A stretch of DNA of 64,000 bases, taken from the NCBI GenBank assembly GCA_019694655.1, contig JAIBBN010000003.1, positions 1-64,000 of the forward strand, written 5' to 3'. Numbering within the stretch: the stretch's first letter is position 1; each line of letters starts with the position of its first letter. Below the pieces are notes generated by a model. That model worked only from the letters and a program-made list of their open reading frames with translations. It was not told the origin of the DNA and did no database searches. Position numbers and translations under genes: made by a program. Source of the stretch: Leptospirales bacterium (GTDB taxonomy: Bacteria; Spirochaetota; Leptospiria; Leptospirales; Leptonemataceae). Below, in pieces: positions 1-64,000 of this stretch.

Positions 1-164
1 TGGGCTTCCTTGTTCTTTCGCTGGTTCTCAGCCGCAGCGGCGCCGGCGGTATCAGTCACGAGGCTCATGCTGGCGGGGCGCTTGGCGGCTTTGTAGCGGC
101 AGCTTTGACGGCGCCACAGGGCCTGCATCCGCTCTGGCATTGGCTGAGTCGTACTATTCTGTAG
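1..164 (+). CDS. Rhomboid-family intramembrane protease, C-terminal end (partial)
   Basis: The reading frame is open from the left edge (codons in phase with base 3) to a TAG at 162-164, giving about 53 residues. The visible end has the motif HEAHAGGALGGF inside a hydrophobic helix. This matches the last catalytic helix of rhomboid serine proteases, where the dyad histidine sits in an AHxxGxxxG pattern. The nucleophilic serine would lie off the window. The gene is convergent with the next one and overlaps its 3' end by 11 bases. The call rests on one helix only, so a rhomboid-like pseudoprotease is equally possible. Confidence 0.5.
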   Translation, partial: GFLVLSLVLSRSGAGGISHEAHAGGALGGFVAAALTAPQGLHPLWHWLSRTIL

Positions 165-1035
165 CGCCGCTTTGTGGGAATGGCAAGGCGCTTGCCCCAC
201 AATCAATGCACGTTTCACGCAGAACGTCGTATACGGTGAGGCATTGGGGACAGTAGCAGCGCCCGTCGGCGCCAGCCTCCGGAAGCGGCAGCCGATCCGG
301 ATCAAGGTTGTGGCGGCGAGCCAGCTCGCCCAGCTGAGCGATCAGTTGCAGCGCCGCGGCGCCTTTTTCGGCATCGGGCGCGTAGCGCCGGCGTCGCAGC
401 TCTCGCTCAATCAATGCCGGCATCTGAGCCACACTCAAGGCGCTGGCCAGGGTCAGCGGATATTCCACTGCGAAAAAGCCGCGCGCCAGCAACTGGAAGC
501 AGCGCATGGACGAGGGCGGGTAGGCAAGAATTGCGACCATCGATGCTGCGCGACTGCCGGAAAAGCGCAGTCTTTTTGCCGAACGCATGAATTGCCAGGC
601 AATTGCCGCGGAGAGCAATGGGCTGAAGGCGAGAATTGTCAGTACGAGCAAAGAGGATTCAAGAATTGCAGCCAGCAGGGGAAGGACGGCAAAAAAAAAG
701 AGAAACTGGAGCGCGCAGAGCCCGCGTAGAAAGCGAGTAGTCCTCAAGTATACTGCCAGTTGCTCCTGCAACTCTGACGCTGCACCGGCCTGAATGGCGG
801 CGGCCGCTTCCCCTGCGCTCCAGCGCGCCCGGGCGACAAAGCTGCCGGCGAAGGGCGGTAGAAATTCAGAGAGCAACAGGCGTCGGTTCTCGCCGCCCCA
901 GAGTTGTGCGGCCTCGCCATAACGCCAGGCGCCTCCCTGTGGACGAAAGAAGCACTGCTCTTTGCGCAGCAGCTGCATGCATTCGACTAGATAGAGCAGG
1001 CAGAGCAGCGCATAGAGTTGCCAGGCATCAATCAT
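154..1035 (-). CDS. Membrane protein with C-terminal zinc ribbon, function unknown
   Basis: This 293-residue protein is of unknown function. It has an N-terminal hydrophobic segment (about residues 5-20), a central pair of membrane helices (about 105-150) and a cytoplasmic C-terminal tail. The tail carries two CxxC pairs (CPQC and CIDC, about residues 260-280), which form a classic zinc-ribbon finger. Its start overlaps the stop of the DUF2167 gene by 4 bases (ATGA), so the two are translationally coupled and probably act together at the inner membrane. Zinc ribbons of this kind often bind nucleic acid or structure a cytoplasmic domain. Nothing in the sequence identifies a substrate. Confidence 0.7.
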   Translation of the reverse strand: MIDAWQLYALLCLLYLVECMQLLRKEQCFFRPQGGAWRYGEAAQLWGGENRRLLLSEFLPPFAGSFVARARWSAGEAAAAIQAGAASELQEQLAVYLRTTRFLRGLCALQFLFFFAVLPLLAAILESSLLVLTILAFSPLLSAAIAWQFMRSAKRLRFSGSRAASMVAILAYPPSSMRCFQLLARGFFAVEYPLTLASALSVAQMPALIERELRRRRYAPDAEKGAAALQLIAQLGELARRHNLDPDRLPLPEAGADGRCYCPQCLTVYDVLRETCIDCGASALPFPQSGATE

Positions 1036-1913
1036 TCCTGTCCAGGCGGCGGCGGAAGCGCGCCATCGTGTCGATCCTTCGATGGAAAAATGCGCGACCA
1101 GAATCGTTTCAGCGCGGCGCCCAGCGCAGCGACGCCCACAACTATAAATTTGATGAGTTTGCCAAACAGTCCGCTTTTTGCGCCTACGGCTGCAGCTCCT
1201 CCAGCCACCAGCGCGGCCAGGCCGTAGGCGGCGACCTTATCGCCTTCGCGAAATTCAGCGTAGCGCTCGCCGCTCTTAAAATGATAGTCCTGTAACAACT
1301 TTTCCAATTGCGGCATGGCCATCCTGGCCTCTTCCGGCGCCAGCACCAGCGTAACTTCCATCACGCCGCGGCGGCCAAGCAAGCGCACGTTGTGGTTGAC
1401 TACTTTATGACCCTGGCTTTCCAGCAGGGTCGCCCATTCCAGATTCTGTGTGCGTGCGTTGTAGGCCGGAGGGCTGTGCCAGCCAACCAGATTGAGCGCC
1501 GGCTGACCGTGTTCCTGGCGCCACTTGTTACCTGCCGCTGTTCCTTCGCGAATCTGCTTTAGCAGTGCATTGGCGTCCAGCGTATCGCGTTCGTCGTCGC
1601 GCACATAGCCGACTTCGTCAAACTCGAAGACAATAAACCAATCGGCGTCCGTGCGCATCGCCAGTCCGAGCTCGCGATCGGTAGGCGGATTGCCCATCGC
1701 CTCCAGCAGTTTGCGGGCGTTGTCGCCGTCCAGAAAGCGCCAACCGGATGGAATCTTGAGTTCGGCGGAATCGCCCAGCGCGGCTTGCGCCGGTCCGGCT
1801 TGCCAGTCGAGATCAAGGCGCTCTTCGCCCGCCGGCTCTTGCTCCGGAGGCGCCGCCAGCAGTGGGCTGCAAATCAGCAGCAGCAGACTGATTCCAATTT
1901 TAACATTTTGCAT
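1032..1913 (-). CDS. DUF2167-family membrane-anchored protein
   Basis: This 293-residue exported protein has an N-terminal signal peptide (about residues 1-20, ending in LLAAPP). The long soluble region resembles the DUF2167 family, with its GDSAELKIPSGWRFLD opening and the conserved WHSPPAYNARTQNLEWA block around residues 150. Near the C-terminus there are hydrophobic segments (about 235-275) followed by a basic tail, so the domain is likely periplasmic and anchored. The family has no established biochemical role. It is coupled by a 4-base overlap to the zinc-ribbon membrane protein downstream. Family membership rests on motif recognition by eye. Confidence 0.7.
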   Translation of the reverse strand: MQNVKIGISLLLLICSPLLAAPPEQEPAGEERLDLDWQAGPAQAALGDSAELKIPSGWRFLDGDNARKLLEAMGNPPTDRELGLAMRTDADWFIVFEFDEVGYVRDDERDTLDANALLKQIREGTAAGNKWRQEHGQPALNLVGWHSPPAYNARTQNLEWATLLESQGHKVVNHNVRLLGRRGVMEVTLVLAPEEARMAMPQLEKLLQDYHFKSGERYAEFREGDKVAAYGLAALVAGGAAAVGAKSGLFGKLIKFIVVGVAALGAALKRFWSRIFPSKDRHDGALPPPPGQE

Positions 1914-1993
1914 CGCCTGGATTTCCCCCAGGACAATGCAAACGTCAATTGATTTCGGTACGGGGCGCTTCGATTCGCGCCCCGCACGATCGG

Positions 1994-3769
1994 TCAGGCC
2001 AGAGCAGCTGCGCCGCTTCCGGCGCGCTCTACGACATGATCCAGCCGGGCGCGATTGGCAGCCAGAATGGCCAGTGTATCCTCGTGCCAGTGATCGGCCA
2101 GTTGCTGGCGAGCGGCGCGAGCGTCGCCGGGAATGCGCGCCAGAGAGCGTTCCAGCAACATGCCAATCAGGAAGCGGGCGGCCGATTCCACAGCCTCAAA
2201 TGCGTAGCGGGCTTTAACGTCGCCAGCGTCAATCGAACGGAATTGGGCGGCGATGCCTTCGAATTCCTTGTAGGTTTTCTGCAAAGTGGCTGAAGGACTG
2301 AAACCCTTGAGCTCTTCATCGATGTAGGCGCGCAGGAAGCCATTGTTGGCCATGCCAGCTGTCACGCCGCCGATCGCTGCAACAACCTGCAATTGTGTGG
2401 TGCCTTCATAGATGGTTGTGATACGCGCATCGCGGTAGATGCGCGAAACATCATAGTCTTCAGTAAAGCCGGAGCCGCCGTGGATCTGCACTGCATCGTA
2501 GGCGATTTTCACACAGGTTTCGGAGGCGTAGTACTTCGACAGCGGAGTGAAAAGATCGGCCAGCTTCTCCCAGCGTCCCACCTGGGCGTCATTTTTGGCC
2601 TGCTTTTCCGTGAGGCCGCCGTGCTTGTGCAGATGTTCTTTGCGCCACAGGTAATTGTCCACACAGCGCGCCGCTTCAAACACAATGGCGCGAATGCCAG
2701 CGGCTTCGGCGTCCATGCGATCGACCATCTTCTTCACAGCGGGGATCTTTTCGATGGCCTTGCCAAACTGAACGCGTTCGGAGGCGTACTTGCGCGCCTC
2801 GCAACGTGCGGCCTCTGCAATTCCAAGCGATTGAGCCGCAATTACCAGGCGCGCGGTGTTCATCATGCCCATCGAATAGCGCACCAGGCCCAGACCCTCT
2901 TCGCCAATCAAGAGGCCCGGCGAGTTGTCATAGACTACCTCGCAGGTTGGCGAACAGTGCAGTCCCATCTTACGCTCGATGCTGGCTACATGCACGTCCT
3001 TCGAATGAACCAGGAAAAAGGAAAGACCGCGGGCGCCGCTGGTTGGACTGCCGCTGCGCGCCAGGGTAAGGATTACACAGGGCGCCTTATCGTAGCCGCT
3101 GGCGTGGGTAATGAAGCGCTTGGTCCCGGTCAGGCGCCAGACGCCATCTTCGCCTTTCACCGCTTTGGTCTGTACGCTGGGCAGGTCCGAACCGTAGTTT
3201 GGTTCAGTTAGCGCCATGGCGCAGCTGATTTCGGCGCTGGCCCATTTGGGCATCCACTCATCCACCATTTGCGCCGAGCCATAGCGCTCTACAATCTCGG
3301 CCACATTGATGTTGCCATAGGCGAGGGCGAAGGCCGCATCGGCGCGCGCCGAGAGCTCGAGAATGATCGCCTGGGCGGTGAAGGGCAGACCCAATCCGCC
3401 ATGCCGACGGGCGATGCCAAATGGCATCAGGCCCGCGTCGCGCAGCAGGTTATAGAGCTGATCCAGCGCCGGCGGATAGGTAACCTTGCCGTCTTTGTAT
3501 TTGAGGCCGATCTGGTCCATTTCGGCGCTGCGCGGCGCCACTTCCTGGCCCATCATTTCGCCGGCTGATTCCAGAATCGTCCGGTAGTATTCGACGCCTT
3601 CTTCCACGGAGGAGGGGGCCATGGACAGCCGCTCGTCCCCTGATTCCTTGTAGCGCGCGGCATCGTGGAAGCCTTGCTCAACCTCCTGAACGATCGTTGG
3701 CCAATCCAGTATGTGCTGGAACTGCAGCTGAAGGTCTTCGTTGTCGTTGAAATAATTGCCCTGGATCAT
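1994..3769 (-). CDS. Acyl-CoA dehydrogenase (large, ~590 residues)
   Basis: This FAD-dependent enzyme should oxidise acyl-CoA to trans-2-enoyl-CoA in fatty acid beta-oxidation and pass electrons to ETF. The family signatures appear in order: NYGSDLPSV and GTKRFITHA (FAD-binding beta domain, about residues 165-220), ERVQFGKAIEKIPAVK (C-terminal helical domain) and IYRDARITTIYEGTTQLQ, whose Glu in IYEGT is the usual catalytic base. At 591 residues it belongs to the long ACAD type with an extra C-terminal helical region. I chose the ATG at 3769 because an AGGAG lies 9 bases upstream and the N-terminus is right for the family. An upstream extension is low-complexity and unlikely to be translated. 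It is divergent from the next gene. Confidence 0.93.
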   Translation of the reverse strand: MIQGNYFNDNEDLQLQFQHILDWPTIVQEVEQGFHDAARYKESGDERLSMAPSSVEEGVEYYRTILESAGEMMGQEVAPRSAEMDQIGLKYKDGKVTYPPALDQLYNLLRDAGLMPFGIARRHGGLGLPFTAQAIILELSARADAAFALAYGNINVAEIVERYGSAQMVDEWMPKWASAEISCAMALTEPNYGSDLPSVQTKAVKGEDGVWRLTGTKRFITHASGYDKAPCVILTLARSGSPTSGARGLSFFLVHSKDVHVASIERKMGLHCSPTCEVVYDNSPGLLIGEEGLGLVRYSMGMMNTARLVIAAQSLGIAEAARCEARKYASERVQFGKAIEKIPAVKKMVDRMDAEAAGIRAIVFEAARCVDNYLWRKEHLHKHGGLTEKQAKNDAQVGRWEKLADLFTPLSKYYASETCVKIAYDAVQIHGGSGFTEDYDVSRIYRDARITTIYEGTTQLQVVAAIGGVTAGMANNGFLRAYIDEELKGFSPSATLQKTYKEFEGIAAQFRSIDAGDVKARYAFEAVESAARFLIGMLLERSLARIPGDARAARQQLADHWHEDTLAILAANRARLDHVVERAGSGAAALA

Positions 3770-3945
3770 CTCTGAAAGCTCCTGTTGCGGGCTTGCTGCG
3801 GCAATCAAAAATTGTGCGGAGCGGCCGCGGACGGGGCCGCCCCGGCGCCAGCTCTGCGCCGGTTTGGCGCGCATCGGGTCTTGATTTCGGACGCAGGATA
3901 AGGGGCGAGCTGACGGCCGATTTGCACTTGCCTTAATCAGCCAGG

Positions 3946-5556
3946 ATGCTGCGCTCAGAAATGGCCCGGCTTCGACCTGGAAGGCAGCAGATAGCCGTCC
4001 TGATACTGGCACTGCTGTGTTCGGCTCTGGTCTATCAGCGTCTGTCCGTGGCCACTGCAATCTTTGGCGACGGCGCTGGTAAATGGCTGCAAAGCCGCGC
4101 TCTGCTCAATGGTCAGATCGAATGTCGCTACGACAGGAGTCTTGATCCGGAGTTCAAGTTTCTTCCGGGGCCTTGGTACTATTACACGCTGCGCAACGGC
4201 CATTGCTATTACGGCTACCAGTATCCCTACGCCCTGGCCGTTGCTCTTTTCACGCTGCTATTTGGTCTGCCTGGCTATTTGTTTTTGAATATTCTCTGCT
4301 TGCTTGGCTACTGTTTGCTGCTGTCGATCATGGCGGCGCGGCTCATGCCCGAAATGCGCTTTGCCGCGCTGGCCGCGGGAGCGGGCGGCATCGTTTTTAT
4401 TCCCGCATTGAATTTTGCCTTCGATCTTTCGGAGATGACTCTGGCCGTAACGCTGGGCGTCGCTTCGCTGGCGCTGCTGCTGTCGGCCCTGACGCCTGGC
4501 AATCAGGCGCCGCCGGCCGGCGCACAATGGCGGCTGGCGTTTGGCGGATTACTGATTGGGCTCTTGCTGGCGCTGCGCACGGAAAGCATCGCTTTTCTGA
4601 TTGCTGTTTGCCTCGCCCTGTTGGTTTCGCGATGGATCTCTGTAGCGTCGGACATTTCACGGCGAGAGGCGGCGTCGAATATCGTTGGCGAACTATTACC
4701 CTCGCTTGCCGGCTTTACGCTGGGCGCTGCCGCTGTAGCCGGATTTCATCTGCTCTATTTTGGAAATATTCTGGGCAACCGCGGATCATCGCACGGCGCG
4801 CTGATACTGGCCATGACGATGAGCGAGCGCGTCGCCGTTGCACGCACCCTGCTGTTGGGCGGCAATCTGGGATTGTTCTCGTCGATGCCGGCGGTCTTGC
4901 TCTCACTGCTCTGGCTGGCGCCGCCGATCCGGCGCGATCTTGGCCGGCCTGGCGCCTTTCTGTTCTTCCTTGTCTGGTCGCTGACCGCTATCATTCCGCT
5001 GGTCGCGCCCAATGACGCTGGTTACTCATGGGGGCCGCGCTATCTGGCCTTCAGCTTTGCCGCCTATCTATTGCTCTTGATCCTGATCTTTTCCTCGCTT
5101 CTGCGACGCTCTTTCCGGAGCTGGCATCGTCCGGCGCTCTGGTTAACGGCAACAGCGATTGCGCTCTACGGCGCCGCCTTTTGCCGACAGGGCGTGGCCG
5201 TACTGCTCAGCGCCGCCCGTCAGAATCACGAATACCAGGAACTGATCGCTCAGCAGGCGCCAGAAGCGCTCTTGATTGACCACGAGCTGGCGATGATTGG
5301 CTTATCAGCGCAGGCCCTTGACTTGCCGATCTACCAGCCGCACAATGCGGCGCAGCTTCAAGCGCTGATTGCGGCGCTGAGCGCACAGCGCGGATTGCAG
5401 CGTTTGACCTATATCGTAACGCCATTTAGGTCGCCGATCTACTCTGGCGGCGCCTTGCCCGAAGGCTGGCAGGCGGTCGGCGATCGGCAAGCCGGCGGCA
5501 TGCGCTTCATCCTGCTGCTAGGCAAGGAACCGGCTGCGGCCGCCGCTCCGCCCTGA
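3946..5556 (+). CDS. Polytopic membrane protein, GT-C glycosyltransferase-like
   Basis: This 536-residue protein has about ten hydrophobic helices spread over residues 15-400 and a soluble C-terminal part (about 410-536). The layout fits GT-C enzymes, which use polyprenyl-phosphate sugars on the outer face of the inner membrane. An early acidic pair lies in the first periplasmic loop (IFGDG, about residue 40), and a late loop carries a GYSWGPRYLAF motif of the kind common in spirochaetal GT-C-like proteins. No strict catalytic DxD can be assigned. It stands alone on the plus strand, with a 176-base divergent promoter region shared with the acyl-CoA dehydrogenase. The function is inferred only. 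Confidence 0.6.
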   Translation: MLRSEMARLRPGRQQIAVLILALLCSALVYQRLSVATAIFGDGAGKWLQSRALLNGQIECRYDRSLDPEFKFLPGPWYYYTLRNGHCYYGYQYPYALAVALFTLLFGLPGYLFLNILCLLGYCLLLSIMAARLMPEMRFAALAAGAGGIVFIPALNFAFDLSEMTLAVTLGVASLALLLSALTPGNQAPPAGAQWRLAFGGLLIGLLLALRTESIAFLIAVCLALLVSRWISVASDISRREAASNIVGELLPSLAGFTLGAAAVAGFHLLYFGNILGNRGSSHGALILAMTMSERVAVARTLLLGGNLGLFSSMPAVLLSLLWLAPPIRRDLGRPGAFLFFLVWSLTAIIPLVAPNDAGYSWGPRYLAFSFAAYLLLLILIFSSLLRRSFRSWHRPALWLTATAIALYGAAFCRQGVAVLLSAARQNHEYQELIAQQAPEALLIDHELAMIGLSAQALDLPIYQPHNAAQLQALIAALSAQRGLQRLTYIVTPFRSPIYSGGALPEGWQAVGDRQAGGMRFILLLGKEPAAAAAPP

Positions 5557-5618
5557 ACGATCGCCGAAAGCGCAAAAAATTTTGTACACCACTCAGGCGG
5601 CGGAGGGCTCATTCAAGT

Positions 5619-6191
5619 ATGCAAAAGGGAATTGCAGTGGGCAAGGATCGATGGCGCGCACTGGGCGCGGACTGGCGCCCGGGCGATCCGCGGCAATTTG
5701 CAGTATGGGCGGCGCTGGTGGCGCCGCGCGGCCGGCAGCTGGCCTGGCAAATCCTGAAGGACCCGATGCTTGCCGAAGACGCCCTGCAGGAGGCGCTTTT
5801 GCAGGCCTGGCGCAAACTGGATCAGCTGCGGCATCCGGCGGCCTCTGGCGCGTGGTTTGGACGCATTGTTCTCAAGTGCTGCAATCGACTGCTGCGCCAA
5901 TCGATGCTGCTGCTGGAGACCGAAGCCGCCGACCGGCGTCCACAGCCCGATGAGCAGATGCTGCGCGGCGATCTGCGCCGCCGTCTGCAAGAGGCGGCCG
6001 GTTCGCTGCCCGTTCGCGAGCGCGAAATCTATCAACTCATAATGCTCGAGGGTCTATCGCAGGAAGAGGCCGCAGCGCAAACCGGGCTCAGCGTTGACTT
6101 CATCAAGAATTCTATGCGACGCATTCGCCAGCGCCTGCGTCGCATGCTGCCAGCGCCAGGCGCAGAGATGGCCTGCCTGCTTGCGGCATGA
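5619..6191 (+). CDS. ECF-type RNA polymerase sigma factor
   Basis: This 190-residue group 4 sigma-70 factor shows region 2 around residues 35-85 (AEDALQEALLQAWRKLDQLR, the core-binding and -10 helices). Region 4 spans about residues 120-175 and contains LPVREREIYQLIMLEGLSQ followed by a helix-turn-helix. No zinc-finger anti-sigma gene follows. The next gene downstream, 28 bases away, is a ClpP-like peptidase. That suggests either a co-transcribed unit or control by regulated proteolysis, but this is inference. The first methionine was taken as the start; the position is not strongly marked by a ribosome-binding site. Confidence 0.88.
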   Translation: MQKGIAVGKDRWRALGADWRPGDPRQFAVWAALVAPRGRQLAWQILKDPMLAEDALQEALLQAWRKLDQLRHPAASGAWFGRIVLKCCNRLLRQSMLLLETEAADRRPQPDEQMLRGDLRRRLQEAAGSLPVREREIYQLIMLEGLSQEEAAAQTGLSVDFIKNSMRRIRQRLRRMLPAPGAEMACLLAA

Positions 6192-6219
6192 TGGCAAATT
6201 CTGAGGCCCGGTCGACGCT

Positions 6220-6840
6220 ATGACAACCGCTCTATCTACTGATCACTCCGAGCCGGAGGCATCGCCCGCCGCTCGCGTCGCCTTCGATCGTCGCATTCTC
6301 TTTCGCCGGAGGACAATTCTCCTGTGGAGCGCTGTCAGCGACGAGAGTGCGCGGGAACTCTGTTCGACAATGCTGGCGCTCTCGGCCCAGGACCCCGCGG
6401 CGCCCATCACCCTGGCCATCAACAGCCCTGGCGGCGCCAACCACGCCGGCTGGGCAATCATCGATATGATGCGCGCCATTCCGGCGCCGGTGCACACCAT
6501 ATGTCTTGGACTGGCGGCAAGTTTTGGCGCCGTACTGCTGGCCGCCGGGGCGCCGGGATCGCGCAGCGTCATGCCCCATGCTCGGGTCATGATTCACCAA
6601 CCGTGGCTGCCCGGCGAGTACCGCGCCGTCGCCGCCGATTTAAAAATTCAGGCGCAGGAGATTGATCGTCAGCGACGCTTGATTGATGCGCTGCTGGCCG
6701 ATGCCTGCGGTCGCAGCGCCGAGGAAGTGCATGAGCGTTCCGATCGCGATGCGTGGTTTTCGGCGGAAGAGGCCGTCGCCTTTGGTCTGGCCGATCGCGT
6801 CCAGCATCGCTGGCCATGGTTTGAGTCGACGGTCAATTGA
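6220..6840 (+). CDS. ClpP-like serine peptidase
   Basis: This 206-residue protein has the ClpP/crotonase fold. The catalytic triad is intact: Ser101 in GLAASFGAVLLAAG, His126 in ARVMIHQP and Asp177 in SDRDAWFSAEEA. The oxyanion region NSPGG (about residues 68-72) is also present. The sequence is more divergent than a housekeeping ClpP: a long N-terminal extension replaces the usual axial-loop start, and the GEYRAVAADLKIQA handle is typical of second ClpP paralogues. It should form a barrel and need an unfoldase partner or a ClpP1 partner encoded elsewhere. It follows the ECF sigma gene on the same strand and ends just before a convergent AraC gene. Confidence 0.88.
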   Translation: MTTALSTDHSEPEASPAARVAFDRRILFRRRTILLWSAVSDESARELCSTMLALSAQDPAAPITLAINSPGGANHAGWAIIDMMRAIPAPVHTICLGLAASFGAVLLAAGAPGSRSVMPHARVMIHQPWLPGEYRAVAADLKIQAQEIDRQRRLIDALLADACGRSAEEVHERSDRDAWFSAEEAVAFGLADRVQHRWPWFESTVN

Positions 6841-6852
6841 AGCAAGCGACGA

Positions 6853-7953
6853 CTATGTTGATCTGGACTGTGATTGCGTCTGGCGCGCAGCGCGATACTC
6901 GCCTGGGCTCTGGCCGGCAATTTTGCGAAAGGCGGCATTGAATGCGGACTTGGAGTTGAAACCGCTTTCCAGGGCGACATCAAGTATGCTGAAGGCCGCC
7001 GGACGACTCTGCAGCAATTGTTGCGCCCTTGCCACGCGCCGTTCCTGCAGCAGTCGCAGAAAACTGCGCTGGAAGTAGCGATTGATGATCTGCGATGTCT
7101 GTACTGCGCTGAGCTTCAGCCTGCTGGCTACGTCGGAGAGCTGGAAATCAGGCTCAAGATAGGGCTCTTCGTTATCCAGATAGTCGTCGATCAATCGTCC
7201 CTTTTGGCCAACGAAGTCCTCGGAGAGCAGCGCCTTCTGGTAGCGCGCTGCTGGCGGAAAAATTGCATCGCCTTCCCATCCGCTGCGTTGCTGATACAGT
7301 AACAAATAGGAACGGCTCATGGCCAGCAACGCGCCGGCGGCGGAGAACAGACCGGCATTCAGCCAGTTCAGATCCGCAACGGAAAGGGCGGCCGCGACCA
7401 GGATGACCAGCGCCGGCAGCGCGTGAAAGAGCAAATTGGCTGTCCAGCGACGGTTGCCTGCTTCGCGCAAGATTGAATCATTTGTGGACCAGGAGAGATA
7501 GAGCGCGACGCCAATTGCCGCCAGGTTGTTTACCAGGCTGATGTAAAGAATTACAATGCAATCCAGGTGTACCTGCTGCAGGTCCTCGCGCAGATACTGC
7601 AGTTTGACCTCGCGCGGCGAAAGATGAAAAGGCAGCAGATAGAGGAATATGCCCAGCGGCACAATCAGCAGAGTCAGGTCGGTTCGGCGCAGCCAATTGC
7701 TGCATCGAGTTCTGGCGCGTAGACTGAAGTAAAGCAGCGGGCCAAGCAGCGCGCCGCCGCTGAAGCCCAGACGCGCCAGCTGCGGATACTGAAGAATGGC
7801 GCCATTGGCGTAGAGCAGACCGATGGCGATGGTTCCCGCCAGCGTACAGAGCATCAGCGCTTCGTAGATCCCGCCGGGCGTACGCCAGCGCTGAAAGAAA
7901 TAGAGCGCCAGCAGCAAAGCCTGGGCGAAGCCGGCGGCGTGTAGTAACTCCAC
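6853..7953 (-). CDS. AraC-family regulator with N-terminal membrane domain
   Basis: This 366-residue protein has a 7-8 helix membrane region (about residues 1-230) joined to a C-terminal AraC DNA-binding domain (about 255-360). Both helix-turn-helix units are visible: LSDVASRLKLSAVQTSQIIN, and ILDVALESGFNSKSAFNAAFRK followed by the usual SPGEYR. Membrane AraC proteins of this type sense an external or membrane signal and bind DNA from the membrane. The target is unknown. The gene is convergent with the ClpP-like gene and lies downstream of the cyclase gene on the same strand with a gap of about 70 bases. Confidence 0.88.
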   Translation of the reverse strand: MELLHAAGFAQALLLALYFFQRWRTPGGIYEALMLCTLAGTIAIGLLYANGAILQYPQLARLGFSGGALLGPLLYFSLRARTRCSNWLRRTDLTLLIVPLGIFLYLLPFHLSPREVKLQYLREDLQQVHLDCIVILYISLVNNLAAIGVALYLSWSTNDSILREAGNRRWTANLLFHALPALVILVAAALSVADLNWLNAGLFSAAGALLAMSRSYLLLYQQRSGWEGDAIFPPAARYQKALLSEDFVGQKGRLIDDYLDNEEPYLEPDFQLSDVASRLKLSAVQTSQIINRYFQRSFLRLLQERRVARAQQLLQSRPAAFSILDVALESGFNSKSAFNAAFRKIAGQSPGEYRAARQTQSQSRST

Positions 7954-8023
7954 GATCCGAGCCTGCGCCGGCGGCAGATGCTGTCAGCCGGCTTTCGCGC
8001 CACAGTCGTCGGTTGCGCCGCGC

Positions 8024-9325
8024 TCAGGGATCGCGGGCCGCATAAACAATGACGCTTCCGTCGCGGCCGCGCAGGTTTTGTGCGCCAAGCATTTCAAAGC
8101 GACTCTGCAACGCCGGCTCCAGTTCGCTGAAAACTTCTCCAGAAAGCAAGAGGTCGCGCCCCAGATCCTTGCACAGACTCTGCAGTCGGCTGGCAACATT
8201 GACCGTATCGCCGAGTACAGTGTACTCCAGTCGCTCCGGCACGCCGACGTTGCCCACAATGGCCGGGCCAAAATGCAGGCCGACGCCCTGCCGCAACAGC
8301 GGCAATCCGCGCGCCGCGCGACTGGCATTCAACTCCGGAAGCGCATCGCGCATGGCCAGTGCGGCCCGCGCCGCACGCCGCGTCTCGTCGCCCTGCGGCC
8401 TTGGCGCGCCAAAGGTGGCCAGCATGCCGTCGCCCAGAAATTTATCCAGCACGCCGCCATGCTGAAATACAATGGCAACCATACGCTGGTGGTATTCACG
8501 CAGCCAGCTGGCAACCTCTTCAGGCGCCGCCGACTCGCTGAGCGCCGTGAAACCGCGCAGGTCGGTAAAGAGGGCGACGATATTCTGTCGCCGTGCGTTG
8601 CCGCCAAGCGGGTCCTCGGCCTGACGCAGCAGTTCATCCTGGACGCCGGGAGAGAAATAGCGCGATAGCAGCATCGCTTGAACTTCCTGGGAGACTGCAC
8701 GGCGCAGACTGCGCGATACGCGATTGGCATTCCAGGTCAGCAGGGCGCCGGCGGCGCACATGGTTCCCACACAGCTGATCATGAATTCCAGGCTGATTGT
8801 CGGACCGGTAATATGGCTCACAAAATCAGAAGAAAAAACAGTGCGCGGGTCCAGCGCGGCATAACCAAATACAATGGCATACTGCAGCACCGCACCCAGC
8901 GTCATCAAGGCCGGGTACAGCGTTCGCCCGGCCAGTCCATGACCGATGATCAAGAGCAGCGCAAAGACCATGGTGTTGGGATGCTTGACCATATAGGCCG
9001 GCAGCACGGCCTCGCCGCCAACAGATTGGTACCAGACAAAGGGCAGGGCGTTCAGAAAGAGGATATCGGTGAAGAGCCCCAGGTAGCCAACCGTCGCCAG
9101 CGATCGACGCCGGGCCAGCAGCCAGAGAAAAATAGGCGTTTCCAGCAGGATGGCCGTCGAGATGGATCCGGTTACAAACTTTTCCCACAGCGATTTGCCG
9201 ATGAAGATAGTCGAAACCATTGTGATCGATACATAGACAAAGCGCAACAGCAGCATCACGCGCAGCGCCGCGACCTCCCGATCGATCAAGATTTCTTCGC
9301 TGCGTTTGAATCTGACGACGTCCAT
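8024..9325 (-). CDS. Membrane-anchored class III adenylate/guanylate cyclase
   Basis: This 433-residue protein has six hydrophobic helices (about residues 22-205), a linker helix and a class III cyclase domain (about 240-430). The metal-binding aspartates lie in FTDLRGFTAL and in DKFLGDGMLATFG, and the base-recognition region is EYTVLGDTVNVASRLQ. It should make cAMP (or cGMP) in the cytoplasm, which fits the two stand-alone cNMP-binding proteins near 18 kb. The ATG at 9325 gives a start just before the first helix. A much longer upstream frame has no membrane or domain signal and was rejected. The gene is divergent from the nitroreductase gene. Confidence 0.9.
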   Translation of the reverse strand: MDVVRFKRSEEILIDREVAALRVMLLLRFVYVSITMVSTIFIGKSLWEKFVTGSISTAILLETPIFLWLLARRRSLATVGYLGLFTDILFLNALPFVWYQSVGGEAVLPAYMVKHPNTMVFALLLIIGHGLAGRTLYPALMTLGAVLQYAIVFGYAALDPRTVFSSDFVSHITGPTISLEFMISCVGTMCAAGALLTWNANRVSRSLRRAVSQEVQAMLLSRYFSPGVQDELLRQAEDPLGGNARRQNIVALFTDLRGFTALSESAAPEEVASWLREYHQRMVAIVFQHGGVLDKFLGDGMLATFGAPRPQGDETRRAARAALAMRDALPELNASRAARGLPLLRQGVGLHFGPAIVGNVGVPERLEYTVLGDTVNVASRLQSLCKDLGRDLLLSGEVFSELEPALQSRFEMLGAQNLRGRDGSVIVYAARDP

Positions 9326-9452
9326 GGCTTTCCCGGTTGCGGCGTCGCCTGGCGGCGCCGCGGTAAGCTTCAATATACTACATTTGCAGGCCTTTGCGAC
9401 CTGCCCTGCAGGGCAGGTCGAATTGCCTGGCGAGACAGCGCATACTGCTGCT

Positions 9453-10652
9453 ATGAAGCAAGGTTCACCGCAGATTGGCCGGCGCAGCACTCGCCGTGAT
9501 TTCCTGAAACAATCGGCGATGCTGTTTGGGGCCGCAGCGCTGGCCCAGCGTTGTCTCAGCGCGCCACGACAGAGCGGCGAAGCCGGCGACGATCCGATTG
9601 CCAACGCCCTGGCCGCGGGCCTCGGCCAGCAGCCGATTCTGGTCGTGCTCAATGCCGGAATTACGGCGCCCAATCCGCACAACACTCAGGCCTGGAAATT
9701 CCGGCAGCTATCGCCGACCGAGGCTCTGCTTTATGTTGATGAGAGTCGGACGCTGCCCGTCACCGATCCAGGCTTTCGCCAGATCCACATGGGTCAGGGG
9801 GCCCTGCTGGAATTGTGCGCCATAGCTGCCACGCGCCTGCAGATGAAGGCCGAAATCGAGCTTTTCCCAGAGGGCTATCGCCTTCCCGAATCTATTGGAA
9901 GAAAGCCGGTCGCCCGTCTTCGCCTGCTATCTGGAGGCCCGCAATCGCCGCTGGCCGCCTTCATAGCACAGCGCCATACGGTGCGGGCCGCCTTCCATGG
10001 CCCATGGATCAGCCAGCAGGAATACCAGGAGCTGGCGCGCCTTGCTGCACCGCGCATCAGCCTTCTGTCCAGCGTAAAGGACGAGTCGGAGCTTGAGGGT
10101 CACCTGCAGCGGCACATGGCCGGCTTTGAACTGGAATCCAGTCGTCGCCGGACGGCCGATGAATCGCGGCGCTGGCTGCGCATCGGCGATCAGGAAAACC
10201 AGACGCTGCGCGATGGCATCTCGCTGGCCGGCAATGGCATCAGTGGTCTGCGCCGATTTGTGGCGGAGACCTTCTTTTTGAGCCGCGAGCCGGAGAGCTA
10301 CTACGAGCCGTCGGGACAGCGACAGTTTCTGGAAATCTATCGTCAGAATCTATTCAGCGTCCGCGGTCACACCTTGCTGATCACCCCAGGCAACGACGTT
10401 CGCAGCTGGGTTTTGTGCGGCGGCGACTACCTTCGCTACCAGCTGGCGGCCGCCAGTCTGGGACTGGTGATGCGGCCCATGAGTCAGTTGATGCAGGAAT
10501 TTGAAGAGATGCGACCCCTGCGCGAAGAATACGATCGCTGGAACAAGATTCGATCGCCGGCAAAAATCCAGATCAGCGCGCTGCTTGGTCGCAGCGACTA
10601 CGACTTCTACGCGCCACGGCGGCCGCTGCAGAGTATGCTCCTATCCGCCTGA
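9453..10652 (+). CDS. Tat-exported nitroreductase-family protein (Acg-like)
   Basis: This 399-residue protein begins with a twin-arginine signal (TRRDFLKQSAMLFGAAAL, about residues 13-30), so it should be exported folded with its cofactor. The body resembles the Acg branch of FMN-binding nitroreductases: APNPHNTQAWKF near residue 70 for flavin/substrate contacts, a central GQGALLELCAIAATRLQ helix and a C-terminal LRYQLAAASLGL helix. The start at 9453 places the Arg pair correctly. A start further upstream would overlap the divergent cyclase gene. The electron donor in the periplasm and the substrate are unknown. Confidence 0.82.
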   Translation: MKQGSPQIGRRSTRRDFLKQSAMLFGAAALAQRCLSAPRQSGEAGDDPIANALAAGLGQQPILVVLNAGITAPNPHNTQAWKFRQLSPTEALLYVDESRTLPVTDPGFRQIHMGQGALLELCAIAATRLQMKAEIELFPEGYRLPESIGRKPVARLRLLSGGPQSPLAAFIAQRHTVRAAFHGPWISQQEYQELARLAAPRISLLSSVKDESELEGHLQRHMAGFELESSRRRTADESRRWLRIGDQENQTLRDGISLAGNGISGLRRFVAETFFLSREPESYYEPSGQRQFLEIYRQNLFSVRGHTLLITPGNDVRSWVLCGGDYLRYQLAAASLGLVMRPMSQLMQEFEEMRPLREEYDRWNKIRSPAKIQISALLGRSDYDFYAPRRPLQSMLLSA

Positions 10653-10748
10653 TTCATTTGCAACATGGTGCGGGAGGCGCCGCGGAGGCCTTGACAGGCC
10701 AGGCGGGGCGCGGACTGACTGGCGGCCCGTCGCAGCATCCTGCCGTCC

Positions 10749-12092
10749 ATGCGTTCGCTTCGTCCGACAGAATATCTCAAGGCCTCGCTGCGCGCCGGGA
10801 TTTGCGCTCCCTCTTTTTTGTGGCGACCGTATCGGTCGTTGGCGTCCGTGCGCGCCTACCAGACAGTGCGCATTCGAAAATTGTTGGAACATGCATATTG
10901 TAATACTGCCTTTTACCGCAGGCTATATGACCGCGCGGGAGTCCATCCCCGGCAATTCCGTAAACTGGAAGATCTTTCGCATTTCCCTACTGTATCCAAG
11001 AACGATCTGGTACAGGCCCTGCAGCGCGGCGAACTTGGCCGGCGACCGAGACAGTGCATTGATTCGGTCAGCTCCGGATCCAGCGGCCAGGTCATCGAGG
11101 TGCGTCACAATGTGAATGAGTTGCACCCCTATGCTGTAGGTCGTTTTCGGATTCTGAACATCAGCGGCCAGCTGTGGCCCTGGACGTCGACGCTCTATGT
11201 GTACACCTCGGCCTTTCCGGCGCGCTCCTATTTTGGTTTGTTTCCTTCGCGGTTCATACCCACGCTGGCGCCGCTGGAGTCGATTGTCGATGCGCTGCGA
11301 CGATTTCGGCCCCGAATTCTTTGTATCTATCCCTCGCGACTGGATGACCTTGCACAGTTCTTGAGTCCGGCGCAGTGCCGCGGACTGGGTCTTGGCTTGA
11401 TCAGCTTGAATTCCGAACTTTCCAGCGCCGCCCAGCGCGAAGCCTGGTCCGAACGCTTTAGCTGTCGCGTACTCGACGAGTATTCAACGGAGGAGCTGGG
11501 CTGGGTTGCGGCGCAATGCGCTTTCGGTCGCTACCACCTGTGGGAGGACATGAGCTATATCGAGACGCTTCGCTTTGATAGCGATGCCGCCAGCGATCAG
11601 GGAGAGATCTGTGGAATAAATCTGCACAATTTCGCCACGCCCTTCATCCGTTATCGCCAGGGCGACGCCGGCGCGATTGGCCTTGAGCGCTGTCCTTGCG
11701 GAAGGCAATTTCGCACGCTCAGTCATCTCGAAGGTCGCAACAATGACGCCTTCCGCTTCGGCGCGCTGCGACTCTCGCCGGCCGTCCTGCTTGACGGCGT
11801 CTACTCGCTGCTGCTGGAGCGCCCGCTGCCCATTGCCGACTTTCGGCTCTGGCAGTTGGAAGAGAATCTGGTGCGATTCTATGCGCGCCCGGCATCCGGC
11901 GCAGATGACCGACTGGCGCTGGAAATCATGCAGCGCCTCCGTCCGCTCTTCCCGGATCACGTTCGCCTGGAGGTGGAGATCGCTGCCGAACTTCCAAAAA
12001 CTGCTCGCGGGAAACGCAATCCAATTCGATCGCTGTTGGGCGAACATGGCGCGACTGGTCTACAATCAGGTATGGGAGGACTTCGCCGTTGA
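10749..12092 (+). CDS. PaaK/CapK-like adenylate-forming enzyme
   Basis: This 447-residue protein belongs to the phenylacetate-CoA ligase-like (COG1541) group. These enzymes activate a carboxylic acid with ATP as an acyl-adenylate. Visible motifs are the Ser/Gly-rich loop SVSSGSSGQVIEV (about residues 105-117), the acidic DEYSTEELG motif, the FIRYRQGD adenylate-binding motif (about residue 300) and a C-terminal KTARGKRNPI lysine. It overlaps the BtaA-like gene by 47 bases in another frame, so the two are coupled. The acid substrate is unknown. The context (betaine-lipid-like transferase, carotenoid protein) suggests lipid or pigment tailoring rather than phenylacetate degradation. Confidence 0.85.
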   Translation: MRSLRPTEYLKASLRAGICAPSFLWRPYRSLASVRAYQTVRIRKLLEHAYCNTAFYRRLYDRAGVHPRQFRKLEDLSHFPTVSKNDLVQALQRGELGRRPRQCIDSVSSGSSGQVIEVRHNVNELHPYAVGRFRILNISGQLWPWTSTLYVYTSAFPARSYFGLFPSRFIPTLAPLESIVDALRRFRPRILCIYPSRLDDLAQFLSPAQCRGLGLGLISLNSELSSAAQREAWSERFSCRVLDEYSTEELGWVAAQCAFGRYHLWEDMSYIETLRFDSDAASDQGEICGINLHNFATPFIRYRQGDAGAIGLERCPCGRQFRTLSHLEGRNNDAFRFGALRLSPAVLLDGVYSLLLERPLPIADFRLWQLEENLVRFYARPASGADDRLALEIMQRLRPLFPDHVRLEVEIAAELPKTARGKRNPIRSLLGEHGATGLQSGMGGLRR

Positions 12093-13044
12093 TCTTCATG
12101 CGCTGCGACCGAAGGACGGCGAGCGCGCCCTGGTGATCGCTTCTGGCGGATGCCAGGCATTGAATCTACTGCTCAGTCCCGTGGCTTCGGTTCTGGCTGT
12201 TGATCACAACGAAGCGCAGACGCGTTTGCTTGATAACAAGATGCAGTTTGTTGCCAGCGGAGATTACCAGGGACTCTGGGAGCATTATGGCATCCCCGCG
12301 CAGCGTCGCGCCGGCTCAGTGTATCGACGCGGCGCCTATGGCCGCTTTCCGGTGATTCGCGCCTACCTGCGTGCGGTCTGCGGACCGGCCGCATTGCAGG
12401 CCCTGGCGGAAGCTGCCAACGGCGCTGAGCGGCGCCAGGTCTTGCTGCGTCGCGTGGAGCCGGCGCTCTGGAATGGCTTTTCCCGAATCCTGCCCACGGC
12501 CGCCGCCTTGCTTTGCGGATTGCACTGGCGGCAGGCGCTGGGCGCCGCGCGGCACGGTCAATTCTGGCTGCGTCGCGCCTGCGCCGGTCGGCTGCGGCGC
12601 ATTCTGGGTCGCTTTGCGCTGCGCGAAAACTACTACTGGAATCAATTGATCGATGGCGCGTATGCCTCCGAGGCGCATGCGCCTCCTTACCTGCAGGCTC
12701 GAAATTTTTCCCGACTGCAATCGCGCCTCTCTCAAGTACAAAACGTTCACGGCAGTTTGCATGCTGTACTCGCGTTGCAGCCGTCGGCCAGCGTGGACCT
12801 GTTCAATTTGCTTGATCTTCCTGAGTTCCTGGACAACGCCGGCCGCCGCGAGCTGCTAACTGAACTGGTTCGCGTCGCTCGTCCGGGAGCGCGCCTCTTG
12901 ACGCGAAGCTTTGCTCCGCGCGGCGTCCTGCCGACGCACGAAGCGCTCAGTTACCAGCGCTCGCTTTCCTCACGCTTGTCGCGCTGCGAGCGTACAGCCA
13001 GTTATGCGCGCGTCCATCTCTATCATGTCGATAGCACGATCTAG
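12046..13044 (+). CDS. btaA: BtaA-like SAM:diacylglycerol 3-amino-3-carboxypropyltransferase (DUF3419)
   Basis: This 332-residue protein has the BtaA/DUF3419 signature. It opens with VYNQVWED, followed by a Rossmann-like SAM site (ALVIASGGCQALNLLL, about residues 30-45) and VLAVDHNEAQTRLLDNKMQ. Later motifs are RENYYWNQ and PPYLQARNFSRLQSRL with VHGSL. BtaA moves the aminocarboxypropyl group of SAM onto diacylglycerol, the first step to betaine lipids (DGTS). The usual partner BtaB, a SAM N-methyltransferase, is not in the window. The product may therefore be the unmethylated lipid or a different acceptor may be used. The ATG at 12046 lies inside the upstream gene. Confidence 0.82.
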   Translation: MARLVYNQVWEDFAVDLHALRPKDGERALVIASGGCQALNLLLSPVASVLAVDHNEAQTRLLDNKMQFVASGDYQGLWEHYGIPAQRRAGSVYRRGAYGRFPVIRAYLRAVCGPAALQALAEAANGAERRQVLLRRVEPALWNGFSRILPTAAALLCGLHWRQALGAARHGQFWLRRACAGRLRRILGRFALRENYYWNQLIDGAYASEAHAPPYLQARNFSRLQSRLSQVQNVHGSLHAVLALQPSASVDLFNLLDLPEFLDNAGRRELLTELVRVARPGARLLTRSFAPRGVLPTHEALSYQRSLSSRLSRCERTASYARVHLYHVDSTI

Positions 13045-14026
13045 CGCCGCGAACAAATGGGGACAGGACCTGTGGCGCCATTTGCCGTTGCTCTGCAATT
13101 TGAGCTGGCCGCTGCTGCTGCTTGACTGGCTGCCGGCTTCGCCAGACGGGCTGCCCTGGCTGCATTTTGGCACGCTCTTGTTCCCGCTGAGCGCTGCCGC
13201 GGTCTATGGCGCCGCCCTTCGCAGGCTGGACCGCGGGTTGTTGCCGCGTTTCTGGATCGGAGCGCTGCTTTTTGCGCTGGCAACGATAGTTGTGTTGTAC
13301 AGACAAAAAAATCCTTCGGCAGTAAGCCCGCCGCGACTCTGGACGGAGCTGCTGTTGCTGCTCTGGACCGTGCTGCTGGCCCTGCATTGCCGTCAGCGCT
13401 TTGGAACGTTGCGCTTGGTGCAATTGTTTCCGGTCGCCGGAATCTACGCCTTGCTTGCTGAAAACGGCGGCATTCAGATGGGCTTTTTTGAGGAGCACGG
13501 CTACAATTTTTACGCGCCGGGGACCGCCACGCCATTGGCAGCAGTCTGCGGCTGGCTCACTGTTTACTATCCAGCATTCTGGCTGCAACGGAGCATAATG
13601 CAAGCCTGGCCGCGGCTCTCTGGATATGCGCTATCGGGACGCGCGGGCAACGCGCTCAGAATTCTGATCGCGGCCGCGACGATGGCGCTGCTGGCGTTGC
13701 TGACCGATTTGCATCTGGATCCGGTCGCAGTCAAACTTGGCTACTGGAGCTTTCATCCTGCACTGACGCCAGTCTTTGCCGGCATACCGCCGGTCAATTT
13801 CAGCAGCTGGTTTTGTTCTGTATTCAGTTTTGCTCTGGCAGCGCTGTTGCTCGATGCACTTGCCGTGCGCAAGCCGCTGCTCTCATTGCTGGTTCTGCTG
13901 TTTGCAATTCCGGTCGTACTGGGCCTTGCCTTTGCCCTGAATTTTGGATTGCTGGCGGCGCTGGAGGGTATTGAGGGCCCGTCCTGGCGGCTGCTGCGCG
14001 CCTACCTGATGGCCTTGCGCCTGTAA
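13025..14026 (+). CDS. Carotenoid biosynthesis membrane protein (CruF/DUF422-like)
   Basis: This 333-residue polytopic protein has about eight hydrophobic helices. Family motifs are NGGIQMGFFEEHGYNFY (about residues 145-160), a DLHLDPVAVKLGYWSF block (about 235-250) and GIPPVNFSSWFCSVFSF. CruF adds water across the 1',2' bond of carotene precursors such as gamma-carotene; members of the wider family are called carotenoid biosynthesis proteins. No phytoene or lycopene enzymes are in the window. Starts at 13004 and 13025 are both possible. The latter overlaps the BtaA-like gene by 20 bases and begins just before the first helix. The specific reaction is an inference. Confidence 0.7.
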   Translation: MSIARSSAANKWGQDLWRHLPLLCNLSWPLLLLDWLPASPDGLPWLHFGTLLFPLSAAAVYGAALRRLDRGLLPRFWIGALLFALATIVVLYRQKNPSAVSPPRLWTELLLLLWTVLLALHCRQRFGTLRLVQLFPVAGIYALLAENGGIQMGFFEEHGYNFYAPGTATPLAAVCGWLTVYYPAFWLQRSIMQAWPRLSGYALSGRAGNALRILIAAATMALLALLTDLHLDPVAVKLGYWSFHPALTPVFAGIPPVNFSSWFCSVFSFALAALLLDALAVRKPLLSLLVLLFAIPVVLGLAFALNFGLLAALEGIEGPSWRLLRAYLMALRL

Positions 14027-14044
14027 GCGACCGCCGGCGATCGC

Positions 14045-14803
14045 TCAGGCCGACGCGCCGGGCGGTCGCCAGTACCACCATTTGCAAAATCGCCGGAAGC
14101 GCAGTGCGCCGGGGAAGAGGGCGATAAAGAGCAGAGTGCGCAATGCAAACCACGAGGAGTGCCAGCGAAGTTTGCGGCTGGAAGTCGTTGGCGGCCACTG
14201 CCGGATCATGACAAAGGGCCTTGCCTGCATTTTTCCCCAGCGACGAAGTCGACGATAAAAGAAAAGATCTTCGGCGGCATAGTAGCGTTCATCAAAGCCT
14301 CCGATTTCCAGCGCGGCGTGGCGTTGCGCATAGAGAAAGCAACCGGCGGCCAGATCAAAAGCGCTGGAAAAATGCCGCCACAGGGCGGCGCTCCAGCGCG
14401 CAAATCCAGAGCCCTCATCCTCGAAGCGCAGCGCAGAGCCGCCGCCGCAGGCCCCGGCCTGCAGTTCTTGAAGGCAGGCGGAAAGCAGGGGCGCACTGAC
14501 AATGGTATCGGCGTCCAGGAATACGACGTAGCGTCCCATTGCAGCCTGCAGCCCGGCATTGCGGGCGCGGGCGATTTGATTGTGCGCTTCAAATACTACG
14601 CGGGCCTGAAATTGCCGCGCCACATCGGCCGTTGCGTCTGAGGAGTTGTTGTCAACGACGATGATTTCGCTGCCGACCGGAAGCGCAAGCAGCGCGGAGC
14701 GGAGCGCCGCCAGGGTCGCTGGCAGGTAGCGCTCTTCATTGTAGGCCGGAATGATCGCCGACAGTTGCGGCGCCTCCGCCGGCCCAGGCTTGTCGCGCAT
14801 CAC
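14045..14803 (-). CDS. Family 2 glycosyltransferase
   Basis: This 252-residue enzyme has a GT-A fold. It opens with SAIIPAYNEERYLPATL, carries the nucleotide-sugar/metal site VFLDADT (about residues 95-101) and has an acceptor-side ED in YYAAEDLFFYRRLRRWGK (about 172). A C-terminal hydrophobic and basic stretch (about 215-245) probably attaches it to the membrane. It is convergent with the carotenoid gene, and its start overlaps the stop of the hydrolase-like lipoprotein by 4 bases. Cyanobacterial CruF often neighbours a carotenoid glycosyltransferase (CruG). A role in carotenoid glycosylation is possible but unproven here. Confidence 0.88.
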   Translation of the reverse strand: MMRDKPGPAEAPQLSAIIPAYNEERYLPATLAALRSALLALPVGSEIIVVDNNSSDATADVARQFQARVVFEAHNQIARARNAGLQAAMGRYVVFLDADTIVSAPLLSACLQELQAGACGGGSALRFEDEGSGFARWSAALWRHFSSAFDLAAGCFLYAQRHAALEIGGFDERYYAAEDLFFYRRLRRWGKMQARPFVMIRQWPPTTSSRKLRWHSSWFALRTLLFIALFPGALRFRRFCKWWYWRPPGASA

Positions 14804-15594
14804 CGCTGGCTGCCGGCAAATGGGTCGTCTGGCGGCCGGCGATTGGCTGCGGGCGAAAACACGCCGTGGTCAAAGAAGTGCAGCAGCTCTGACGCCAGCG
14901 CATCAAAATGAATGTACATTGCGTCGTGGTGCATGTCGACGTAGATGGCGTCGGCAAAGGATTGCTGAAAGGATTGCGGCGCAAAGGAGATCGGCCCCAT
15001 TGCCTCCGCTTCGGCTCGGTAGCGACGAAGCAGCGGCGAGGCCTGCGCTTCAATGAGCAATCCAAGGCGCAGGTGGCCGGTCGGCGGCGGGACTGGATAA
15101 GGCGTCTGCGCCAGATCAAACAGAACCTGGCCGTAGAGAATCCGCGCCGGCAGGCTCAATTCCTGGGCGGCTATGGCCGGCGCGCGCTCCTGCAGCGGAC
15201 TGCGATCATAAATCAAAGAACGCAGATTGGGCAAAGGGCGCTCCTGAAGCAGCGCATTCAATGACCAGGCCCCGGCAATAAACGCGAAAACATGAAGAGC
15301 CCTGTAGCCTTCCAGCGATTGCTCTCTTACAAAAGTGTGCAGCGCCTCGCGGCTTTCCGCCAGCCCATCGCGCCGGATGTAGTCGGCGACATATACGTCA
15401 TAACCGTGCGGTCGGGCTATTTCGGCGAAGCGCTGCATCGCTCGGCGGCCGGCGCGATTGTAGCCGAATCCTGGCAAAATCAGTATTGCGCTGCGCTCTG
15501 CAATGGACGGCTGCGTTGGGCGGACTGCCCCTGGGCTGCAGGCTGCGAGCATGGTCAGAATTGCTGCAACGAGGACGGCGAGAATGCGGCGCAT
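14800..15594 (-). CDS. Lipoprotein with alpha/beta-hydrolase-like fold, nucleophile not evident
   Basis: This 264-residue exported protein has a lipobox-like LAACS at about residues 16-20. The body follows the alpha/beta-hydrolase order: a strand with ILILPGFGYNRAG (oxyanion loop, about 37-49), GYDVYVADYIRRDG, a helix, then HVFAFIAGAWSLNAL where the GxSxG nucleophile elbow would be. That position reads FIAGAWS, so the usual serine is missing or displaced. A late Asp/His pair can be seen (VDMHHDAMYIHFD). It may be a non-catalytic binding relative or use another nucleophile. It is coupled to the GT2 gene by an ATGA overlap. Confidence 0.6.
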   Translation of the reverse strand: MRRILAVLVAAILTMLAACSPGAVRPTQPSIAERSAILILPGFGYNRAGRRAMQRFAEIARPHGYDVYVADYIRRDGLAESREALHTFVREQSLEGYRALHVFAFIAGAWSLNALLQERPLPNLRSLIYDRSPLQERAPAIAAQELSLPARILYGQVLFDLAQTPYPVPPPTGHLRLGLLIEAQASPLLRRYRAEAEAMGPISFAPQSFQQSFADAIYVDMHHDAMYIHFDALASELLHFFDHGVFSPAANRRPPDDPFAGSQR

Positions 15595-15674
15595 AGCGCT
15601 GAGGATGTCCAGTCAGCCTGGGTTTGTAAACAAATTCCGATTGCCTCATCGACAATGGCGTTGGAACGGTGGCG

Positions 15675-16292
15675 ATGCCTTCGATCTACCAACTGAAGCC
15701 GGCGTTTCAGGATTTGCTGCGTCCGGCGGCGCGTTTGCTGGTTCGCGCGGGCATCAGCGCCAATCAAGTCACCGTTTTTGCTGCGGCGCTCTCCGTGGCC
15801 TGCGGAGCGGCGCTCTTTTTCTATTCGCAGTGGCGATGGCCTCTACTGCTTGTTCCAGGATTGCTCTTTGTGCGCATGGCGCTGAACGCCCTGGACGGCA
15901 TGCTGGCTCGCGAATTTGGACAGAAGAGCGATCTCGGCGCTTTCTTGAATGAGCTGGGCGATGTAATCGCCGATTCGGCCATCTATCTGGGTTTTGCGCC
16001 GCTGCTGCCGCTCTGGCCGCTATTTTTTTTCACGCTGCTGGCCATGCTTACGGAATTTGCCGGATTGGTTGCCCTGCAGACGGGAAGACTGCGACGCTAC
16101 GATGGACCGCTTGGCAAGAGCGATCGAGCGTTTCTCTTTGGATTGTTGGCACTTCTTTTGTATTTTCTTGGCGCCTTGCCCTATCTGAACTGGGCCTTGT
16201 GGATTGCTTGCCTGCTGCTGCTGATCACGGTGGTCCAGCGTGTGCGATTGGCTTTGCAGGCGCCGACGCCGGGCGCGGCAACCCAGGCCTGA
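15675..16292 (+). CDS. CDP-alcohol phosphatidyltransferase (YnbA-like)
   Basis: This 205-residue, 5-6 helix membrane enzyme moves a phosphatidyl group from CDP-diacylglycerol to an alcohol. Its CDP-alcohol motif is NALDGMLAR followed eight residues later by GAFLNELGD. In the general motif D1xxDGxxAR...GxxxD3xxxD4, the first and third Asp are Asn here while D4 is kept. From memory, E. coli YnbA also has Asn at the first and third positions (NALDGMLAR, LNETGD), so this looks like a subfamily trait, not damage. The ATG at 15675 matches the YnbA N-terminus (MxxYQxKPxFQxLLRP). A GTG six bases upstream is the alternative. It leads the operon with the next two genes. Confidence 0.88.
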   Translation: MPSIYQLKPAFQDLLRPAARLLVRAGISANQVTVFAAALSVACGAALFFYSQWRWPLLLVPGLLFVRMALNALDGMLAREFGQKSDLGAFLNELGDVIADSAIYLGFAPLLPLWPLFFFTLLAMLTEFAGLVALQTGRLRRYDGPLGKSDRAFLFGLLALLLYFLGALPYLNWALWIACLLLLITVVQRVRLALQAPTPGAATQA

Positions 16293-16311
16293 TTTTTATC
16301 GAGGACAGCAA

Positions 16312-17256
16312 ATGAGCACGGCAGGCTGGATTGAAGCGAAACCGGTTATCGTATATGCCTTCGGACTGATCTTCGGCTTTTTGATACTGGCATCGGCAGC
16401 GACCCTGGGGCTGCAGCGCTGGCGGGGCGGGCTGGAGGTCGTCTGGTTGCGCATCAAGACCTGGTGGATCATGGCGGCCATCCTTGCCGTGGCCATGCTC
16501 GGTCGGCAATGGATTACCATTTGCTTCTTCGCGCTCTTGAGTTTTCTGGCGCTGCGCGAATTCCTCTCGCTCATTCCTACGCGTCGCGCCGATCGCATCA
16601 TCCTGCTGGTTGCTTTCCTTGCGATTCCCCTGCAGTACTGGCTGGTTTATGCAAAATGGTATGGGCTGTTCATCACCCTGATCCCTGTGTTTGGATTCTT
16701 GCTTTTCCCCTCTTTGATGGCGGCTACCGGCCAGACCGACGGCTTCCTGAAAGCGGTCTCCAGCGTTCACTGGGGCCTGATGACAGCCGTCTTTTCAATT
16801 TCCCATGCGGCCTATCTTCTTGCGCTCCCGGCGGAAGGGAATCCGCGCGCCGGCGGCATGGGCTTGCTGCTTTATTTGCTGGTTCTTACTCAATTGAATG
16901 ACGTGCTGCAATTTCTATGGGGCAAGAGCCTGGGTCGTCGTAAGATAACGCCGGCGGTCAGTCCCAATAAGACCTGGGAGGGAATGCTTGGCGGCCTGGC
17001 CAGCAGCACCGTCCTCTCCTGGCTGATCGCTCCGTGGCTCACGCCGCTCGATCTGCCGCAGTCTCTGTGGATGGGCGCGCTGCTATCGGCGGCCGGATTT
17101 CTGGGCGACATCAACATGTCCGCGGTCAAACGCGATATTCGGGTCAAGGATTCCGGCAGCATCCTTCCGGGCCATGGCGGCATTCTGGATCGCGTGGACA
17201 GCCTCACCTTTACGGCGCCGCTGATGTTTCATATCGTCTACTACTTGCACTACTGA
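16312..17256 (+). CDS. Phosphatidate cytidylyltransferase (CdsA/YnbB-like)
   Basis: This 314-residue integral membrane enzyme makes CDP-diacylglycerol from CTP and phosphatidic acid. The diagnostic C-terminal signature is complete: SAVKRDIRVKDSG and then LPGHGGILDRVDS. The preceding loop SPNKTWEGMLGG is also typical. About eight hydrophobic helices span the chain. The ATG at 16312 has a GAGGA six to nine bases upstream. It lies 19 bases after the CDP-alcohol transferase gene, so substrate maker and user are made together. A housekeeping cdsA may exist elsewhere; this one groups with the E. coli ynbAB arrangement. Confidence 0.93.
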   Translation: MSTAGWIEAKPVIVYAFGLIFGFLILASAATLGLQRWRGGLEVVWLRIKTWWIMAAILAVAMLGRQWITICFFALLSFLALREFLSLIPTRRADRIILLVAFLAIPLQYWLVYAKWYGLFITLIPVFGFLLFPSLMAATGQTDGFLKAVSSVHWGLMTAVFSISHAAYLLALPAEGNPRAGGMGLLLYLLVLTQLNDVLQFLWGKSLGRRKITPAVSPNKTWEGMLGGLASSTVLSWLIAPWLTPLDLPQSLWMGALLSAAGFLGDINMSAVKRDIRVKDSGSILPGHGGILDRVDSLTFTAPLMFHIVYYLHY

Positions 17257-17351
17257 TGCTCACCGAACAATTGGAGCGAGTTCCAATACCCCATCCGTGG
17301 TGTTTTGGGACCGGCTCTAAGGACAGTGGGGGACGGAGGTCAAAGGCCAAA

Positions 17352-17996
17352 ATGATTCGCAGTCTGACGCGCTTTCTCTTTTTCAATCTAGTAGCGCGCC
17401 CCATCCTGTTTCTGTACCTCGGCGTCGCTACACGCAATCGCCAGAGACTGCCGCAGCGCGGGCCAGCGATTATCGTCGCCAATCATAACAGTCACCTGGA
17501 TGCGCTGGCATTGTTGACCATCTTTCCACGTCGTGCAGCGCGCTACCTGCGTCCGGTGGCGGCGGCCGACTATTTTTTACGAAACCGCCTGCTGGCCTGG
17601 TTCTCATTGAATGTAATTGGAATCATCCCGCTCAGTCGCCGTCCGGGACGGTCTGGCGGCGATCCGCTGGAGGCCTGCAGCGAGGCCTTGCAAAGGGGCG
17701 AGGTCCTGATTCTCTTTCCCGAGGGATCGCGCGGCGAAGCGGAGCGTATGTCCCCGCTCAAGAGCGGCGTTGCTCATCTTGTGGAAAGACATCCGGCGAC
17801 GCCGATCATTCCCGTGTTTCTTCACGGTCTGGGCAAGGCGCTGCCGCGCGGACAGTTTGTCCTTGTACCCTTTCAGTGTACGGCAATTGTCGGCGAAGCC
17901 CTTTACTGGACCGGGCAGCGCGATTCCTTCATGCAAAGCCTGCAGGCGGCGCTGCAGCGCCTCGCCGAGGAAGGGCAGTTTCCGGCCTGGGACTAG
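17352..17996 (+). CDS. plsC: 1-acylglycerol-3-phosphate acyltransferase
   Basis: This 214-residue membrane-associated acyltransferase turns lysophosphatidate into phosphatidate, the substrate of the preceding gene product. Block I is HNSHLD (the HX4D catalytic motif, about residues 46-51) and block III is FPEGSRG (about 123-129). PIIPVFLHG follows as block IV. An N-terminal hydrophobic helix (about 5-25) anchors it. It follows the cytidylyltransferase by 95 bases. Together the three genes could supply a complete short route from lysophosphatidate to a phospholipid head-group product. Confidence 0.92.
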   Translation: MIRSLTRFLFFNLVARPILFLYLGVATRNRQRLPQRGPAIIVANHNSHLDALALLTIFPRRAARYLRPVAAADYFLRNRLLAWFSLNVIGIIPLSRRPGRSGGDPLEACSEALQRGEVLILFPEGSRGEAERMSPLKSGVAHLVERHPATPIIPVFLHGLGKALPRGQFVLVPFQCTAIVGEALYWTGQRDSFMQSLQAALQRLAEEGQFPAWD

Positions 17997-18073
17997 CGTA
18001 GTCAGGGACGGACTTTTTCCACAGTCGACTAGAAACGATTGCCAGCCCGAAGCCGGACGGAGAAGACAACGTC

Positions 18074-18496
18074 ATGTCGCGAAAGGTCATGGAGACCCTG
18101 CAGCAGCTGAGTTCTCGTCAGCACCAGAAGGGCGATATTGTCTTCCGCGAGAACGAGCCCTCCAACAATGAAATGTATTTCGTCCTGCAGGGCGAGGTGA
18201 GTATCCAGAAGGATCGCCCCGGCGGACCGCAGGAGATCAATCACCTGACGCCAGGCATGTTCTTTGGCGAAATGGCTCTGGTCAACGATCGTCCGCGGCT
18301 GGCCAGCGCCATCTGCGTTACTCCGACAGTTCGTCTGGTGGTCATCGATCGCGAGAATCTCTTGAAGCTTTCCGGCACCAGCCCGCCCTTCTTGTTTAAC
18401 CTGCTGAAGTATTCGGTTTCGCGACTGCTGGCGGCGGAGGACAAGTTGCAGCGGGCTAAAGAGGAACTGGAAGCGATGGGTCCCGGTAAACGCTGA
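18074..18496 (+). CDS. Stand-alone cyclic-nucleotide-binding protein
   Basis: This 140-residue protein is a single cNMP-binding (CAP_ED) domain with no DNA-binding or enzyme domain. The beta-barrel is seen from GDIVFRENEPSNNEMYFVLQGEVSI. The phosphate-binding cassette FFGEMALVNDRPRLASA keeps the Glu, Arg and Ser positions that hold the cyclic nucleotide. A C-terminal helix follows. It probably relays cAMP to a partner, perhaps the adjacent paralogue, with which it shares a 1-base stop/start overlap (TGATG). The cyclases near 8 kb and 62.4 kb are plausible sources. Confidence 0.9.
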   Translation: MSRKVMETLQQLSSRQHQKGDIVFRENEPSNNEMYFVLQGEVSIQKDRPGGPQEINHLTPGMFFGEMALVNDRPRLASAICVTPTVRLVVIDRENLLKLSGTSPPFLFNLLKYSVSRLLAAEDKLQRAKEELEAMGPGKR

Positions 18497-18912
18497 TGTC
18501 GCTTAATATTTTTGAGTACGTCAACAACCTCGCCACGGACATTCGCAAAGAGGGCGACGCCATCTTCCGCCAGGGCGACGAATCGGATGGCCGCATGTAT
18601 TTTGTGGCCGAGGGCGAGCTGGTCGTCATTCGCGATATTGATGGCGAACCGCATGAGCTCAACCGACTGCAGCCCGGCGCCTTTTTTGGTGAGATGGCCA
18701 TCCTCAGCCGCACAAAACGCACGGCTACGGTCAAGGTCGTATCGCGTCTGGCCAAACTGGGCTATCTTGACGAAAACGTCTTTATGAAGATTGCCCGCAC
18801 CAATCCGGTCTTTCTCTATTCGCTGCTCAAGTTGGTGATCCAGCGCATTGCCATGATCGAAGACCAGATCGACGATCAACTGCGTCAGGTCGAAGCGCGC
18901 CGCCGGGCATAG
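18496..18912 (+). CDS. Stand-alone cyclic-nucleotide-binding protein (paralogue)
   Basis: This 138-residue cNMP-binding domain protein is paralogous to the one just upstream. The barrel motif GDAIFRQGDESDGRMYFVAEG and the cassette AFFGEMAILSRTKRTATV are present, with the key Glu and Arg kept. Its start codon shares one base with the upstream stop, so the two are co-translated and may form a heteromer. The C-terminal helix is rich in charged residues (EDQIDDQLRQVEARRRA), consistent with partner binding. No output domain is attached. Confidence 0.9.
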   Translation: MSLNIFEYVNNLATDIRKEGDAIFRQGDESDGRMYFVAEGELVVIRDIDGEPHELNRLQPGAFFGEMAILSRTKRTATVKVVSRLAKLGYLDENVFMKIARTNPVFLYSLLKLVIQRIAMIEDQIDDQLRQVEARRRA

Positions 18913-19002
18913 CCGCCGCCCGCTTAGCTCTGACTGGCGCGCAGCTAGCTTCGAGCTGTCCGGGTTAGAAAAATGTGAGGCTGGCAAAAACCGCCAGAGC
19001 GC

Positions 19003-20958
19003 TTGCTCCAAAACCGCGATGCAGTAACTGATCGACGCTTGAGCGTCGTATATTATTCTCTTGGCGACCGCAGCCTGATTGGTCAGGCTGCGGCTGGACG
19101 CCCGGTGAACGAAGACGCACAAGAGGATCGTCTGGCTCGCGCCAATGAGCTCTGGATTCGGGCCGCTGCGGCGTGGCCGGATCCGGTCTGGATCGTTGAT
19201 GCCAATTTGCAATTGGCGGAATACAACGATGCCTTTGCGGCAATTTATGCCGCGGCCCTCGGTCATCCGCCCGGCGTCGGCGACAATGTTCTTGCGGCTT
19301 TGCAGGACAGGCCGCTGCAGTCTGGCGAAAGCTGGGAGGAGGCTTTTCGTCGCGCGCTAAGCGGCGAGGCCTGTTCTTTTCTGGCGCTGACCAATGACGT
19401 CGACCTCGGGCAGGCGGAATACTGGATCTGGCTGCGCCCCTTGCTGGCGGCGGACGGTCAGTCGGAAGATTGCTGTCTGTGTGTTTCCGAAAACTATACG
19501 CAGCGTTTTCTAAGAGAGAGCGCCTGGCGTCGTAGCGCCGATCAGTTGCGTTCCCTGATTGATTCCGCTCCGGACGCCATTGCGATTCTGGATATGGACC
19601 TTGGCCGCTTTATCGACGCCAATAGCGCTGCTGAGCAACTCTTCAATCTGCCGCGCGAAGAATTGTTGAGAACCAATCCCTGGCAAGAAAGCCCCGAAAG
19701 GCAGCCCGACGGACGACTGAGCGCGGAAGCGGCGAAAGCCTACATTGAAGGCGCGCTGGCCGGCAATCCGCAACAATTTGAATGGGTGCATTTGAATCGA
19801 AAAGGAGAGAGCATCGATCTGGAGATTCATCTGGCGCATCTGCCGGACCCCTCGCGGCGACTGGTGCGCGGCAATCTGCGCGACATCAGCGAACGCAAGG
19901 CAGCGGAGCGTCGGGATGCTCGTCATCTGGAAATGCTTCGCGAATTGATCAGTCGCTTGCCCGATAGCGCCGTGGTCCGTCGCATCGAAACCGGCGGCGA
20001 TCGGGCCGAGTACATTTTTCTGGGCGGGGCCCTGGAACGGCTGACGGGCTACAGTACAGCGGAATTGGCTGCCGGCGGTTTGGAGGCGTTGATGGCGCCG
20101 GCGGACCTTGCTCGCCACAAAGAGCGTCGCGAGCATGCGCGCCGCAGCGGCTCGCTGCTGGAAAGCATCGTGCGCTTGCGCAAGCGAGACGGAGAATATC
20201 TGACGATCTCTATTCAGGCGCGCGCCTGGCGCGGGCGCGGCGGCGAAGTGATCTGGGATGCGATTTTGCGCGATCTCACCGCAGCGCAGGCCGCTGAGCA
20301 AGAACTGCTGCGCACCGAGCGCCAGGGCAGTCAGGCGCTGCTGGTCGACCAGGAGCGCGAGCGCAAAGGAATTGCCGCCAGGCTGCAGGAGGGGGCCGCC
20401 CAATCGGTTTCGGCGGCCAGCTACACGCTGGATGCAGCGCTGGAAATGATTCGCCTGGGTCGACTGCCGGAGGGCATGCAACTGGCGGAGCAAATTCGAC
20501 AGCAACTTGGCGCGGCAGTGCGCGACCTGCAACAGCTTACGCAGGACCTGACGCCGACGGAACTGCACGACTTTGGGCTCTATGAAGCCATTGAATCTTT
20601 CGTTCGAGCCGCGCGGCGACGGTTGCGCGTCGGCATTCGCTTTTATTCGCAAATTGGCGGGGCGCGATTTGATGAGGAAATCGAACTGGCCGCTTACCGG
20701 ATTGCCGCCGATTTCGTGGATTCCGGCGCCAGCAACATGCAGTTGCGTCTCAGCTGGCGCGGCAGGGAATTGCGTCTGCTTCTATGCTGGCGCTACGCCG
20801 GCCCGCCGGACTCGCAGATAAGTGAAAAGATTCTGAGCGCCGGTCAGCGGCGTGCGGAACTGGCCGGCGGTCGATTGCGACGCCACAAGGCAGAGGGCGC
20901 CTTGCAGGCCTGTTTAGCTCTGCTGCCCGCTCAGCCGCGGCGAAATCAGCTGGCCTGA
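19003..20958 (+). CDS. Multi-PAS protein with degenerate histidine-kinase core
   Basis: This 651-residue cytoplasmic protein carries three PAS-like domains (about residues 48-165, 182-300 and 305-435). A helical dimerisation region (about 450-560) and an ATPase-like end (about 570-640) follow. The helical part looks like the NarX/DesK-type HisKA_3 box, but where the phospho-accepting LHD is expected the sequence reads AARLQEGAAQSVSA, so the histidine is lost. The end domain lacks clear N and G boxes. It is probably a signalling scaffold or pseudokinase. Starts at 19003 and at GTG 19105 are both possible; a TATATT-like -10 lies near 19050. It follows the cNMP-binding pair. Confidence 0.72.
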   Translation: MLQNRDAVTDRRLSVVYYSLGDRSLIGQAAAGRPVNEDAQEDRLARANELWIRAAAAWPDPVWIVDANLQLAEYNDAFAAIYAAALGHPPGVGDNVLAALQDRPLQSGESWEEAFRRALSGEACSFLALTNDVDLGQAEYWIWLRPLLAADGQSEDCCLCVSENYTQRFLRESAWRRSADQLRSLIDSAPDAIAILDMDLGRFIDANSAAEQLFNLPREELLRTNPWQESPERQPDGRLSAEAAKAYIEGALAGNPQQFEWVHLNRKGESIDLEIHLAHLPDPSRRLVRGNLRDISERKAAERRDARHLEMLRELISRLPDSAVVRRIETGGDRAEYIFLGGALERLTGYSTAELAAGGLEALMAPADLARHKERREHARRSGSLLESIVRLRKRDGEYLTISIQARAWRGRGGEVIWDAILRDLTAAQAAEQELLRTERQGSQALLVDQERERKGIAARLQEGAAQSVSAASYTLDAALEMIRLGRLPEGMQLAEQIRQQLGAAVRDLQQLTQDLTPTELHDFGLYEAIESFVRAARRRLRVGIRFYSQIGGARFDEEIELAAYRIAADFVDSGASNMQLRLSWRGRELRLLLCWRYAGPPDSQISEKILSAGQRRAELAGGRLRRHKAEGALQACLALLPAQPRRNQLA

Positions 20959-21013
20959 GCAAATTGCATAGTTTTCGCAGGCGGCAGTCGCGGCGCCGCA
21001 GATTGACTTTCGC

Positions 21014-21112
21014 TCAGCGTGTGGGCGTCTTAAAGCGCAGCACCGCAATGAGAATGGCAAAACCCAGCGTCAGCGCGATCAAAAAACCAAAACTCAACTC
21101 GCCAGCATCCAT
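21014..21112 (-). CDS. Small single-helix membrane protein (32 residues)
   Basis: This short frame begins at ATG 21112 with AAGGAG 11 bases upstream and ends at TGA 21014. It encodes a 32-residue peptide: an acidic N-terminus (MDAGEL), one uninterrupted hydrophobic helix of about 18 residues and a basic end (RFKTPTR). It would thus be an inner-membrane single-pass protein with its basic end in the cytoplasm. It lies 96 bases after the DUF389 gene on the same strand and may be co-transcribed. It is not recognised as a known family. The chance of a random frame is not negligible, but the helix pattern and SD support it. Confidence 0.4.
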   Translation of the reverse strand: MDAGELSFGFLIALTLGFAILIAVLRFKTPTR

Positions 21113-21208
21113 CGTTGCAGAAACTCCTTGCGGGATTGACCGTGTGTCGATGCTGGCGGTCAAGCCCTTATGGGGCATACGATTTGGTTGTGCTCAAGAG
21201 GCTATTTC

Positions 21209-22894
21209 TCACCTCCCGGGGGAATCCCCCGCTGCCGCTGCTGTGGAAAGTTCGTAACGCAGTGCACAGGCGGAATCAGCGGCGACCGGTTCGCGCCTGC
21301 TTCCAGCGGGAGGATTGGCCGGCATTTTCAAGGCCAGCTCCGGCCTCAGTAGCAAGTGCAGTCGCAGCTCTGGATTGCGTCGCACTGCAGCTTCCAGGCT
21401 CTGGGCGCGCCGCTGCGCCGCTACCAGTTCGCTTTCGGTGTTTCGGCCGCAGGCTGCGCTTCCCTGCCAGCCGCCGACGCGCTGCGCATCCATGCCATCG
21501 ATTTCACTGCCGCCCGCGCGCAGGCTGCCCAGCAGCGACGCCGCCATTGCCTTGCGCCCGGCCGCCCCGGGGTCCGCCCCTACATAGTAAAGTTTCAGCC
21601 ATCGGCCGCCGCCGCTGCGTGCGCTCAATTCCAGATCCAGCGCCGCGCCGTATTCGGGGGGAAAACGTGCGCCAAGATGATCGAGCAAGGCGCGGGCCGC
21701 AATCGAAGCGTGTTCCTCATTGGCTGGATCGTAAAGCTGTGCGGCCGTCGCCTCTCGCCACGCGCTCAGCGAGCGCAGGCTGTCCAAATCTGTTTCGCCA
21801 GCCACGCGCTGGAAGCGCAGCCGTACCTTGACTTCGCCAAAGCGTGCCTGCAAAGAACTGTTGACTTTTTCCTCCAGAGTAGCCGCATCCACGGCGCCAG
21901 CATAAACAATCTGTCCGCTGACCTGATCGCGATCAATCTGCAATGCTTCAGAACCGCGCAACACCTGCAGATCGGGGACGCTGGCCAGTTCGCGCCGTAC
22001 TGCCTGACGCAGATCGTTGCTTTGTTTCAGCAAGATCAGAGAGGAGGTGAGCGGATAGCTGAGCGCCGCCAGCAGCAACAGCGGCAGAACAAAGCGGCGC
22101 CGGTTCAATGGACTGGCGTCATTCCAGAGACGACGAAGCCAGGGATGCTGGTACAGCAAGTGCCGGCTGCGCCCTTCTGCCAGCATCTGCAGATACTTTT
22201 CGCGAGGGGCGCCGCGGTAGATCAAAACATAGAAGAGCGAAGAAACAATCATGATCGCCAGCAGGTTGGTCAGGAAGAGCAGAAAGGCCCCCCACATCAT
22301 GCTGCCGTGAAATCCATGGCCCAGACCGTATCCGACCACGCACACCGGCGGCATCAACGCCACGCCAATTGCGGCGCCGGGCGCTACGCTGCCCAGGGCC
22401 TCATGGCCGCCGGAGCGAACCGAGCTGTAGGCCGCAACCAGTCCACAAAACAGGGCAACAAAAAGGTCAAGCATCGAAGGATTGGTGCGCGCCAGAATCT
22501 CTGGCGTGACCTCATTGATTGGCGTAAGAAAAGTAATCAATGCGGCGGTCAGGGTAGCGACCAGCAATGAGGCAAGGATAGTCAGCAGCGATTTGACTGC
22601 CAGGTAGGCGTCGCCGACAGCAACGCTGAGGCCCAGGCCCAGAATGGGCGCCATCAGCGGAGAGACCAGCATGGCCCCGATGATTACTGCAGCGCTGTTC
22701 AAGATTAAGCCAAGGGTCGCGATGCCACAGGCCGCAAAGATAAACGACCAGTAGGGAATGGAGCGCAGTGTGGCGGCGCCATCGATCTCTATGTACATTT
22801 GCTTACGGTCTTCCGGGCCCACCTGCAAGAAACGCGGCAGACGTAAGAGCGCTTCCAGGATTTGACGCAGATACCTGAGCGCCAGCTGTAGCAT
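21209..22894 (-). CDS. DUF389-family membrane protein
   Basis: This 561-residue protein has the DUF389 core (about residues 45-300): ILNSAAVIIGAMLVSPLMAPILGLGLSVA, then SVAPGAAIGVALMPPVCVVGYGL, spread over six or more helices. A further helix pair is near 270-305. The C-terminal half is soluble, with two BON-like or alpha-beta stretches. The family is linked to transport or membrane integrity without a firm function. I use the ATG at 22894. A TTG at 23014 would add 40 low-complexity residues and cannot be excluded. It is divergent from the ECF sigma gene. Confidence 0.82.
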   Translation of the reverse strand: MLQLALRYLRQILEALLRLPRFLQVGPEDRKQMYIEIDGAATLRSIPYWSFIFAACGIATLGLILNSAAVIIGAMLVSPLMAPILGLGLSVAVGDAYLAVKSLLTILASLLVATLTAALITFLTPINEVTPEILARTNPSMLDLFVALFCGLVAAYSSVRSGGHEALGSVAPGAAIGVALMPPVCVVGYGLGHGFHGSMMWGAFLLFLTNLLAIMIVSSLFYVLIYRGAPREKYLQMLAEGRSRHLLYQHPWLRRLWNDASPLNRRRFVLPLLLLAALSYPLTSSLILLKQSNDLRQAVRRELASVPDLQVLRGSEALQIDRDQVSGQIVYAGAVDAATLEEKVNSSLQARFGEVKVRLRFQRVAGETDLDSLRSLSAWREATAAQLYDPANEEHASIAARALLDHLGARFPPEYGAALDLELSARSGGGRWLKLYYVGADPGAAGRKAMAASLLGSLRAGGSEIDGMDAQRVGGWQGSAACGRNTESELVAAQRRAQSLEAAVRRNPELRLHLLLRPELALKMPANPPAGSRREPVAADSACALRYELSTAAAAGDSPGR

Positions 22895-23163
22895 GCGGGC
22901 GGCAGGCGAGCTGCCAGTGCTGGCGTCCGCTGGCGCAGCAAGCGGGACGTCGCGCGTTGTTCTGGTCAGGCTGGATCGACGGGCGCTGCTGCTTTTACGC
23001 TTCACAAAGCGCAAGCTGACCGCAAAGCGCCGGGCGGCAAGCCAAAGGTCGACGGCGGGAAGGGCGACTCGGGCTCAAGGAGTGGTCTATCGGCTGCGTA
23101 ATCTTGCTGCCGCGCCACAAAAGCTCTTGCCGACTTGCTACTTCCGGCGCGCCCTGAGCAGGC

Positions 23164-23709
23164 ATGAATCCAGGCCAGTGGCTAGAGCAGCATGGCGGCG
23201 CGCTCTATACTTACGCCCGCGCTCGGCTCAGCGATGCGGCTATGGCCGAGGACCTGGTGCAGGAGGCCTTGCTGGCAGCCTGGCAGTCGCGCCACAGCTT
23301 TCGCGGTCGATCCAGCGAACGAACCTGGCTCATTTCTATTCTAAAGCATAAGCTTATGGATCACTTGCGACGTCGCTACCGTCAGGCGCCAGAAACCAAC
23401 TTCGATCCTTACGATGGCGTCTCGCCTTTCGACGAGCAGCGTTTTTATATCCATTCGCGGGCGCCGCAGCACTGGCAGGACCCGCACACACAAGCCGAAC
23501 TGTCCGAGTTCCGCGCCGCCCTTCTGGAATGCCTGCAACGCCTGCCGGAACGGGCCCGCCTGGTATTTCAGATGCGCGAACTGGATGGCGAAAAAACAGA
23601 AAAGATTTGTGACAGACTGGAGCTGAGCGCGACAAACTTTCATACCTTGATGCATCGCGCCCGCAGCGCTCTGCGGCAGTGCGTCGGCAAACGCAGCGGC
23701 TATGAGTGA
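23164..23709 (+). CDS. ECF-type sigma factor (heads the metal-efflux island)
   Basis: This 181-residue group 4 sigma factor has region 2 at about residues 12-80 (AMAEDLVQEALLAAW, then RTWLISILKHKLMDHLRRR). Region 4 at about 120-175 contains LPERARLVFQMRELDG and a helix-turn-helix near LSATNFHTLMHRARSALR. It overlaps the downstream zinc-finger anti-sigma gene by 8 bases, the usual arrangement for a sigma/anti-sigma pair. The following genes encode a small His-rich exported protein and a heavy-metal RND pump. By analogy with cnrYXH-type systems it probably switches on the efflux genes in response to metal, which is inference from position. Confidence 0.9.
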   Translation: MNPGQWLEQHGGALYTYARARLSDAAMAEDLVQEALLAAWQSRHSFRGRSSERTWLISILKHKLMDHLRRRYRQAPETNFDPYDGVSPFDEQRFYIHSRAPQHWQDPHTQAELSEFRAALLECLQRLPERARLVFQMRELDGEKTEKICDRLELSATNFHTLMHRARSALRQCVGKRSGYE

Positions 23710-24001
23710 CGAAAAACCCCTGTCGGCGTGGCGTATGTGGCTTTTCATGCATCTGCCGCGCTGCGCCGACATAACCGAGATTGCTTCGCGCAAGCTGGAC
23801 CGAGGCGCAGGCTTCTGGGAATCGCTGCAATTTCGGATTCATCTTTCGATCTGTATTTATTGTAAACGCTACTACAATCAACAGCGGCTCTTGCGACGGG
23901 CGCTGCGTCAGGCGCCTGCAGCCCCCGAGCTGGCGCCGGAGGCGCGTCAAAGGATAGCAGCAAAGCTTCAGAAGGCAATCGCCGAATCCGAAACAAATTG
24001 A
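23702..24001 (+). CDS. Zinc-finger anti-sigma factor
   Basis: This 99-residue protein is of the ZAS/zf-HC2 type. It has an early Cys (PRCADITEIASRKLDRG) and the core motif HLSICIYCKRYYNQ, i.e. the HxxxCxxC that holds zinc and clamps the sigma factor. No membrane helix is visible, so it is likely a cytosolic anti-sigma factor that senses metal or redox state directly. Its start overlaps the sigma gene by 8 bases, which couples their production. Thiol oxidation or metal binding would release the sigma factor. The signal itself cannot be read from the sequence. Confidence 0.8.
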   Translation: MSDEKPLSAWRMWLFMHLPRCADITEIASRKLDRGAGFWESLQFRIHLSICIYCKRYYNQQRLLRRALRQAPAAPELAPEARQRIAAKLQKAIAESETN

Positions 24002-24036
24002 TTGCCTGATTGTGAAAGGAAGTCAGCATCGGCGCG

Positions 24037-24459
24037 ATGCGGCGCGCTCCAGCAATCCTGCTACTGCTCAGCCTCTTAATCATCCAGGCGGCGCATCTTG
24101 ACGGGTGGCACTTTCATCTCAGCGCCGGCGGGCTGCCTCGGCTTTGCCAGCATGACGATCACGATGCCGCCGAGGAAGCGGCGCATGCCGCTGCCAAAGA
24201 ATACGCCGCAGCAAGCCGCATCGCCAATCAATTGAGCGCTATCCGATGCCCCGAACAATGGCTGCCAGCGTGGGCTGTCACGCCGCCGCTGGATGCCTGT
24301 CGCCCCTTTCACCAGCTGCATGGACTCCCGGAAGCCTTGCCGGCGCTGGATTTGCCTTTCATACAATCCAGTATCTTGGTAGGCGCTAATGCGATGCGTG
24401 CGCCGCGTTCAACCGCGCGGCCGATCCGGGCGATTCGCGGCCCGCCGCTTTGCTCCTGA
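24037..24459 (+). CDS. Small exported His-rich protein
   Basis: This 140-residue protein has a signal peptide (about residues 1-19, LLLLSLLIIQAAHL). A histidine/acid-rich segment with HFH and QHDDHDAAEEAAHAAAKE follows (about 25-55). The rest has few features. It sits between the sigma/anti-sigma pair and the RND pump on the same strand. The position and metal ligands fit a periplasmic metal-binding or metal-sensing accessory, similar in placement to CnrX, although I see no clear sequence similarity to that protein. Function is inferred from context. Confidence 0.55.
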   Translation: MRRAPAILLLLSLLIIQAAHLDGWHFHLSAGGLPRLCQHDDHDAAEEAAHAAAKEYAAASRIANQLSAIRCPEQWLPAWAVTPPLDACRPFHQLHGLPEALPALDLPFIQSSILVGANAMRAPRSTARPIRAIRGPPLCS

Positions 24460-24497
24460 TCTTTTTCGACGCCGCTGGCGTCTGAATCAGGAGGAGC

Positions 24498-26597
24498 ATG
24501 AATCACTCTGCAGAAAGATCGCAGCAGGCGGCGGGGCAAAGCCCAGGTCCGCTGGATCGCATCATCCATTTTTCAATTGAGCGACGACGCCTTGTTGCCG
24601 CCGCGGCGCTTGTTCTTGGCGCATTCTTTGCAGTGTGGGTCCCGACGCTGCCGGTGGATGTCTTTCCCGATCTCGATCGGCCCGTGGTTACGGTATTGAC
24701 CGAGGCCCAGGGACTGGCCGCCGGCGAGGTCGAGACGCAAATCACTGTGCCGCTGGAGCAAGCGATCAGCGGCGCGCCCGGCGTCAGCAGTTTGCAAAGC
24801 GCAAGTCGCCGCGGTCTGTCGATGGTCTCCGTCTACTTTGATTGGCAGGCGGATCTTTTCCGCTCCCGGCAGATCGTTGCCGAACGCTTATCAACGCTCA
24901 ACGATCGACTGCCGGCTGGCATACAGGCAAATCTGGCGCCGGCCAGTTCGATCATGGGCGAAGTGCAGATGATTGGGCTGTATCCGACCCAGAACGATGG
25001 CGCTCTGCCGCTGCAATTGCGCGATTTTGCCGACTGGCGTCTCCGGCCGCGCTTACTCTCCTTGCCAGGCGTATCAGCGGTTACTGTACTTGGCGGCGAT
25101 CGTAAGCAGTACCAAATACTTCTCGATCCTGCGCGGCTGGCCGCCGCTAACATTGATCTGGGCGTCGCTGCCGAATCGCTATCCGGCCTGGGACTGAACA
25201 GCTCCGGCGGCGCAGTGCATCTGCCGGACCGCGAGATTGCGCTGCGCGTAATCAGCGATATCTACGATCCGCAAGAAATTGGTTTGGCCACACTTGGATT
25301 TCGCGGCGGGCAGCGGGGACTTCCGGTGCGCGTCGCCGACATTGCCGCCGTCCGCGTTGCGGCTGCGCCGCCCGTTGGCGACGCCGGAATCAACGGACTG
25401 CGCGGCGTCATCGTTGCAGTGCAAAAGCATCCCGGCGTTTCCACCCTGCAACTGGATCAGGCAATAGCCAGGCGCGTTGCTGAATTGCAGCGGGAGCTTC
25501 CGCGCGGGGCGCGGATGTCAACGCAGATCTTCCGCCAGGCGGACTACATCGAACGGTCACTGCACAATATTGCCGCCGCTATTCGCGATGCCAGCGTCAT
25601 TCTCTGCATCGCCCTGGCCATGTTTCTCTGGAATGGGCGCAGTACCTTGATATCCCTGGCCGCCATCCCTCTTTCGCTGGGCGGAGCGGCCGGCGTTCTA
25701 CACCTCCTCGGGCTCGAGATCAATACAATGACTCTCGGCGGCCTGACGATTGCCGTGGGCGAACTGGTCGATGATGCCATTGTTGATGTCGAGAATGTGC
25801 ATCGCCGTCTGCGTGAGAATGCGCTGCGTCCGACGCCGGCGCCAGCGTTGCATGTGATCTTTGCGGCCTCGCGCGAAGTTCGCGCCAGCATTGTACTCGC
25901 GGTCATGACAGTCATTCTGGTGTTTCTGCCCGCGCTCTTTCTGGACGGGATCGAAGGCCAGCTCTTTCGGCCGCTGGCGGCGGCCTATATTTGCGCTGTA
26001 TTGAGTTCGCTGGTCATTGCTCTGACTTTGACGCCAGCGCTTTGCGCACTGTTGCTATCCGGCGAAGGCGCCATTGCGCCGCGTGAAACAAAGCTACTGC
26101 AAGTCTTGAAGGCGGCGCAACAACGCAACCTGCGGCGCTTATTTCAGCGGCCGCTGCTGCCGGCGCTTATGGCCTTGCTGCTATTCTTGCTCAGCGCAGC
26201 TTTGTTCTGGCAAATGCCGGCGGAGTTCTTGCCTGATTTCAATGAAGGTAGTTTGACTATTGAGTTGCAGAGCGCGCCCGGCGTTTCCCTGCCGGAGAGC
26301 GTGCGGCGCGTCGAGCAAATTGAAGCCTCTATCCGCCGCGTCCATGGCGTCGTTTCCACTGCCCGCCGCACCGGGCGCGCCGAAAACGATGAGCATGGCG
26401 AGGGCCTGCACTCCGCTGAACTGGAGGTCCTGCTTCATCCGGCGCTCAGCGGCGCCGCGCGGCAACGCAGCCTGGCGCGCATCCGCGAACTGGCCAGCGA
26501 GCGCAACGACGTGAATGCGCATATTGGACAGCCAATCTCACATCGCATCGATCACATAGCGACAGGCATTCGTTCGCCACTGGCGGCTACGGTATAG
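24498..26597 (+). CDS. HME-family RND efflux pump, N-terminal part (in-frame TAG at 26595)
   Basis: The first 699 residues of a CusA/CzcA-type proton-driven inner-membrane pump are present. TM1 (about residues 33-52), the porter region with FPDLDRPVVTVLTEAQG, and TM2-TM6 with the TM4 motif AVGELVDDAIVDVENVHRRL are all recognisable. The frame ends at TAG 26595-26597 after ATGIRSPLAATV. In CusA the equivalent region reads ATGIKSPVGIKVAGTDL, and here the bases after the TAG give DTDLEVL in the same frame. The stop therefore replaces one residue in an otherwise collinear gene. It may be a nonsense mutation, a sequence error or a read-through site. A cleanly truncated pump would not work. Confidence 0.85.
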   Translation: MNHSAERSQQAAGQSPGPLDRIIHFSIERRRLVAAAALVLGAFFAVWVPTLPVDVFPDLDRPVVTVLTEAQGLAAGEVETQITVPLEQAISGAPGVSSLQSASRRGLSMVSVYFDWQADLFRSRQIVAERLSTLNDRLPAGIQANLAPASSIMGEVQMIGLYPTQNDGALPLQLRDFADWRLRPRLLSLPGVSAVTVLGGDRKQYQILLDPARLAAANIDLGVAAESLSGLGLNSSGGAVHLPDREIALRVISDIYDPQEIGLATLGFRGGQRGLPVRVADIAAVRVAAAPPVGDAGINGLRGVIVAVQKHPGVSTLQLDQAIARRVAELQRELPRGARMSTQIFRQADYIERSLHNIAAAIRDASVILCIALAMFLWNGRSTLISLAAIPLSLGGAAGVLHLLGLEINTMTLGGLTIAVGELVDDAIVDVENVHRRLRENALRPTPAPALHVIFAASREVRASIVLAVMTVILVFLPALFLDGIEGQLFRPLAAAYICAVLSSLVIALTLTPALCALLLSGEGAIAPRETKLLQVLKAAQQRNLRRLFQRPLLPALMALLLFLLSAALFWQMPAEFLPDFNEGSLTIELQSAPGVSLPESVRRVEQIEASIRRVHGVVSTARRTGRAENDEHGEGLHSAELEVLLHPALSGAARQRSLARIRELASERNDVNAHIGQPISHRIDHIATGIRSPLAATV

Positions 26598-27674
26598 GAT
26601 ACAGATCTGGAAGTCTTGCTCTACCAGGCGCACCGTATCGGCGAGATCCTTCGTAGGCGCAGCGATGTGCAGGGCGTGTTTGTGGAAACCCCGGCCTTTG
26701 CGCCGGAATGGAAACTGAGCGTGGAACACCCTCAGGCCAGTGCAGCCGGTCTTTCGCCGCCGCAGATTGCTCGTTTTCTAAGTCTGGCGCTTGGCGGCCG
26801 CAGCGTGGGTCGCGTCTACGAGGAAGAGCGCAGCTACGAAATCATCATGCGCCTGCCGGACGCTGTGCGCCGCAGTCGCCAGGCGCTGGCGGCAATCACG
26901 CTGCACTATCGGCCGGACGGCAGCGCCGTACGTGTGGGCGATGTCGTCGACATCTATGAGAGCGAAGGTCCTTATGAAATTCTGCGTAACAACGGCGAAC
27001 GACGGATGACCGTCCAGTTTGCCAGCCGCCCCGGCGCCGGCGGGCTGGAGGTTGCTCGAGCGGTGGAGCGCGATCTGCTCTCGCAGTTGCAGCTGCCACA
27101 AGGCTATCGCCTGGAGATGGGCGGACGACTGCGGGCCCGGCAGACTGCTCTCGAGCGTATGGCGTGGATCAGTCTGGGCGCGCTGGTCTTGATACTCGGC
27201 GGTCTCTACTGGCATTTTCGCAGCTGGTCGTTGTGTCTTCAGGCGCTGATCAATTTGCCGCTGGCCTTCATTGGCGGCGTAATTGCGCTCTGGATCAGCG
27301 GCGCAGGCATCTCCGTGGCCAGTCTGGTTGGCTTTGTTGCTCTGGCCGGCATTGCAGCGCGCAACGGTCTCTTGATGCTGACGCGATTTGAACGCATGAT
27401 CCACGAGGAGGGCCGCGAATTCAATCGCCAGACAATCATCGCTGGCGCGCTGGATCGTCTGGCGCCGGTTCTGATGACAGCCTCTTGCGCTGTGCTTGGT
27501 CTGGCGCCCGTGCTGCTTGGCGGCGCAGCGATCCCCGGTCGGGAGATACTGTTTCCGGTGGCGACGGTCATTGTCGGCGGACTCCTTTCTTCTACGTTGC
27601 TTGATCTGGTACTGACGCCCTTGCTCTACTACTTGCTCGGCCGGCATCGCTACGCGCCAGAGGCCTTGCCATGA
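26598..27674 (+). CDS. HME-family RND efflux pump, C-terminal part (continues past in-frame TAG)
   Basis: This is the remaining 358 codons of the same pump, in the same frame as the N-terminal part. It holds the second porter/docking segment and TM7-TM12, including RMAWISLGALVLILGG and GFVALAGIAARNGLLML. It ends TPLLYYLLGRHRY, as expected for RND pumps. If translated separately it would have to start at a weak codon such as TTG 26616, and no Shine-Dalgarno is evident. The reading frame shows no further damage, so the interruption is recent, artefactual or bypassed. Its stop overlaps the TolC-like gene start by 4 bases. Confidence 0.8.
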   Translation, partial: DTDLEVLLYQAHRIGEILRRRSDVQGVFVETPAFAPEWKLSVEHPQASAAGLSPPQIARFLSLALGGRSVGRVYEEERSYEIIMRLPDAVRRSRQALAAITLHYRPDGSAVRVGDVVDIYESEGPYEILRNNGERRMTVQFASRPGAGGLEVARAVERDLLSQLQLPQGYRLEMGGRLRARQTALERMAWISLGALVLILGGLYWHFRSWSLCLQALINLPLAFIGGVIALWISGAGISVASLVGFVALAGIAARNGLLMLTRFERMIHEEGREFNRQTIIAGALDRLAPVLMTASCAVLGLAPVLLGGAAIPGREILFPVATVIVGGLLSSTLLDLVLTPLLYYLLGRHRYAPEALP

Positions 27675-28987
27675 GTCGCCGTTTCATATTTCGCCGCATT
27701 GTCGGCGGCGCAGCGGGCCTGGCAACGTCGCTGTTCTGCATCTATCTTCCATGCGGACTTGACGCGCAAACCAGCGAGCTGCAGGCGGCGCCGGACTGGA
27801 GCGCCTGGTTGGAAGGTCTCTGGCAGCAAGCGGAGCAGCGGTCGCCTGGCTTTCGCAGTCTGCAACGCAGCGAGGCGGCAAGTCAGGCGCGCAGCGATGC
27901 CATTCCCCGCTGGTGGCGGCCAGATGTGGATGGCGAGCTGGGCGGCGGCGTGGCTGCCAATGCGGCTCGTAGCGAGGGCGGCCCGCTGGCGCGACTGAGC
28001 GCGCGCTGGGTGCTCTGGGACGGCGGACTGCGCGACGCGCAGCGCCGCCAAGAACAAGCCGAAATCGGCGCAACGCGAGCGCAGGCGGAACTGCGACGTA
28101 TCGACCTGCGATTGCGCATTGCCGCCAGCGCCGCCGGCGCCTGGCAGAAGAGAGAACAGGCTCTGGCCTTTCAATTGCGCGGCGCCCAGGCTCTGCGCCT
28201 TTCACGTTTGCTGGCGCCGCGCGTACGCATCGGCACAGCTGCGCCAGGCGAGATCGCTGAGATGCAGCAAATCGCGCGCACTGCACAGCTCGAGCAGGAT
28301 CAAGCAGAGCGCGAAGCAATCTGGCACTTGCGTGAATTGACGACGCAGTGCGGCAGCGAGTTGGAGCTGGCCCTGCCGGCGGCGGCGCCGGCCTGGCCCG
28401 CGCTGCCTTTACGCGAAATAAAATTGGAAGAAACAGCGTTCGGTCGCTACCTTGAAGCGGCCGCGCAATCGGCGCAAGCCGCCAGCGATCGACAGCACGC
28501 CGAGCATTTCGCGCCTCAGGCCGCGCTGGAACTCTACGGCGGATGGGGTCCCTTTCGCGATGCGCTTGATCGGCAGCGTCCGGAGCTTGGCCTGCAGCTT
28601 GGTCTGCGTGTGCCGCTGCTTCGCAGTGCAGACGGCGACGCCCTGCACCGCTCCCATGAAGCGCAGCGCGATTCTCGCTTGCTGGCCCTGGAGCAGGAGC
28701 GCCTGGAAGCGCAATTGAGTTTGCAAAAGCTTGAACAACAGCGCCTCGCCTTACATGAGGCCTTTGCAACCTGGAGCGAACTTGCGACCACAAACCGCAG
28801 CCTTTTGCTTCAGGCGGACCGAGAATTTTCCCGCGGCTTGCGCAACGCCGCCGATCTGGCTGCCGCTCAAGACCGCGCTCTGGAGGGCCAGATCAAGTGG
28901 CTGGAACTCCGTCGTCAGCTCATCTTGCTGGATCTGGAATATGATCTTTTGATTCAAAGTATACGACCGACTGCCGGCGCAGAGTAG
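27671..28987 (+). CDS. TolC-family outer-membrane efflux protein (CzcC-like)
   Basis: This 438-residue exported protein has a signal peptide (about residues 1-33) and the long amphipathic helices typical of TolC/CzcC channels. Two internally similar halves are seen, with QxRRxEQAEIGATRAQAELRR-like coiled stretches and ELGLQLGLRVPLL marking the second beta-strand pair. It would be the outer-membrane channel for the split RND pump, with which it shares an ATGA overlap. No membrane-fusion adaptor gene lies between or after them, which is unusual for such operons. Confidence 0.83.
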   Translation: MSRRFIFRRIVGGAAGLATSLFCIYLPCGLDAQTSELQAAPDWSAWLEGLWQQAEQRSPGFRSLQRSEAASQARSDAIPRWWRPDVDGELGGGVAANAARSEGGPLARLSARWVLWDGGLRDAQRRQEQAEIGATRAQAELRRIDLRLRIAASAAGAWQKREQALAFQLRGAQALRLSRLLAPRVRIGTAAPGEIAEMQQIARTAQLEQDQAEREAIWHLRELTTQCGSELELALPAAAPAWPALPLREIKLEETAFGRYLEAAAQSAQAASDRQHAEHFAPQAALELYGGWGPFRDALDRQRPELGLQLGLRVPLLRSADGDALHRSHEAQRDSRLLALEQERLEAQLSLQKLEQQRLALHEAFATWSELATTNRSLLLQADREFSRGLRNAADLAAAQDRALEGQIKWLELRRQLILLDLEYDLLIQSIRPTAGAE

Positions 28988-29003
28988 CAACGGAGGAACA
29001 GAC

Positions 29004-29468
29004 ATGATCGACGTAAAGATTCGCGCCCTCAAGCTCCGCTCTGCTGGCCGCTGCGCAATCGCGATGGCTCTGGTCTGCGTTGCAAGCGCCGCGCTTGCTC
29101 ACGACGACCATGGTCACGAACATCCCTTGCGACTGCCGCCGCTTGGACCGCATGGCGGACGACACGCCGCTCTCGGCATACACCATGTGGAGTTCAGCGC
29201 CAGCGGCAATCGAGCCTGCTTCTATTTTTTGGAGCCGGACATGAAGACCGCTTTGGATGAGGGCCTGCAGCCGGAGATTCAACTGGAGGAGCGCCGTCGC
29301 GCGCCGCGGCGACTGGCGCTTGTGCGCGATGGAGATTGCTACGAAGCCAGCCTGCAATTGCCGCGTTCTACGCGGCGCGTACTCTTTCATGTGCGCGTCG
29401 AGATCGAGGGCCAGTGGGAGCATGCGGTTCTGCTCTATGAGCCGCGTCCCTGGCGCGCCGGGCCCTGA
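29004..29468 (+). CDS. Small periplasmic His-rich protein, possible metal-binding accessory
   Basis: This 154-residue protein has a signal peptide ending in ASAALA (about residue 32). The mature protein begins with HDDHGHEHP, a metal-binding cluster, followed by LGPHGGRHAALG and a compact beta-rich domain (about 60-150). Similar GPHGGR domains occur at the N-terminus of some CzcB-like efflux adaptors, so this could be that domain on its own. The helical hairpin and barrel of an adaptor are absent. It follows the TolC-like gene by 16 bases and is most likely part of the metal-efflux operon. Confidence 0.6.
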   Translation: MIDVKIRALKLRSAGRCAIAMALVCVASAALAHDDHGHEHPLRLPPLGPHGGRHAALGIHHVEFSASGNRACFYFLEPDMKTALDEGLQPEIQLEERRRAPRRLALVRDGDCYEASLQLPRSTRRVLFHVRVEIEGQWEHAVLLYEPRPWRAGP

Positions 29469-29520
29469 AGTCGCTGCATCGAACTGCGCCGAGCGGCTCT
29501 GGCGCCGGCTCTAAAACCGA

Positions 29521-29549
29521 TTGCGCTTGGCGACGCAGTGATCTAAATA
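29521..29549 (+). promoter_or_regulatory. Candidate sigma-70-like promoter
   Basis: TTGCGC at 29521-29526 and TAAATA at 29544-29549 are separated by 17 bases, a good spacing for a vegetative promoter. It lies 37 bases before the GTG start of the barrel protein and after the end of the efflux operon, so it may drive that gene separately. It was judged by eye only. Confidence 0.35.
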
Positions 29550-29586
29550 CAGTCCCGCGGATGTCTGTCGTCGGCCAGGGGGCATT

Positions 29587-30855
29587 GTGATTCATCGTAT
29601 ACTTAGAGCGGCTGCCGTATTGATTCTTCTGTCTACTGGCGAGCTGATCGCACAGGACGAACCCTCGGAGGCGCCCGCCTCTGGCGGCGCAGAAGAAGTC
29701 CTGCCGATGAGCAGCGTCGAAGTGGAACTGAAGTTTTCGTCGAATTATGTGTTTCGCGGCTACGACTTTTACAGCAACTACGCCGTCCAGAACCACGAGG
29801 CCTACGGATCGCACAGCGGCGCATGGGTGTTTACGCCAAGCATCACCATCTCGCCGCCGGCGGAGGGATTGTGGATCAACTTCTTCAGCGCCTTTGCTCT
29901 GCAGGGCAGGCAGGATGTCGATGTGGATCGCCTGATCCAGAGCGGGCCTGGCGGCGCTGATTTGCTTTCCGGCCTGGAGGGCGCTGATGCCCAGATTGCG
30001 GCTCTGGCCGCCGCAGCTGGCAGCCCAACCACGCCAGCGGAAGCCATTGCGGCGGCTCTGCGTCCCGGCGATGGCAGCACGGGCAAGGCGATCGCTCCCG
30101 ATTGTTCCAGCAGCTGCCTGCCGGGCTACTACAAGGAGGCAGTTGGACTCAAACGGCTGGACGAGATCGACCTGGGCATAGGCTACGAGCGCGAAACAAG
30201 CCTCGGACTCTTTGCTTTGCAATACTATATTTTCAATGGAGGCAATCCATCGGGGGCAAAGGGCGATGACTACTACGCTTACAGCGAGGTCGGCCTGGGT
30301 TACGCGCCGCCCTTCCTCACTCAGTTACGTTTCAACATCTTCATGAATGCTTCCTCGCGTTCGGAAGCAGAGAGCGCCGGCTACGCGCCAGCTGAACAGA
30401 ATTACCAGTACTACCAGCTGGCCTATTCCGATTCGGCCGCGCTCAGCGATTCCGTGGGCCTGGACTACAGTCTCTCCGCCGGCTATGGCATCGCCAACCG
30501 ACTGCAGGGCTGGCAGGACATCAGCGCCAGCATTGCTCTGACACTGTCCGGTTTCTCTCTGGGACTGAACGGCAGCTACCGTCCGGATCTGCGCTGGTAC
30601 GATACGGACCAGATGGGCAAGGGCGCAGACGGATTGCCCGTCTGGCTGGTCGGCGGCTCCACACGGGCCGATGGACTGGTCGAGGATCCCTCGAAGATCA
30701 ATGATCCGGTGCAGCGCGTCATCAATGCAACGCTCTCCCAGACCATCAGCGCTGGCGCAGGTTTCCCATCGACTTCCACCTATGTCTACACGCAGCGCCA
30801 GCGATTGCCGCGGCTGCTCTACTGGATTTCCGTCGCCTACAGCTTCCAGATATAG
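29587..30855 (+). CDS. Outer-membrane beta-barrel protein
   Basis: This 422-residue protein starts at GTG with a signal peptide (about residues 1-22) and an acidic linker. The barrel begins with VELKFSSNYVFRGYDFYSN. That opening resembles the Gcw_chp/TIGR02001 group of outer-membrane proteins, which share an SxYVFRG motif. Alternating hydrophobic strands continue to the C-terminus (YWISVAYSFQI). A loop of about 80 residues between strands (residues 115-195) contains two Cys. The substrate is unknown. It sits between two metal-efflux units and is followed by a strong hairpin, so it may be a separate transcription unit. Confidence 0.65.
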   Translation: MIHRILRAAAVLILLSTGELIAQDEPSEAPASGGAEEVLPMSSVEVELKFSSNYVFRGYDFYSNYAVQNHEAYGSHSGAWVFTPSITISPPAEGLWINFFSAFALQGRQDVDVDRLIQSGPGGADLLSGLEGADAQIAALAAAAGSPTTPAEAIAAALRPGDGSTGKAIAPDCSSSCLPGYYKEAVGLKRLDEIDLGIGYERETSLGLFALQYYIFNGGNPSGAKGDDYYAYSEVGLGYAPPFLTQLRFNIFMNASSRSEAESAGYAPAEQNYQYYQLAYSDSAALSDSVGLDYSLSAGYGIANRLQGWQDISASIALTLSGFSLGLNGSYRPDLRWYDTDQMGKGADGLPVWLVGGSTRADGLVEDPSKINDPVQRVINATLSQTISAGAGFPSTSTYVYTQRQRLPRLLYWISVAYSFQI

Positions 30856-30859
30856 AGCC

Positions 30860-30891
30860 GTCCCAAAACCCTGCGCATCGGGTTTTGGGAC
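30860..30891 (+). terminator. Strong 12-bp hairpin (terminator-like)
   Basis: GTCCCAAAACCC (30860-30871) and GGGTTTTGGGAC (30880-30891) are perfect inverted repeats around an 8-base loop. The hairpin starts 4 bases after the barrel gene stop. It lacks a following T-run on the plus strand, so it may need Rho or act as an mRNA-stabilising or attenuating structure before the second efflux unit. Confidence 0.6.
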
Positions 30892-30944
30892 GCGCCCTTC
30901 CAACAAGTACATCTGTACTCTTGCTGAGATGCTCCGAATCGGCT

Positions 30945-32228
30945 ATGGTTCGGGTCATGTCGCCGATACGGGTCGCTCTGCTCATACTTTTGATCTCGCT
31001 GCCGCTGGCCGCTGAGCCAGCGGAAGGCGGAGGCCTGAACCTTCGCTCTGCGCTGGAGGAAGCGGCCGGGCGCAGCCTGGAATTGCGCGCCGGCGAGGCG
31101 CTGCTGAATGAAATGCAGATCGCCGTCGACTACGCCGCACAGTGGCGCAATCCGGAGCTGGACGTCGAGGGGGGGGTGCGCAGCGCCGCATCCGGCGGTC
31201 CGCTGGAACCGGGCGGACGCGCCGGGTCGTATCGTATCACTGTGGCGCAGCCCTTTCGCTGGCCGGGCGCCGCCGACGCTCTGCAGGGGATGGCCGCCGC
31301 TCGGCGCAGCATTGCCGCACTGCAGCAGGAGGAAGCGCGCCTCTTGCTGCGCCAGCGCGTGGCCGGTCTCTTTTATGCCATTGCCGCCAGCGATCGATTG
31401 ATCGACAGAGCCAATGACCGATTGCGACGGCTGGAATTAATTGAAATTTACTTACGATCGCGCCCATTTCTTTCTCCTGCGCAGCAGGCAGAGCGCAATC
31501 TGGTTCGCGATCGTCTGCGCATCCTTGGCCGCGAGCACGCCGATCTGAGGGTGCAACAGGCTGCGCTCTGGACTCGCCTGAACATCTATCTGCAGCGCGA
31601 GCAACGTCCAGCATTGGAAGCGGACTGGCTGCCGCAGGCCGCCGCGCCCCAGGCCGGAGAATGCCAGCGGCTGCGCAGTACAGCCCTCGAACGCAATTCG
31701 CAGATCCAGATCCAGGGCGCAACTCTGGCGGCAGCGGAGGCCGAGCTTCGGCGCGAACGGATTGCGCGCTATCCAGAAGCGGCCGTCACGGCGACCCTGT
31801 CCGAAGATGGATCGCCGCTTGGCGAGCGTTACCTGGGATTTGGCCTGCGTTTGCAACTGCCGCTGTTTGACCGCAACCAGCGCGGCGTGGCCATGGCCGA
31901 GGCGCGTCTGCAGGCCGAGCAAATACGCCTGCAACAGCGTCGAACGGAGATCGACCAGCTGCTGAGCGAATCCTGCGAGCGAACGACGGCCGCCGCGGAG
32001 AATCTCAATCGCTTTCCGCCATCGCTTTTGCAGAGGGTCGACGCCAACCTGCGCGGCGCAGATCAGGCATTTCGCACCGGCCGCCTGGCGCTATTGACTT
32101 TTCTGGAACTCGACTCTGCGAGCTTTCAAACCGCCCACGAGGTTTACCAGGCGCAGGCCAATTTCGCGCTGCAGTGGATGGGTCTCTATTCCCTGGCCGG
32201 CGAGTTCTCCTTGCCCGCCGCCCCTTGA
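30945..32228 (+). CDS. TolC-family outer-membrane efflux protein
   Basis: This protein of about 427 residues has a signal peptide (IRVALLILLISLPLAAEP) and the helical hairpins of the outer-membrane efflux family. QLPLFDRNQRG marks the second repeat and TFLELDSASFQTAHEVYQAQ the last helix. The start could be 30945 or 30957; neither has a good ribosome-binding site. It precedes the second HME-RND pump by 20 bases and should be its channel. A run of eight G residues (31169-31176) lies in the coding region, a possible slippage site. Again no adaptor gene is seen. Confidence 0.83.
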   Translation: MVRVMSPIRVALLILLISLPLAAEPAEGGGLNLRSALEEAAGRSLELRAGEALLNEMQIAVDYAAQWRNPELDVEGGVRSAASGGPLEPGGRAGSYRITVAQPFRWPGAADALQGMAAARRSIAALQQEEARLLLRQRVAGLFYAIAASDRLIDRANDRLRRLELIEIYLRSRPFLSPAQQAERNLVRDRLRILGREHADLRVQQAALWTRLNIYLQREQRPALEADWLPQAAAPQAGECQRLRSTALERNSQIQIQGATLAAAEAELRRERIARYPEAAVTATLSEDGSPLGERYLGFGLRLQLPLFDRNQRGVAMAEARLQAEQIRLQQRRTEIDQLLSESCERTTAAAENLNRFPPSLLQRVDANLRGADQAFRTGRLALLTFLELDSASFQTAHEVYQAQANFALQWMGLYSLAGEFSLPAAP

Positions 32229-32248
32229 ATCATCTGGAGGAAAAGGTA

Positions 32249-35200
32249 ATGCTTGAAAAATTAGTTTCATTTTCTATTAAGAATCGGCGTTGGGTGGCTG
32301 CAGGGGCTGCCATTCTTTGCGCAGCTGGCATCTATTCGGCGTTGCGGCTGCCCATTGATGCAGTGCCGGATATTACCAACGTGCAGGTGACCGTCAATAC
32401 CAACACCGGAGCGCTGGACCCCGCTCAGGTTGAAACGGCGGTCTCCTATCGTATTGAAACCGAGCTATCCGGTCTGCCGCAGGTGCGCGAAGTGCGATCG
32501 CTTTCGCGATTTGGTCTGTCGCAAGTAGTTGTGGTCTTTCAAGAAAATGTCAATATCTACTGGGCGCGCCAGCAGGTCAGCGAGCGCCTGCAAAGCGTGG
32601 CCGAAGAGCTGCCGGCCGGTCTTCAGCCGCGCCTGGGTCCGGTATCCACTGGCCTTGGCGAGGTCTTTCTCTACACGCTGAGCGCCCGTCCAGGCAGCGC
32701 CCTGGCTTCGCGATCCGAGGAAGAGCGACTGCTTTATCTGCGCACGATTCAGGATTATGTGCTCAAGCCCTATTTGAAGGCGCGGATTCCAGACGTAGCC
32801 GAGATCGATGCTATCGGCGGCTACTCCCGCGAGATTCATGTTGAGTTGGATCCGCCGCGCATGGGCGCACTGGGCGTCACGCTGGAGGAAATGGTCGATC
32901 GGCTGGCGACGGTGGGCGAGAGCGTAGGCGGCGGCTACATCGAGCGCGATCGGAGACAGATTGTAGTGCGCACGCGCAGCGCGGCGCCCGGTCTGGAATC
33001 GCTGGCAGCGCTGCCGGTGCGCTTGAATGTTTATGGCGCGCCGATCCGACTCCGCGACGTGGCTCGCGTTCGCGAGGGTCACCGCCAGCGGGTGGGCGCT
33101 GCGACGCTCAACGGCCAGGAGACGGTGCTGGCGACGGTGATGATGCTGCTGGGCGCCAACAGCCGTCAAACAGCGCTGGCGGCGCGCGCGGCGCTGGCTG
33201 CCGCGCCGCTGCCAGGCGATGTAATTGCGACGGAGGTCTACGGTCGGGATTTTCTGGTAGATAGCGTCATTCAGACTGTACTGCGCAACCTTGCCGAGGG
33301 CGCGGCGCTGGTTATCGTTACGCTGCTGCTTATTCTGGGCAATGTGCGCGCCGCCCTGCTGGTGGCCCTGGCCATTCCAGTTTCGATGCTGGCTGCCGCC
33401 GTCGGTATGGAGCGCTTTGGCGTATCGGCAAACTTGATGAGCCTTGGTGCGATTGACTTTGGACTGCTGGTCGATGGCGCGGTGGTTCTAATAGAAAACT
33501 TGATTCGTCGTATGCAGCACATCGATCCTCGCCAGCTGAGCTTTTCGGAAAAGATGGAACTGCTGCGCAGTTCCGCCGCCGAGGTAGTGCGCCCGATTAG
33601 CTTTGGACTGTTTGTGATCATGGTGGTCTACGCCCCGATTCTCAGCCTCGAGGGCATTGAAGGCAAGATGTTTCGACCAATGGCGCTCACGGTGTTGATG
33701 GCGCTTGGGGCCAGTCTGGCTGTGGCCCTGCTGCTGATGCCAGCTCTGGCGATGATCTTCTTGATGAGCAAGCCGCCGGCGCACAAGACGCCAGTCGCCT
33801 TTGTCTGGCTGCAACGCCTCTATCAGCCAATGCTGGATTTCGCCCTTCGGCGCACGAAGTTGCTGGCGGCGCTGGCCGCCATCGTGACCGTCGTTTCGTT
33901 GATGCTCTTTCAGCATCTGGGGGCCAATTTCATTCCACAGCTTGGCGAGGGCGATCTGCTGGTCAGCTTTGTGCGCGATCCCTCGATGAGTCTGACTGCC
34001 TCGATCGAAGAGCAGAAGCGCGCCGAGCAAATTCTATTGAAGTTCGGCGAAGTGGAGCGCGCCTCTGCGCGCATTGGCACGGCGGAATCGGCTTCCGATC
34101 CGATGGGCGTCTACATGGCGGATACTTTACTGATACTCAAGAAAGATCGCGAGCAATGGCCGCTGGTCGATGGGCACAGGCGCAGCGTCGCGGAATTGCG
34201 TGAAGCGATCCGCGCCAGCATGGAAAAGGAATTCCCCGCTGCCGAAATCTCTCTCAGTCAGCCGATTGAGTTTCGGTTCAACGAAATCCTGGAGGGCAGT
34301 CGCGCCGACGTGAACCTGCGCATCTTTGGCGCCGATCTGGAGCAGCTCTACGCGCTGCAGGGGCGCGCTGCCACGCTGCTGGAGTCGATGCCGGGCGCCG
34401 AATCGGTGGAGCTGGATGCGATCACAGCCCTGCGCAAGGGGCCGGCCCTGAATATCAATCTGGACTACCAGCGCCTGGCGGCCTCTGGAATCTCGCTGGC
34501 CGATGCCAATTTTGCGCTGGAAACGGCGATGAGCGGGCGCCGCGTGGGCAGCTACTTTGAACAGGACCGTCGATTTCCCATTGTGCTCCGCTTGCCTGAG
34601 GGACATCGCAATGATCCAGGGCGCATTGGCGCCATCCCGGTGGGTCTGGGCGACGGCGGGGCCATGCCCATCTCGACAGTCTCCCGTCTGGAACAAAAGG
34701 AGGAAATCATCAACATCGCCCGCAACGGCGCGCGTCGCTATGCGGCGGTGGCCATTGATCTGTCGGACGCCGATACCCTGGGCTTTGTGGAGCGAGCGCG
34801 GCAGGCCGTCGACAGCCAGCTGCACTTGCCGGAGGGCTACTATGCCGAATGGGGCGGACAATTCTTGAATCTGCAGAGCGCCCGGACGCGGTTGTTGATT
34901 GTGACTCCGCTGGTGCTGGCGGTTATCTTCCTTACGCTGATGCGCAGCTTTGGCAGCCTGCGCCAGACCCTTTTGGTCTTTGTTTCCATTCCCTTTGCGG
35001 CCTCGGGCGGCGTACTGGCCCTGGCGCTGCGCGGCATCCCTTTTTCGGTTTCCGCGTCCGTCGGCTTTATCGCCCTGTCAGGAATTGCGATCCTGAATGC
35101 GATGGTGATGGTTTCGTTTATCAATCAATTGCGCGCCGAAGGCCGCTCGCTCTACGATGCGGCTCGCGAGGGAGCGATGATTCGATTGCGGCCGGTTTCG

Positions 35201-35407
35201 ATGACGGCGATGGTGGCCAGTCTGGGCTTCTTGCCCATGGCCATCAATACTGGCCTGGGCGCCGAAGTGCAGCGGCCGCTGGCAACGGTGGTCATTGGCG
35301 GCTTGATCACGGCTACCACGCTCACTTTGCTCTTGCTGCCCGGTCTGTACATCCTGCTGGAGCGACGTTGGTCGGACGGCAGGTCAGTTGCGACCGAATC
35401 TGGTTGA
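32249..35407 (+). CDS. czcA: CzcA-type heavy-metal RND efflux pump (intact)
   Basis: This 1052-residue inner-membrane proton antiporter has the full RND layout. TM1 (about residues 15-32) is followed by LPIDAVPDITNVQV, then TM2-TM6 with the TM4 motif LGAIDFGLLVDGAVVLIENL. The DFG..VDG pattern is typical of divalent-cation (Co/Zn/Cd) HME pumps. TM7-TM12 follow. GGAGG-type SD (GGAGG 8 bases before ATG 32249) fixes the start. It follows its TolC-like partner by 20 bases. It should move divalent metals or Cu/Ag from periplasm or cytoplasm to the outside, but the adaptor must be encoded elsewhere. Confidence 0.95.
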   Translation: MLEKLVSFSIKNRRWVAAGAAILCAAGIYSALRLPIDAVPDITNVQVTVNTNTGALDPAQVETAVSYRIETELSGLPQVREVRSLSRFGLSQVVVVFQENVNIYWARQQVSERLQSVAEELPAGLQPRLGPVSTGLGEVFLYTLSARPGSALASRSEEERLLYLRTIQDYVLKPYLKARIPDVAEIDAIGGYSREIHVELDPPRMGALGVTLEEMVDRLATVGESVGGGYIERDRRQIVVRTRSAAPGLESLAALPVRLNVYGAPIRLRDVARVREGHRQRVGAATLNGQETVLATVMMLLGANSRQTALAARAALAAAPLPGDVIATEVYGRDFLVDSVIQTVLRNLAEGAALVIVTLLLILGNVRAALLVALAIPVSMLAAAVGMERFGVSANLMSLGAIDFGLLVDGAVVLIENLIRRMQHIDPRQLSFSEKMELLRSSAAEVVRPISFGLFVIMVVYAPILSLEGIEGKMFRPMALTVLMALGASLAVALLLMPALAMIFLMSKPPAHKTPVAFVWLQRLYQPMLDFALRRTKLLAALAAIVTVVSLMLFQHLGANFIPQLGEGDLLVSFVRDPSMSLTASIEEQKRAEQILLKFGEVERASARIGTAESASDPMGVYMADTLLILKKDREQWPLVDGHRRSVAELREAIRASMEKEFPAAEISLSQPIEFRFNEILEGSRADVNLRIFGADLEQLYALQGRAATLLESMPGAESVELDAITALRKGPALNINLDYQRLAASGISLADANFALETAMSGRRVGSYFEQDRRFPIVLRLPEGHRNDPGRIGAIPVGLGDGGAMPISTVSRLEQKEEIINIARNGARRYAAVAIDLSDADTLGFVERARQAVDSQLHLPEGYYAEWGGQFLNLQSARTRLLIVTPLVLAVIFLTLMRSFGSLRQTLLVFVSIPFAASGGVLALALRGIPFSVSASVGFIALSGIAILNAMVMVSFINQLRAEGRSLYDAAREGAMIRLRPVSMTAMVASLGFLPMAINTGLGAEVQRPLATVVIGGLITATTLTLLLLPGLYILLERRWSDGRSVATESG

Positions 35408-35439
35408 CCTGGGGGGGCTGAGGCGGCCACATCGGCCCC

Positions 35440-36939
35440 ATGCAGGCGGCGCCCGATTTAGAGGCAATGAAGCGAAAGGCGGTCGGGCTGCTGCGTCAGC
35501 AAAACCGCGTTCGCTTTTCCTTCCCATATTTTACGCCGCTCTATAGCGATTTGACCAGCTACTTGATCAGTCGAGTCCTTGGCGCCTACCAGCTTACCTT
35601 TCTGGACAATGTTGCGCTCACGCTGCTGCGAGAGGCCATAGGCAATGCCACCAAGGCCAACTTGAAGCGCGCCTACTTTCGCGAGAAGAAGGCCGATATC
35701 GAAAATCCGGAAGTCTATGCAAAGGTCATGGAGGACTTCAAGAGCGAAGCGGTGATGGATTCGCGCCGCTGGCTGCCGGCGATCGAGGCCTATGGGCTGA
35801 TGGTTCATCTCTATCTGGAGATGAGGCCAGATTCCTTTCGCGTGGTCGTTGAAAACAACGTCGGCATCACTCCCGTCGAACTGAGTCGTATTCGCTCCCG
35901 TCTGAAGCTCGCTGAAAAAATGGATTCCATCGCCGAGGCCTTCGAACATGGCTTTGATGAATCGGAGGGCGCCGGGATTGGACTGTTGCTCAATCTGATC
36001 TTGCTGCGCAAGAGCGGCATCGGACAGAAGAACTTCGCCATTCAATCCGACGGCAAACGTACGCGCGTCAGTCTGACCATTCCGCGCAATTTGCAGCGAC
36101 CGGGCGTGGCCGAAGAGCTGGGCCAGCGGATTGCCGATCACGTCGAAAACCTGCCGACCTTTCCGCAGGCTATCCAGCGCGTGATGGATCTCTGTGATAA
36201 TCCAGATACCGGTCTGCCGGCCATCGCTCGCGAAGTGGAACGCGATCCGGCGCTTGCCGCCAGCATCCTGCGCCTGGCCAACTCCGGCGGCTTCATCAGC
36301 GGGGCGCGCGCCGAAAGCATCAGTCGCGCCGTGTCCGTCATTGGCGCCAAAAACGTGCGGCAGCTGGCCCTGGCGCACTCCAGCAAACAGCTCTTGAATT
36401 CGCAGTTTCCAATTTTTCAGCAGTTCTGGACGCATGCCGCTCGCTGCGCCAACTATGCGCGCGGCATTGCCGAGGCCTGCGGCCAGCGCAAACACGGCGA
36501 CGTGGCCTACATGGGCGGTCTGTTGCACGATATCGGCAAGATCATTCTGCACGCCATCGATCCAGCGCAGGCCGGCGAGATCAGCGCCTTGCGCATTGAT
36601 CGTACGGATAACTCAAGTTCTGTGCTGGAGGAAGTGGCCATGGGCGTCTCTCACGCTCAGGTGGGCGGTATGCTTGCCGAACGCTGGTCCTTTGGCGATC
36701 CGCTGCCGGACGTAATTCGCTACCACCACTCGGCCTTTGCCGCGCCCGCCGCAGCATCCATTGCCGCCAGCGCAGTACATCTGGCCGACGCCTTCTTGCG
36801 CGCCGAAGAAGGCCGCGCCAGCTACGTCTATTTTGACCAGGATGCACAGCTGCGCCTGGGTCTGCCGGATCCAGCGGCATTGCAAAATCTACACGAGCAT
36901 CTCAAGACCCGCTTTGCGGGCCAGGAGATGCAGTGGTAG
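35440..36939 (+). CDS. HDOD-domain signalling protein
   Basis: This 499-residue protein has an N-terminal region (about residues 1-210) of mixed helices that I do not recognise and a C-terminal HDOD domain (about 220-440). HDOD hallmarks are LPTFPQAIQRVMDLCDNPDTG, DPALAASILRLANSGGF and the partial HD motif YMGGLLHDIGKIILH. HDOD proteins regulate signalling, often with cyclic nucleotides, and mostly lack phosphodiesterase activity. It starts 33 bases after the CzcA gene but is probably functionally separate. It is convergent with the first SGNH hydrolase gene. Confidence 0.88.
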   Translation: MQAAPDLEAMKRKAVGLLRQQNRVRFSFPYFTPLYSDLTSYLISRVLGAYQLTFLDNVALTLLREAIGNATKANLKRAYFREKKADIENPEVYAKVMEDFKSEAVMDSRRWLPAIEAYGLMVHLYLEMRPDSFRVVVENNVGITPVELSRIRSRLKLAEKMDSIAEAFEHGFDESEGAGIGLLLNLILLRKSGIGQKNFAIQSDGKRTRVSLTIPRNLQRPGVAEELGQRIADHVENLPTFPQAIQRVMDLCDNPDTGLPAIAREVERDPALAASILRLANSGGFISGARAESISRAVSVIGAKNVRQLALAHSSKQLLNSQFPIFQQFWTHAARCANYARGIAEACGQRKHGDVAYMGGLLHDIGKIILHAIDPAQAGEISALRIDRTDNSSSVLEEVAMGVSHAQVGGMLAERWSFGDPLPDVIRYHHSAFAAPAAASIAASAVHLADAFLRAEEGRASYVYFDQDAQLRLGLPDPAALQNLHEHLKTRFAGQEMQW

Positions 36940-36983
36940 ACGGCGCGCGTAGAGAATTTGGATTCTGGGCGAACTTCTCTTCC

Positions 36984-38249
36984 TCATGTATAGCAGATAC
37001 CGGTTGCGAAGCAAAGTCCGACCAAGAACCAGAAATTGTCAGGCTGTGTTGCGATGACATCGTCGATTTGCTCCTTGGGCGCCTCATCAAAGGAGCCGCC
37101 CGGAGCGGGCGGATTCAAAGCTTCATAGTCGAGAATACTGATCGGGGCGCTGTAGGGCGTGTCCCAGTTGTGGTCGGCCATCCATTTTCCAAGATCATGA
37201 CCCCAGATCATGTATCCTTTGTAGCCAGGATGGGCGGGGTCGCGGTACAGCGACCACGCGCCTGTGTAACATCCGCCGGCAGCGCAGTCCAGCGGCGAAA
37301 CAAAGCGCGGATACATGTCGAGAAAGTGAATGCCTTCTTCGACGGCCATCGCCCTCTCGTTTTGCCAGTTGGCAAAGATCATCAGGCCTGGCAGCGTAGC
37401 CCATGAATTGTCTTTGGAAAGAAAAGTCTGGTAGGCGCAAAACCAGGCGAGGATGAAGTTTGTGTTTGTGCAGCGATCGGCCTCGGCAAACGAGAAGATC
37501 TGCAAAAAAAGATTACCGATCCACTGTAGCGGCGCGCCAAGCAGACTTTGCAGCGCGAGTTCGACCTTGTGAAATTCGGATACAAAGGTATACGGGTCAT
37601 TCAGAGCCTCGCCCAGCGGCGGATCGCAGACGTTCCAGAAGAAGGGATCGCCGTGGAAGCAGGGCTTGGGCGGGCCAGAGATCGGGCCGCGCCCGACCGT
37701 CGGGAAGTTTCCCATCCAGAGCAGATTGTCGCCGGGATTGGCAACGCCGCGGTGCCTCAGCATCAGCTTGAGCAGTCGCACTACCTTGCGCTGATTCTGA
37801 TTTACATGCTGCACGCTGACTTGGAATCGCCAGGGCATCCAATAGACGACGACCGAGTTGTAGATCACATCATTGCCGCCAATTTCCACGGCATAGCGGG
37901 TGGCGGTCGTGCATTTCAACTCCCTGGCGCAGGCCAGGATATATTCGTAGAGCCCCTTGGTAGTCATTGCCGAAACGGCCAGATTCTGCACATTCCAGTT
38001 GCGATTGGCGCCAAGTTTCAGATAGGGCAGCCAGCCATCGGGGAATTCTCCGTATCCGGGAATTGTGATCAGGTCCTGGCGACTGTCGCCAAAGAAGGTG
38101 ACGCTGGTGCCGGCGTTGTAGTTTTGACCGTTGGAGAATTGGATGTTATCAGGGCGGGGCCAGCGGAAATGCTGACTGTATACCGGGCCTGGCATGAGCA
38201 GAAACGCAATGCCAACCAGCGTTGCGGTCAATGCTGTGAAATGCTTCAT
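36984..38249 (-). CDS. Secreted SGNH/GDSL hydrolase, cassette 1 'S' gene
   Basis: This 421-residue protein has a signal peptide (about residues 1-25, cleaved near VYS-QH). The SGNH blocks are visible: block I FFGDSRQD with Ser56, block III EIGGNDVIYN with Gly125/Asn126, and block V RDPAHPGYKG with Asp337/His340. It is therefore a likely esterase or lipase of the cell surface. The C-terminus ends in a hydrophobic stretch with two Cys (LVGLCFATGICYT), similar to the other two S proteins at 46-50 kb. It begins 11 bases after lipoprotein B1. The substrate is unknown; carbohydrate esters or lipids are typical for the family. Confidence 0.78.
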   Translation of the reverse strand: MKHFTALTATLVGIAFLLMPGPVYSQHFRWPRPDNIQFSNGQNYNAGTSVTFFGDSRQDLITIPGYGEFPDGWLPYLKLGANRNWNVQNLAVSAMTTKGLYEYILACARELKCTTATRYAVEIGGNDVIYNSVVVYWMPWRFQVSVQHVNQNQRKVVRLLKLMLRHRGVANPGDNLLWMGNFPTVGRGPISGPPKPCFHGDPFFWNVCDPPLGEALNDPYTFVSEFHKVELALQSLLGAPLQWIGNLFLQIFSFAEADRCTNTNFILAWFCAYQTFLSKDNSWATLPGLMIFANWQNERAMAVEEGIHFLDMYPRFVSPLDCAAGGCYTGAWSLYRDPAHPGYKGYMIWGHDLGKWMADHNWDTPYSAPISILDYEALNPPAPGGSFDEAPKEQIDDVIATQPDNFWFLVGLCFATGICYT

Positions 38250-38260
38250 TTGAGTTCACC

Positions 38261-38755
38261 TCAGTTGAATTGAACTGTCAAGGTACCCGGTCCGCTCTTT
38301 GCCTCAAAATAGTGGGCGGCGTTATTACCGACGCTGCAGCCGGCCGGGCCGCTGATACTTTCCGGGACGCCAGGACCGCCCGAATCAGCAACCGTAGACC
38401 CGGGGGAGAAGCCGGTGCAACTTTTCAATTGAATGTATGCGTCTATTCCTGCACTGGGTGTAACAGTGAAACTCCAGGGATTGGCGGAGCAGCCAATCCC
38501 AAAGATTGGAGACAAAGTGCCGCCCCCCGGGCTCAAACTGGTGGTAGCGCTGTCTCCGGGTGAATAATAACGGACATCGGGCAAATCGCACGGAATATAT
38601 TCGCGATAGATGCCAAAGAAGATAAAGCCACGGAGCAGGTTGTCGCTGGCCCGTTTTGTTCCGAAATCGTACGGACCGTGGTCATCGTGAGTGCAGGCGC
38701 CAGCGCTGAGTAATAGCAGCAACAATGCGCACAAGTATTTAATCTGCGCCTTCAT
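38261..38755 (-). CDS. Lipoprotein B1 (cassette 1)
   Basis: This 164-residue lipoprotein has the lipobox LSAGAC at about residues 16-21. The mature part is beta-rich with SPGDSATTSLSPGGG, NPWSFTVTPSAGI and an end GPGTLTVQFN, suggestive of a single beta-sandwich. No known domain is recognised. Its start overlaps lipoprotein A1 by 4 bases and it is followed 11 bases later by the SGNH hydrolase. A stretch of 114 bases (38588-38701) is identical to the copy in B2 (41714-41827). Three further, more distant B proteins are at 47.9-51 kb. Confidence 0.72.
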   Translation of the reverse strand: MKAQIKYLCALLLLLLSAGACTHDDHGPYDFGTKRASDNLLRGFIFFGIYREYIPCDLPDVRYYSPGDSATTSLSPGGGTLSPIFGIGCSANPWSFTVTPSAGIDAYIQLKSCTGFSPGSTVADSGGPGVPESISGPAGCSVGNNAAHYFEAKSGPGTLTVQFN

Positions 38756-39444
38756 TCGATGCGATGCACGCCGCGACGGCGCAGCTCCTCATTGACTTTT
38801 GTCCGGTAGGCCAGCAGGTTTTCAATGCTGAGTTCGAAAATCTCCTCGGGTATGCCATACTCCGGATCGTTGTTCAAGCGACTGGTCTCGGCAATCACCA
38901 GTGCGCTGGCAAGGTAGCGGCGCAGCGCTTTCAATTCGTCGATGCTCATTGCCGGCAGCGACTGCTCCATGGCCGCGCCAAATTCAGCAGCAGCCGCGCT
39001 TTCCGATTGCACAAGCGCTTCGACGTCCAGCGGCGTTTCCTCGCCAGCGCTACCGCGATCCCAGTCAGCGCTGACCGTGGCCTCGATTTCGTCGCTGGTC
39101 AGGGCCTGATAGGCAAGATTTTGGCGAGTTCGCTGCGACTGCTCTTGCCAGGCTTCTGCAGTTTGCAGCCCGTAGAATCCGAACTGTACGACTGCCTCCT
39201 CCGCTGCGTGCTGTTCCTCGGAACTCATCGAATCAAGATTGTCGGGCGCCGATTCCAGCGGCGCTGGCGGCAAGTAGGGAATCCAGAGACGCCTGCCGCT
39301 GGTCGGATAGGCAGGAAATGATTCCCCATTCTTGTTCGGTTCGATCCCCTGATCAACAATCCCGATGCAGCCGGCCGCGGACGCAATCAAGGCAACAATG
39401 GAAACCGCAATCCAGTAAAGCCGGGGGGGGGGAGCATAGCCCAT
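38752..39444 (-). CDS. Lipoprotein A1 (cassette 1), with 5' poly-C tract
   Basis: This 230-residue lipoprotein has the lipobox ASAAGC near residue 25. The mature part is acidic and helical. Its C-terminus (SIENLLAYRTKVNEELRRRG) is shared with A2 and, more loosely, with A3 at 51 kb. No known domain is recognised. Codons 5-8 contain a C10 tract on the coding strand (39423-39432), so slippage would change the frame before the signal peptide. The ATG at 39444 has no clear Shine-Dalgarno. It is the first gene of an A-B-S unit, with a 4-base overlap to B1. Confidence 0.72.
   Translation of the reverse strand: MGYAPPPRLYWIAVSIVALIASAAGCIGIVDQGIEPNKNGESFPAYPTSGRRLWIPYLPPAPLESAPDNLDSMSSEEQHAAEEAVVQFGFYGLQTAEAWQEQSQRTRQNLAYQALTSDEIEATVSADWDRGSAGEETPLDVEALVQSESAAAAEFGAAMEQSLPAMSIDELKALRRYLASALVIAETSRLNNDPEYGIPEEIFELSIENLLAYRTKVNEELRRRGVHRIE
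39423..39432 (-). repeat. Poly-C tract (C10) inside lipoprotein A1
   Basis: Ten consecutive G on the plus strand (C on the coding strand) encode the PPP run at codons 5-8 of A1. Such tracts are classic sites of slipped-strand mispairing. The equivalent tract in A2 is C12. Confidence 0.85.
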
Positions 39445-39474
39445 TGTGAAATAGGCGTCTTTAGCAGTTCAATC
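39445..39474 (-). promoter_or_regulatory. Conserved leader block upstream of lipoprotein A1
   Basis: These 30 bases directly before the A1 ATG match 28 of 30 bases before the A2 ATG (42394-42423), then the similarity stops. Read on the minus strand, the block has a TTGAAC hexamer and an A/T-rich stretch before the ATG. It probably holds the promoter or translation-control signal of these cassettes. I could not place a convincing -10 at normal spacing. Confidence 0.45.
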
Positions 39475-39650
39475 GTTTTTTGGTTCTGGATGGCGGCGGA
39501 TGTACGTCTTTTGCGAACGAGCCGGAAGGAGCGTCGGCCGGCGGATTGCAACTCTTCCAGATTGGAGCCGCCCGATGCAGGCAGAGGCCGGGAACATTCC
39601 TACCGTCATCGCTTTTCTCCGATTATCAAGCATCGGTCGGTCGGGGACAA

Positions 39651-39677
39651 TGAACCTGCCCCCAATGAGTTGCCAAA
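39651..39677 (+). repeat. Left terminal inverted repeat of the IS3 element
   Basis: The first 13 bases (TGAACCTGCCCCC) are a perfect inverse match to 40868-40880. The remaining 14 bases match with a few differences. Confidence 0.85.
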
Positions 39678-39714
39678 TGCAGGGCGGTCTCCAGAATGAA
39701 AAGGAGATCGAGAA

Positions 39715-40002
39715 ATGGGCAGGAAACGCAAGAGCAAATTTGACGAGGATTTCAAGCGCAACGCCGTGAAGCTGGCCCTTGAGGGTAAGAAAACCCAGGC
39801 CGAGATCGCGGCTGACCTGGGCATCAGCGGCTATACTTTGAGCCGCTGGAAAGATGAGCTACTCTCCGAGGGGGCTCTGGACAATGCCGGTCTGAGTCCG
39901 GATGCCGAAGTCCGGCGGCTGCGCCAGCAGCTCGCGATCGTAAGCGAAGAGCGCGACATATTAAAAAAGGCCATCGCTGTCTTCTCGCGCCTGCGTCGGT
40001 GA
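39715..40002 (+). CDS. IS3-family transposase OrfA
   Basis: This 95-residue protein has an N-terminal helix-turn-helix (DEDFKRNAVKLALEGKKTQ, then AEIAADLGISGYTLSRWK) that binds the element ends. A leucine-zipper-like helix (about residues 62-90, VRRLRQQLAIVSEERDILKK) follows for dimerisation. It has a Shine-Dalgarno AAGGAG 11 bases before ATG 39715. The A6G slippery run near its end lets ribosomes shift to the -1 frame and make an OrfAB fusion transposase. Its stop overlaps the orfB frame by 4 bases. Confidence 0.93.
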   Translation: MGRKRKSKFDEDFKRNAVKLALEGKKTQAEIAADLGISGYTLSRWKDELLSEGALDNAGLSPDAEVRRLRQQLAIVSEERDILKKAIAVFSRLRR

Positions 40003-40850
40003 AATTCGCTTTCATGTTAAAACATGCCGGCGAGTTCTCGATGGAGAAGATGGCAAGAATGCTGGGTGTCAGCCGTGAGGGATTTCGAAAGCACCTGTGC
40101 GCGAAAGGACGGGCTCCGAATCCGGAGCTGGTAGAATTGGTTCAGCAAGTCCATCGTAAAAGTCGGCGACGCTATGGAGCGCCAAAGATATGCGTGGAAA
40201 TCATGGAAATGGGAACTTTGGTGACACGTAAGACCGTGGCAAAAGTCATGACAATGCTCGAAATACGCGGCGTTTCGCGGCGAAAAACGAAGCCGCGAAC
40301 CACAGATTCGAACCATGACGGGCCGATCGCCCCAAACTTGCTGGGGCGAGTTTTCGACTGCATTGCTCCGAACACGGTGTGGGTCGCAGACATCAGCTAT
40401 CTGGCGACACGCAAAGGCTGGGTATATCTCTCGTTGGTCATCGATCTGTTCTCGCGACGCATCGTCGGTTGGACTGTCGCCGATTCCATGCATGCCGAAC
40501 ATACGGTCAGGGCGCTGGAGAAAGCGATCCAGGCGCGGCGTCCGCCGGCCGGGTTGACCTTTCACTCTGATCGCGGCTCGCAATACGCTTCAAAGGCAGT
40601 ACGCCGGGTTCTACAGCGCGAGAAAATGATGCAGAGCATGGCGCGCAAAGGCGACTGCTGGGACAATGCGGTCGCCGAATCAACGATTGGATTGATCAAG
40701 GCAGAGACTACTGAGCGGATCTTTGACAATCTTGAGGATGCCGAAAAAGAGCTGTTCGAGTATATCGAGGTATTCTACAATCGGCAGCGAAGGCATTCAG
40801 CGGCCGGCAACATGTCGCCGGCCACATACGAAAAACGAATGGCCGCTTGA
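39999..40850 (+). CDS. IS3-family transposase OrfB (DDE integrase)
   Basis: This 283-residue protein carries an HTH_21-like linker (about residues 45-100) and an rve integrase core. The DDE triad can be assigned: Asp in VWVADISYL, Asp in TFHSDRGSQY and Glu in DNAVAESTIG. It ends with the normal family tail YNRQRRHSAAGNMSP. The frame is open back to the slippery heptamer at 39963, so the active form is likely the OrfAB fusion. The GTG at 39999 could allow some independent translation. No internal damage is visible. Confidence 0.93.
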   Translation: MKFAFMLKHAGEFSMEKMARMLGVSREGFRKHLCAKGRAPNPELVELVQQVHRKSRRRYGAPKICVEIMEMGTLVTRKTVAKVMTMLEIRGVSRRKTKPRTTDSNHDGPIAPNLLGRVFDCIAPNTVWVADISYLATRKGWVYLSLVIDLFSRRIVGWTVADSMHAEHTVRALEKAIQARRPPAGLTFHSDRGSQYASKAVRRVLQREKMMQSMARKGDCWDNAVAESTIGLIKAETTERIFDNLEDAEKELFEYIEVFYNRQRRHSAAGNMSPATYEKRMAA

Positions 40851-40853
40851 TCG

Positions 40854-40880
40854 TTTGCCAACTTAACGGGGGCAGGTTCA
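40854..40880 (-). repeat. Right terminal inverted repeat of the IS3 element
   Basis: The reverse complement begins TGAACCTGCCCCC and matches the left end. The repeat begins 4 bases after the orfB stop. Confidence 0.85.
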
Positions 40881-40913
40881 CAAGGATGACTATTGGGCAA
40901 GAATACAGCTTGT

Positions 40914-41201
40914 TTACGGTAAGCTTGCCGCGCCTTTCTCTTTTACCGGAAGCTTCTGTCCTAACATGTCCTCATAGTAGAGTACTTGAGTATCCAGGTC
41001 CATGCCATTTGGCCATGCAACACAACCACTGACCGGATCGACACTGGCCCGCGCAAACTCGGCCGGGTTTGCGAGAATTTGAAACACACCCTCTGCTAGC
41101 AGTTTGCTGGCATCAAAGCAGAAACTCTTCCCATCATCAAACGTGATATCGAGGCGGAAGCTCTCAAGCGGACGGACAGATTGAACACGATGCAAGTTCA
41201 T
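40914..41201 (-). CDS. DUF2442-family protein
   Basis: This 95-residue protein has the DUF2442 pattern: HRVQSVRPLESFRLDITFDD at the start, a central FDASKLLAEGVFQIL and the ending AWPNGMDLDTQVLYYE. The family is usually paired with DUF4160 as a small two-gene module, often treated as a possible toxin-antitoxin pair. Here the DUF4160 partner just upstream is only a C-terminal fragment. This gene is probably an orphan left after a deletion. It lies 33 bases from the IS right end. Confidence 0.82.
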   Translation of the reverse strand: MNLHRVQSVRPLESFRLDITFDDGKSFCFDASKLLAEGVFQILANPAEFARASVDPVSGCVAWPNGMDLDTQVLYYEDMLGQKLPVKEKGAASLP

Positions 41202-41206
41202 GGGAC

Positions 41207-41341
41207 TCAGGGCAAAGGTTCAATTTGAGGCAGCGGCTTCATTTCGACCGCGAGCTGCCAAACAGTCTGCAGATCAACTTTATGAAGGTCAATCCATTCT
41301 TTCATGAGCCTGGAGGCCCTCTGCTGCCAGTAAGAATAGAG
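41207..41341 (-). pseudogene. DUF4160 C-terminal remnant
   Basis: The minus-strand frame encodes RASRLMKEWIDLHKVDLQ and so on to a stop 5 bases before the DUF2442 start. The RLxxEWIxLHxxxLxxxW pattern is the C-terminal helix of DUF4160 proteins. The N-terminal half is absent: an in-frame stop lies just upstream (41342-41344), and from about 41310 onwards the DNA instead belongs to the start of the cassette-2 S gene. It is a deletion remnant. Confidence 0.6.
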
Positions 41342-41378
41342 CTATAACAATAAGAGAAACCTTCGCATACCGATCCAT
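41289..41378 (-). pseudogene. Truncated cassette-2 'S' gene: signal peptide only
   Basis: This starts at ATG 41378, 11 bases after the B2 stop, with AGGAG at good spacing. The frame encodes a perfect signal peptide (MDRYAKVSLIVIALFLLAAEGLQA) and then stops after HERMD. In cassettes 1, 3 and 4 the gene in this position is a secreted SGNH hydrolase. Here the mature enzyme is gone and the sequence runs into the DUF4160 fragment. A deletion that fused the two is the simplest reading. The junction is near 41305-41320. Confidence 0.6.
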
Positions 41379-41389
41379 TTCTTGCTCTC

Positions 41390-41881
41390 CTAATTGAACT
41401 GAATCAACAGATTCCCCGGCCCGCTCTTTGCTTCAAAGAAGTGCGCCGCATTATTGCCGACATTGCAGCCGGCAGGTCCACTGATGCTTTCCGAAACGCC
41501 GGGGCCGCCGGTGTCGGCTACAATCACAGGAATTCCGCCGCTGCAGCTCACGCGATCAATTACGGCATCGATTCCTGCACTGGGCGTGACTGTAAATGTC
41601 CACGGATTCGTTGAGCAGCCAATTGCATAAATCGGAGACAAAGCCCCGCCTCCCGGGCTCAATCCTGTGGTAGCGCTATCTCCCGGTGAAAAATATCGGA
41701 CATAGGGCGAAGTGCACGGAATATATTCGCGATAGATGCCAAAGAAGATAAAGCCACGGAGCAGGTTGTCGCTGGCCCGTTTTGTTCCGAAATCGTACGG
41801 ACCGTGGTCATCGTGAGTGCAGGCGCCGGCGTTGAGCACAAGCAGCAACAGCGCGCTTGGATAATTGATTGGCGTCTTCAT
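41390..41881 (-). CDS. Lipoprotein B2 (cassette 2)
   Basis: This 163-residue lipoprotein has the lipobox LNAGAC and is a close paralogue of B1. Shared features are the block after the Cys (THDDHGPYDFGTKRASDNLL), SPGDSATT, TVTPSAGIDA and the C-terminal GPGNLLIQFN. The central loop differs (VIDRVSCSGGIPVI versus YIQLKSCTGFSPGS), which points to variation in one surface loop. Its start overlaps A2 by 4 bases. Its stop TAG is part of the ribosome-binding site of the truncated S gene. Confidence 0.72.
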   Translation of the reverse strand: MKTPINYPSALLLLVLNAGACTHDDHGPYDFGTKRASDNLLRGFIFFGIYREYIPCTSPYVRYFSPGDSATTGLSPGGGALSPIYAIGCSTNPWTFTVTPSAGIDAVIDRVSCSGGIPVIVADTGGPGVSESISGPAGCNVGNNAAHFFEAKSGPGNLLIQFN

Positions 41882-42393
41882 TCGATTCGATGCACGCCGC
41901 GACGGCGCAGCTCCTCATTGACTTTTGTCCGGTAGGCCAGCAGATTCTCAATGCTGAGTTCGAAAATCTCCTCGGGTATGCCATACTCCGGATCGTTGTT
42001 CAAGCGACTGGTCTCGGCAATCACCAGTGCGCTGGCAAGGTAGCGGCGCAGCGCCTTCAATTCGTCGATATTCATCGCCGGCAGCGACTGCTCCTGCCAT
42101 CCTTCTGCCGTTTGCAGCCCGCAAAAACCAAATTGGGCGATGGCTTCTTCCGCAGCTTGCTGCTCATCGGCAGTCATTGCATCGAGATTGTCCGGCGCAG
42201 ACTGCGGCGGCGTCGGCGGCAGGTACGGAATCCAGAGACGCCGGCTACTGGTTGGATAGGCTGGAAAGGATTCCTCATTCTTATTTGGCTCGATCCCCTG
42301 GTCGACAATCCCGATACAGCCAGAGAGCAATACGCTCCAGGCTACAATCGACGCCGTAAACAGGACTCTCCGGGGGGGGGGGGCATAGCCCAT
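41878..42393 (-). CDS. Lipoprotein A2 (cassette 2), with 5' poly-C tract and internal deletion
   Basis: This 171-residue lipoprotein has the lipobox VLLSGC. It is a paralogue of A1 with an identical C-terminal 50 or so residues. It lacks 59 residues present in A1: A1 reads WQEQS...(59 residues)...MEQSLPAM, A2 reads WQEQSLPAM. The missing part is flanked by EQS/EQS, so deletion between short direct repeats is likely. Codons 4-8 hold a C12 tract (42372-42383). It is the first gene of the A2-B2 unit and is divergent from HicAB. Confidence 0.72.
   Translation of the reverse strand: MGYAPPPRRVLFTASIVAWSVLLSGCIGIVDQGIEPNKNEESFPAYPTSSRRLWIPYLPPTPPQSAPDNLDAMTADEQQAAEEAIAQFGFCGLQTAEGWQEQSLPAMNIDELKALRRYLASALVIAETSRLNNDPEYGIPEEIFELSIENLLAYRTKVNEELRRRGVHRIE
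42372..42383 (-). repeat. Poly-C tract (C12) inside lipoprotein A2
   Basis: Twelve consecutive G on the plus strand lie at codons 4-8 of A2, at the same place as the C10 tract of A1. A second ATG lies 7 bases after the first, in a different frame and also before the tract. Confidence 0.88.
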
Positions 42394-42423
42394 TGTAAAA
42401 TAGCCGTCTTTAGCAGTTCAATC
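42394..42423 (-). promoter_or_regulatory. Conserved leader block upstream of lipoprotein A2
   Basis: This is the partner of the block before A1 (39445-39474), with 28 of 30 bases identical. The conservation ends sharply at its upstream side, which marks the limit of the duplicated segment. Confidence 0.45.
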
Positions 42424-42556
42424 GGTCTTTGTTATGATCGCACGCAGTCCGTTGCGAAGCGCCGAGCCTCTGGTCCGCGCCAGTCTGAATTTGAAGCTCA
42501 ATGCTGTCTTTCATGCCGCAGAGGACGAGTACCGGCGCGATCGCAGGAATCGATTG

Positions 42557-42582
42557 ACTTTGCCAATTATAGTTGGCAAAGT
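42557..42582. promoter_or_regulatory. Perfect palindrome over the hicA start (probable operator)
   Basis: ACTTTGCCAA (42557-42566) and TTGGCAAAGT (42573-42582) are perfect inverted repeats with a 6-base A/T spacer containing TATAG. It overlaps the likely -10 region and the hicA TTG start. HicB proteins with a C-terminal helix-turn-helix bind such palindromes to repress their own operon. In RNA it would also fold into a hairpin that hides the start codon. Confidence 0.6.
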
Positions 42583-42776
42583 GCTTCGTGCCACTGAGCG
42601 GTCGCCAGATGCTCGCCCTCTACAAGAGAGCGGGCTGGAGCATCCTGCGGCAGCGGGGCAGTCATGTGGTCGTAGGTAAAGGAGTAGAGCGCGAAACCAT
42701 TCCGATGCATAAAGAGCTAAAGCGGGGACTGGAACGCGCCTTGCTGAAGCGTCTCGAATCATCAAGCGGAAAGTAA
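42573..42776 (+). CDS. hicA: HicA-family mRNA interferase toxin
   Basis: This 67-residue protein has a double-stranded-RNA-binding-like fold. The HicA pattern is SGRQMLALYKRAGW, RQRGSHVVV (catalytic His31) and the ending IPMHKELKRG. It should cleave mRNA when freed from HicB. The TTG at 42573 gives the normal family N-terminus (a basic MxK then SG). GTG 42588 is an alternative. No ribosome-binding site is evident, and the start lies in a perfect palindrome. HicB follows after 3 bases. The pair is an addiction module beside the lipoprotein duplication. Confidence 0.85.
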   Translation: MAKCFVPLSGRQMLALYKRAGWSILRQRGSHVVVGKGVERETIPMHKELKRGLERALLKRLESSSGK

Positions 42777-42779
42777 TTT

Positions 42780-43205
42780 ATGGTTTATCATTTCAAAACT
42801 CGCCGCAGCAAAGACGGCTTCTGGGCCGAATGCATTGAGCTGGAAGGGTGCCGCACTCAGGCAAATTCGCGTGAAGTACTGGAGCGCAATGCAAAAGAGG
42901 CGCTGGATCTGTACTTAAATGAGGCGGATGACTCCAGAATCCTATTCGCGGCGCCACGCCGGCGGCTTGCAGGACGTAACATCTTTGCGGTTGCGGTCGA
43001 TCCTAAGATCGCCTTCGCCCAGGCCCTGCGCCAAACACGAATTCGGAGGGGGCTCAGCCAGAAGCAGGCGGCCAGAATGCTCGGGATGAAAAATCTCTAT
43101 AGCTACCAGCGTCTGGAATCGCCTCGAAAAGCGAACCCCGCTCTGCTGACGCTTGCACGAGTAAAAGAAGTTTTCCCCGAAATTTCTCTGGACCACGTTG
43201 TCTGA
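42780..43205 (+). CDS. hicB: HicB-family antitoxin with C-terminal HTH
   Basis: This 141-residue antitoxin has an N-terminal HicB partial-RNase-H-like domain (KDGFWAECIELEGCRTQANS, about residues 10-50, and the helix EVLERNAKEALDLYL). The C-terminal Xre-type helix-turn-helix is at about 82-135 (TRIRRGLSQKQAARMLGMKN). The first part blocks HicA and the second binds DNA, most likely the palindrome at 42557-42582. It starts 3 bases after the hicA stop. Confidence 0.87.
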   Translation: MVYHFKTRRSKDGFWAECIELEGCRTQANSREVLERNAKEALDLYLNEADDSRILFAAPRRRLAGRNIFAVAVDPKIAFAQALRQTRIRRGLSQKQAARMLGMKNLYSYQRLESPRKANPALLTLARVKEVFPEISLDHVV

Positions 43206-43270
43206 CGCCACGGGCTACAGAGGCCACGACCAGCGAGCCAGGTACATCTGGAGTTCGCCCGCAGCGGCCC

Positions 43271-44515
43271 TCAGCTGCGACCCTGACCGGCTTCTCTTGC
43301 GCCCACCAGGATAGCCATATTGCCATGGGGGTGCTTGTTTTCGCGCATCAACTGGTGGCATTCGCCGGTCTCTTCCCACTTGAAGGTGCGCGAAAGACAG
43401 GGATCGACTTTCTTCTGTAAAACCAGATCATTGAGACCCTTACAGTTTTCGTCGTTGGCAAAGTGCGATCCCTGCAAACGCTTCTGACGCATCCAGAGGT
43501 AGCGCAGGTCGGCGGTGGCGTTGAAGCCGCTGGTGCCGGCGCAGATCACCACCATGCCGCCCGTTTCGCAGACAAATACAGAGGTGGGAATGGTGCTTTC
43601 GCCCGGATGTTCAAAGACAATGCGCGGATTGTTACCCTTGCCGGCAATCTCCCAGATGGCTTTGCCAAACTCGCGCGCCGCTTTGGTCCATTCGACAAAG
43701 ACCTCCGGCTTGTTGATGTCGCTGGTCAGTGCGCCCCAGTGTTTGAATTTGTTGCGATTGATGCAACCAGCCGCGCCCAGGCGCTTGCAGTATTCGATTT
43801 TGTCGTCGGAGCTGACCACTGCAATGGGAATGCCGCCGGCGGCTTTGACAATCTGAATGGCCATAACGCCCAGCCCGCCGGCGCCGCCCCAGATCAAAAC
43901 CACGTCGCCTGGTTGCACCGAGTTTGGCTGCCAGTGGTGCAGCATGCGGTAGGCGGTAGCGCCGACCAGCATGTAGGCCGCTGATTCTTCCCATGAAAGG
44001 TGTCTGGGACGCGGCAGACACTGGTGGCCCTGCACCTTGCAAAATTGTGCAAAGGATCCCCAGTTGGTCTCGTAGCCCCAGATCAATTGCGATGGCGCCA
44101 GCATTGGATCTTTGCCGGCCTTTACCCATGGATCATTGCGATCCCAGATTCCGCAGTGGACGACCACCTCGTCGCCGACCTTAACGCTTTTGACATCGGC
44201 GCCAATCTTATAAACGATTCCGGAAGCGTCCGAACCGCCAATGTGGAATTCTTCCTTCTCGCCCTTCTTGTTGCGCGCGCCAATGACATCGACGGGATAG
44301 CCCATAGCCGCCCAGACGTTGTTGTAGTTTACGCCGGCGGCCATCACCGCCACCAGCACTTCGTCGGCGGCGATCTCCGGCACATCGATCAATTCTTGCT
44401 GAAAGGCCTTGACTGGCTCGCCGTAGCGGCTGGGCCGAATCAACTGCGCGTGCATCTTTTGCGGCGCCTCGCCAGGAGGGGGGAGAGTTCCAATGGGTAC
44501 GCTTTCAATCGCCAT
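43271..44515 (-). CDS. ccr: Crotonyl-CoA carboxylase/reductase
   Basis: This 414-residue NADPH-dependent enzyme reductively carboxylates crotonyl-CoA to ethylmalonyl-CoA, the key step of the ethylmalonyl-CoA pathway, and also supplies extender units. It is a medium-chain reductase with [16 protein letters not shown] as nucleotide site (about residues 206-221). The CO2-binding residues known from the family can be matched: Asn in [10 protein letters not shown], Glu149 in WGYETNWGS and His351 in GSHFAND. The family ending [14 protein letters not shown] is present. It stands alone here between HicAB and the lipoprotein cluster. Confidence 0.93.
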
Positions 44516-44619
44516 GGGTGCGCAGGATTTGAGGCCGGGCCTGGAGCGAAATCAAAAAAGCGACGGGGATGGCTGCTGACGATTTGCCCGGCAGCGCCGG
44601 GGAGTGTAAACTACAACTA

Positions 44620-45336
44620 TCACTGACCAAATACAGCGGGAGTCATCGGCGAACAATTTTCAAGCGCCGGATCATCGTTGGCTCCAGCGTCGCAGGCCTG
44701 AAAGAGCTGTCGTTTGGCGCTCGTCAATGCGGAATCTATTCCAGCCTCCGCTGACGACAGCGCTATTCCCTGGCGACAGCTGGAATTGGCCGCAAAGCGC
44801 TTGAGCCAGAGGGCCCCGGTTTGAAAAAGGCGAAGTTCGTTGTTGCTAAGCAGATTACCCTGCGGGCCAGCGGCGAATCCTGCAATGCTGCAGTCCGTTA
44901 CTGTCGCAAAATTGATGTTGGCAGTATAGGCGCTTCTGCTCGCCCCCATTCTGGCAAACAACGGAAAATTCGGAGCAGTAAGGCTGGAAATGAAAGCGCT
45001 TTCGTTTGCGGCGTCCCCGGCGCAGAATAAATACTGATTGGCAACGGACGTAAATGACTCATTCAATCCAGCCATTTCCGCGGCAGTCCAGATCGCGCTG
45101 CCATCGCAATACTGCCGGGTCATCCCGGTGCAAAAGTAGATGGAGGTTCCGGCCAGCGATTCGTGATCGACGCGAATGACACAGGACCCTCGATTCCAGT
45201 ATGCTTCGATGGCCAGCTGCTGCCAGAGGAGCGTACCCGTAACGCTGCCTTCAATATCTGGAGATTCGATTGCCAGACACCCGGAACTCTCCAGGCCCAC
45301 AATGACTACCAGGCAAAGGCCCAGGCGAATTGCCAT
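44620..45336 (-). CDS. Cys-rich lipoprotein, function unknown
   Basis: This 238-residue exported protein has the lipobox LESSGC (about residues 15-20). The mature part contains at least six Cys (for example CTGMTRQYC, FCAGD, SSCRQ), which likely form disulfides. Its start overlaps the upstream gene by 31 bases and has a GAGGA at proper spacing. It is the last gene of the long minus-strand unit that starts with the PilZ gene. It is not a recognised family. Many small Cys-containing lipoproteins of this kind occur in spirochaetes. Confidence 0.62.
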   Translation of the reverse strand: MAIRLGLCLVVIVGLESSGCLAIESPDIEGSVTGTLLWQQLAIEAYWNRGSCVIRVDHESLAGTSIYFCTGMTRQYCDGSAIWTAAEMAGLNESFTSVANQYLFCAGDAANESAFISSLTAPNFPLFARMGASRSAYTANINFATVTDCSIAGFAAGPQGNLLSNNELRLFQTGALWLKRFAANSSCRQGIALSSAEAGIDSALTSAKRQLFQACDAGANDDPALENCSPMTPAVFGQ

Positions 45337-46034
45337 TGTGTTCCTCGGTAAAAATCGTCGCGGTTCGATTGCTCCTGTCGCAGCAATTCCAGATATTGAC
45401 GAAGCGACGCCGGTTCTGCGGCGACATTCAAATCAGCGCCGGCCGCGTCTGTTCCAAAGTAGGCGTAGGCGTAAATAGCGTAGGCCAGGAAAGCAATCGT
45501 CGTCAGGCTTGCAACTGCTGAAAATTCTGTCCGACGCTGCCGGAATTTGGCCCTTCTGGAGTCGGCATTTATGAATTCTATGCTTTGAGCAATTGCACGA
45601 TTCGCTTCCGCAACTCTATAGTAGGCAATCGCAGACAATGCGACGAGAGATACCTTCGCTATGCGTACATTGACATCAGAGAGCAGCGGAGGCGGATCTT
45701 CTTCGCCAAACCAGCGATAGCGCTGAGAGGCATCAAGTCGATAAATGGACTCCGCCGCCGCCAGAAGCGGATTGCTTCTGCTCGCCTCCGCTCGAAAGGA
45801 AGCTGGATGAGACGCGGAAAACCAGTCGATGGGAAATTCTTCGCCAACTGATTCGTCGCGCACAAAAACATGATCGCCCTGGCGCACGGATTCGGCCCGC
45901 ACCACTCGTCCCTGGCGATCGGTAAGGAAGGGCATTTCTGAACTCTGCTGTGCAATCAAGCGCACCGGGATTCCAGAAATAGCCGCGAGCAAAACGATTG
46001 TAGCTATTGATATGCGCGGCGCTGTCTTGGCCAT
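45306..46034 (-). CDS. Exported/membrane protein of unknown function
   Basis: This 242-residue protein has an N-terminal signal peptide or anchor (ATIVLLAAISGIPVRLIA). A polar region (about residues 30-115) is followed by two hydrophobic segments (about 120-140 and 165-190), then an acidic C-terminal stretch ending QFAWAFAW. No known domain is recognised. It overlaps the upstream gene by 31 bases and the downstream gene by 31 bases. Its start has GAGG 7 bases before it. A role with the SGNH hydrolase upstream is suggested only by the operon. Confidence 0.58.
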   Translation of the reverse strand: MAKTAPRISIATIVLLAAISGIPVRLIAQQSSEMPFLTDRQGRVVRAESVRQGDHVFVRDESVGEEFPIDWFSASHPASFRAEASRSNPLLAAAESIYRLDASQRYRWFGEEDPPPLLSDVNVRIAKVSLVALSAIAYYRVAEANRAIAQSIEFINADSRRAKFRQRRTEFSAVASLTTIAFLAYAIYAYAYFGTDAAGADLNVAAEPASLRQYLELLRQEQSNRDDFYRGTQWQFAWAFAW

Positions 46035-46360
46035 TCGATTGCCTCGCTATTCACCGTAGTAGTTTCTGCTCCTCGAAACTGAACCCGTTCGATCCCATCG
46101 CGCAGGAAAGTGCGGTAGCTTCGAAATTGAACCCAGCGTCCGACCTTGAAATCAGGCGGGTGCGGTCTAACGTACACCTCCATCAATGGCGGCGCACTGG
46201 CCCGGGGCGCCATTTGTATCGCGGCAGCGTGTTCTGGCAAGGGTCGACACTCTTCCACATCGTCTACAGCGGCGGATCCCTGTCCAAGCAGACGAAAAGC
46301 CAATCCAGCGGCAAGGAGCCAGCCGCCGAGGCCGGCGCTTATGATCAGAAATCTTGTCAT
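46004..46360 (-). CDS. Small membrane-anchored protein of unknown function
   Basis: This 118-residue protein has one N-terminal hydrophobic helix (IISAGLGGWLLAAGLAFRLLG). A periplasmic basic/aromatic region (DFKVGRWVQFRSYRTFLRDG) resembles a small beta domain. It starts one base after the stop of the SGNH gene with no Shine-Dalgarno, so it probably depends on translation termination-reinitiation. It overlaps the next gene by 31 bases. No family is recognised. Confidence 0.55.
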   Translation of the reverse strand: MTRFLIISAGLGGWLLAAGLAFRLLGQGSAAVDDVEECRPLPEHAAAIQMAPRASAPPLMEVYVRPHPPDFKVGRWVQFRSYRTFLRDGIERVQFRGAETTTVNSEAIEWPRQRRAYQ

Positions 46361-47881
46361 TTATTTACAAATACCGAAAAAGAAGCAAAGCACCAGGAGT
46401 CCCAGATCCTCGCCAAATGGGTTTTCCGGTAATTCAGACCAGTCGCGCCAGGTATTTTTTGTAAATTCGAAGTCTGACAGGTATACATCGTATTCCAGCG
46501 ATGCCATCTTCTGCGCGATTACCTGAGCCCAGAGCGCTGCGCCCGCGTTATTGGGATGGATACTGTCTTGGTAGAGTTCATTTCTGCCGGCCCAATCCAG
46601 GCCTGGATGCCGAAAGTAGGGCTCCATCGAAACATATTCTACCGTGCGTCGGTTCGTCCCGGGAATCGGAACACCCTGCACGATGTAGTTCTCCTGCATT
46701 CTGCGGCCGAGCATCACGATCATAGCCGAAACCGCCTTATCCTTGTTGGGCAGGGCGAACATCACAGCCCAGCCGGTTTCGTAGCGCGGCGTTTCCTGGA
46801 TCAAATTCCAGAAGTCCATCCAGGGCATGCCCGGTTTTAGCCGGTCAAAGTAGCCATTGAGGCCTCTTTCATTCCGGTGCTGGAAGCGTGCTGCCGGATC
46901 CTCAAAGAGCCCGGTGAGGCTTGAGTTCATGCCCAGGAATCGACCCAGGGAGAGATCAACGCCCCGGCAGAAGCGCATCAGATCGGAGTTATATTGGACA
47001 AAAGGAATGATTCCGCGGTTGAAGCCCGTATAGCCTAGACGATCGTAGAGCCAGCCACGATATTTGTTGATTGCATCAAAAAATGGTTTTGCCGCGGCGC
47101 TGATAACCTTTTGAAGCGCTCCGCCTACCGAGCAAACAAGCCCCGTGCTGGCATTCAACACCTCGACGTCTTCGGTATATGCTCCGCAGAACTGTTCGAT
47201 TAGATTTGGATCATCGAGCGAAAGTTCGTCAACCACGTTGGACGCCCTGTACGGATGATAGCCGACCAGCAGCACCGTGCGTCCATTCTGCTGCAGCAAA
47301 GCAATCATGCGTCCAATGTTGTTCAACGACGCGTTGACCTGATAGTGGGCATAGTGTGGATTGATGTAGCCGGGGATCGACCGGCCATAGCGGAATTCGT
47401 TGCCGCCAATTTCCATGATCACCCGTCCCGGCGTCGAATCGCGAAAGCGCTGTACGGTTTGGGGCGTGGCGCCCGTACCCAGGCAGCCCTCCACCCACTG
47501 TCGCTGGTTGAAGGCGACATTGCCGCTCACGGATGTATTTAAAATGCGCCAGGCGCCGCCGGTGCGCGGCGGCGGATTGGTCATGAAGTTTTCCCAGCGT
47601 TTCGTTACGATAGCGCCCGTACCGCTGCCGACTCGAAACACCGGACCATAGGGCGCCGCGCCCAATAGTGCGCCGACCGAGTCGCCAATCCACATGGCGT
47701 GAAAGGACTCCGGAGGACCGATATGCATCTCTCTGAAATCGCAGCGCCAGGGGCCATCGCCCGCCCAAACGTTGGCTGCGTCCGCCTGCACCTCCCCGCC
47801 ATCGGGATTTGGCGGTGTTTGTGCGGCGAGGCTCGCCGCTCCAAGCAGGTAGAAAGCGATTGCAAATGTGGCGGTTCTCAT
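46361..47881 (-). CDS. Secreted SGNH/GDSL hydrolase, cassette 4 'S' gene
   Basis: This 506-residue protein has a signal peptide (about residues 1-20, ASLAA-QT). The SGNH blocks are AMWIGDSVGAL (Ser68), IMEIGGNEFRYG (block III) and YQDSIHPNNAG (block V Asp/His). It is highly similar to the hydrolase at 48.9-50.4 kb over its whole length, including NPHYAHYQ, IGRMIALLQQNGRTVLLVGYHPY and the tail LCFFFGICK. The ATG at 47881 has GAGG 6 bases upstream. It follows lipoprotein B5 by 7 bases. It is a probable surface or periplasmic esterase of unknown substrate. Confidence 0.8.
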   Translation of the reverse strand: MRTATFAIAFYLLGAASLAAQTPPNPDGGEVQADAANVWAGDGPWRCDFREMHIGPPESFHAMWIGDSVGALLGAAPYGPVFRVGSGTGAIVTKRWENFMTNPPPRTGGAWRILNTSVSGNVAFNQRQWVEGCLGTGATPQTVQRFRDSTPGRVIMEIGGNEFRYGRSIPGYINPHYAHYQVNASLNNIGRMIALLQQNGRTVLLVGYHPYRASNVVDELSLDDPNLIEQFCGAYTEDVEVLNASTGLVCSVGGALQKVISAAAKPFFDAINKYRGWLYDRLGYTGFNRGIIPFVQYNSDLMRFCRGVDLSLGRFLGMNSSLTGLFEDPAARFQHRNERGLNGYFDRLKPGMPWMDFWNLIQETPRYETGWAVMFALPNKDKAVSAMIVMLGRRMQENYIVQGVPIPGTNRRTVEYVSMEPYFRHPGLDWAGRNELYQDSIHPNNAGAALWAQVIAQKMASLEYDVYLSDFEFTKNTWRDWSELPENPFGEDLGLLVLCFFFGICK

Positions 47882-47888
47882 ATGGACC

Positions 47889-48362
47889 TCAATTGATCTG
47901 AATCTGAAAATGTTCATTTGGCGGCGTCGTACTTGCCGCAAGACAGAGGTATGACATTGGCGATTGCAAGCCGCTCAGCATGGGATCTTCGCCATTTGCA
48001 GTCGCGAATGATCGTCCGCGGTCGTAGGCGCTGAGTACCCCGCTGATACCGGGGTTGGTAAACATCTGAACGGTAAAGGGACCATCGCCTTCGGTACGCA
48101 CAAATGCGGCGACACGCCCACTGGCAAAGTTCAAGAGTAAACTGCCGGGGTCCGCGGATGACCAGAGCACGCCCGTTGCGATTAAGTTTGTCGGATTCAC
48201 TTCACACGGAGAAGTCTGGCTGCCCAGCCAGAGTATTCCAGCAATTGCCGCGCCATAAGCAATATCCTGGTCCTCGGGAACAGTGGGGGTGCAGCGCAGG
48301 AAGTCGCCGCTCAATGCGAACAGCGCCGCCGCTGTGGCGAGCTTCTGTAACCGGCGCAGCAT
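47889..48362 (-). CDS. Exported B-type protein (B5, cassette 4)
   Basis: This 157-residue protein has an N-terminal hydrophobic signal (LATAAALFALSGDFLRC; the Cys at residue 24 could be a weak lipobox). The mature part follows the B pattern: GVLWSSADPGSLLLNF, FTVQMFTNPG, a Cys near the end and the terminal FQIQIN. B3 ends with the same six residues. It starts 3 bases after the stop of B4 and is followed 7 bases later by the SGNH gene. The fold is probably a beta-sandwich. Function unknown. Confidence 0.65.
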   Translation of the reverse strand: MLRRLQKLATAAALFALSGDFLRCTPTVPEDQDIAYGAAIAGILWLGSQTSPCEVNPTNLIATGVLWSSADPGSLLLNFASGRVAAFVRTEGDGPFTVQMFTNPGISGVLSAYDRGRSFATANGEDPMLSGLQSPMSYLCLAASTTPPNEHFQIQIN

Positions 48363-48365
48363 GGC

Positions 48366-48878
48366 TCAGTTCACCAGCACCTGAAAGGGCAGGGCCCCGG
48401 CCATGATCTGTACTTCGAAGCACAGATTGGCGACAGCCGCCGGAAGCGGCTGCGTCGGGTCGTTGGCAAAAGCGCCGACGAGCACAGGGTTCGTGTACAG
48501 GACAACACGCGCCGTAAAGCTTCCGCTGGTAGTCACAGTGATAATCGCTGGACCGCTGGTGCTGATCATGAACAGGGCCCCGCCGGCAAAGGGGGTCAAA
48601 ACACTGCCCGGCGTACTGGAATCCCAGGTTGAGCCCACGGAAAGCTGGTTGAAGCTCTCGCTGGCGCAGGCCGGGGTATTGCCCAGAGCGGTGCGCAGCG
48701 CGAGGGCAAACGTCAAATTGCGTACGTCTTCGGCCGCCTGGTCTTCTTTTTCTTCTGCGAACGGCAAGCAGCCGGTCAAAAGCAGGATGCCGACGACTGC
48801 AGCGTGGAAGCGTCGCTGCACAATAGCATCGCGCTCTTTTTTCAAAGCGCCTCCAATTGCTTTAGGTACATCAATCAT
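48366..48878 (-). CDS. Lipoprotein B4 (cassette 4)
   Basis: This 170-residue lipoprotein has a basic N-terminus and the lipobox LLLTGC (about residues 32-37). The mature part shows the B pattern: GSTWDSSTPGSVLTPF, TSGSFTARVVLYTNP, LCFEV and the ending FQVLVN. It is a diverged paralogue of B3 and B5. No A-type gene precedes it; the S gene of cassette 3 does, 30 bases upstream. The unit is therefore B-B-S rather than A-B-S. A nearer start for the signal peptide (Met near residue 1 only) is not available. Confidence 0.68.
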   Translation of the reverse strand: MIDVPKAIGGALKKERDAIVQRRFHAAVVGILLLTGCLPFAEEKEDQAAEDVRNLTFALALRTALGNTPACASESFNQLSVGSTWDSSTPGSVLTPFAGGALFMISTSGPAIITVTTSGSFTARVVLYTNPVLVGAFANDPTQPLPAAVANLCFEVQIMAGALPFQVLVN

Positions 48879-48908
48879 ATTTTCACTACATAAAATAATA
48901 CCGTTCCA

Positions 48909-50423
48909 CTATTTGCAATATCCAAAGAAAAAGCATGCGATCAGCAGCGCCAGATCCTCAGCATAGGGGTCGATCGGCGCTTCGGACCAGTCGCGCCAGT
49001 TGTTTTGAGTAAAATCAAAATCGTTGAGATAAATGTCATAGTCCAATTGGCGCATCTTTGCTGACAGGACATCGGCCCAGAGCTGAGCGCCGGCCGCATT
49101 TGGATGAACATCATCATGATAGAGCTCATTGCGGCCGGCCCATTCTACATACGGGTGCTGGAAGTAGGGCTCCATGGAAACATATTCGACCGTCCGTCTC
49201 GAGGTGCCTGGGATCGGGACGCCCTGCGCCACATAGTTTTCCTGGATTCGCCGGCCAAGCATCACGATCATTGCTGATACAGCCTTGCTCTTGTTGGGCA
49301 GGGCGTACATCACAGCCCAGCCGGTTTCATAGCGCGGAGTTTCCTGAATCAGATTCCAGAAGTCCATCCAGGGCATGCCGTGTTTGAGCCGGTCAAAGTA
49401 GCCGTTCAGGCCTTTCTCATTGCGCTGTTGAAATCTTGCTGCGGGATCCTCAAAGAGCCCCGTCAGGCTGGTATTCATGCCCAGCAGACGCCCCAGGGAG
49501 TGGTCTACGCCGCGGAAAAAACGCATGAAATCGGAGTTGTATTGAACAAAGGGAAACAGACCGCGTTCAAAACCGCGATAGCCGATGGTATCATAGAGCC
49601 AGCGGCGCTGCTTGTTGATCAAATCAAAAATTGGATTCGCTATTGCGCCCACAGCATCGAGGAGCGTTCCATTAATAGCGCAAACAAGGCCGCCGGCGGC
49701 GCTGATAACTTCAAGACCCGGCGTATTAACGCCACAGAATGGCTCCAGCAGGCTGGTTTTGGGCGCGATGTCTCCAACCACGGTCGACGCAGAATATGGA
49801 TGATAGCCAACGAGCAGCACAGTACGCCCGTTTTGCTGCAAGAGGGCTATCATTCGGCCAATATGGTTGAGGATGGCGTTCAATTGATAGTGAGCATAAT
49901 GCGGATTGATGCCAACCAGAGGGACGCCGTCGCGAATGTCATTTCCGCCAATCTCCATAATGACCCGGTAAGGCGCCGTTCGATCGAAGTTGCTGCGCGC
50001 TTGAGCCGGAGCATTGTCGCCAAGGCAGTCCTCGATGAATTTCCGCTGAATGGAGGCGTGCTGGCCGGGGATGGCCGTATTCAGGATGCGCCAGACGGGT
50101 CCGGTGCGCGGCGGCGGATTGGTCATAAAATTTTCCCAGCGCTTGTTGACAATGGCGCCCGTACCGCTGCCGACACGCCACGCAAGTTGTGAAGCCGGCT
50201 CCACGCCATGCAAGGCGCCCACCGAGTCGCCAATCCACATGGCGTGAAAGGAATCGCGCGGACCAAGGTGCATGTTGTCAAAATTGCAGCGTAAAGCATT
50301 TTCTGCGCCATAGACTTGTGCAGCGTCGAGCGGTAGATAACCGCCTTCAGGCAGCGGCGCGGCAGCCGCCGCTGCGCTGAAGGCGCAGACAGCGAAGGCA
50401 CAAAGTGCGATGCGTGGATTCAT
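48909..50423 (-). CDS. Secreted SGNH/GDSL hydrolase, cassette 3 'S' gene
   Basis: This 504-residue protein has a signal peptide (about residues 1-22). The SGNH blocks are AMWIGDSVGAL (Ser67), VIMEIGGNDIRDG and YHDDVHPNAAG. It is a close paralogue of the 46.4-47.9 kb hydrolase (long identical runs such as TGLFEDPAARFQ and YFDRLKxGMPWMDFWNLIQE). The C-terminus is a hydrophobic Cys-containing tail (LALLIACFFFGYCK). It follows lipoprotein B3 by 36 bases. The two large S proteins are about 80 residues longer than S1, with the extra part between blocks III and V. Confidence 0.8.
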   Translation of the reverse strand: MNPRIALCAFAVCAFSAAAAAAPLPEGGYLPLDAAQVYGAENALRCNFDNMHLGPRDSFHAMWIGDSVGALHGVEPASQLAWRVGSGTGAIVNKRWENFMTNPPPRTGPVWRILNTAIPGQHASIQRKFIEDCLGDNAPAQARSNFDRTAPYRVIMEIGGNDIRDGVPLVGINPHYAHYQLNAILNHIGRMIALLQQNGRTVLLVGYHPYSASTVVGDIAPKTSLLEPFCGVNTPGLEVISAAGGLVCAINGTLLDAVGAIANPIFDLINKQRRWLYDTIGYRGFERGLFPFVQYNSDFMRFFRGVDHSLGRLLGMNTSLTGLFEDPAARFQQRNEKGLNGYFDRLKHGMPWMDFWNLIQETPRYETGWAVMYALPNKSKAVSAMIVMLGRRIQENYVAQGVPIPGTSRRTVEYVSMEPYFQHPYVEWAGRNELYHDDVHPNAAGAQLWADVLSAKMRQLDYDIYLNDFDFTQNNWRDWSEAPIDPYAEDLALLIACFFFGYCK

Positions 50424-50459
50424 ATTTATTCCTCTTGAGCAAGCAACCTTTACAAATAT

Positions 50460-50984
50460 TCAATTGATCTGGATCTGAAAAGCCGCTGGCGGTGTACGTT
50501 TCTGGAAGACCAGAAAGCAAACCGTGGCCGGAGCTCCGCTGCTAATCGCCAGGCTGGGATTTGGGCCGTCATTCGGCCCATAGGAATCGCGTATCGTAGT
50601 GGTGTTGTATATAGCTTCAATATCGCCGACGGCGCTGGCCGCGGTGGTCATGTTCACTGTGTAGGGCGGCGCCGCTGTGGTTTGCAGATAAACTACTGCG
50701 AGGTCCGCATTCGATCCTAGGTGCAACTGCAGCTTGTCTCCCGCCTGCGTCGAATCCCAGAGCACGCCGCCAGGAACTTGAACGACGCGAGACGGCTCCC
50801 GGTCGCAGGGAGTAGTAATTGCATAGTATAACATGAACGCATACACCATGCGTATCGATTCATTTGATTCGTCCGTGGCCTTTGCTTGCGGACTTTGATC
50901 GCCCAGGCAGGCGCTCAAGTTTACAAGCCCAGTCCAGAGCAAGAGCGCTGTGGCATATCGCCCGCCGCGATGGACCCGGTTCAC
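50460..50984 (-). CDS. Lipoprotein B3 (cassette 3)
   Basis: This 174-residue lipoprotein has the lipobox NLSAC (about residues 22-26). The mature part contains GGVLWDSTQAGDKLQLHL, PPYTVNMTT, an internal VCFLV and the terminal FQIQIN. It shares this pattern with B4 and B5 and more loosely with B1 and B2. Its start overlaps A3 by 4 bases. No known domain is recognised. The repeated 'WDSxxxGxxL' and 'Y/FTVxMxT' strands suggest a beta-sandwich such as those of PPC-type domains. Confidence 0.7.
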   Translation of the reverse strand: MNRVHRGGRYATALLLWTGLVNLSACLGDQSPQAKATDESNESIRMVYAFMLYYAITTPCDREPSRVVQVPGGVLWDSTQAGDKLQLHLGSNADLAVVYLQTTAAPPYTVNMTTAASAVGDIEAIYNTTTIRDSYGPNDGPNPSLAISSGAPATVCFLVFQKRTPPAAFQIQIN

Positions 50985-51568
50985 GGATCGGCGCCCTGTA
51001 ACTCGCCGCGTCGCCGCAGCTCGTCGCTCACCTGGCGGTAGAGGGCGAGCATGTTCTCTGTCGACTTTTGCATTTGATCGGCGTCCAGGCCGTGGTCCGT
51101 AAAGCCCGGCATATCCGCGATCTCATGGGTCATGATGGCGCTGTTGGCGCACATATAGCGCACACGATAGAGAAAGGGCACGGGCAGCTTCGGTAGTTGT
51201 TTTGTTACATCGGCGATCAGTTCCTGTTGTAACGATTCAAAGGTCGTTCCGTCTTCCTGCCTGGCGTACTCCATTGTGCTCACCATATCAGCGGCCATCA
51301 TTTCCTGAAACTCCGGTTCGTAAAATCCCTCTGTATAGCGGTCGTACATAGCGTACTGAATCGCTTCCCTTTCTCCGGCGATCAAAGCGTACGGTCCCTC
51401 TGTCGGAAAGAGAGTGTCAACAAGCTGGATCGGGACGACATCGGGCGATGGACGCGTTGCCAGCAGCGCAAGTACTGTGGGCACAAGCGCGCTGTCGTCG
51501 GGATTTTCCATTGGTATGCATCCCACAAATAGAAGCGCACTGAGCGCAGCAGCTCTCCAGCGATTCAT
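50981..51568 (-). CDS. Lipoprotein A3 (cassette 3)
   Basis: This 195-residue lipoprotein has the lipobox LLFVGC (about residues 12-17). The mature part is acidic and largely helical. The C-terminal ALYRQVSDELRRRG is clearly related to the AYRTKVNEELRRRG end of A1 and A2, so it is the A member of this cassette. It lacks the poly-C tract. The start overlaps the PilZ gene stop by 4 bases and its own stop overlaps B3, giving a chain of coupled genes. Confidence 0.7.
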   Translation of the reverse strand: MNRWRAAALSALLFVGCIPMENPDDSALVPTVLALLATRPSPDVVPIQLVDTLFPTEGPYALIAGEREAIQYAMYDRYTEGFYEPEFQEMMAADMVSTMEYARQEDGTTFESLQQELIADVTKQLPKLPVPFLYRVRYMCANSAIMTHEIADMPGFTDHGLDADQMQKSTENMLALYRQVSDELRRRGELQGADP

Positions 51569-52614
51569 CGCGACCTTTCTCCTTGCTTGATGAGTTTCCG
51601 AATCACATGTTTATCTACAGTACCGGGAGCAATAAAGCGGATGCCAAAGCCCGGCGGTTTCTGGAACAGCCCTTGCGGATTGCTCCACATGACCTGGCCA
51701 CGGAGCGCGGCGGAGTTCTGGTCAGCCGAAAGAACGACGGCCAACTCGGTCTCTGGCGCCGGCGGGGCGGCCATAGCCAGATAGGCGCCGTCGCGGGAAA
51801 CATTCAGCATATTTGCCGGTTGCTTTCTGCCATCGACTTCAACCGCGCATTGCAGCGAGATAACATAGCGTTTCGGGAAAACAAGCTTCAAGAATTGGCG
51901 AATCGCACGGCGGGTGGCCGCGCTTGTATAAAAACGCAGGCCAAGGCCGTCGGGGTCGATGCGCGCAACTTCGGCGCTGATATTCAGTGTGAGGCCATGA
52001 TGAAGTTGCAACTCTACGCGCTGCTTCTGAGCGATGGCATACTGCTCAGCGGCATTTGCTGGCAGATTGACGTAACAGCCGAGCACGCTCAGGTCGCGAG
52101 TTGTCGCTCGCTGATCGCCAATCAATAGTCCGGTCTGAATCAGTTGTCTTGGCCGGCGACGGAAACCGCGCCAGCCAGCGTTCAGGTAGGGCGCCGAAAT
52201 GTCGCGCTGCAAGAAATAGCCAAGCAGCAGCAGGGCCGCGGCCGAACGAACGATTTCACCGCTGCGTGCTACCGTCGGCGCCGCCAGAAAAAGGGCAAGA
52301 CTGTAGCCCATCAAGACTCCAGCGTGAATCAGGAAGGCAAAATATCCCCATCGCCTGACACGCAATAGACAGAAGGCGACAACCGGCGCAGTAAGAAACA
52401 GGACCAGCGCCAGCAGGGAATAGGCGGCGAAGAGCGACCTCCAGTTTGCGCTGAGGGCGGCCAAACTGTAGAGGAGGTTGGCGACCGGCAGCAGCAGATA
52501 GACAATTCCGGCCAGTTTCAGGCCCGGCGGCGTTTTGATTCGAGCTGCAGAGCTTTCGTCTGCCTGCGGGCCCAGCAGCGGCCGGCGTTGAAAGAGGGTA
52601 AGGGAAACGGCCAT
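51565..52614 (-). CDS. Membrane protein with two PilZ-like domains
   Basis: This 349-residue protein has four N-terminal hydrophobic helices (about residues 32-135) and two cytoplasmic PilZ-like domains (about 152-240 and 245-345). The second has RYVISLQCAVEV and NVSRDGAYLAM (the D/NxSxxG motif); the first has RDLSVLGCYV. PilZ domains bind cyclic di-GMP and control surface or export functions. The RxxxR arginines are only partly evident, so binding is uncertain. It heads the longest lipoprotein/SGNH unit with ATGA coupling to A3. A GGAGG lies 9 bases before ATG 52614, and a poly-A tract lies just upstream of that. Confidence 0.78.
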   Translation of the reverse strand: MAVSLTLFQRRPLLGPQADESSAARIKTPPGLKLAGIVYLLLPVANLLYSLAALSANWRSLFAAYSLLALVLFLTAPVVAFCLLRVRRWGYFAFLIHAGVLMGYSLALFLAAPTVARSGEIVRSAAALLLLGYFLQRDISAPYLNAGWRGFRRRPRQLIQTGLLIGDQRATTRDLSVLGCYVNLPANAAEQYAIAQKQRVELQLHHGLTLNISAEVARIDPDGLGLRFYTSAATRRAIRQFLKLVFPKRYVISLQCAVEVDGRKQPANMLNVSRDGAYLAMAAPPAPETELAVVLSADQNSAALRGQVMWSNPQGLFQKPPGFGIRFIAPGTVDKHVIRKLIKQGERSR

Positions 52615-52635
52615 CCGGTCGATCCTCCGCTTCCC

Positions 52636-52648
52636 TTTTTTTTTTTTT
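52636..52648 (-). repeat. Poly-A tract (A13) upstream of the PilZ gene
   Basis: Thirteen consecutive T on the plus strand (A on the transcribed orientation) lie 21 bases before the PilZ start and just before its ribosome-binding site. Length changes here could alter promoter spacing or leader structure. Confidence 0.8.
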
Positions 52649-52767
52649 CAAGCAAATTCTTTGGTTTTGGAGTTTCAGGCCAGCGGCGAGTCTGTCTCAT
52701 CCTGCCGCATTCCGGTTTATGCCCGCCTCCCGCCTCCCGCCTCCTGCGCCCGGCGTCGGCGGCACGT

Positions 52768-53187
52768 TCAGTGGCGGAGTAAGAGGCTGATAATGGCAAC
52801 GGTCGCTCCGACCTGCCCAATCCAGAAGAGGAACATCCAGCGCAGCTGCGACACATGGAGCGCGGCGATCCTGGCGTCCAGCTGCGCCATTCGGGTCTCC
52901 AGGTCGCCTCGCGTTCGGGCCAGCTCTACACGAACCTCGGAGATTTCCTCTTTCAGCTCTACGCGAACCTGGGAGATTTCCTCTTTTAGCTCTACGCGAA
53001 CCTGAGAGATTTCATCGCGCAGCTCGGTTTTGGCTTCCAGGACGACCCTGTGGAAGCGCTCTTCGACCTGACGAACGACGTCGATTTCCTGATTCTTTGC
53101 GATTTCGTTCAAACCCTGAACAAAATCATCGTAGGAATCGCCAAAGGCCTCGCGAACCCCTCGGCCAAAATTTACCACATGGGTCAT
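52768..53187 (-). CDS. Coiled-coil protein with C-terminal membrane helix
   Basis: This 139-residue protein has a helical N-terminal part, then an 11-residue repeat (KEEISQVRVEL, three near-perfect copies, about residues 57-90). A second helix and a C-terminal membrane segment (FLFWIGQVGATVAIISLLL) follow. Hendecad repeats favour a right-handed coiled coil. The layout is like CCDC90/DUF1640-type proteins, which anchor oligomeric coiled coils in a membrane. Tandem 33-base repeats in the DNA could vary in number between strains. Function unknown. Confidence 0.72.
   Translation of the reverse strand: MTHVVNFGRGVREAFGDSYDDFVQGLNEIAKNQEIDVVRQVEERFHRVVLEAKTELRDEISQVRVELKEEISQVRVELKEEISEVRVELARTRGDLETRMAQLDARIAALHVSQLRWMFLFWIGQVGATVAIISLLLRH
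52922..53020 (-). repeat. Three tandem 33-bp coding repeats
   Basis: Units at 52922-52954, 52955-52987 and 52988-53020 differ by only a few bases, and each encodes 11 residues of a coiled coil. The start of a fourth, degenerate unit follows. Confidence 0.85.
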
Positions 53188-53330
53188 TGAAGTCAGAATA
53201 GCGAGGCCGCCGCAGGCAGGTCAATCCGGAAGCTGTGCGAATGGTAGAGCGCGGACAGCTGATTGCCATCGGCCAGCGACACACACTGCTATTGGAGGTC
53301 GCTGACCGAGGGATCCCGAGGCGCGAAGGG

Positions 53331-54419
53331 CTACTTGAAATCGATATCGAAGCTGATTCCAGTTTCGATGCCGGCCAGGGTCTCGTGCTGTTCTTTGCCG
53401 TAAACTGCGAAGTCTCCCAGCACATCGCCGGAAGGCAGCAGCGTTGTGCCATAGACCGTACCAATAGGCGCTGGCCCGCGCAGACCGGTGAAAGTTGCCA
53501 GGGTGATGTAATTGGCGTAACTGCGAGTGTAGCGTTGCTCCCGGTAGCCAATATGCCAGCGCAGCGAGTCGCTCTCGACTTCAATTCCCAGTGCGTATTC
53601 GCGCATGGCCAGCCTTGCATTGTACTGTATCGCCGAAGCGGACAGCGAAAAGACGGAGTTACTGACGCTGCCGCTTCCGATCAAACCGGCGCCGCGATCG
53701 ATCTCCAGCGGGCTGGCGATGGTGACGGTTGGCATGGAACGAAACTCGGCAAGCAAGGAAACGCGATCCTTATTGCTGCGCTGACCGGCGAGCGGCAGGC
53801 GCAGAATCAAGCCAGGCGCTATGCCGTGAAATTTCCGTTCCGCATCAATCGTCGAGTTGGTAACACTGACCACCGAACTGCCGGAAATCAGAGTGGATTG
53901 TACCTGGAAGCGCGTAAAGGCTTCGCTGAAGCTGTGCCGGGAAATGTAGGGCTCCAGTTCCAATCCGCCAGGTAGTTTATTCAATACCAGTCCCAGATGC
54001 CAGTCGTTCTGGCGGATGCGATAGTTTTGAATTTCCTGCCGGCCGCTGCTGACATAGGTAATGCCAGATACAGCGCCAAAGGCCAGATCCTCGTTGCCCA
54101 TCTCGCCTTCAAAGCGGTGCAGTGTGTACTGGATTCCCAGACGCAGGGCTGCGCTGCCCAGATCGTGAACATAGTAGAGCGCCAGCGGCAGTTGTCGACG
54201 CCCGGTTGGCGTAATGGCAGTGGGCGTGCGACCGGCGACAATATCGCCATTGGCAGAAATGTCCCACTCCGTATCGCGCATCAGACGGCTGTGCGAGTCG
54301 CTGCGGAATTCGGGCTGATAGCCAAGATTGAATTCCATCTGAAGGCTCTGCGCCGATAGCGCCAGCGGCGCAAGAAGACCCAGACAGGAAATGAGTTGTA
54401 GCAATGGCTTGAGTTTCAT
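53331..54419 (-). CDS. Outer-membrane beta-barrel-like protein
   Basis: This 362-residue protein has a signal peptide (about residues 1-23, ALS-AQ). A long run of alternating polar/apolar strands follows, such as QMEFNLGYQPEFR and ALRLGIQYTLHRFEG. It ends in ETGISFDIDFK, close to a barrel-closing aromatic signature. No known family is recognised. It lies alone on the minus strand between the coiled-coil and ankyrin genes, with gaps of about 140 bases on each side in which I see nothing further. Confidence 0.6.
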   Translation of the reverse strand: MKLKPLLQLISCLGLLAPLALSAQSLQMEFNLGYQPEFRSDSHSRLMRDTEWDISANGDIVAGRTPTAITPTGRRQLPLALYYVHDLGSAALRLGIQYTLHRFEGEMGNEDLAFGAVSGITYVSSGRQEIQNYRIRQNDWHLGLVLNKLPGGLELEPYISRHSFSEAFTRFQVQSTLISGSSVVSVTNSTIDAERKFHGIAPGLILRLPLAGQRSNKDRVSLLAEFRSMPTVTIASPLEIDRGAGLIGSGSVSNSVFSLSASAIQYNARLAMREYALGIEVESDSLRWHIGYREQRYTRSYANYITLATFTGLRGPAPIGTVYGTTLLPSGDVLGDFAVYGKEQHETLAGIETGISFDIDFK

Positions 54420-54567
54420 GGCGCCCCCTGCGCGCGGCGACGGCAGCTCAGCAACGCTGCTGGCTGGACCTTCGCCGATTTCGGGCAGATCTCAGGGCAG
54501 CCCTTTCTTTGATTCAATCAATTTTTATGATGAAAATAGCATCCCTTGCACTTTCTGCGAGCCAGTC

Positions 54568-55164
54568 TCACATCAAATAGGACTTGCCATTCTTATCCAC
54601 AAGACTCGGGTCTCCGCCGGCCGCCAGGAGTGCGGAACTGATTTCGGCCATCGCCGAATAGGATCGACTGAGCATCAGCGGCGTGACGCCTTCATGGTCG
54701 CGCGCATTGGGATTGGCGCCAGCCTCCAGCAGCAGCTGTGTTGTTTCCAGGTCGCCGCATTCCACCGCCATGTGCAAGGCGCTGTAGCCGCGTCGGTCCG
54801 GCTGGTCGATCACCTGCAGAAAGCCAGCGGACAGCAGCGCCTGAACGTAGGCGACGCGCGAACCAAGTCGACAGGCCAGATGCAGCGCCTCCGGCGCTGG
54901 CGATTTCAGCATTCCGAACTGCTCCAATCGTTGCAGTGCAAGCTGGAACTGCTCGCGCCGCTCCAGTTCAATTGCATTGAAAAGCAACTGGCCCGCTCGC
55001 CGTTTTCGCAAGGCATCAATCAGGTACATGGCAGCCCCCTGCGCCATGACTGCGGAGCGCTCCGCGTCGATACCCAGATCAAGAGCATGCCAGTTCGCCG
55101 GCAATCCATCCATTTTCTTCGCGGAGCGCAGAATTGCCCGCCAGCCGAAGAATTGCTTTTCCAA
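54568..55164 (-). CDS. Ankyrin-repeat protein
   Basis: This 198-residue protein has two to three ankyrin repeats in the C-terminal half (about residues 90-198). GYSALHMAVECGDLETTQLLLEAGANPNARDHEGVTPLML is split by the usual TPL(M/H) helix start, and a further partial repeat ends DPSLVDKNGKSYLM. The N-terminal half is helical and unrecognised. No signal peptide is clear. It would bind a partner protein. It is divergent from the first TonB receptor, with only about 20 bases between the two starts. Confidence 0.8.
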   Translation of the reverse strand: MEKQFFGWRAILRSAKKMDGLPANWHALDLGIDAERSAVMAQGAAMYLIDALRKRRAGQLLFNAIELERREQFQLALQRLEQFGMLKSPAPEALHLACRLGSRVAYVQALLSAGFLQVIDQPDRRGYSALHMAVECGDLETTQLLLEAGANPNARDHEGVTPLMLSRSYSAMAEISSALLAAGGDPSLVDKNGKSYLM

Positions 55165-55184
55165 TTTGCAGACAGGATTCCAAA

Positions 55185-57965
55185 TTGGATGTGAGATTTT
55201 GCAGGTCTGGCGTCGGCCCTTTGCTTCTGGGACTTCTGGCGACGCTGCTGCATCCTGCTCTGGCGCTTTCCGCCAGGGAAAGTAGTCCGCGCAGCGTCTG
55301 GCTGGCGCAATTCCAGCGCAGCGGGCCGGGACCGGCGGATTTGCAGCTGGAAGGCCTGCTTCAGGCAGAGCTGGCTGTGGCCCTGCAGCAGCGCGGCTTT
55401 ATCGTCGAGCGCGGCCAGCTGCCCCTGGCCCAGGCGCCAGCGGGCGAGGGCATGGCAATTGGCGGATATTATCGCCGATCGGCGGCTGGCCGCCTCCATC
55501 TCTTTGGGCTGATAGCCGATCGTCAATCGCAGCGCATCGTGGACGGCGCCTCGCGCAGCAGCGTGCTCGATTTGCCAGGCGCCGATCAGGCCCTTGGACG
55601 CGTGCGAGGCGAACTGGAGGAGAGCGATACCGAATCCATTCGACGCTTCGCGGAGCGCGTCGCGCGACAGGCGGCGTTGAATCCCGAGCTGCGGCTGCGA
55701 CGTGACAATCTGCTGGCACATTCGCCGGAAGATGCGCGCGAGGATCTGTCCGGCTTCTGGCCTGGCGAGCAGGAAGCGGGCGACGCGGCGCGCGAAGCCT
55801 TTGAACTTCTGGAAAACCAGAAGGTGGTCACCGCCACGCGCAGCCAGCGTACGCTGCGTCAGTCGCCGGCGGCGGTTTACGTCGTGACCGAACGCCAGAT
55901 TCGCGAGCGAGGCTACCGCACCCTGGTCGACGCGCTGCATGACATTCCGGGCTTTGATATCATCCATACGTATGGCATCTTTCCAGAGTTGGTGCATCCG
56001 CGCGGCCTGGTTGGCAACAATCAGCGCACGCTGATCTATATCGACGGCATTCTCGACAACAATATCAGCGAGCGTGCAACGCTTGGCGGCTCGTTGCGAT
56101 ACCCGCTCTTCAACGTCGAACGCATCGAGGTAGTGATGGGTCCGTCTTCCGCGCTCTATGGCGCCAACGCCTTTGGAGGCGTGATTCAAGTCTTCACCAA
56201 GGGCGGCGACACAGCGCCCGGCGGCGATGCGGAAGTAGGTTATGGTCGCTACCTGGATGCTGGATACGCGCCCGGCGCCTACGGGGCTGTGGCCGGTCGC
56301 GGTCGCAGCAGCGATTCGGACATGCATTACTCCGCCGCTGGATGGTTTTTCAGTTCGCGCGGTCCGTACTTTGGCGATCGACAATCCTTGCGCTCTAAGT
56401 CGGTCAACGAGAACGACCCCCGCTGGCAACTGGAGAAGGAAGCCTGCGGCGGACCGTGCGTCATCCCATCCGACGCCATTGGTTATGACTGGTCGCCTTA
56501 CTACAATGCATCGCAGGAGGAAAGCTACAATCTCTCCGCACGCCTGCAGGCTGGCGGCTTCTCACTGCGCACTGTCAACTGGCAGCATGTACAGGCCGAC
56601 GGAACCTTTGCCAATGGCAGCAACCTGGTCGATACCGATCAGCTTGGGTTTCAGCGTTCGGGCTGGAATTTTCGCAACAATGCCGCTGCTCTGGCCTATG
56701 ACTGGAACATTGCCAGCGCTGCATCGCTCAACAGCGAGATAGCAGTACGGCACACGGAATTGCTGGGCTCCAGTCGCGATGTAACCGTCAATCGTGCGCC
56801 CGATCCGCTGTTCTATTACGATCTAAACCGTAGCGGCGACTTCAAGCTGAATGAAAACTACAGCCGGGCTGACTATTCGCTGGAGTGGCGCGAAAAGCTG
56901 GAATGGAATATTTCGCGCCGTCTGCAGACCCTGGCCGGCGTCGAAGCGGTGCAGGAAAGCACGCCGCGAGATTACGGCGCAGCCAAGCGATATGTGTTCA
57001 GCACCTACGCTGGCTACTTGCAGGCTCAATTCCTGCCAATCGATATGCTTGAGGTCTTGATTGGTTATCGCTATGACTTCAATACGAACTACGGCCAGGC
57101 GCATACGCCGCGCGTCGGCCTGACCTTAAGCCCCGCTGGATGGCTGACGCTGCGCGCCATGGCCAGCACCGGTTTTCGCGCGCCGACGCCCTGGGAACTT
57201 TTCAACGAAACGGCTCAGCGTCGCGCCAATCCTGATTTGCAGCCTGAGCAAATGCGCAGTTATGAGCTGGGCGCGGGCCTGCGTTTCTTGCGCGACTACT
57301 ATTTGCAGTTCACCTTCTATCGCAACGAGATCAGCGACCTGTTGCTGGAAGCGCAGGCGAGCGCGCTGCCCAGACCGGAAGGCGGCTACTACAATCAAAA
57401 TCAAAATGTCGGCCGCGCCCGGATTGTTGGCGCGGAGGCGCAGCTGGACGCGCGGCCCCTGGAATCGATCAACGTGGCTCTGGGCTACAGCTACAATCGC
57501 GGCTTCTACTTTGATCTCCCGCTTGGGCAAGCAGCGCCGCTTTCGACTCGCGGCCGACCGGGCGATGATCTGCTGCGCGACTACATTGGCGCGGCAACCG
57601 GAACGCGTCCCGGCGATGAACGCGGCGATATCCCCAACATCGCTCCGCACCGCGTTTTTGTAGGCCTGACCTGGCGTCCGATTCTCGACCTCAGCCTGCA
57701 CCTGCGCGCCAATTACGCCGACATCCGTCGCACAATTGCCAGCAATCCAGAAAAAACCGTAGCCGGCTATTTACTGCTGCAGCTAAACATCCGCTATGAG
57801 AATCTTTTTGGCCTGCAGGGATGGTACGCCAGTCTGCTGTTGCGCAACGCAGGAGATGTCAGCGCCTATGATCCGGGCATTCGCAACGCAACCGGCGACT
57901 ACTACCCCACGCGCCATCCCATCGAGGAGCGCAATATCTGGTTGAGTTTAGGCTACAAATTCTAA
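55185..57965 (+). CDS. TonB-dependent receptor with N-terminal TolB/CsgG-like domain (copy 1)
   Basis: This 926-residue outer-membrane receptor has a signal peptide (about residues 5-27). A domain of about 190 residues follows that is not the usual STN domain. It has VWLAQFQRSG, AVALQQRGFIVERG and AIGGYYRRSAAGRLHLFGLI, like the N-terminal part of TolB/CsgG/FlgO proteins. The plug follows from VVTATRSQ (about residue 215, RTLVDALHDIPGFDIIH, RIEVVMGPSSALYGANAFGGVI), and the 22-strand barrel runs to the terminal LGYKF. The TTG at 55185 has AGGA 7 bases before it. The ligand is unknown. Confidence 0.88.
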   Translation: MDVRFCRSGVGPLLLGLLATLLHPALALSARESSPRSVWLAQFQRSGPGPADLQLEGLLQAELAVALQQRGFIVERGQLPLAQAPAGEGMAIGGYYRRSAAGRLHLFGLIADRQSQRIVDGASRSSVLDLPGADQALGRVRGELEESDTESIRRFAERVARQAALNPELRLRRDNLLAHSPEDAREDLSGFWPGEQEAGDAAREAFELLENQKVVTATRSQRTLRQSPAAVYVVTERQIRERGYRTLVDALHDIPGFDIIHTYGIFPELVHPRGLVGNNQRTLIYIDGILDNNISERATLGGSLRYPLFNVERIEVVMGPSSALYGANAFGGVIQVFTKGGDTAPGGDAEVGYGRYLDAGYAPGAYGAVAGRGRSSDSDMHYSAAGWFFSSRGPYFGDRQSLRSKSVNENDPRWQLEKEACGGPCVIPSDAIGYDWSPYYNASQEESYNLSARLQAGGFSLRTVNWQHVQADGTFANGSNLVDTDQLGFQRSGWNFRNNAAALAYDWNIASAASLNSEIAVRHTELLGSSRDVTVNRAPDPLFYYDLNRSGDFKLNENYSRADYSLEWREKLEWNISRRLQTLAGVEAVQESTPRDYGAAKRYVFSTYAGYLQAQFLPIDMLEVLIGYRYDFNTNYGQAHTPRVGLTLSPAGWLTLRAMASTGFRAPTPWELFNETAQRRANPDLQPEQMRSYELGAGLRFLRDYYLQFTFYRNEISDLLLEAQASALPRPEGGYYNQNQNVGRARIVGAEAQLDARPLESINVALGYSYNRGFYFDLPLGQAAPLSTRGRPGDDLLRDYIGAATGTRPGDERGDIPNIAPHRVFVGLTWRPILDLSLHLRANYADIRRTIASNPEKTVAGYLLLQLNIRYENLFGLQGWYASLLLRNAGDVSAYDPGIRNATGDYYPTRHPIEERNIWLSLGYKF

Positions 57966-58032
57966 TGTTCGCACCATCCACGCCAGGTTGCGTCAGTTTT
58001 CAGCCAATCAACGGAGAAAAGGTTTCCAAACT

Positions 58033-60810
58033 ATGCGGCGGCAGTCCATTCAGCAAGTGAAGCGGCTGAGCTGCATTGCATTTCTGCTGCTGGCGCAGCT
58101 GGGCCTGCTGCGGCCGGCGCTGGCTGAGGAAAATAGCTCCGTCACTGTATGGATTGCTGTTTTCCAGCCGGCGGAAGGTGAGCGGCGCAATGAGCCGCTT
58201 GAGCAGCAGTTACAAACGGCTCTGGCCACGGCTTTTGCCGCCCAGGGCTACGCTGTGGAGCGCGGCAACGGTTCGCTCTCGGATTTGCCGGCGGGCGCAG
58301 GCTTGGCCGTGGGCGGCTATTACGCTCGTTCCAGCGCCGGCCGGGTCAGCCTCTATGGCTTGATTGTTGATCGCGGCCGCCGTCGCGTGATCGATGCTAC
58401 CGCGCGCAACAGCGTGCTGGACCTGCCGGGCGCCAGCGCCGCACTTTCTCATGTCCGGCGCGACCTGGAAGAGAGCGATGGGCAGGCCATCGAGCGTTTT
58501 GCCGGCCGTGTGGTGCGGCAGGCGCAATTGAATCCGGATTTGCGTTTGCGTCAGGACAACCTGGAATCGCAAACGCCTTCCGGGGCGCGCGAGGATCTCG
58601 CGGCCCTCTGGCCAGGCGAGGAGGGATCGCGGGCCGCTGCGCGCGAAGCCTTTGAACTGCTGGAAAATCAAACGGTCGTTACGGCAACGCGCAGCCAGAG
58701 TCGACTGCGCGATACGCCCTCGACGGTATACGTCATTACCGAACGGCAGATCCGTGAACGAGGCTACCGCACTCTGATCGACGCTCTGGAAGATTTGCCG
58801 GGCTTCGATACCATTCACGTTTACGGCATCTTTCCAGAACTGGTGCATCCGCGCGGACTGGTTGGCAACAACCAGCGAACCCTGGTCTACGTAGATGGCG
58901 TACTGGATACTAACATCAGCGAGCGCGCCCCGCGCAACGGCACGCTGCACTTCCCGCTCTTCAATGTAGAGCGCATTGAGGTGGTGATGGGACCATCGTC
59001 CGCCCTCTATGGCGCCAACGCCTTTGGCGGCGTTATTCAGATCTTTACCAAAGGCGGAGATGTCTCGCCTGGCGCCGAGGCCGAGGTCGGCTACGGTCGT
59101 TATCTGGATCGCGGCTATTCGCCGGGAGCGCACGCCGCCCTTGCCTCGCGCGGTCGCAGCAATGACAGCGAAATGCACTACTCAGCTTCGGCCTGGTTCA
59201 ACAGTACGCGCGGGCCCTACTTTGGCGATCGGCAGTCGCTGCGTCCGCGTTCGGTTGATGAAAACGATCCGCGCTGGCAGCTGGAAAAGTCGCTGTGCGG
59301 CGGTCCCTGCACGCCAGGCGCCGATGCTGTTGGATTCGATTGGTCGCCGTACTACGACGCCTCCGCTCAGGAGGACTACAACATCACCGCTCGTTTTCAA
59401 TCGGGCGGCTTTTCACTGCGCACTGTGAACTGGCAGTTCCGACAGCCCTACGGAACCTTTGCCAACGCCGGCGCCCAGGTCGACACGCACCAGATGCGTT
59501 TTAAGGGCTCCGATTGGGATTTTCGCAACAATGCCGCGACCATGGGCTACAATGCGAGCCTGGCGCAGTCGCTTTCGCTGGAAAGCGAGATCGGCGTGCG
59601 CCATACGGAAGTGCTGGGCAGCAGCAGCGACGTGACGGTCGATCCGCCGGACCCGTTGTACTACTACCGTCTGGATCATACTAAGGGATTCACAACTAAC
59701 GACAAGTATGCGCGCGCCGACTATTCGCTGGAATGGCGGGAAAAGCTGGAATGGAACGCCTCGCGCCGGCTGCAAACCATCGCCGGAATTGAAACAACGC
59801 AGGAAAGTACGCCGCGCGGCTACGGCGTGTCCGAGCGCTTTCTATCCACTACCTATGCCGGCTATCTTCAGGTGCAAATCCTGCCGCTGGATGCCTGGAC
59901 GGTGCTGCTTGGCTATCGCTACGACCTGAATACGGACTACGGCTATGCGCACACGCCGCGCCTGGGCCTGACTTACCAGCCCTGGGATTGGCTTTCGCTC
60001 AAGGCCGTGGCCAGCGCTGGATTCCGTGCGCCGACCGCCTGGGAGCTGTACAACGAAACGCCACAACGTCGCTCCAATCCTGACTTGAAGCCGGAGCGCA
60101 TGCGCAGCTATGAATTTGGAGCTGGCCTGCGCTTCCTGCGCGACTACTACCTGCAAACAGCCTTGTATCGCAATGAAATCAGCGACCTCCTGCTGGAGGT
60201 GCAAACCACCCAGCCGCGTCCGGTAGGCGGCTACTACAATCAAAACAAGAATGTGGGTCGCGCCCAGGTCTACGGCGCAGAGGCGCGCCTTGATGCGCGC
60301 CCCTGGGAGTCGCTGAACTTTGACCTGGGCTACAACTACAATCATGGCGAATATCGCAACCTGCCGCCGGAGCAGAGCGCACCGCTTTCGGTGCGCGGCA
60401 GACCGGGGGACGATCCGTTGCGCGACTATCTGGCAAGCTACAGCGGACGGCGCGTCGGCGATGAGCGCGGCGACATACCCAATATCTCGCCGCATCGCGT
60501 CTTTGCCAGCGTCGTCTGGCGCCCGTGGACCGATTTGAGCGTCAGCCTTCGAGTTATTCACTATGACGTTCGTCGCACCATTGCCAATAACCCGGAGCGA
60601 ACGATTCCCGGTTATTACTTGACCCACATCAATATTCGATGGGAGAATTTTCTGGGATGGTCTGGATTTTACGCCGCTCTGTTGATCCGCAACGCCGGGG
60701 ATATCAGCGCTTACGATCCGGGTATTCGCATTGCCGATGGCAGCTTCTATCCTTCGCGCCATCCGCTTGAGGAACGCAACGTATGGCTGAGCATCGGCTA
60801 CAAATTCTAG
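58033..60810 (+). CDS. TonB-dependent receptor with N-terminal TolB/CsgG-like domain (copy 2)
   Basis: This 925-residue paralogue of the preceding receptor has the same domain order. A signal peptide (about residues 9-31) leads into the TolB/CsgG-like domain with VWIAVFQPAEG and AVGGYYARSSAGRVSLYGLI. The plug starts at VVTATRSQ, and the barrel ends SIGYKF. Similarity between the copies is high throughout the plug and barrel (GPYFGDRQSLR, GGFSLRTVNWQ, FRAPT.WEL) but external loops differ, so they may take related ligands. It starts 67 bases after copy 1 and overlaps the next gene by 28 bases. Confidence 0.9.
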   Translation: MRRQSIQQVKRLSCIAFLLLAQLGLLRPALAEENSSVTVWIAVFQPAEGERRNEPLEQQLQTALATAFAAQGYAVERGNGSLSDLPAGAGLAVGGYYARSSAGRVSLYGLIVDRGRRRVIDATARNSVLDLPGASAALSHVRRDLEESDGQAIERFAGRVVRQAQLNPDLRLRQDNLESQTPSGAREDLAALWPGEEGSRAAAREAFELLENQTVVTATRSQSRLRDTPSTVYVITERQIRERGYRTLIDALEDLPGFDTIHVYGIFPELVHPRGLVGNNQRTLVYVDGVLDTNISERAPRNGTLHFPLFNVERIEVVMGPSSALYGANAFGGVIQIFTKGGDVSPGAEAEVGYGRYLDRGYSPGAHAALASRGRSNDSEMHYSASAWFNSTRGPYFGDRQSLRPRSVDENDPRWQLEKSLCGGPCTPGADAVGFDWSPYYDASAQEDYNITARFQSGGFSLRTVNWQFRQPYGTFANAGAQVDTHQMRFKGSDWDFRNNAATMGYNASLAQSLSLESEIGVRHTEVLGSSSDVTVDPPDPLYYYRLDHTKGFTTNDKYARADYSLEWREKLEWNASRRLQTIAGIETTQESTPRGYGVSERFLSTTYAGYLQVQILPLDAWTVLLGYRYDLNTDYGYAHTPRLGLTYQPWDWLSLKAVASAGFRAPTAWELYNETPQRRSNPDLKPERMRSYEFGAGLRFLRDYYLQTALYRNEISDLLLEVQTTQPRPVGGYYNQNKNVGRAQVYGAEARLDARPWESLNFDLGYNYNHGEYRNLPPEQSAPLSVRGRPGDDPLRDYLASYSGRRVGDERGDIPNISPHRVFASVVWRPWTDLSVSLRVIHYDVRRTIANNPERTIPGYYLTHINIRWENFLGWSGFYAALLIRNAGDISAYDPGIRIADGSFYPSRHPLEERNVWLSIGYKF

Positions 60811-62375
60811 TTGCAATAGCGCTGATGCTGGGCGCCTGCGCGGCCTCCGCAGAAGCGCCGGTCCAGGCGCCGTCCCCGCAGCCGGCTTCTGCAGCGGACA
60901 GCAGCGGCGGCCAATCGGCAACTGCTGCCGTACACGCTCTGGTCAGCGCTGATAGCGGATACTACCAGGAAGCGCTGCTGGGAATTGAGTCGTCGCTTGA
61001 ATCGGAATTGCAGGTACACTACATCGACATCCAGTCGGCGCCGGCCGCCGCTGAAGCGTTGATTGACAATCTGGACCGCCCGGGCTTGATCCTGTTGCCG
61101 CTGGGCGGCGCCGCCGCCGCCTTTGCTTTACAGTATGCTCAGCAAGCGACGGTGCTGGCCGCGCTGGCCCCTTCGCCCAATCGACTGCGCGAGTTGCATC
61201 AGGATCTCTGCGGCGTCAGCCTGCCAGTTCCAACCGATGACTACATCTCGGCCCTGCGCGAGTTGCGTCCGGGAGCGCGGCGCATCTACGTCGTCTATGC
61301 CAGTCAGGAGGGCGAATTTTCGGCTCTGGCCCTGCGTCTGCACGAAGACCAGCAGCATCTTTCGCTTACCTGGGCCAATGCGCCCTCGCTGGCGCGACTG
61401 CGGGCGCAGCTGGCCCAGGCGCCCGAGGATATCGAAGCTGTCTTTTTGCCCGCCGATCCAACCTTTGGGCGCGAAAGCTTTCAGGCTCTGGTCGAGTTCA
61501 GTCGTTCGCGCGGCATTCCGTTGATGGCGGGCTTTGCGCCGCTGGTTCGTCTGGGCGCAAGCTTTGGCTATGCGCCGGACGCGTTTCATGCCGGAGCACT
61601 TAGCGCACAACTTGCAAATCGCATACTATCGGGCGGCAACTGCGCCGAAGAGGGAATGCATCCTCTGGATTCCGCCGCTTACCAGCTCTGGATCAACGAC
61701 GAGGCTCTGGAGGGCATCGGCATCCGCGCGCCGGACAGCCTTCGCCTGCGCGCCCAGTCGGCTCGTGCGCAGCGCGCCGGTCTGGACCTTTACCTCGAAG
61801 GTCGTTACGAAGCGGCGCGCAGCGTATTTGCCTGGGCCGCTTCGGTGGACCCGCAAAATCCCGCCCTGCGTCGCTACCTTTCGCTCACCGTGGAAAAACT
61901 CTCCGGTCGCGAATTGCAGGCCGAACGCGATCGCGCCCGCCAGGCGCAGGCGCGCGGCGATTTGAGCGGCGCAGAAAGCGCCTTGCGGCGAGCGCTTACG
62001 CTCAGTCCAGACAATGTAGAATTGCGCGGGCAGCTGCGCCAGGTGCAAACGGAACTCTGCGAACGCAACCGATTGCGCGGAAGGCAGACGGAAGCCTCGG
62101 GGCGCAGCATCGAAGCGCTGCGCATCTTTGCTGGCGGCGAGTGCATGAACGCCGATGCCGCCCGGCTGCGCCATAGCCTGCGCGGGGAGTTTGACGGCAT
62201 CCTGGAGCAAGGTCTGACCAGTTATCACGGGCGCGACTATCGAGGGGCCATCGAAAAGCTAGAGCAGGCACTGCTCATCGATCCAGGCAGCCAGAACGCG
62301 CGCGCCTACCTGGATCTGGCGCGCAAGAAACTGCAGGCCCTTGAGCGCTTGCAGCGCCAGCAGCCTGTTCGCTGA
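60783..62375 (+). CDS. Lipoprotein with ABC_sub_bind domain and TPR repeats
   Basis: This 530-residue exported protein has the lipobox ALMLGAC (about residues 13-19). Residues of about 48-315 follow the ABC_sub_bind fold of periplasmic binding proteins: AVHALVSADSGYYQEALLGI, LLPLGGAAAAFAL, PGARRIYVVYASQEG and LWINDEALEGIGI. The C-terminal part (about 325-520) has helical TPR-like units such as GDLSGAESALRRALTLSPDN and GRDYRGAIEKLEQALLIDPG. Its start lies 28 bases inside the second TonB receptor gene. It probably acts with the receptors as a periplasmic ligand-binding partner. Confidence 0.8.
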   Translation: MAEHRLQILVAIALMLGACAASAEAPVQAPSPQPASAADSSGGQSATAAVHALVSADSGYYQEALLGIESSLESELQVHYIDIQSAPAAAEALIDNLDRPGLILLPLGGAAAAFALQYAQQATVLAALAPSPNRLRELHQDLCGVSLPVPTDDYISALRELRPGARRIYVVYASQEGEFSALALRLHEDQQHLSLTWANAPSLARLRAQLAQAPEDIEAVFLPADPTFGRESFQALVEFSRSRGIPLMAGFAPLVRLGASFGYAPDAFHAGALSAQLANRILSGGNCAEEGMHPLDSAAYQLWINDEALEGIGIRAPDSLRLRAQSARAQRAGLDLYLEGRYEAARSVFAWAASVDPQNPALRRYLSLTVEKLSGRELQAERDRARQAQARGDLSGAESALRRALTLSPDNVELRGQLRQVQTELCERNRLRGRQTEASGRSIEALRIFAGGECMNADAARLRHSLRGEFDGILEQGLTSYHGRDYRGAIEKLEQALLIDPGSQNARAYLDLARKKLQALERLQRQQPVR

Positions 62376-62396
62376 ATCGCTCCGCAGGGCAGACCG

Positions 62397-62981
62397 ATGC
62401 CAGCGGCGATTCGCGCTTGCGATGGGGCGCTGGAAGCGTCCTGCTGGGTCATGAGTCCGAAGCCAAAGTGGATCGCCCGTCGCTGGCTGCTGCGCATTAC
62501 GCCGGGTCGGACCGATGAGCTGCTGGATATTGAAATCCTGAAATCCGAGCGCATTCGCAGTCTGGCAGTGTTGAGCATTGTCGCCAGCGGCGCACTTGTC
62601 TGGCTGGCGATCTATCTCCTGGCAAAAGACTCTTTCAATGAGTCGCTGGGCATGCAGTTCCCCTTTGAAGCGCTGCTCTTTACTCTGGTAGGCGCGGCGC
62701 TGTACGAGAGCGGTCTGGCGCTGGCGCTTCGATTTCTGATTGCGCGTCGCCGCCGTTTTCCCGACGTTCCGCGCCACCTGCATACAATTCTGGAAACATC
62801 GATTCCCGGAATGCTCCTCTGGATTCTCTGTGAACGATTGACGTCGCCGCTTTTCGCCCTGCTTTCGCCGCTGACACTGATCTTCTTTCTGTTTATCATC
62901 CTTTCCATCTTGCGTTTGCGCATGGGGCTATCCGCGCTAACCGGTTTGACGGCGGCCATCTGGCTGGCGGCGCTCTCCTAG
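62397..62981 (+). CDS. Membrane-anchored class III cyclase, N-terminal part (in-frame TAG at 62979)
   Basis: The first 194 residues form a six-helix membrane domain: ERIRSLAVLSIVASGALVWL, the central PRHLHTILETSIPG and FFLFIILSILRLRMGLSALTG. This type of domain precedes cyclase domains in spirochaetal proteins. The frame ends at TAG 62979-62981. After the TAG, the same frame continues (RYLPQIPADLAPSYL) into a membrane helix and a complete cyclase domain. The stop therefore cuts a single gene in two. The ATG at 62397 has AGGG upstream; 62451 is an alternative start. It follows the ABC_sub_bind gene by 21 bases. Confidence 0.78.
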   Translation: MPAAIRACDGALEASCWVMSPKPKWIARRWLLRITPGRTDELLDIEILKSERIRSLAVLSIVASGALVWLAIYLLAKDSFNESLGMQFPFEALLFTLVGAALYESGLALALRFLIARRRRFPDVPRHLHTILETSIPGMLLWILCERLTSPLFALLSPLTLIFFLFIILSILRLRMGLSALTGLTAAIWLAALS

Positions 62982-63800
62982 CGCTATCTTCCGCAGATAC
63001 CGGCGGATCTGGCGCCGTCCTACTTGCGATCGACGGTCCCGGCCATGGCGCGCGCAGCGCTGTTGCTGGTGGCCGGCCTCGTGGCCGGTTTTGTGGGGCG
63101 CCAGTTGCGTCTGCGATTGTCGCATTCTCTTGATCTGGTTGAGGAGCGCAATCGGGTCGTGGGCATGTTCGGTCAGTATGTGAGTCCGGAAGTTGTCGAT
63201 CGGCTGCTGCAACAAAAGCAGGAACTGCCGCCCGAAATGCGGCACGTCTGCGTGATGTTCATGGATATCAGAAATTTCACGGCCTTTGCTGAAAAGCGCG
63301 GTCCGGAGGAGGTCATTCTCTATCTGAATACGCTCTTTCAAGAGCTGATTGAAATTGTGAACCGCCACAAGGGCATCGTTAACAAATTTCTAGGCGATGG
63401 CTTCATGGCCGTATTCGGCGCGCCGATCTCCAGCGAAGGGCGAGATGTGGACAACGCAGCGCGGGCCGCGCTGGAAATTCTGGAGCGCATCGATCAGCTG
63501 AATCGCAGCGGACAGATCGCTCCCACTCGCGTCGGCATTGGTTTGCATGCCGGGCCGGCAATGACCGGCAGCGTCGGTTCAGCAGATCGTAAGGAATACA
63601 CAATTATTGGCGACACGGTCAATCTCGCATCGCGCGTAGAACAATTGAACAAAGAGCATGGCAGCGAGCTTCTGGCCACCGATGCAGTGGTGAGCCAGCT
63701 TGGCGCCGACGCTGTCGCCCGCGGATTGCAGGCCCGCGAATTGCCAACGGTGCAGATCCGCGGGCGCGAGGCCCCGGTTCGACTTTTTCGCCTGCGCTGA
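62982..63800 (+). CDS. Membrane-anchored class III cyclase, C-terminal part (continues past in-frame TAG)
   Basis: This is the same frame after the TAG: a last membrane helix (ARAALLLVAGLVAGFVGRQL), the linker EERNRVVGMFGQYVSPEVVD and a class III cyclase domain. The metal-binding Asp are in MFMDIRNFTAF and VNKFLGDGFMAVFG, and the base-binding region is EYTIIGDTVNLASRVEQL. If made separately it would start at a weak codon (TTG 63024) or ATG 63045 and could still be an active cyclase with one helix. The catalytic residues are intact, so selection has kept this half. Confidence 0.82.
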   Translation, partial: RYLPQIPADLAPSYLRSTVPAMARAALLLVAGLVAGFVGRQLRLRLSHSLDLVEERNRVVGMFGQYVSPEVVDRLLQQKQELPPEMRHVCVMFMDIRNFTAFAEKRGPEEVILYLNTLFQELIEIVNRHKGIVNKFLGDGFMAVFGAPISSEGRDVDNAARAALEILERIDQLNRSGQIAPTRVGIGLHAGPAMTGSVGSADRKEYTIIGDTVNLASRVEQLNKEHGSELLATDAVVSQLGADAVARGLQARELPTVQIRGREAPVRLFRLR

Positions 63801-63822
63801 GGTCGTTGCCGCTCTCCGTATC

Positions 63823-64000
63823 TCAACGCTGGAATTGCTCGAGATCCTGTCCGGCCAGCGCCTGCTCCAGGCGCTGTGCGTGGCGCTCGACGCTTGCTGA
63901 GGTCTCATCGTCGACAAACATCCCCGTTGCTTTGACTACGGCTTCGGCTGTGGCCTTGTTGGATTCAAATTCGCGTTCGATCGTCTGCCGCGAGTTTTCC
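63823..64000 (-). CDS. Unknown protein, C-terminal end (partial)
   Basis: A minus-strand frame enters from the right edge and ends at TGA 63823-63825. The visible 59 residues are charged and helical (TIEREFESNKATAEAVVKA, then VERHAQRLEQALAG) with no domain I recognise. It is convergent with the cyclase gene. Nothing more can be said from the part inside the window. Confidence 0.45.
   Translation of the reverse strand, partial: ENSRQTIEREFESNKATAEAVVKATGMFVDDETSASVERHAQRLEQALAGQDLEQFQR

Follow-up and report, generated by a model that had tools for sequence, protein, structure and literature searches.

Poly-C tracts at the 5' ends of two paralogous lipoprotein operons of a Leptospirales bacterium as candidate phase-variation switches

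The A-B-S locus and its C tracts

The window, that is, the whole 64,000-nucleotide stretch of DNA analysed here, carries three paralogues of a lipoprotein gene, A, each followed by a B gene (Table 1). The A stop and the B start overlap in ATGA. S1 begins 11 nt after B1, and no S gene lies behind B2. The original prediction held that loss of A would, through coupling, probably also reduce B and S; the overlap would allow this for B in both copies, whereas for S the prediction can apply to copy 1 only, because S is missing behind B2. An IS3-family element, which has terminal TGAACCTGCCCCC inverted repeats and a 3-bp CAA duplication as read from the sequence, parts the A1/B1 pair from A2/B2.

Table 1. 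Coordinates of the A operons and associated elements in the window
Feature	Position	Strand	Description	Basis
A1	38752..39444	-	230-aa lipoprotein, distant relative of NF047452 (LA_3478 family)	ORF
C10 tract of A1	39423..39432	-	nt 13-22 of A1	
A1 overlapping starts ATGGGCTATG	39435..39444	-	ATG1 39442-39444, ATG2 39435-39437, different frames	
A1 leader, 40 bp, conserved	39445..39484	-	88% identity with A2 leader	
B1	38261..38755	-	164-aa secreted/lipoprotein-like protein; start overlaps A1 stop	
S1	36984..38249	-	secreted SGNH/GDSL hydrolase, relative of NF047594 (LIC10707 family)	
A2	41878..42393	-	171-aa A1 paralogue; internal deletion relative to A1	
C12 tract of A2	42372..42383	-	longest poly-C of the genome	
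A2 leader, conserved	42394..42433	-	holds promoter-like TTGAAC-18-TACAAT overlapping ATG1	
B2	41390..41881	-	B1 paralogue; start overlaps A2 stop	
IS3-family element	39651..40880	+	orfA 39715-40002, orfB 39999-40850	Pfam HTH_Tnp_1, rve
A13 tract	52636..52648	-	21 nt before ATG of first gene of A3 operon	
PilZ-domain membrane protein	51565..52614	-	first gene of A3 operon	
A3	50981..51568	-	third paralogue of A, without its own tract; overlaps the end of the PilZ gene at its start	
B3	50460..50984	-	start overlaps A3 stop	
S3	48909..50423	-	SGNH hydrolase-like	

On the minus strand, the 5' end of A1 reads ATGGGCTATGCT-C10-GG, with the tract as codons 5-8, while that of A2 reads ATGGGCTATG-C12-GG, with the tract as codons 4-8. 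Both runs thus follow closely on the ATG of paralogous lipoprotein genes, as predicted, and they encode the n-region of the lipoprotein signal peptide (MGYAPPPRLYWIAVSIVALIASAAGC and MGYAPPPRRVLFTASIVAWSVLLSGC). Measured from the G of GCT (A1) or GCC (A2) to the last C, the two copies are of equal length, the T of A1 being a C in A2.

In each gene a second start codon, ATG2, lies 7 nt downstream of ATG1, in another frame and ahead of the tract, a further point on which the prediction was right. A frame table indicates that, with the tract lengths as deposited, both genes have ATG1 in frame. Addition of one C (or loss of two) brings ATG2 into frame, and with two additional Cs neither ATG is in frame. 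Hence the arithmetic behind the proposed choice of start codon by tract length holds, although it yields three states (ATG1, ATG2 or neither) and not a simple ON/OFF pair. The products in frame with ATG1 and with ATG2 both have a plausible lipoprotein signal; the out-of-frame products are 13-37 aa long. The frame table also takes in four homologues; by it, these are simple repeats of the 5' coding region or promoter in which a change of one unit would alter frame or expression.

No clear Shine-Dalgarno sequence was found before ATG1 or ATG2 of either gene. A promoter scan returned a promoter-like match, TTGAAC-18-TACAAT, that overlaps ATG1 of A2. Its A1 counterpart, TTGAAC-18-CACAAT, is weaker and is absent from the scan output. 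Given this match, ATG2 of A2 could be a leaderless start. If the match were the real promoter, the message would start near ATG2 and the deposited state would be OFF.

The identity of A1 and A2 varies sharply along their length. It is 49% further upstream, rises to about 90% over the 40-bp leader, the double ATG and the tract, falls to 59% in the signal peptide directly beyond the tract, and is close to 100% in the 3' portion of A and the 5' portion of B. Such mosaicism between A1/B1 and A2/B2 looks like the outcome of gene conversion.

Gene order around the third paralogue is more elaborate. From 52614 down to 44620 on the minus strand, PilZ-A3-B3-S3 is followed by more B-like and S-like genes and by three small secreted proteins, two of which have counterparts in the A operon of a related genome, G024. 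A heptanucleotide array, (CCCGCCT)3, occupies 52722-52742, about 110 bp ahead of the start of the PilZ gene and upstream of A13.

Rarity of the repeats and counterparts in other genera

The rarity of the repeats was gauged by pattern searches of the 3.92-Mb genome. Poly-C runs of at least 9 occur at three sites, namely A2 (the longest), A1 and one intergenic tract; runs of at least 8 occur at 12. Eight C8 tracts lie outside the window; one of these is near the start of an ORF for a probable rRNA methyltransferase (codons 2-4). By these counts the tracts of A1 and A2 exceed the genome background, being longer or rarer, and A13 is the sole A-run of at least 12. The intergenic tract, a C10 at C3:208122-208131 (L010:1501-1510), precedes a DksA/TraR-like gene by about 60 bp; TTGCCG-17-TAATTT, read by eye, would place it in a promoter spacer.

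Because A1 and A2 are paralogous, their tracts amount to a single event in this genome, and the independent evidence comes from other genera. Homologues of A were sought in relatives, in the order and in the class, and were found in nine genera counting this one, plus weaker matches. Each genome compared is represented by a single assembly, in at least two cases a metagenome-assembled one, and the repeat lengths may be wrong. In four other genera a simple repeat lies 11-24 bp from the A start, in homologues that are 16-26% identical to A1. G004 carries ATGGCTTTGTAC-C8 at the A start, one of the eight C tracts of at least 8 in that genome, and G012 carries G10 about 14 nt before the likely A ATG, one of its three C10s. 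In G027, (TCGT)6 follows codon 5 of A, and (CGTT) arrays of at least five units occur nowhere else in 5.4 Mb; a second start codon ahead of the repeat was not seen in this homologue, where one ATG was examined. In G020, (AT)9 follows codon 8 and is one of two sites with at least nine AT units in 3.4 Mb.

Where A lies deeper in its operon, the repeat precedes the first gene instead. This is so for A13 at the A3 operon and for A15 in G024, which is located between a divergent gene and the A operon and is the only A-run of at least 12 in its genome. No sigma-70 promoter match was found around A13 or A15, and an account of the two tracts as parts of sigma-70 promoters was rejected on this ground. 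The remaining genera with an A homologue include three of the nine (G022, G025 and G026) with no comparable repeat. G022 does have a C10 inside an ORF resembling a metabolic enzyme, so that a long C tract by itself proves nothing.

Repeats were scored as notable at G/C of at least 8, A/T of at least 12, and at least 6 dinucleotide, 5 trinucleotide or 4 tetranucleotide units, along with longer units. All five notable repeats in 160,392 bases around the homologues are 11-57 bp away from an A-operon start, against an expected share of 2% (binomial p 4e-9), and the same rule places three of the five in the window near such a start (p 8e-6); these p-values are indicative only, since the repeat classes and the A/T threshold of at least 12 were set after the data had been seen and the relatives share ancestry. 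The tree of A has long branches and one well-supported fork, which means that the number of repeat origins is not countable from it. The repeat type nevertheless differs between genera, and one inherited tract cannot explain the repeats at the A start.

Both AT arrays of G020 lie in lipoprotein signal peptides. As deposited, each is out of frame and is followed by a long open frame. The second array, (AT)11 on G020:C2 (L112:4972-4993), belongs to a lipoprotein of about 950 aa and has more than 900 codons open behind it, which makes this gene a candidate second phase-variable surface gene of that genome. The S gene of G020 is also frameshifted, away from any repeat, and the operon may accordingly be decaying or mis-assembled there. 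In G012:C85 (L113:4605-4614), a C10 directly follows the lipobox cysteine of an ApbE-type-like lipoprotein at a contig end.

Probable slipped-strand switching and its alternatives

The C10 and C12 tracts are, very probably, slipped-strand phase-variation switches on the A-B-S operon. Comparison and position lend this reading strong support, and the sequences themselves show the tracts and how rare they are, the arithmetic of the frames, the order of the genes and the differing repeats at the same place in other genera. Replication slippage would alter a tract by one C and thereby shift the frame between the start codon or codons and the lipoprotein, giving a state with ATG1 in frame, one with ATG2 in frame and one with neither. 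When A translation is lost, B would be lowered by translational coupling and S1 by polarity. Switching of the probable surface lipoprotein/esterase set would then make cells individually different in surface chemistry. In this scheme tract lengths presumably vary in living cells, A is taken to be surface exposed and S to act as an esterase, and which of ATG1 and ATG2 starts translation is likewise a prediction.

The original proposal of phase variation gains from the repeats at the A start in the four other genera and from the A-tracts at operon heads. Different unstable repeats at the same spot in distant relatives of A suggest a conserved spirochaete switch. With somewhat less assurance, we lean towards a contingency locus common to the Leptospirales, in which the repeat slot is conserved while the repeat itself (C, G, A, AT or TCGT) has been replaced repeatedly, moving between the coding start and the upstream region, and which has here become a three-state switch with two starts.

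It might be argued that the tract acts in RNA, by polymerase slippage (reiterative transcription) or by start-site choice, with mixed messages in every cell and no heritable switch. The conserved leader of A1 and A2 fits this view, and TTGAAC-18-TACAAT would put the A2 tract at the transcript start and ATG2 near the 5' end. However, the corresponding match in A1 is the weaker one that the scan did not return, and RNA-level action explains neither the AT and TCGT arrays of the homologues, which are typical of DNA slippage, nor the position of A13 and A15 outside the coding region; we consider it quite unlikely. That the tracts are incidental, each a chance C run tolerated in the n-region and kept in recent or gene-converting copies, is very unlikely. 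Paralogy, with stretches of about 100% identity, does reduce A1 and A2 to one event, signal-peptide n-regions are permissive, and long C tracts are found elsewhere too; but chance accounts poorly for rare repeats of four types at the A start in four other genera, or for an identity between A1 and A2 that peaks on leader and tract with both flanks diverged. A need for a proline-rich n-region was also considered as the origin of the C tract and was discarded, since at that place homologues encode FVRSFVR or IYIYI. Assembly error or pseudogene decay at homopolymers would be in keeping with the reliance on single assemblies, some of them metagenome-assembled, and with the frameshifted S of G020. 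Most copies are nonetheless in frame as deposited, with full-length ORFs, and the repeats recur at one position across independent assemblies, making an artefact extremely unlikely.

Known systems and predicted products

The closest parallel to the proposed slipped-strand switching at A1 and A2 is lic2A of Haemophilus influenzae, in which, according to PMC3116884 (citing Dixon et al. 2007), a CAAT repeat is preceded by start codons in two frames. Here, too, the repeat lies near the 5' end of the gene, starts in two frames precede it and its length picks the frame. Unlike lic2A, an LOS biosynthetic gene, A1 and A2 head lipoprotein operons and carry a mononucleotide C repeat, and the sequences are unrelated. 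Phase-variable surface genes with poly-C/G tracts are described for Neisseria, Campylobacter, Helicobacter and Bordetella (for example PMC1891110 and PMC4965091), and these resemble A1 and A2 in having the homopolymer inside or near the 5' end. Such genomes contain many tracts, with 29 poly-G/C loci of seven or more given for C. jejuni NCTC11168 in PMC4965091, whereas the present genome has three C runs of at least 9 in 3.9 Mb, two of them on the A family.

Promoter tracts of poly-G or poly-A set expression of porA (PMC3639595) and nspA (PMC6389960) and offer a candidate model for A13, A15 and possibly G10. They differ from A13 and A15 in that no promoter element was located around the latter. 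According to PMC6389960, there is no evidence that nspA itself is phase variable.

In L. interrogans, the LIC10702-LIC10708 region is raised 6-76 fold in a perRA perRB mutant (PMC8638967). Like the A-B-S locus, this region, which includes the LA_3478 and LIC10707 families, groups lipoprotein and SGNH/GDSL hydrolase genes in one cluster, and from the family name we infer that A corresponds to one of its genes. That study reports PerRA/PerRB regulation and no phase variation, and A and S score below the NCBIfam cut-offs here. Indeed, A1 matches NF047452 with E=6e-21 and 75 bits against a cut-off of 400, and S1 matches NF047594 with E=2e-51 and 175 bits against 380; by that standard they are relatives, not orthologues. 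No NF047452 match above the cut-off was found among the relatives' genomes searched.

A literature search on phase variation in Leptospira, Leptospiraceae and spirochaetes, conducted largely outside subscription journals, found no report on the A locus and no paper on repeat-driven phase variation in Leptospira or its relatives. The slipped-strand mechanism class is known; its occurrence at this locus and in this lineage, and the change of repeat type at a fixed place, appear unreported. If correct, this would be a candidate first case of repeat-driven phase variation in Leptospira or its relatives, some of the lineages concerned being known only from metagenomes. Repeat turnover at a fixed position amounts to a natural experiment that would indicate selection for switching and not for one sequence. 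The locus also offers a reason why the lipoprotein/esterase cluster of Leptospira, which is strongly regulated and poorly understood, may be important on the cell surface, for instance in facing phages or predators.

The A-B-S products probably form a cell-surface lipoprotein/esterase set. The S1 translation contains the GDS, GGND and D-x-x-H (DPAH) blocks of the SGNH/GDSL superfamily and matches the SGNH fold. A PDB profile search gives GDSL esterases as the closest solved structures, and the best Foldseek matches are acylhydrolases and sialate O-acetylesterases (E about 2e-3, from a low-confidence model). The AlphaFold models are poor (pLDDT 55 for A1 and 54 for S1). S is SGNH esterase-like, and its predicted substrate is a glycan, perhaps an acetylated one. 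A contig scan with the S alignment returned two loci only, in G012 and G004.

Every full-length S protein has a hydrophobic stretch plus C-x3-G-x-C at its C-terminus (for example at 36984-37010, 46361-46390 and 48909-48940). Their C-termini include CFATGICYT, CFFFGICK, CLFTGKCW and CLTTGACG, the sole departure being CYILGCFK in the G020 copy. This ending looks like an undescribed C-terminal sorting or anchoring tag. In G024:C17 (L103:7207-7677, 8237-8683), in-frame chimeras with an N-terminal portion from S and a C-terminal end from A lie beside an intact S, which suggests recombination between cassettes of the A-B-S family. In G026:C92 (L106:4100-5356), an A domain is fused behind a matrixin-like HExxHxxGxxH metalloprotease domain.
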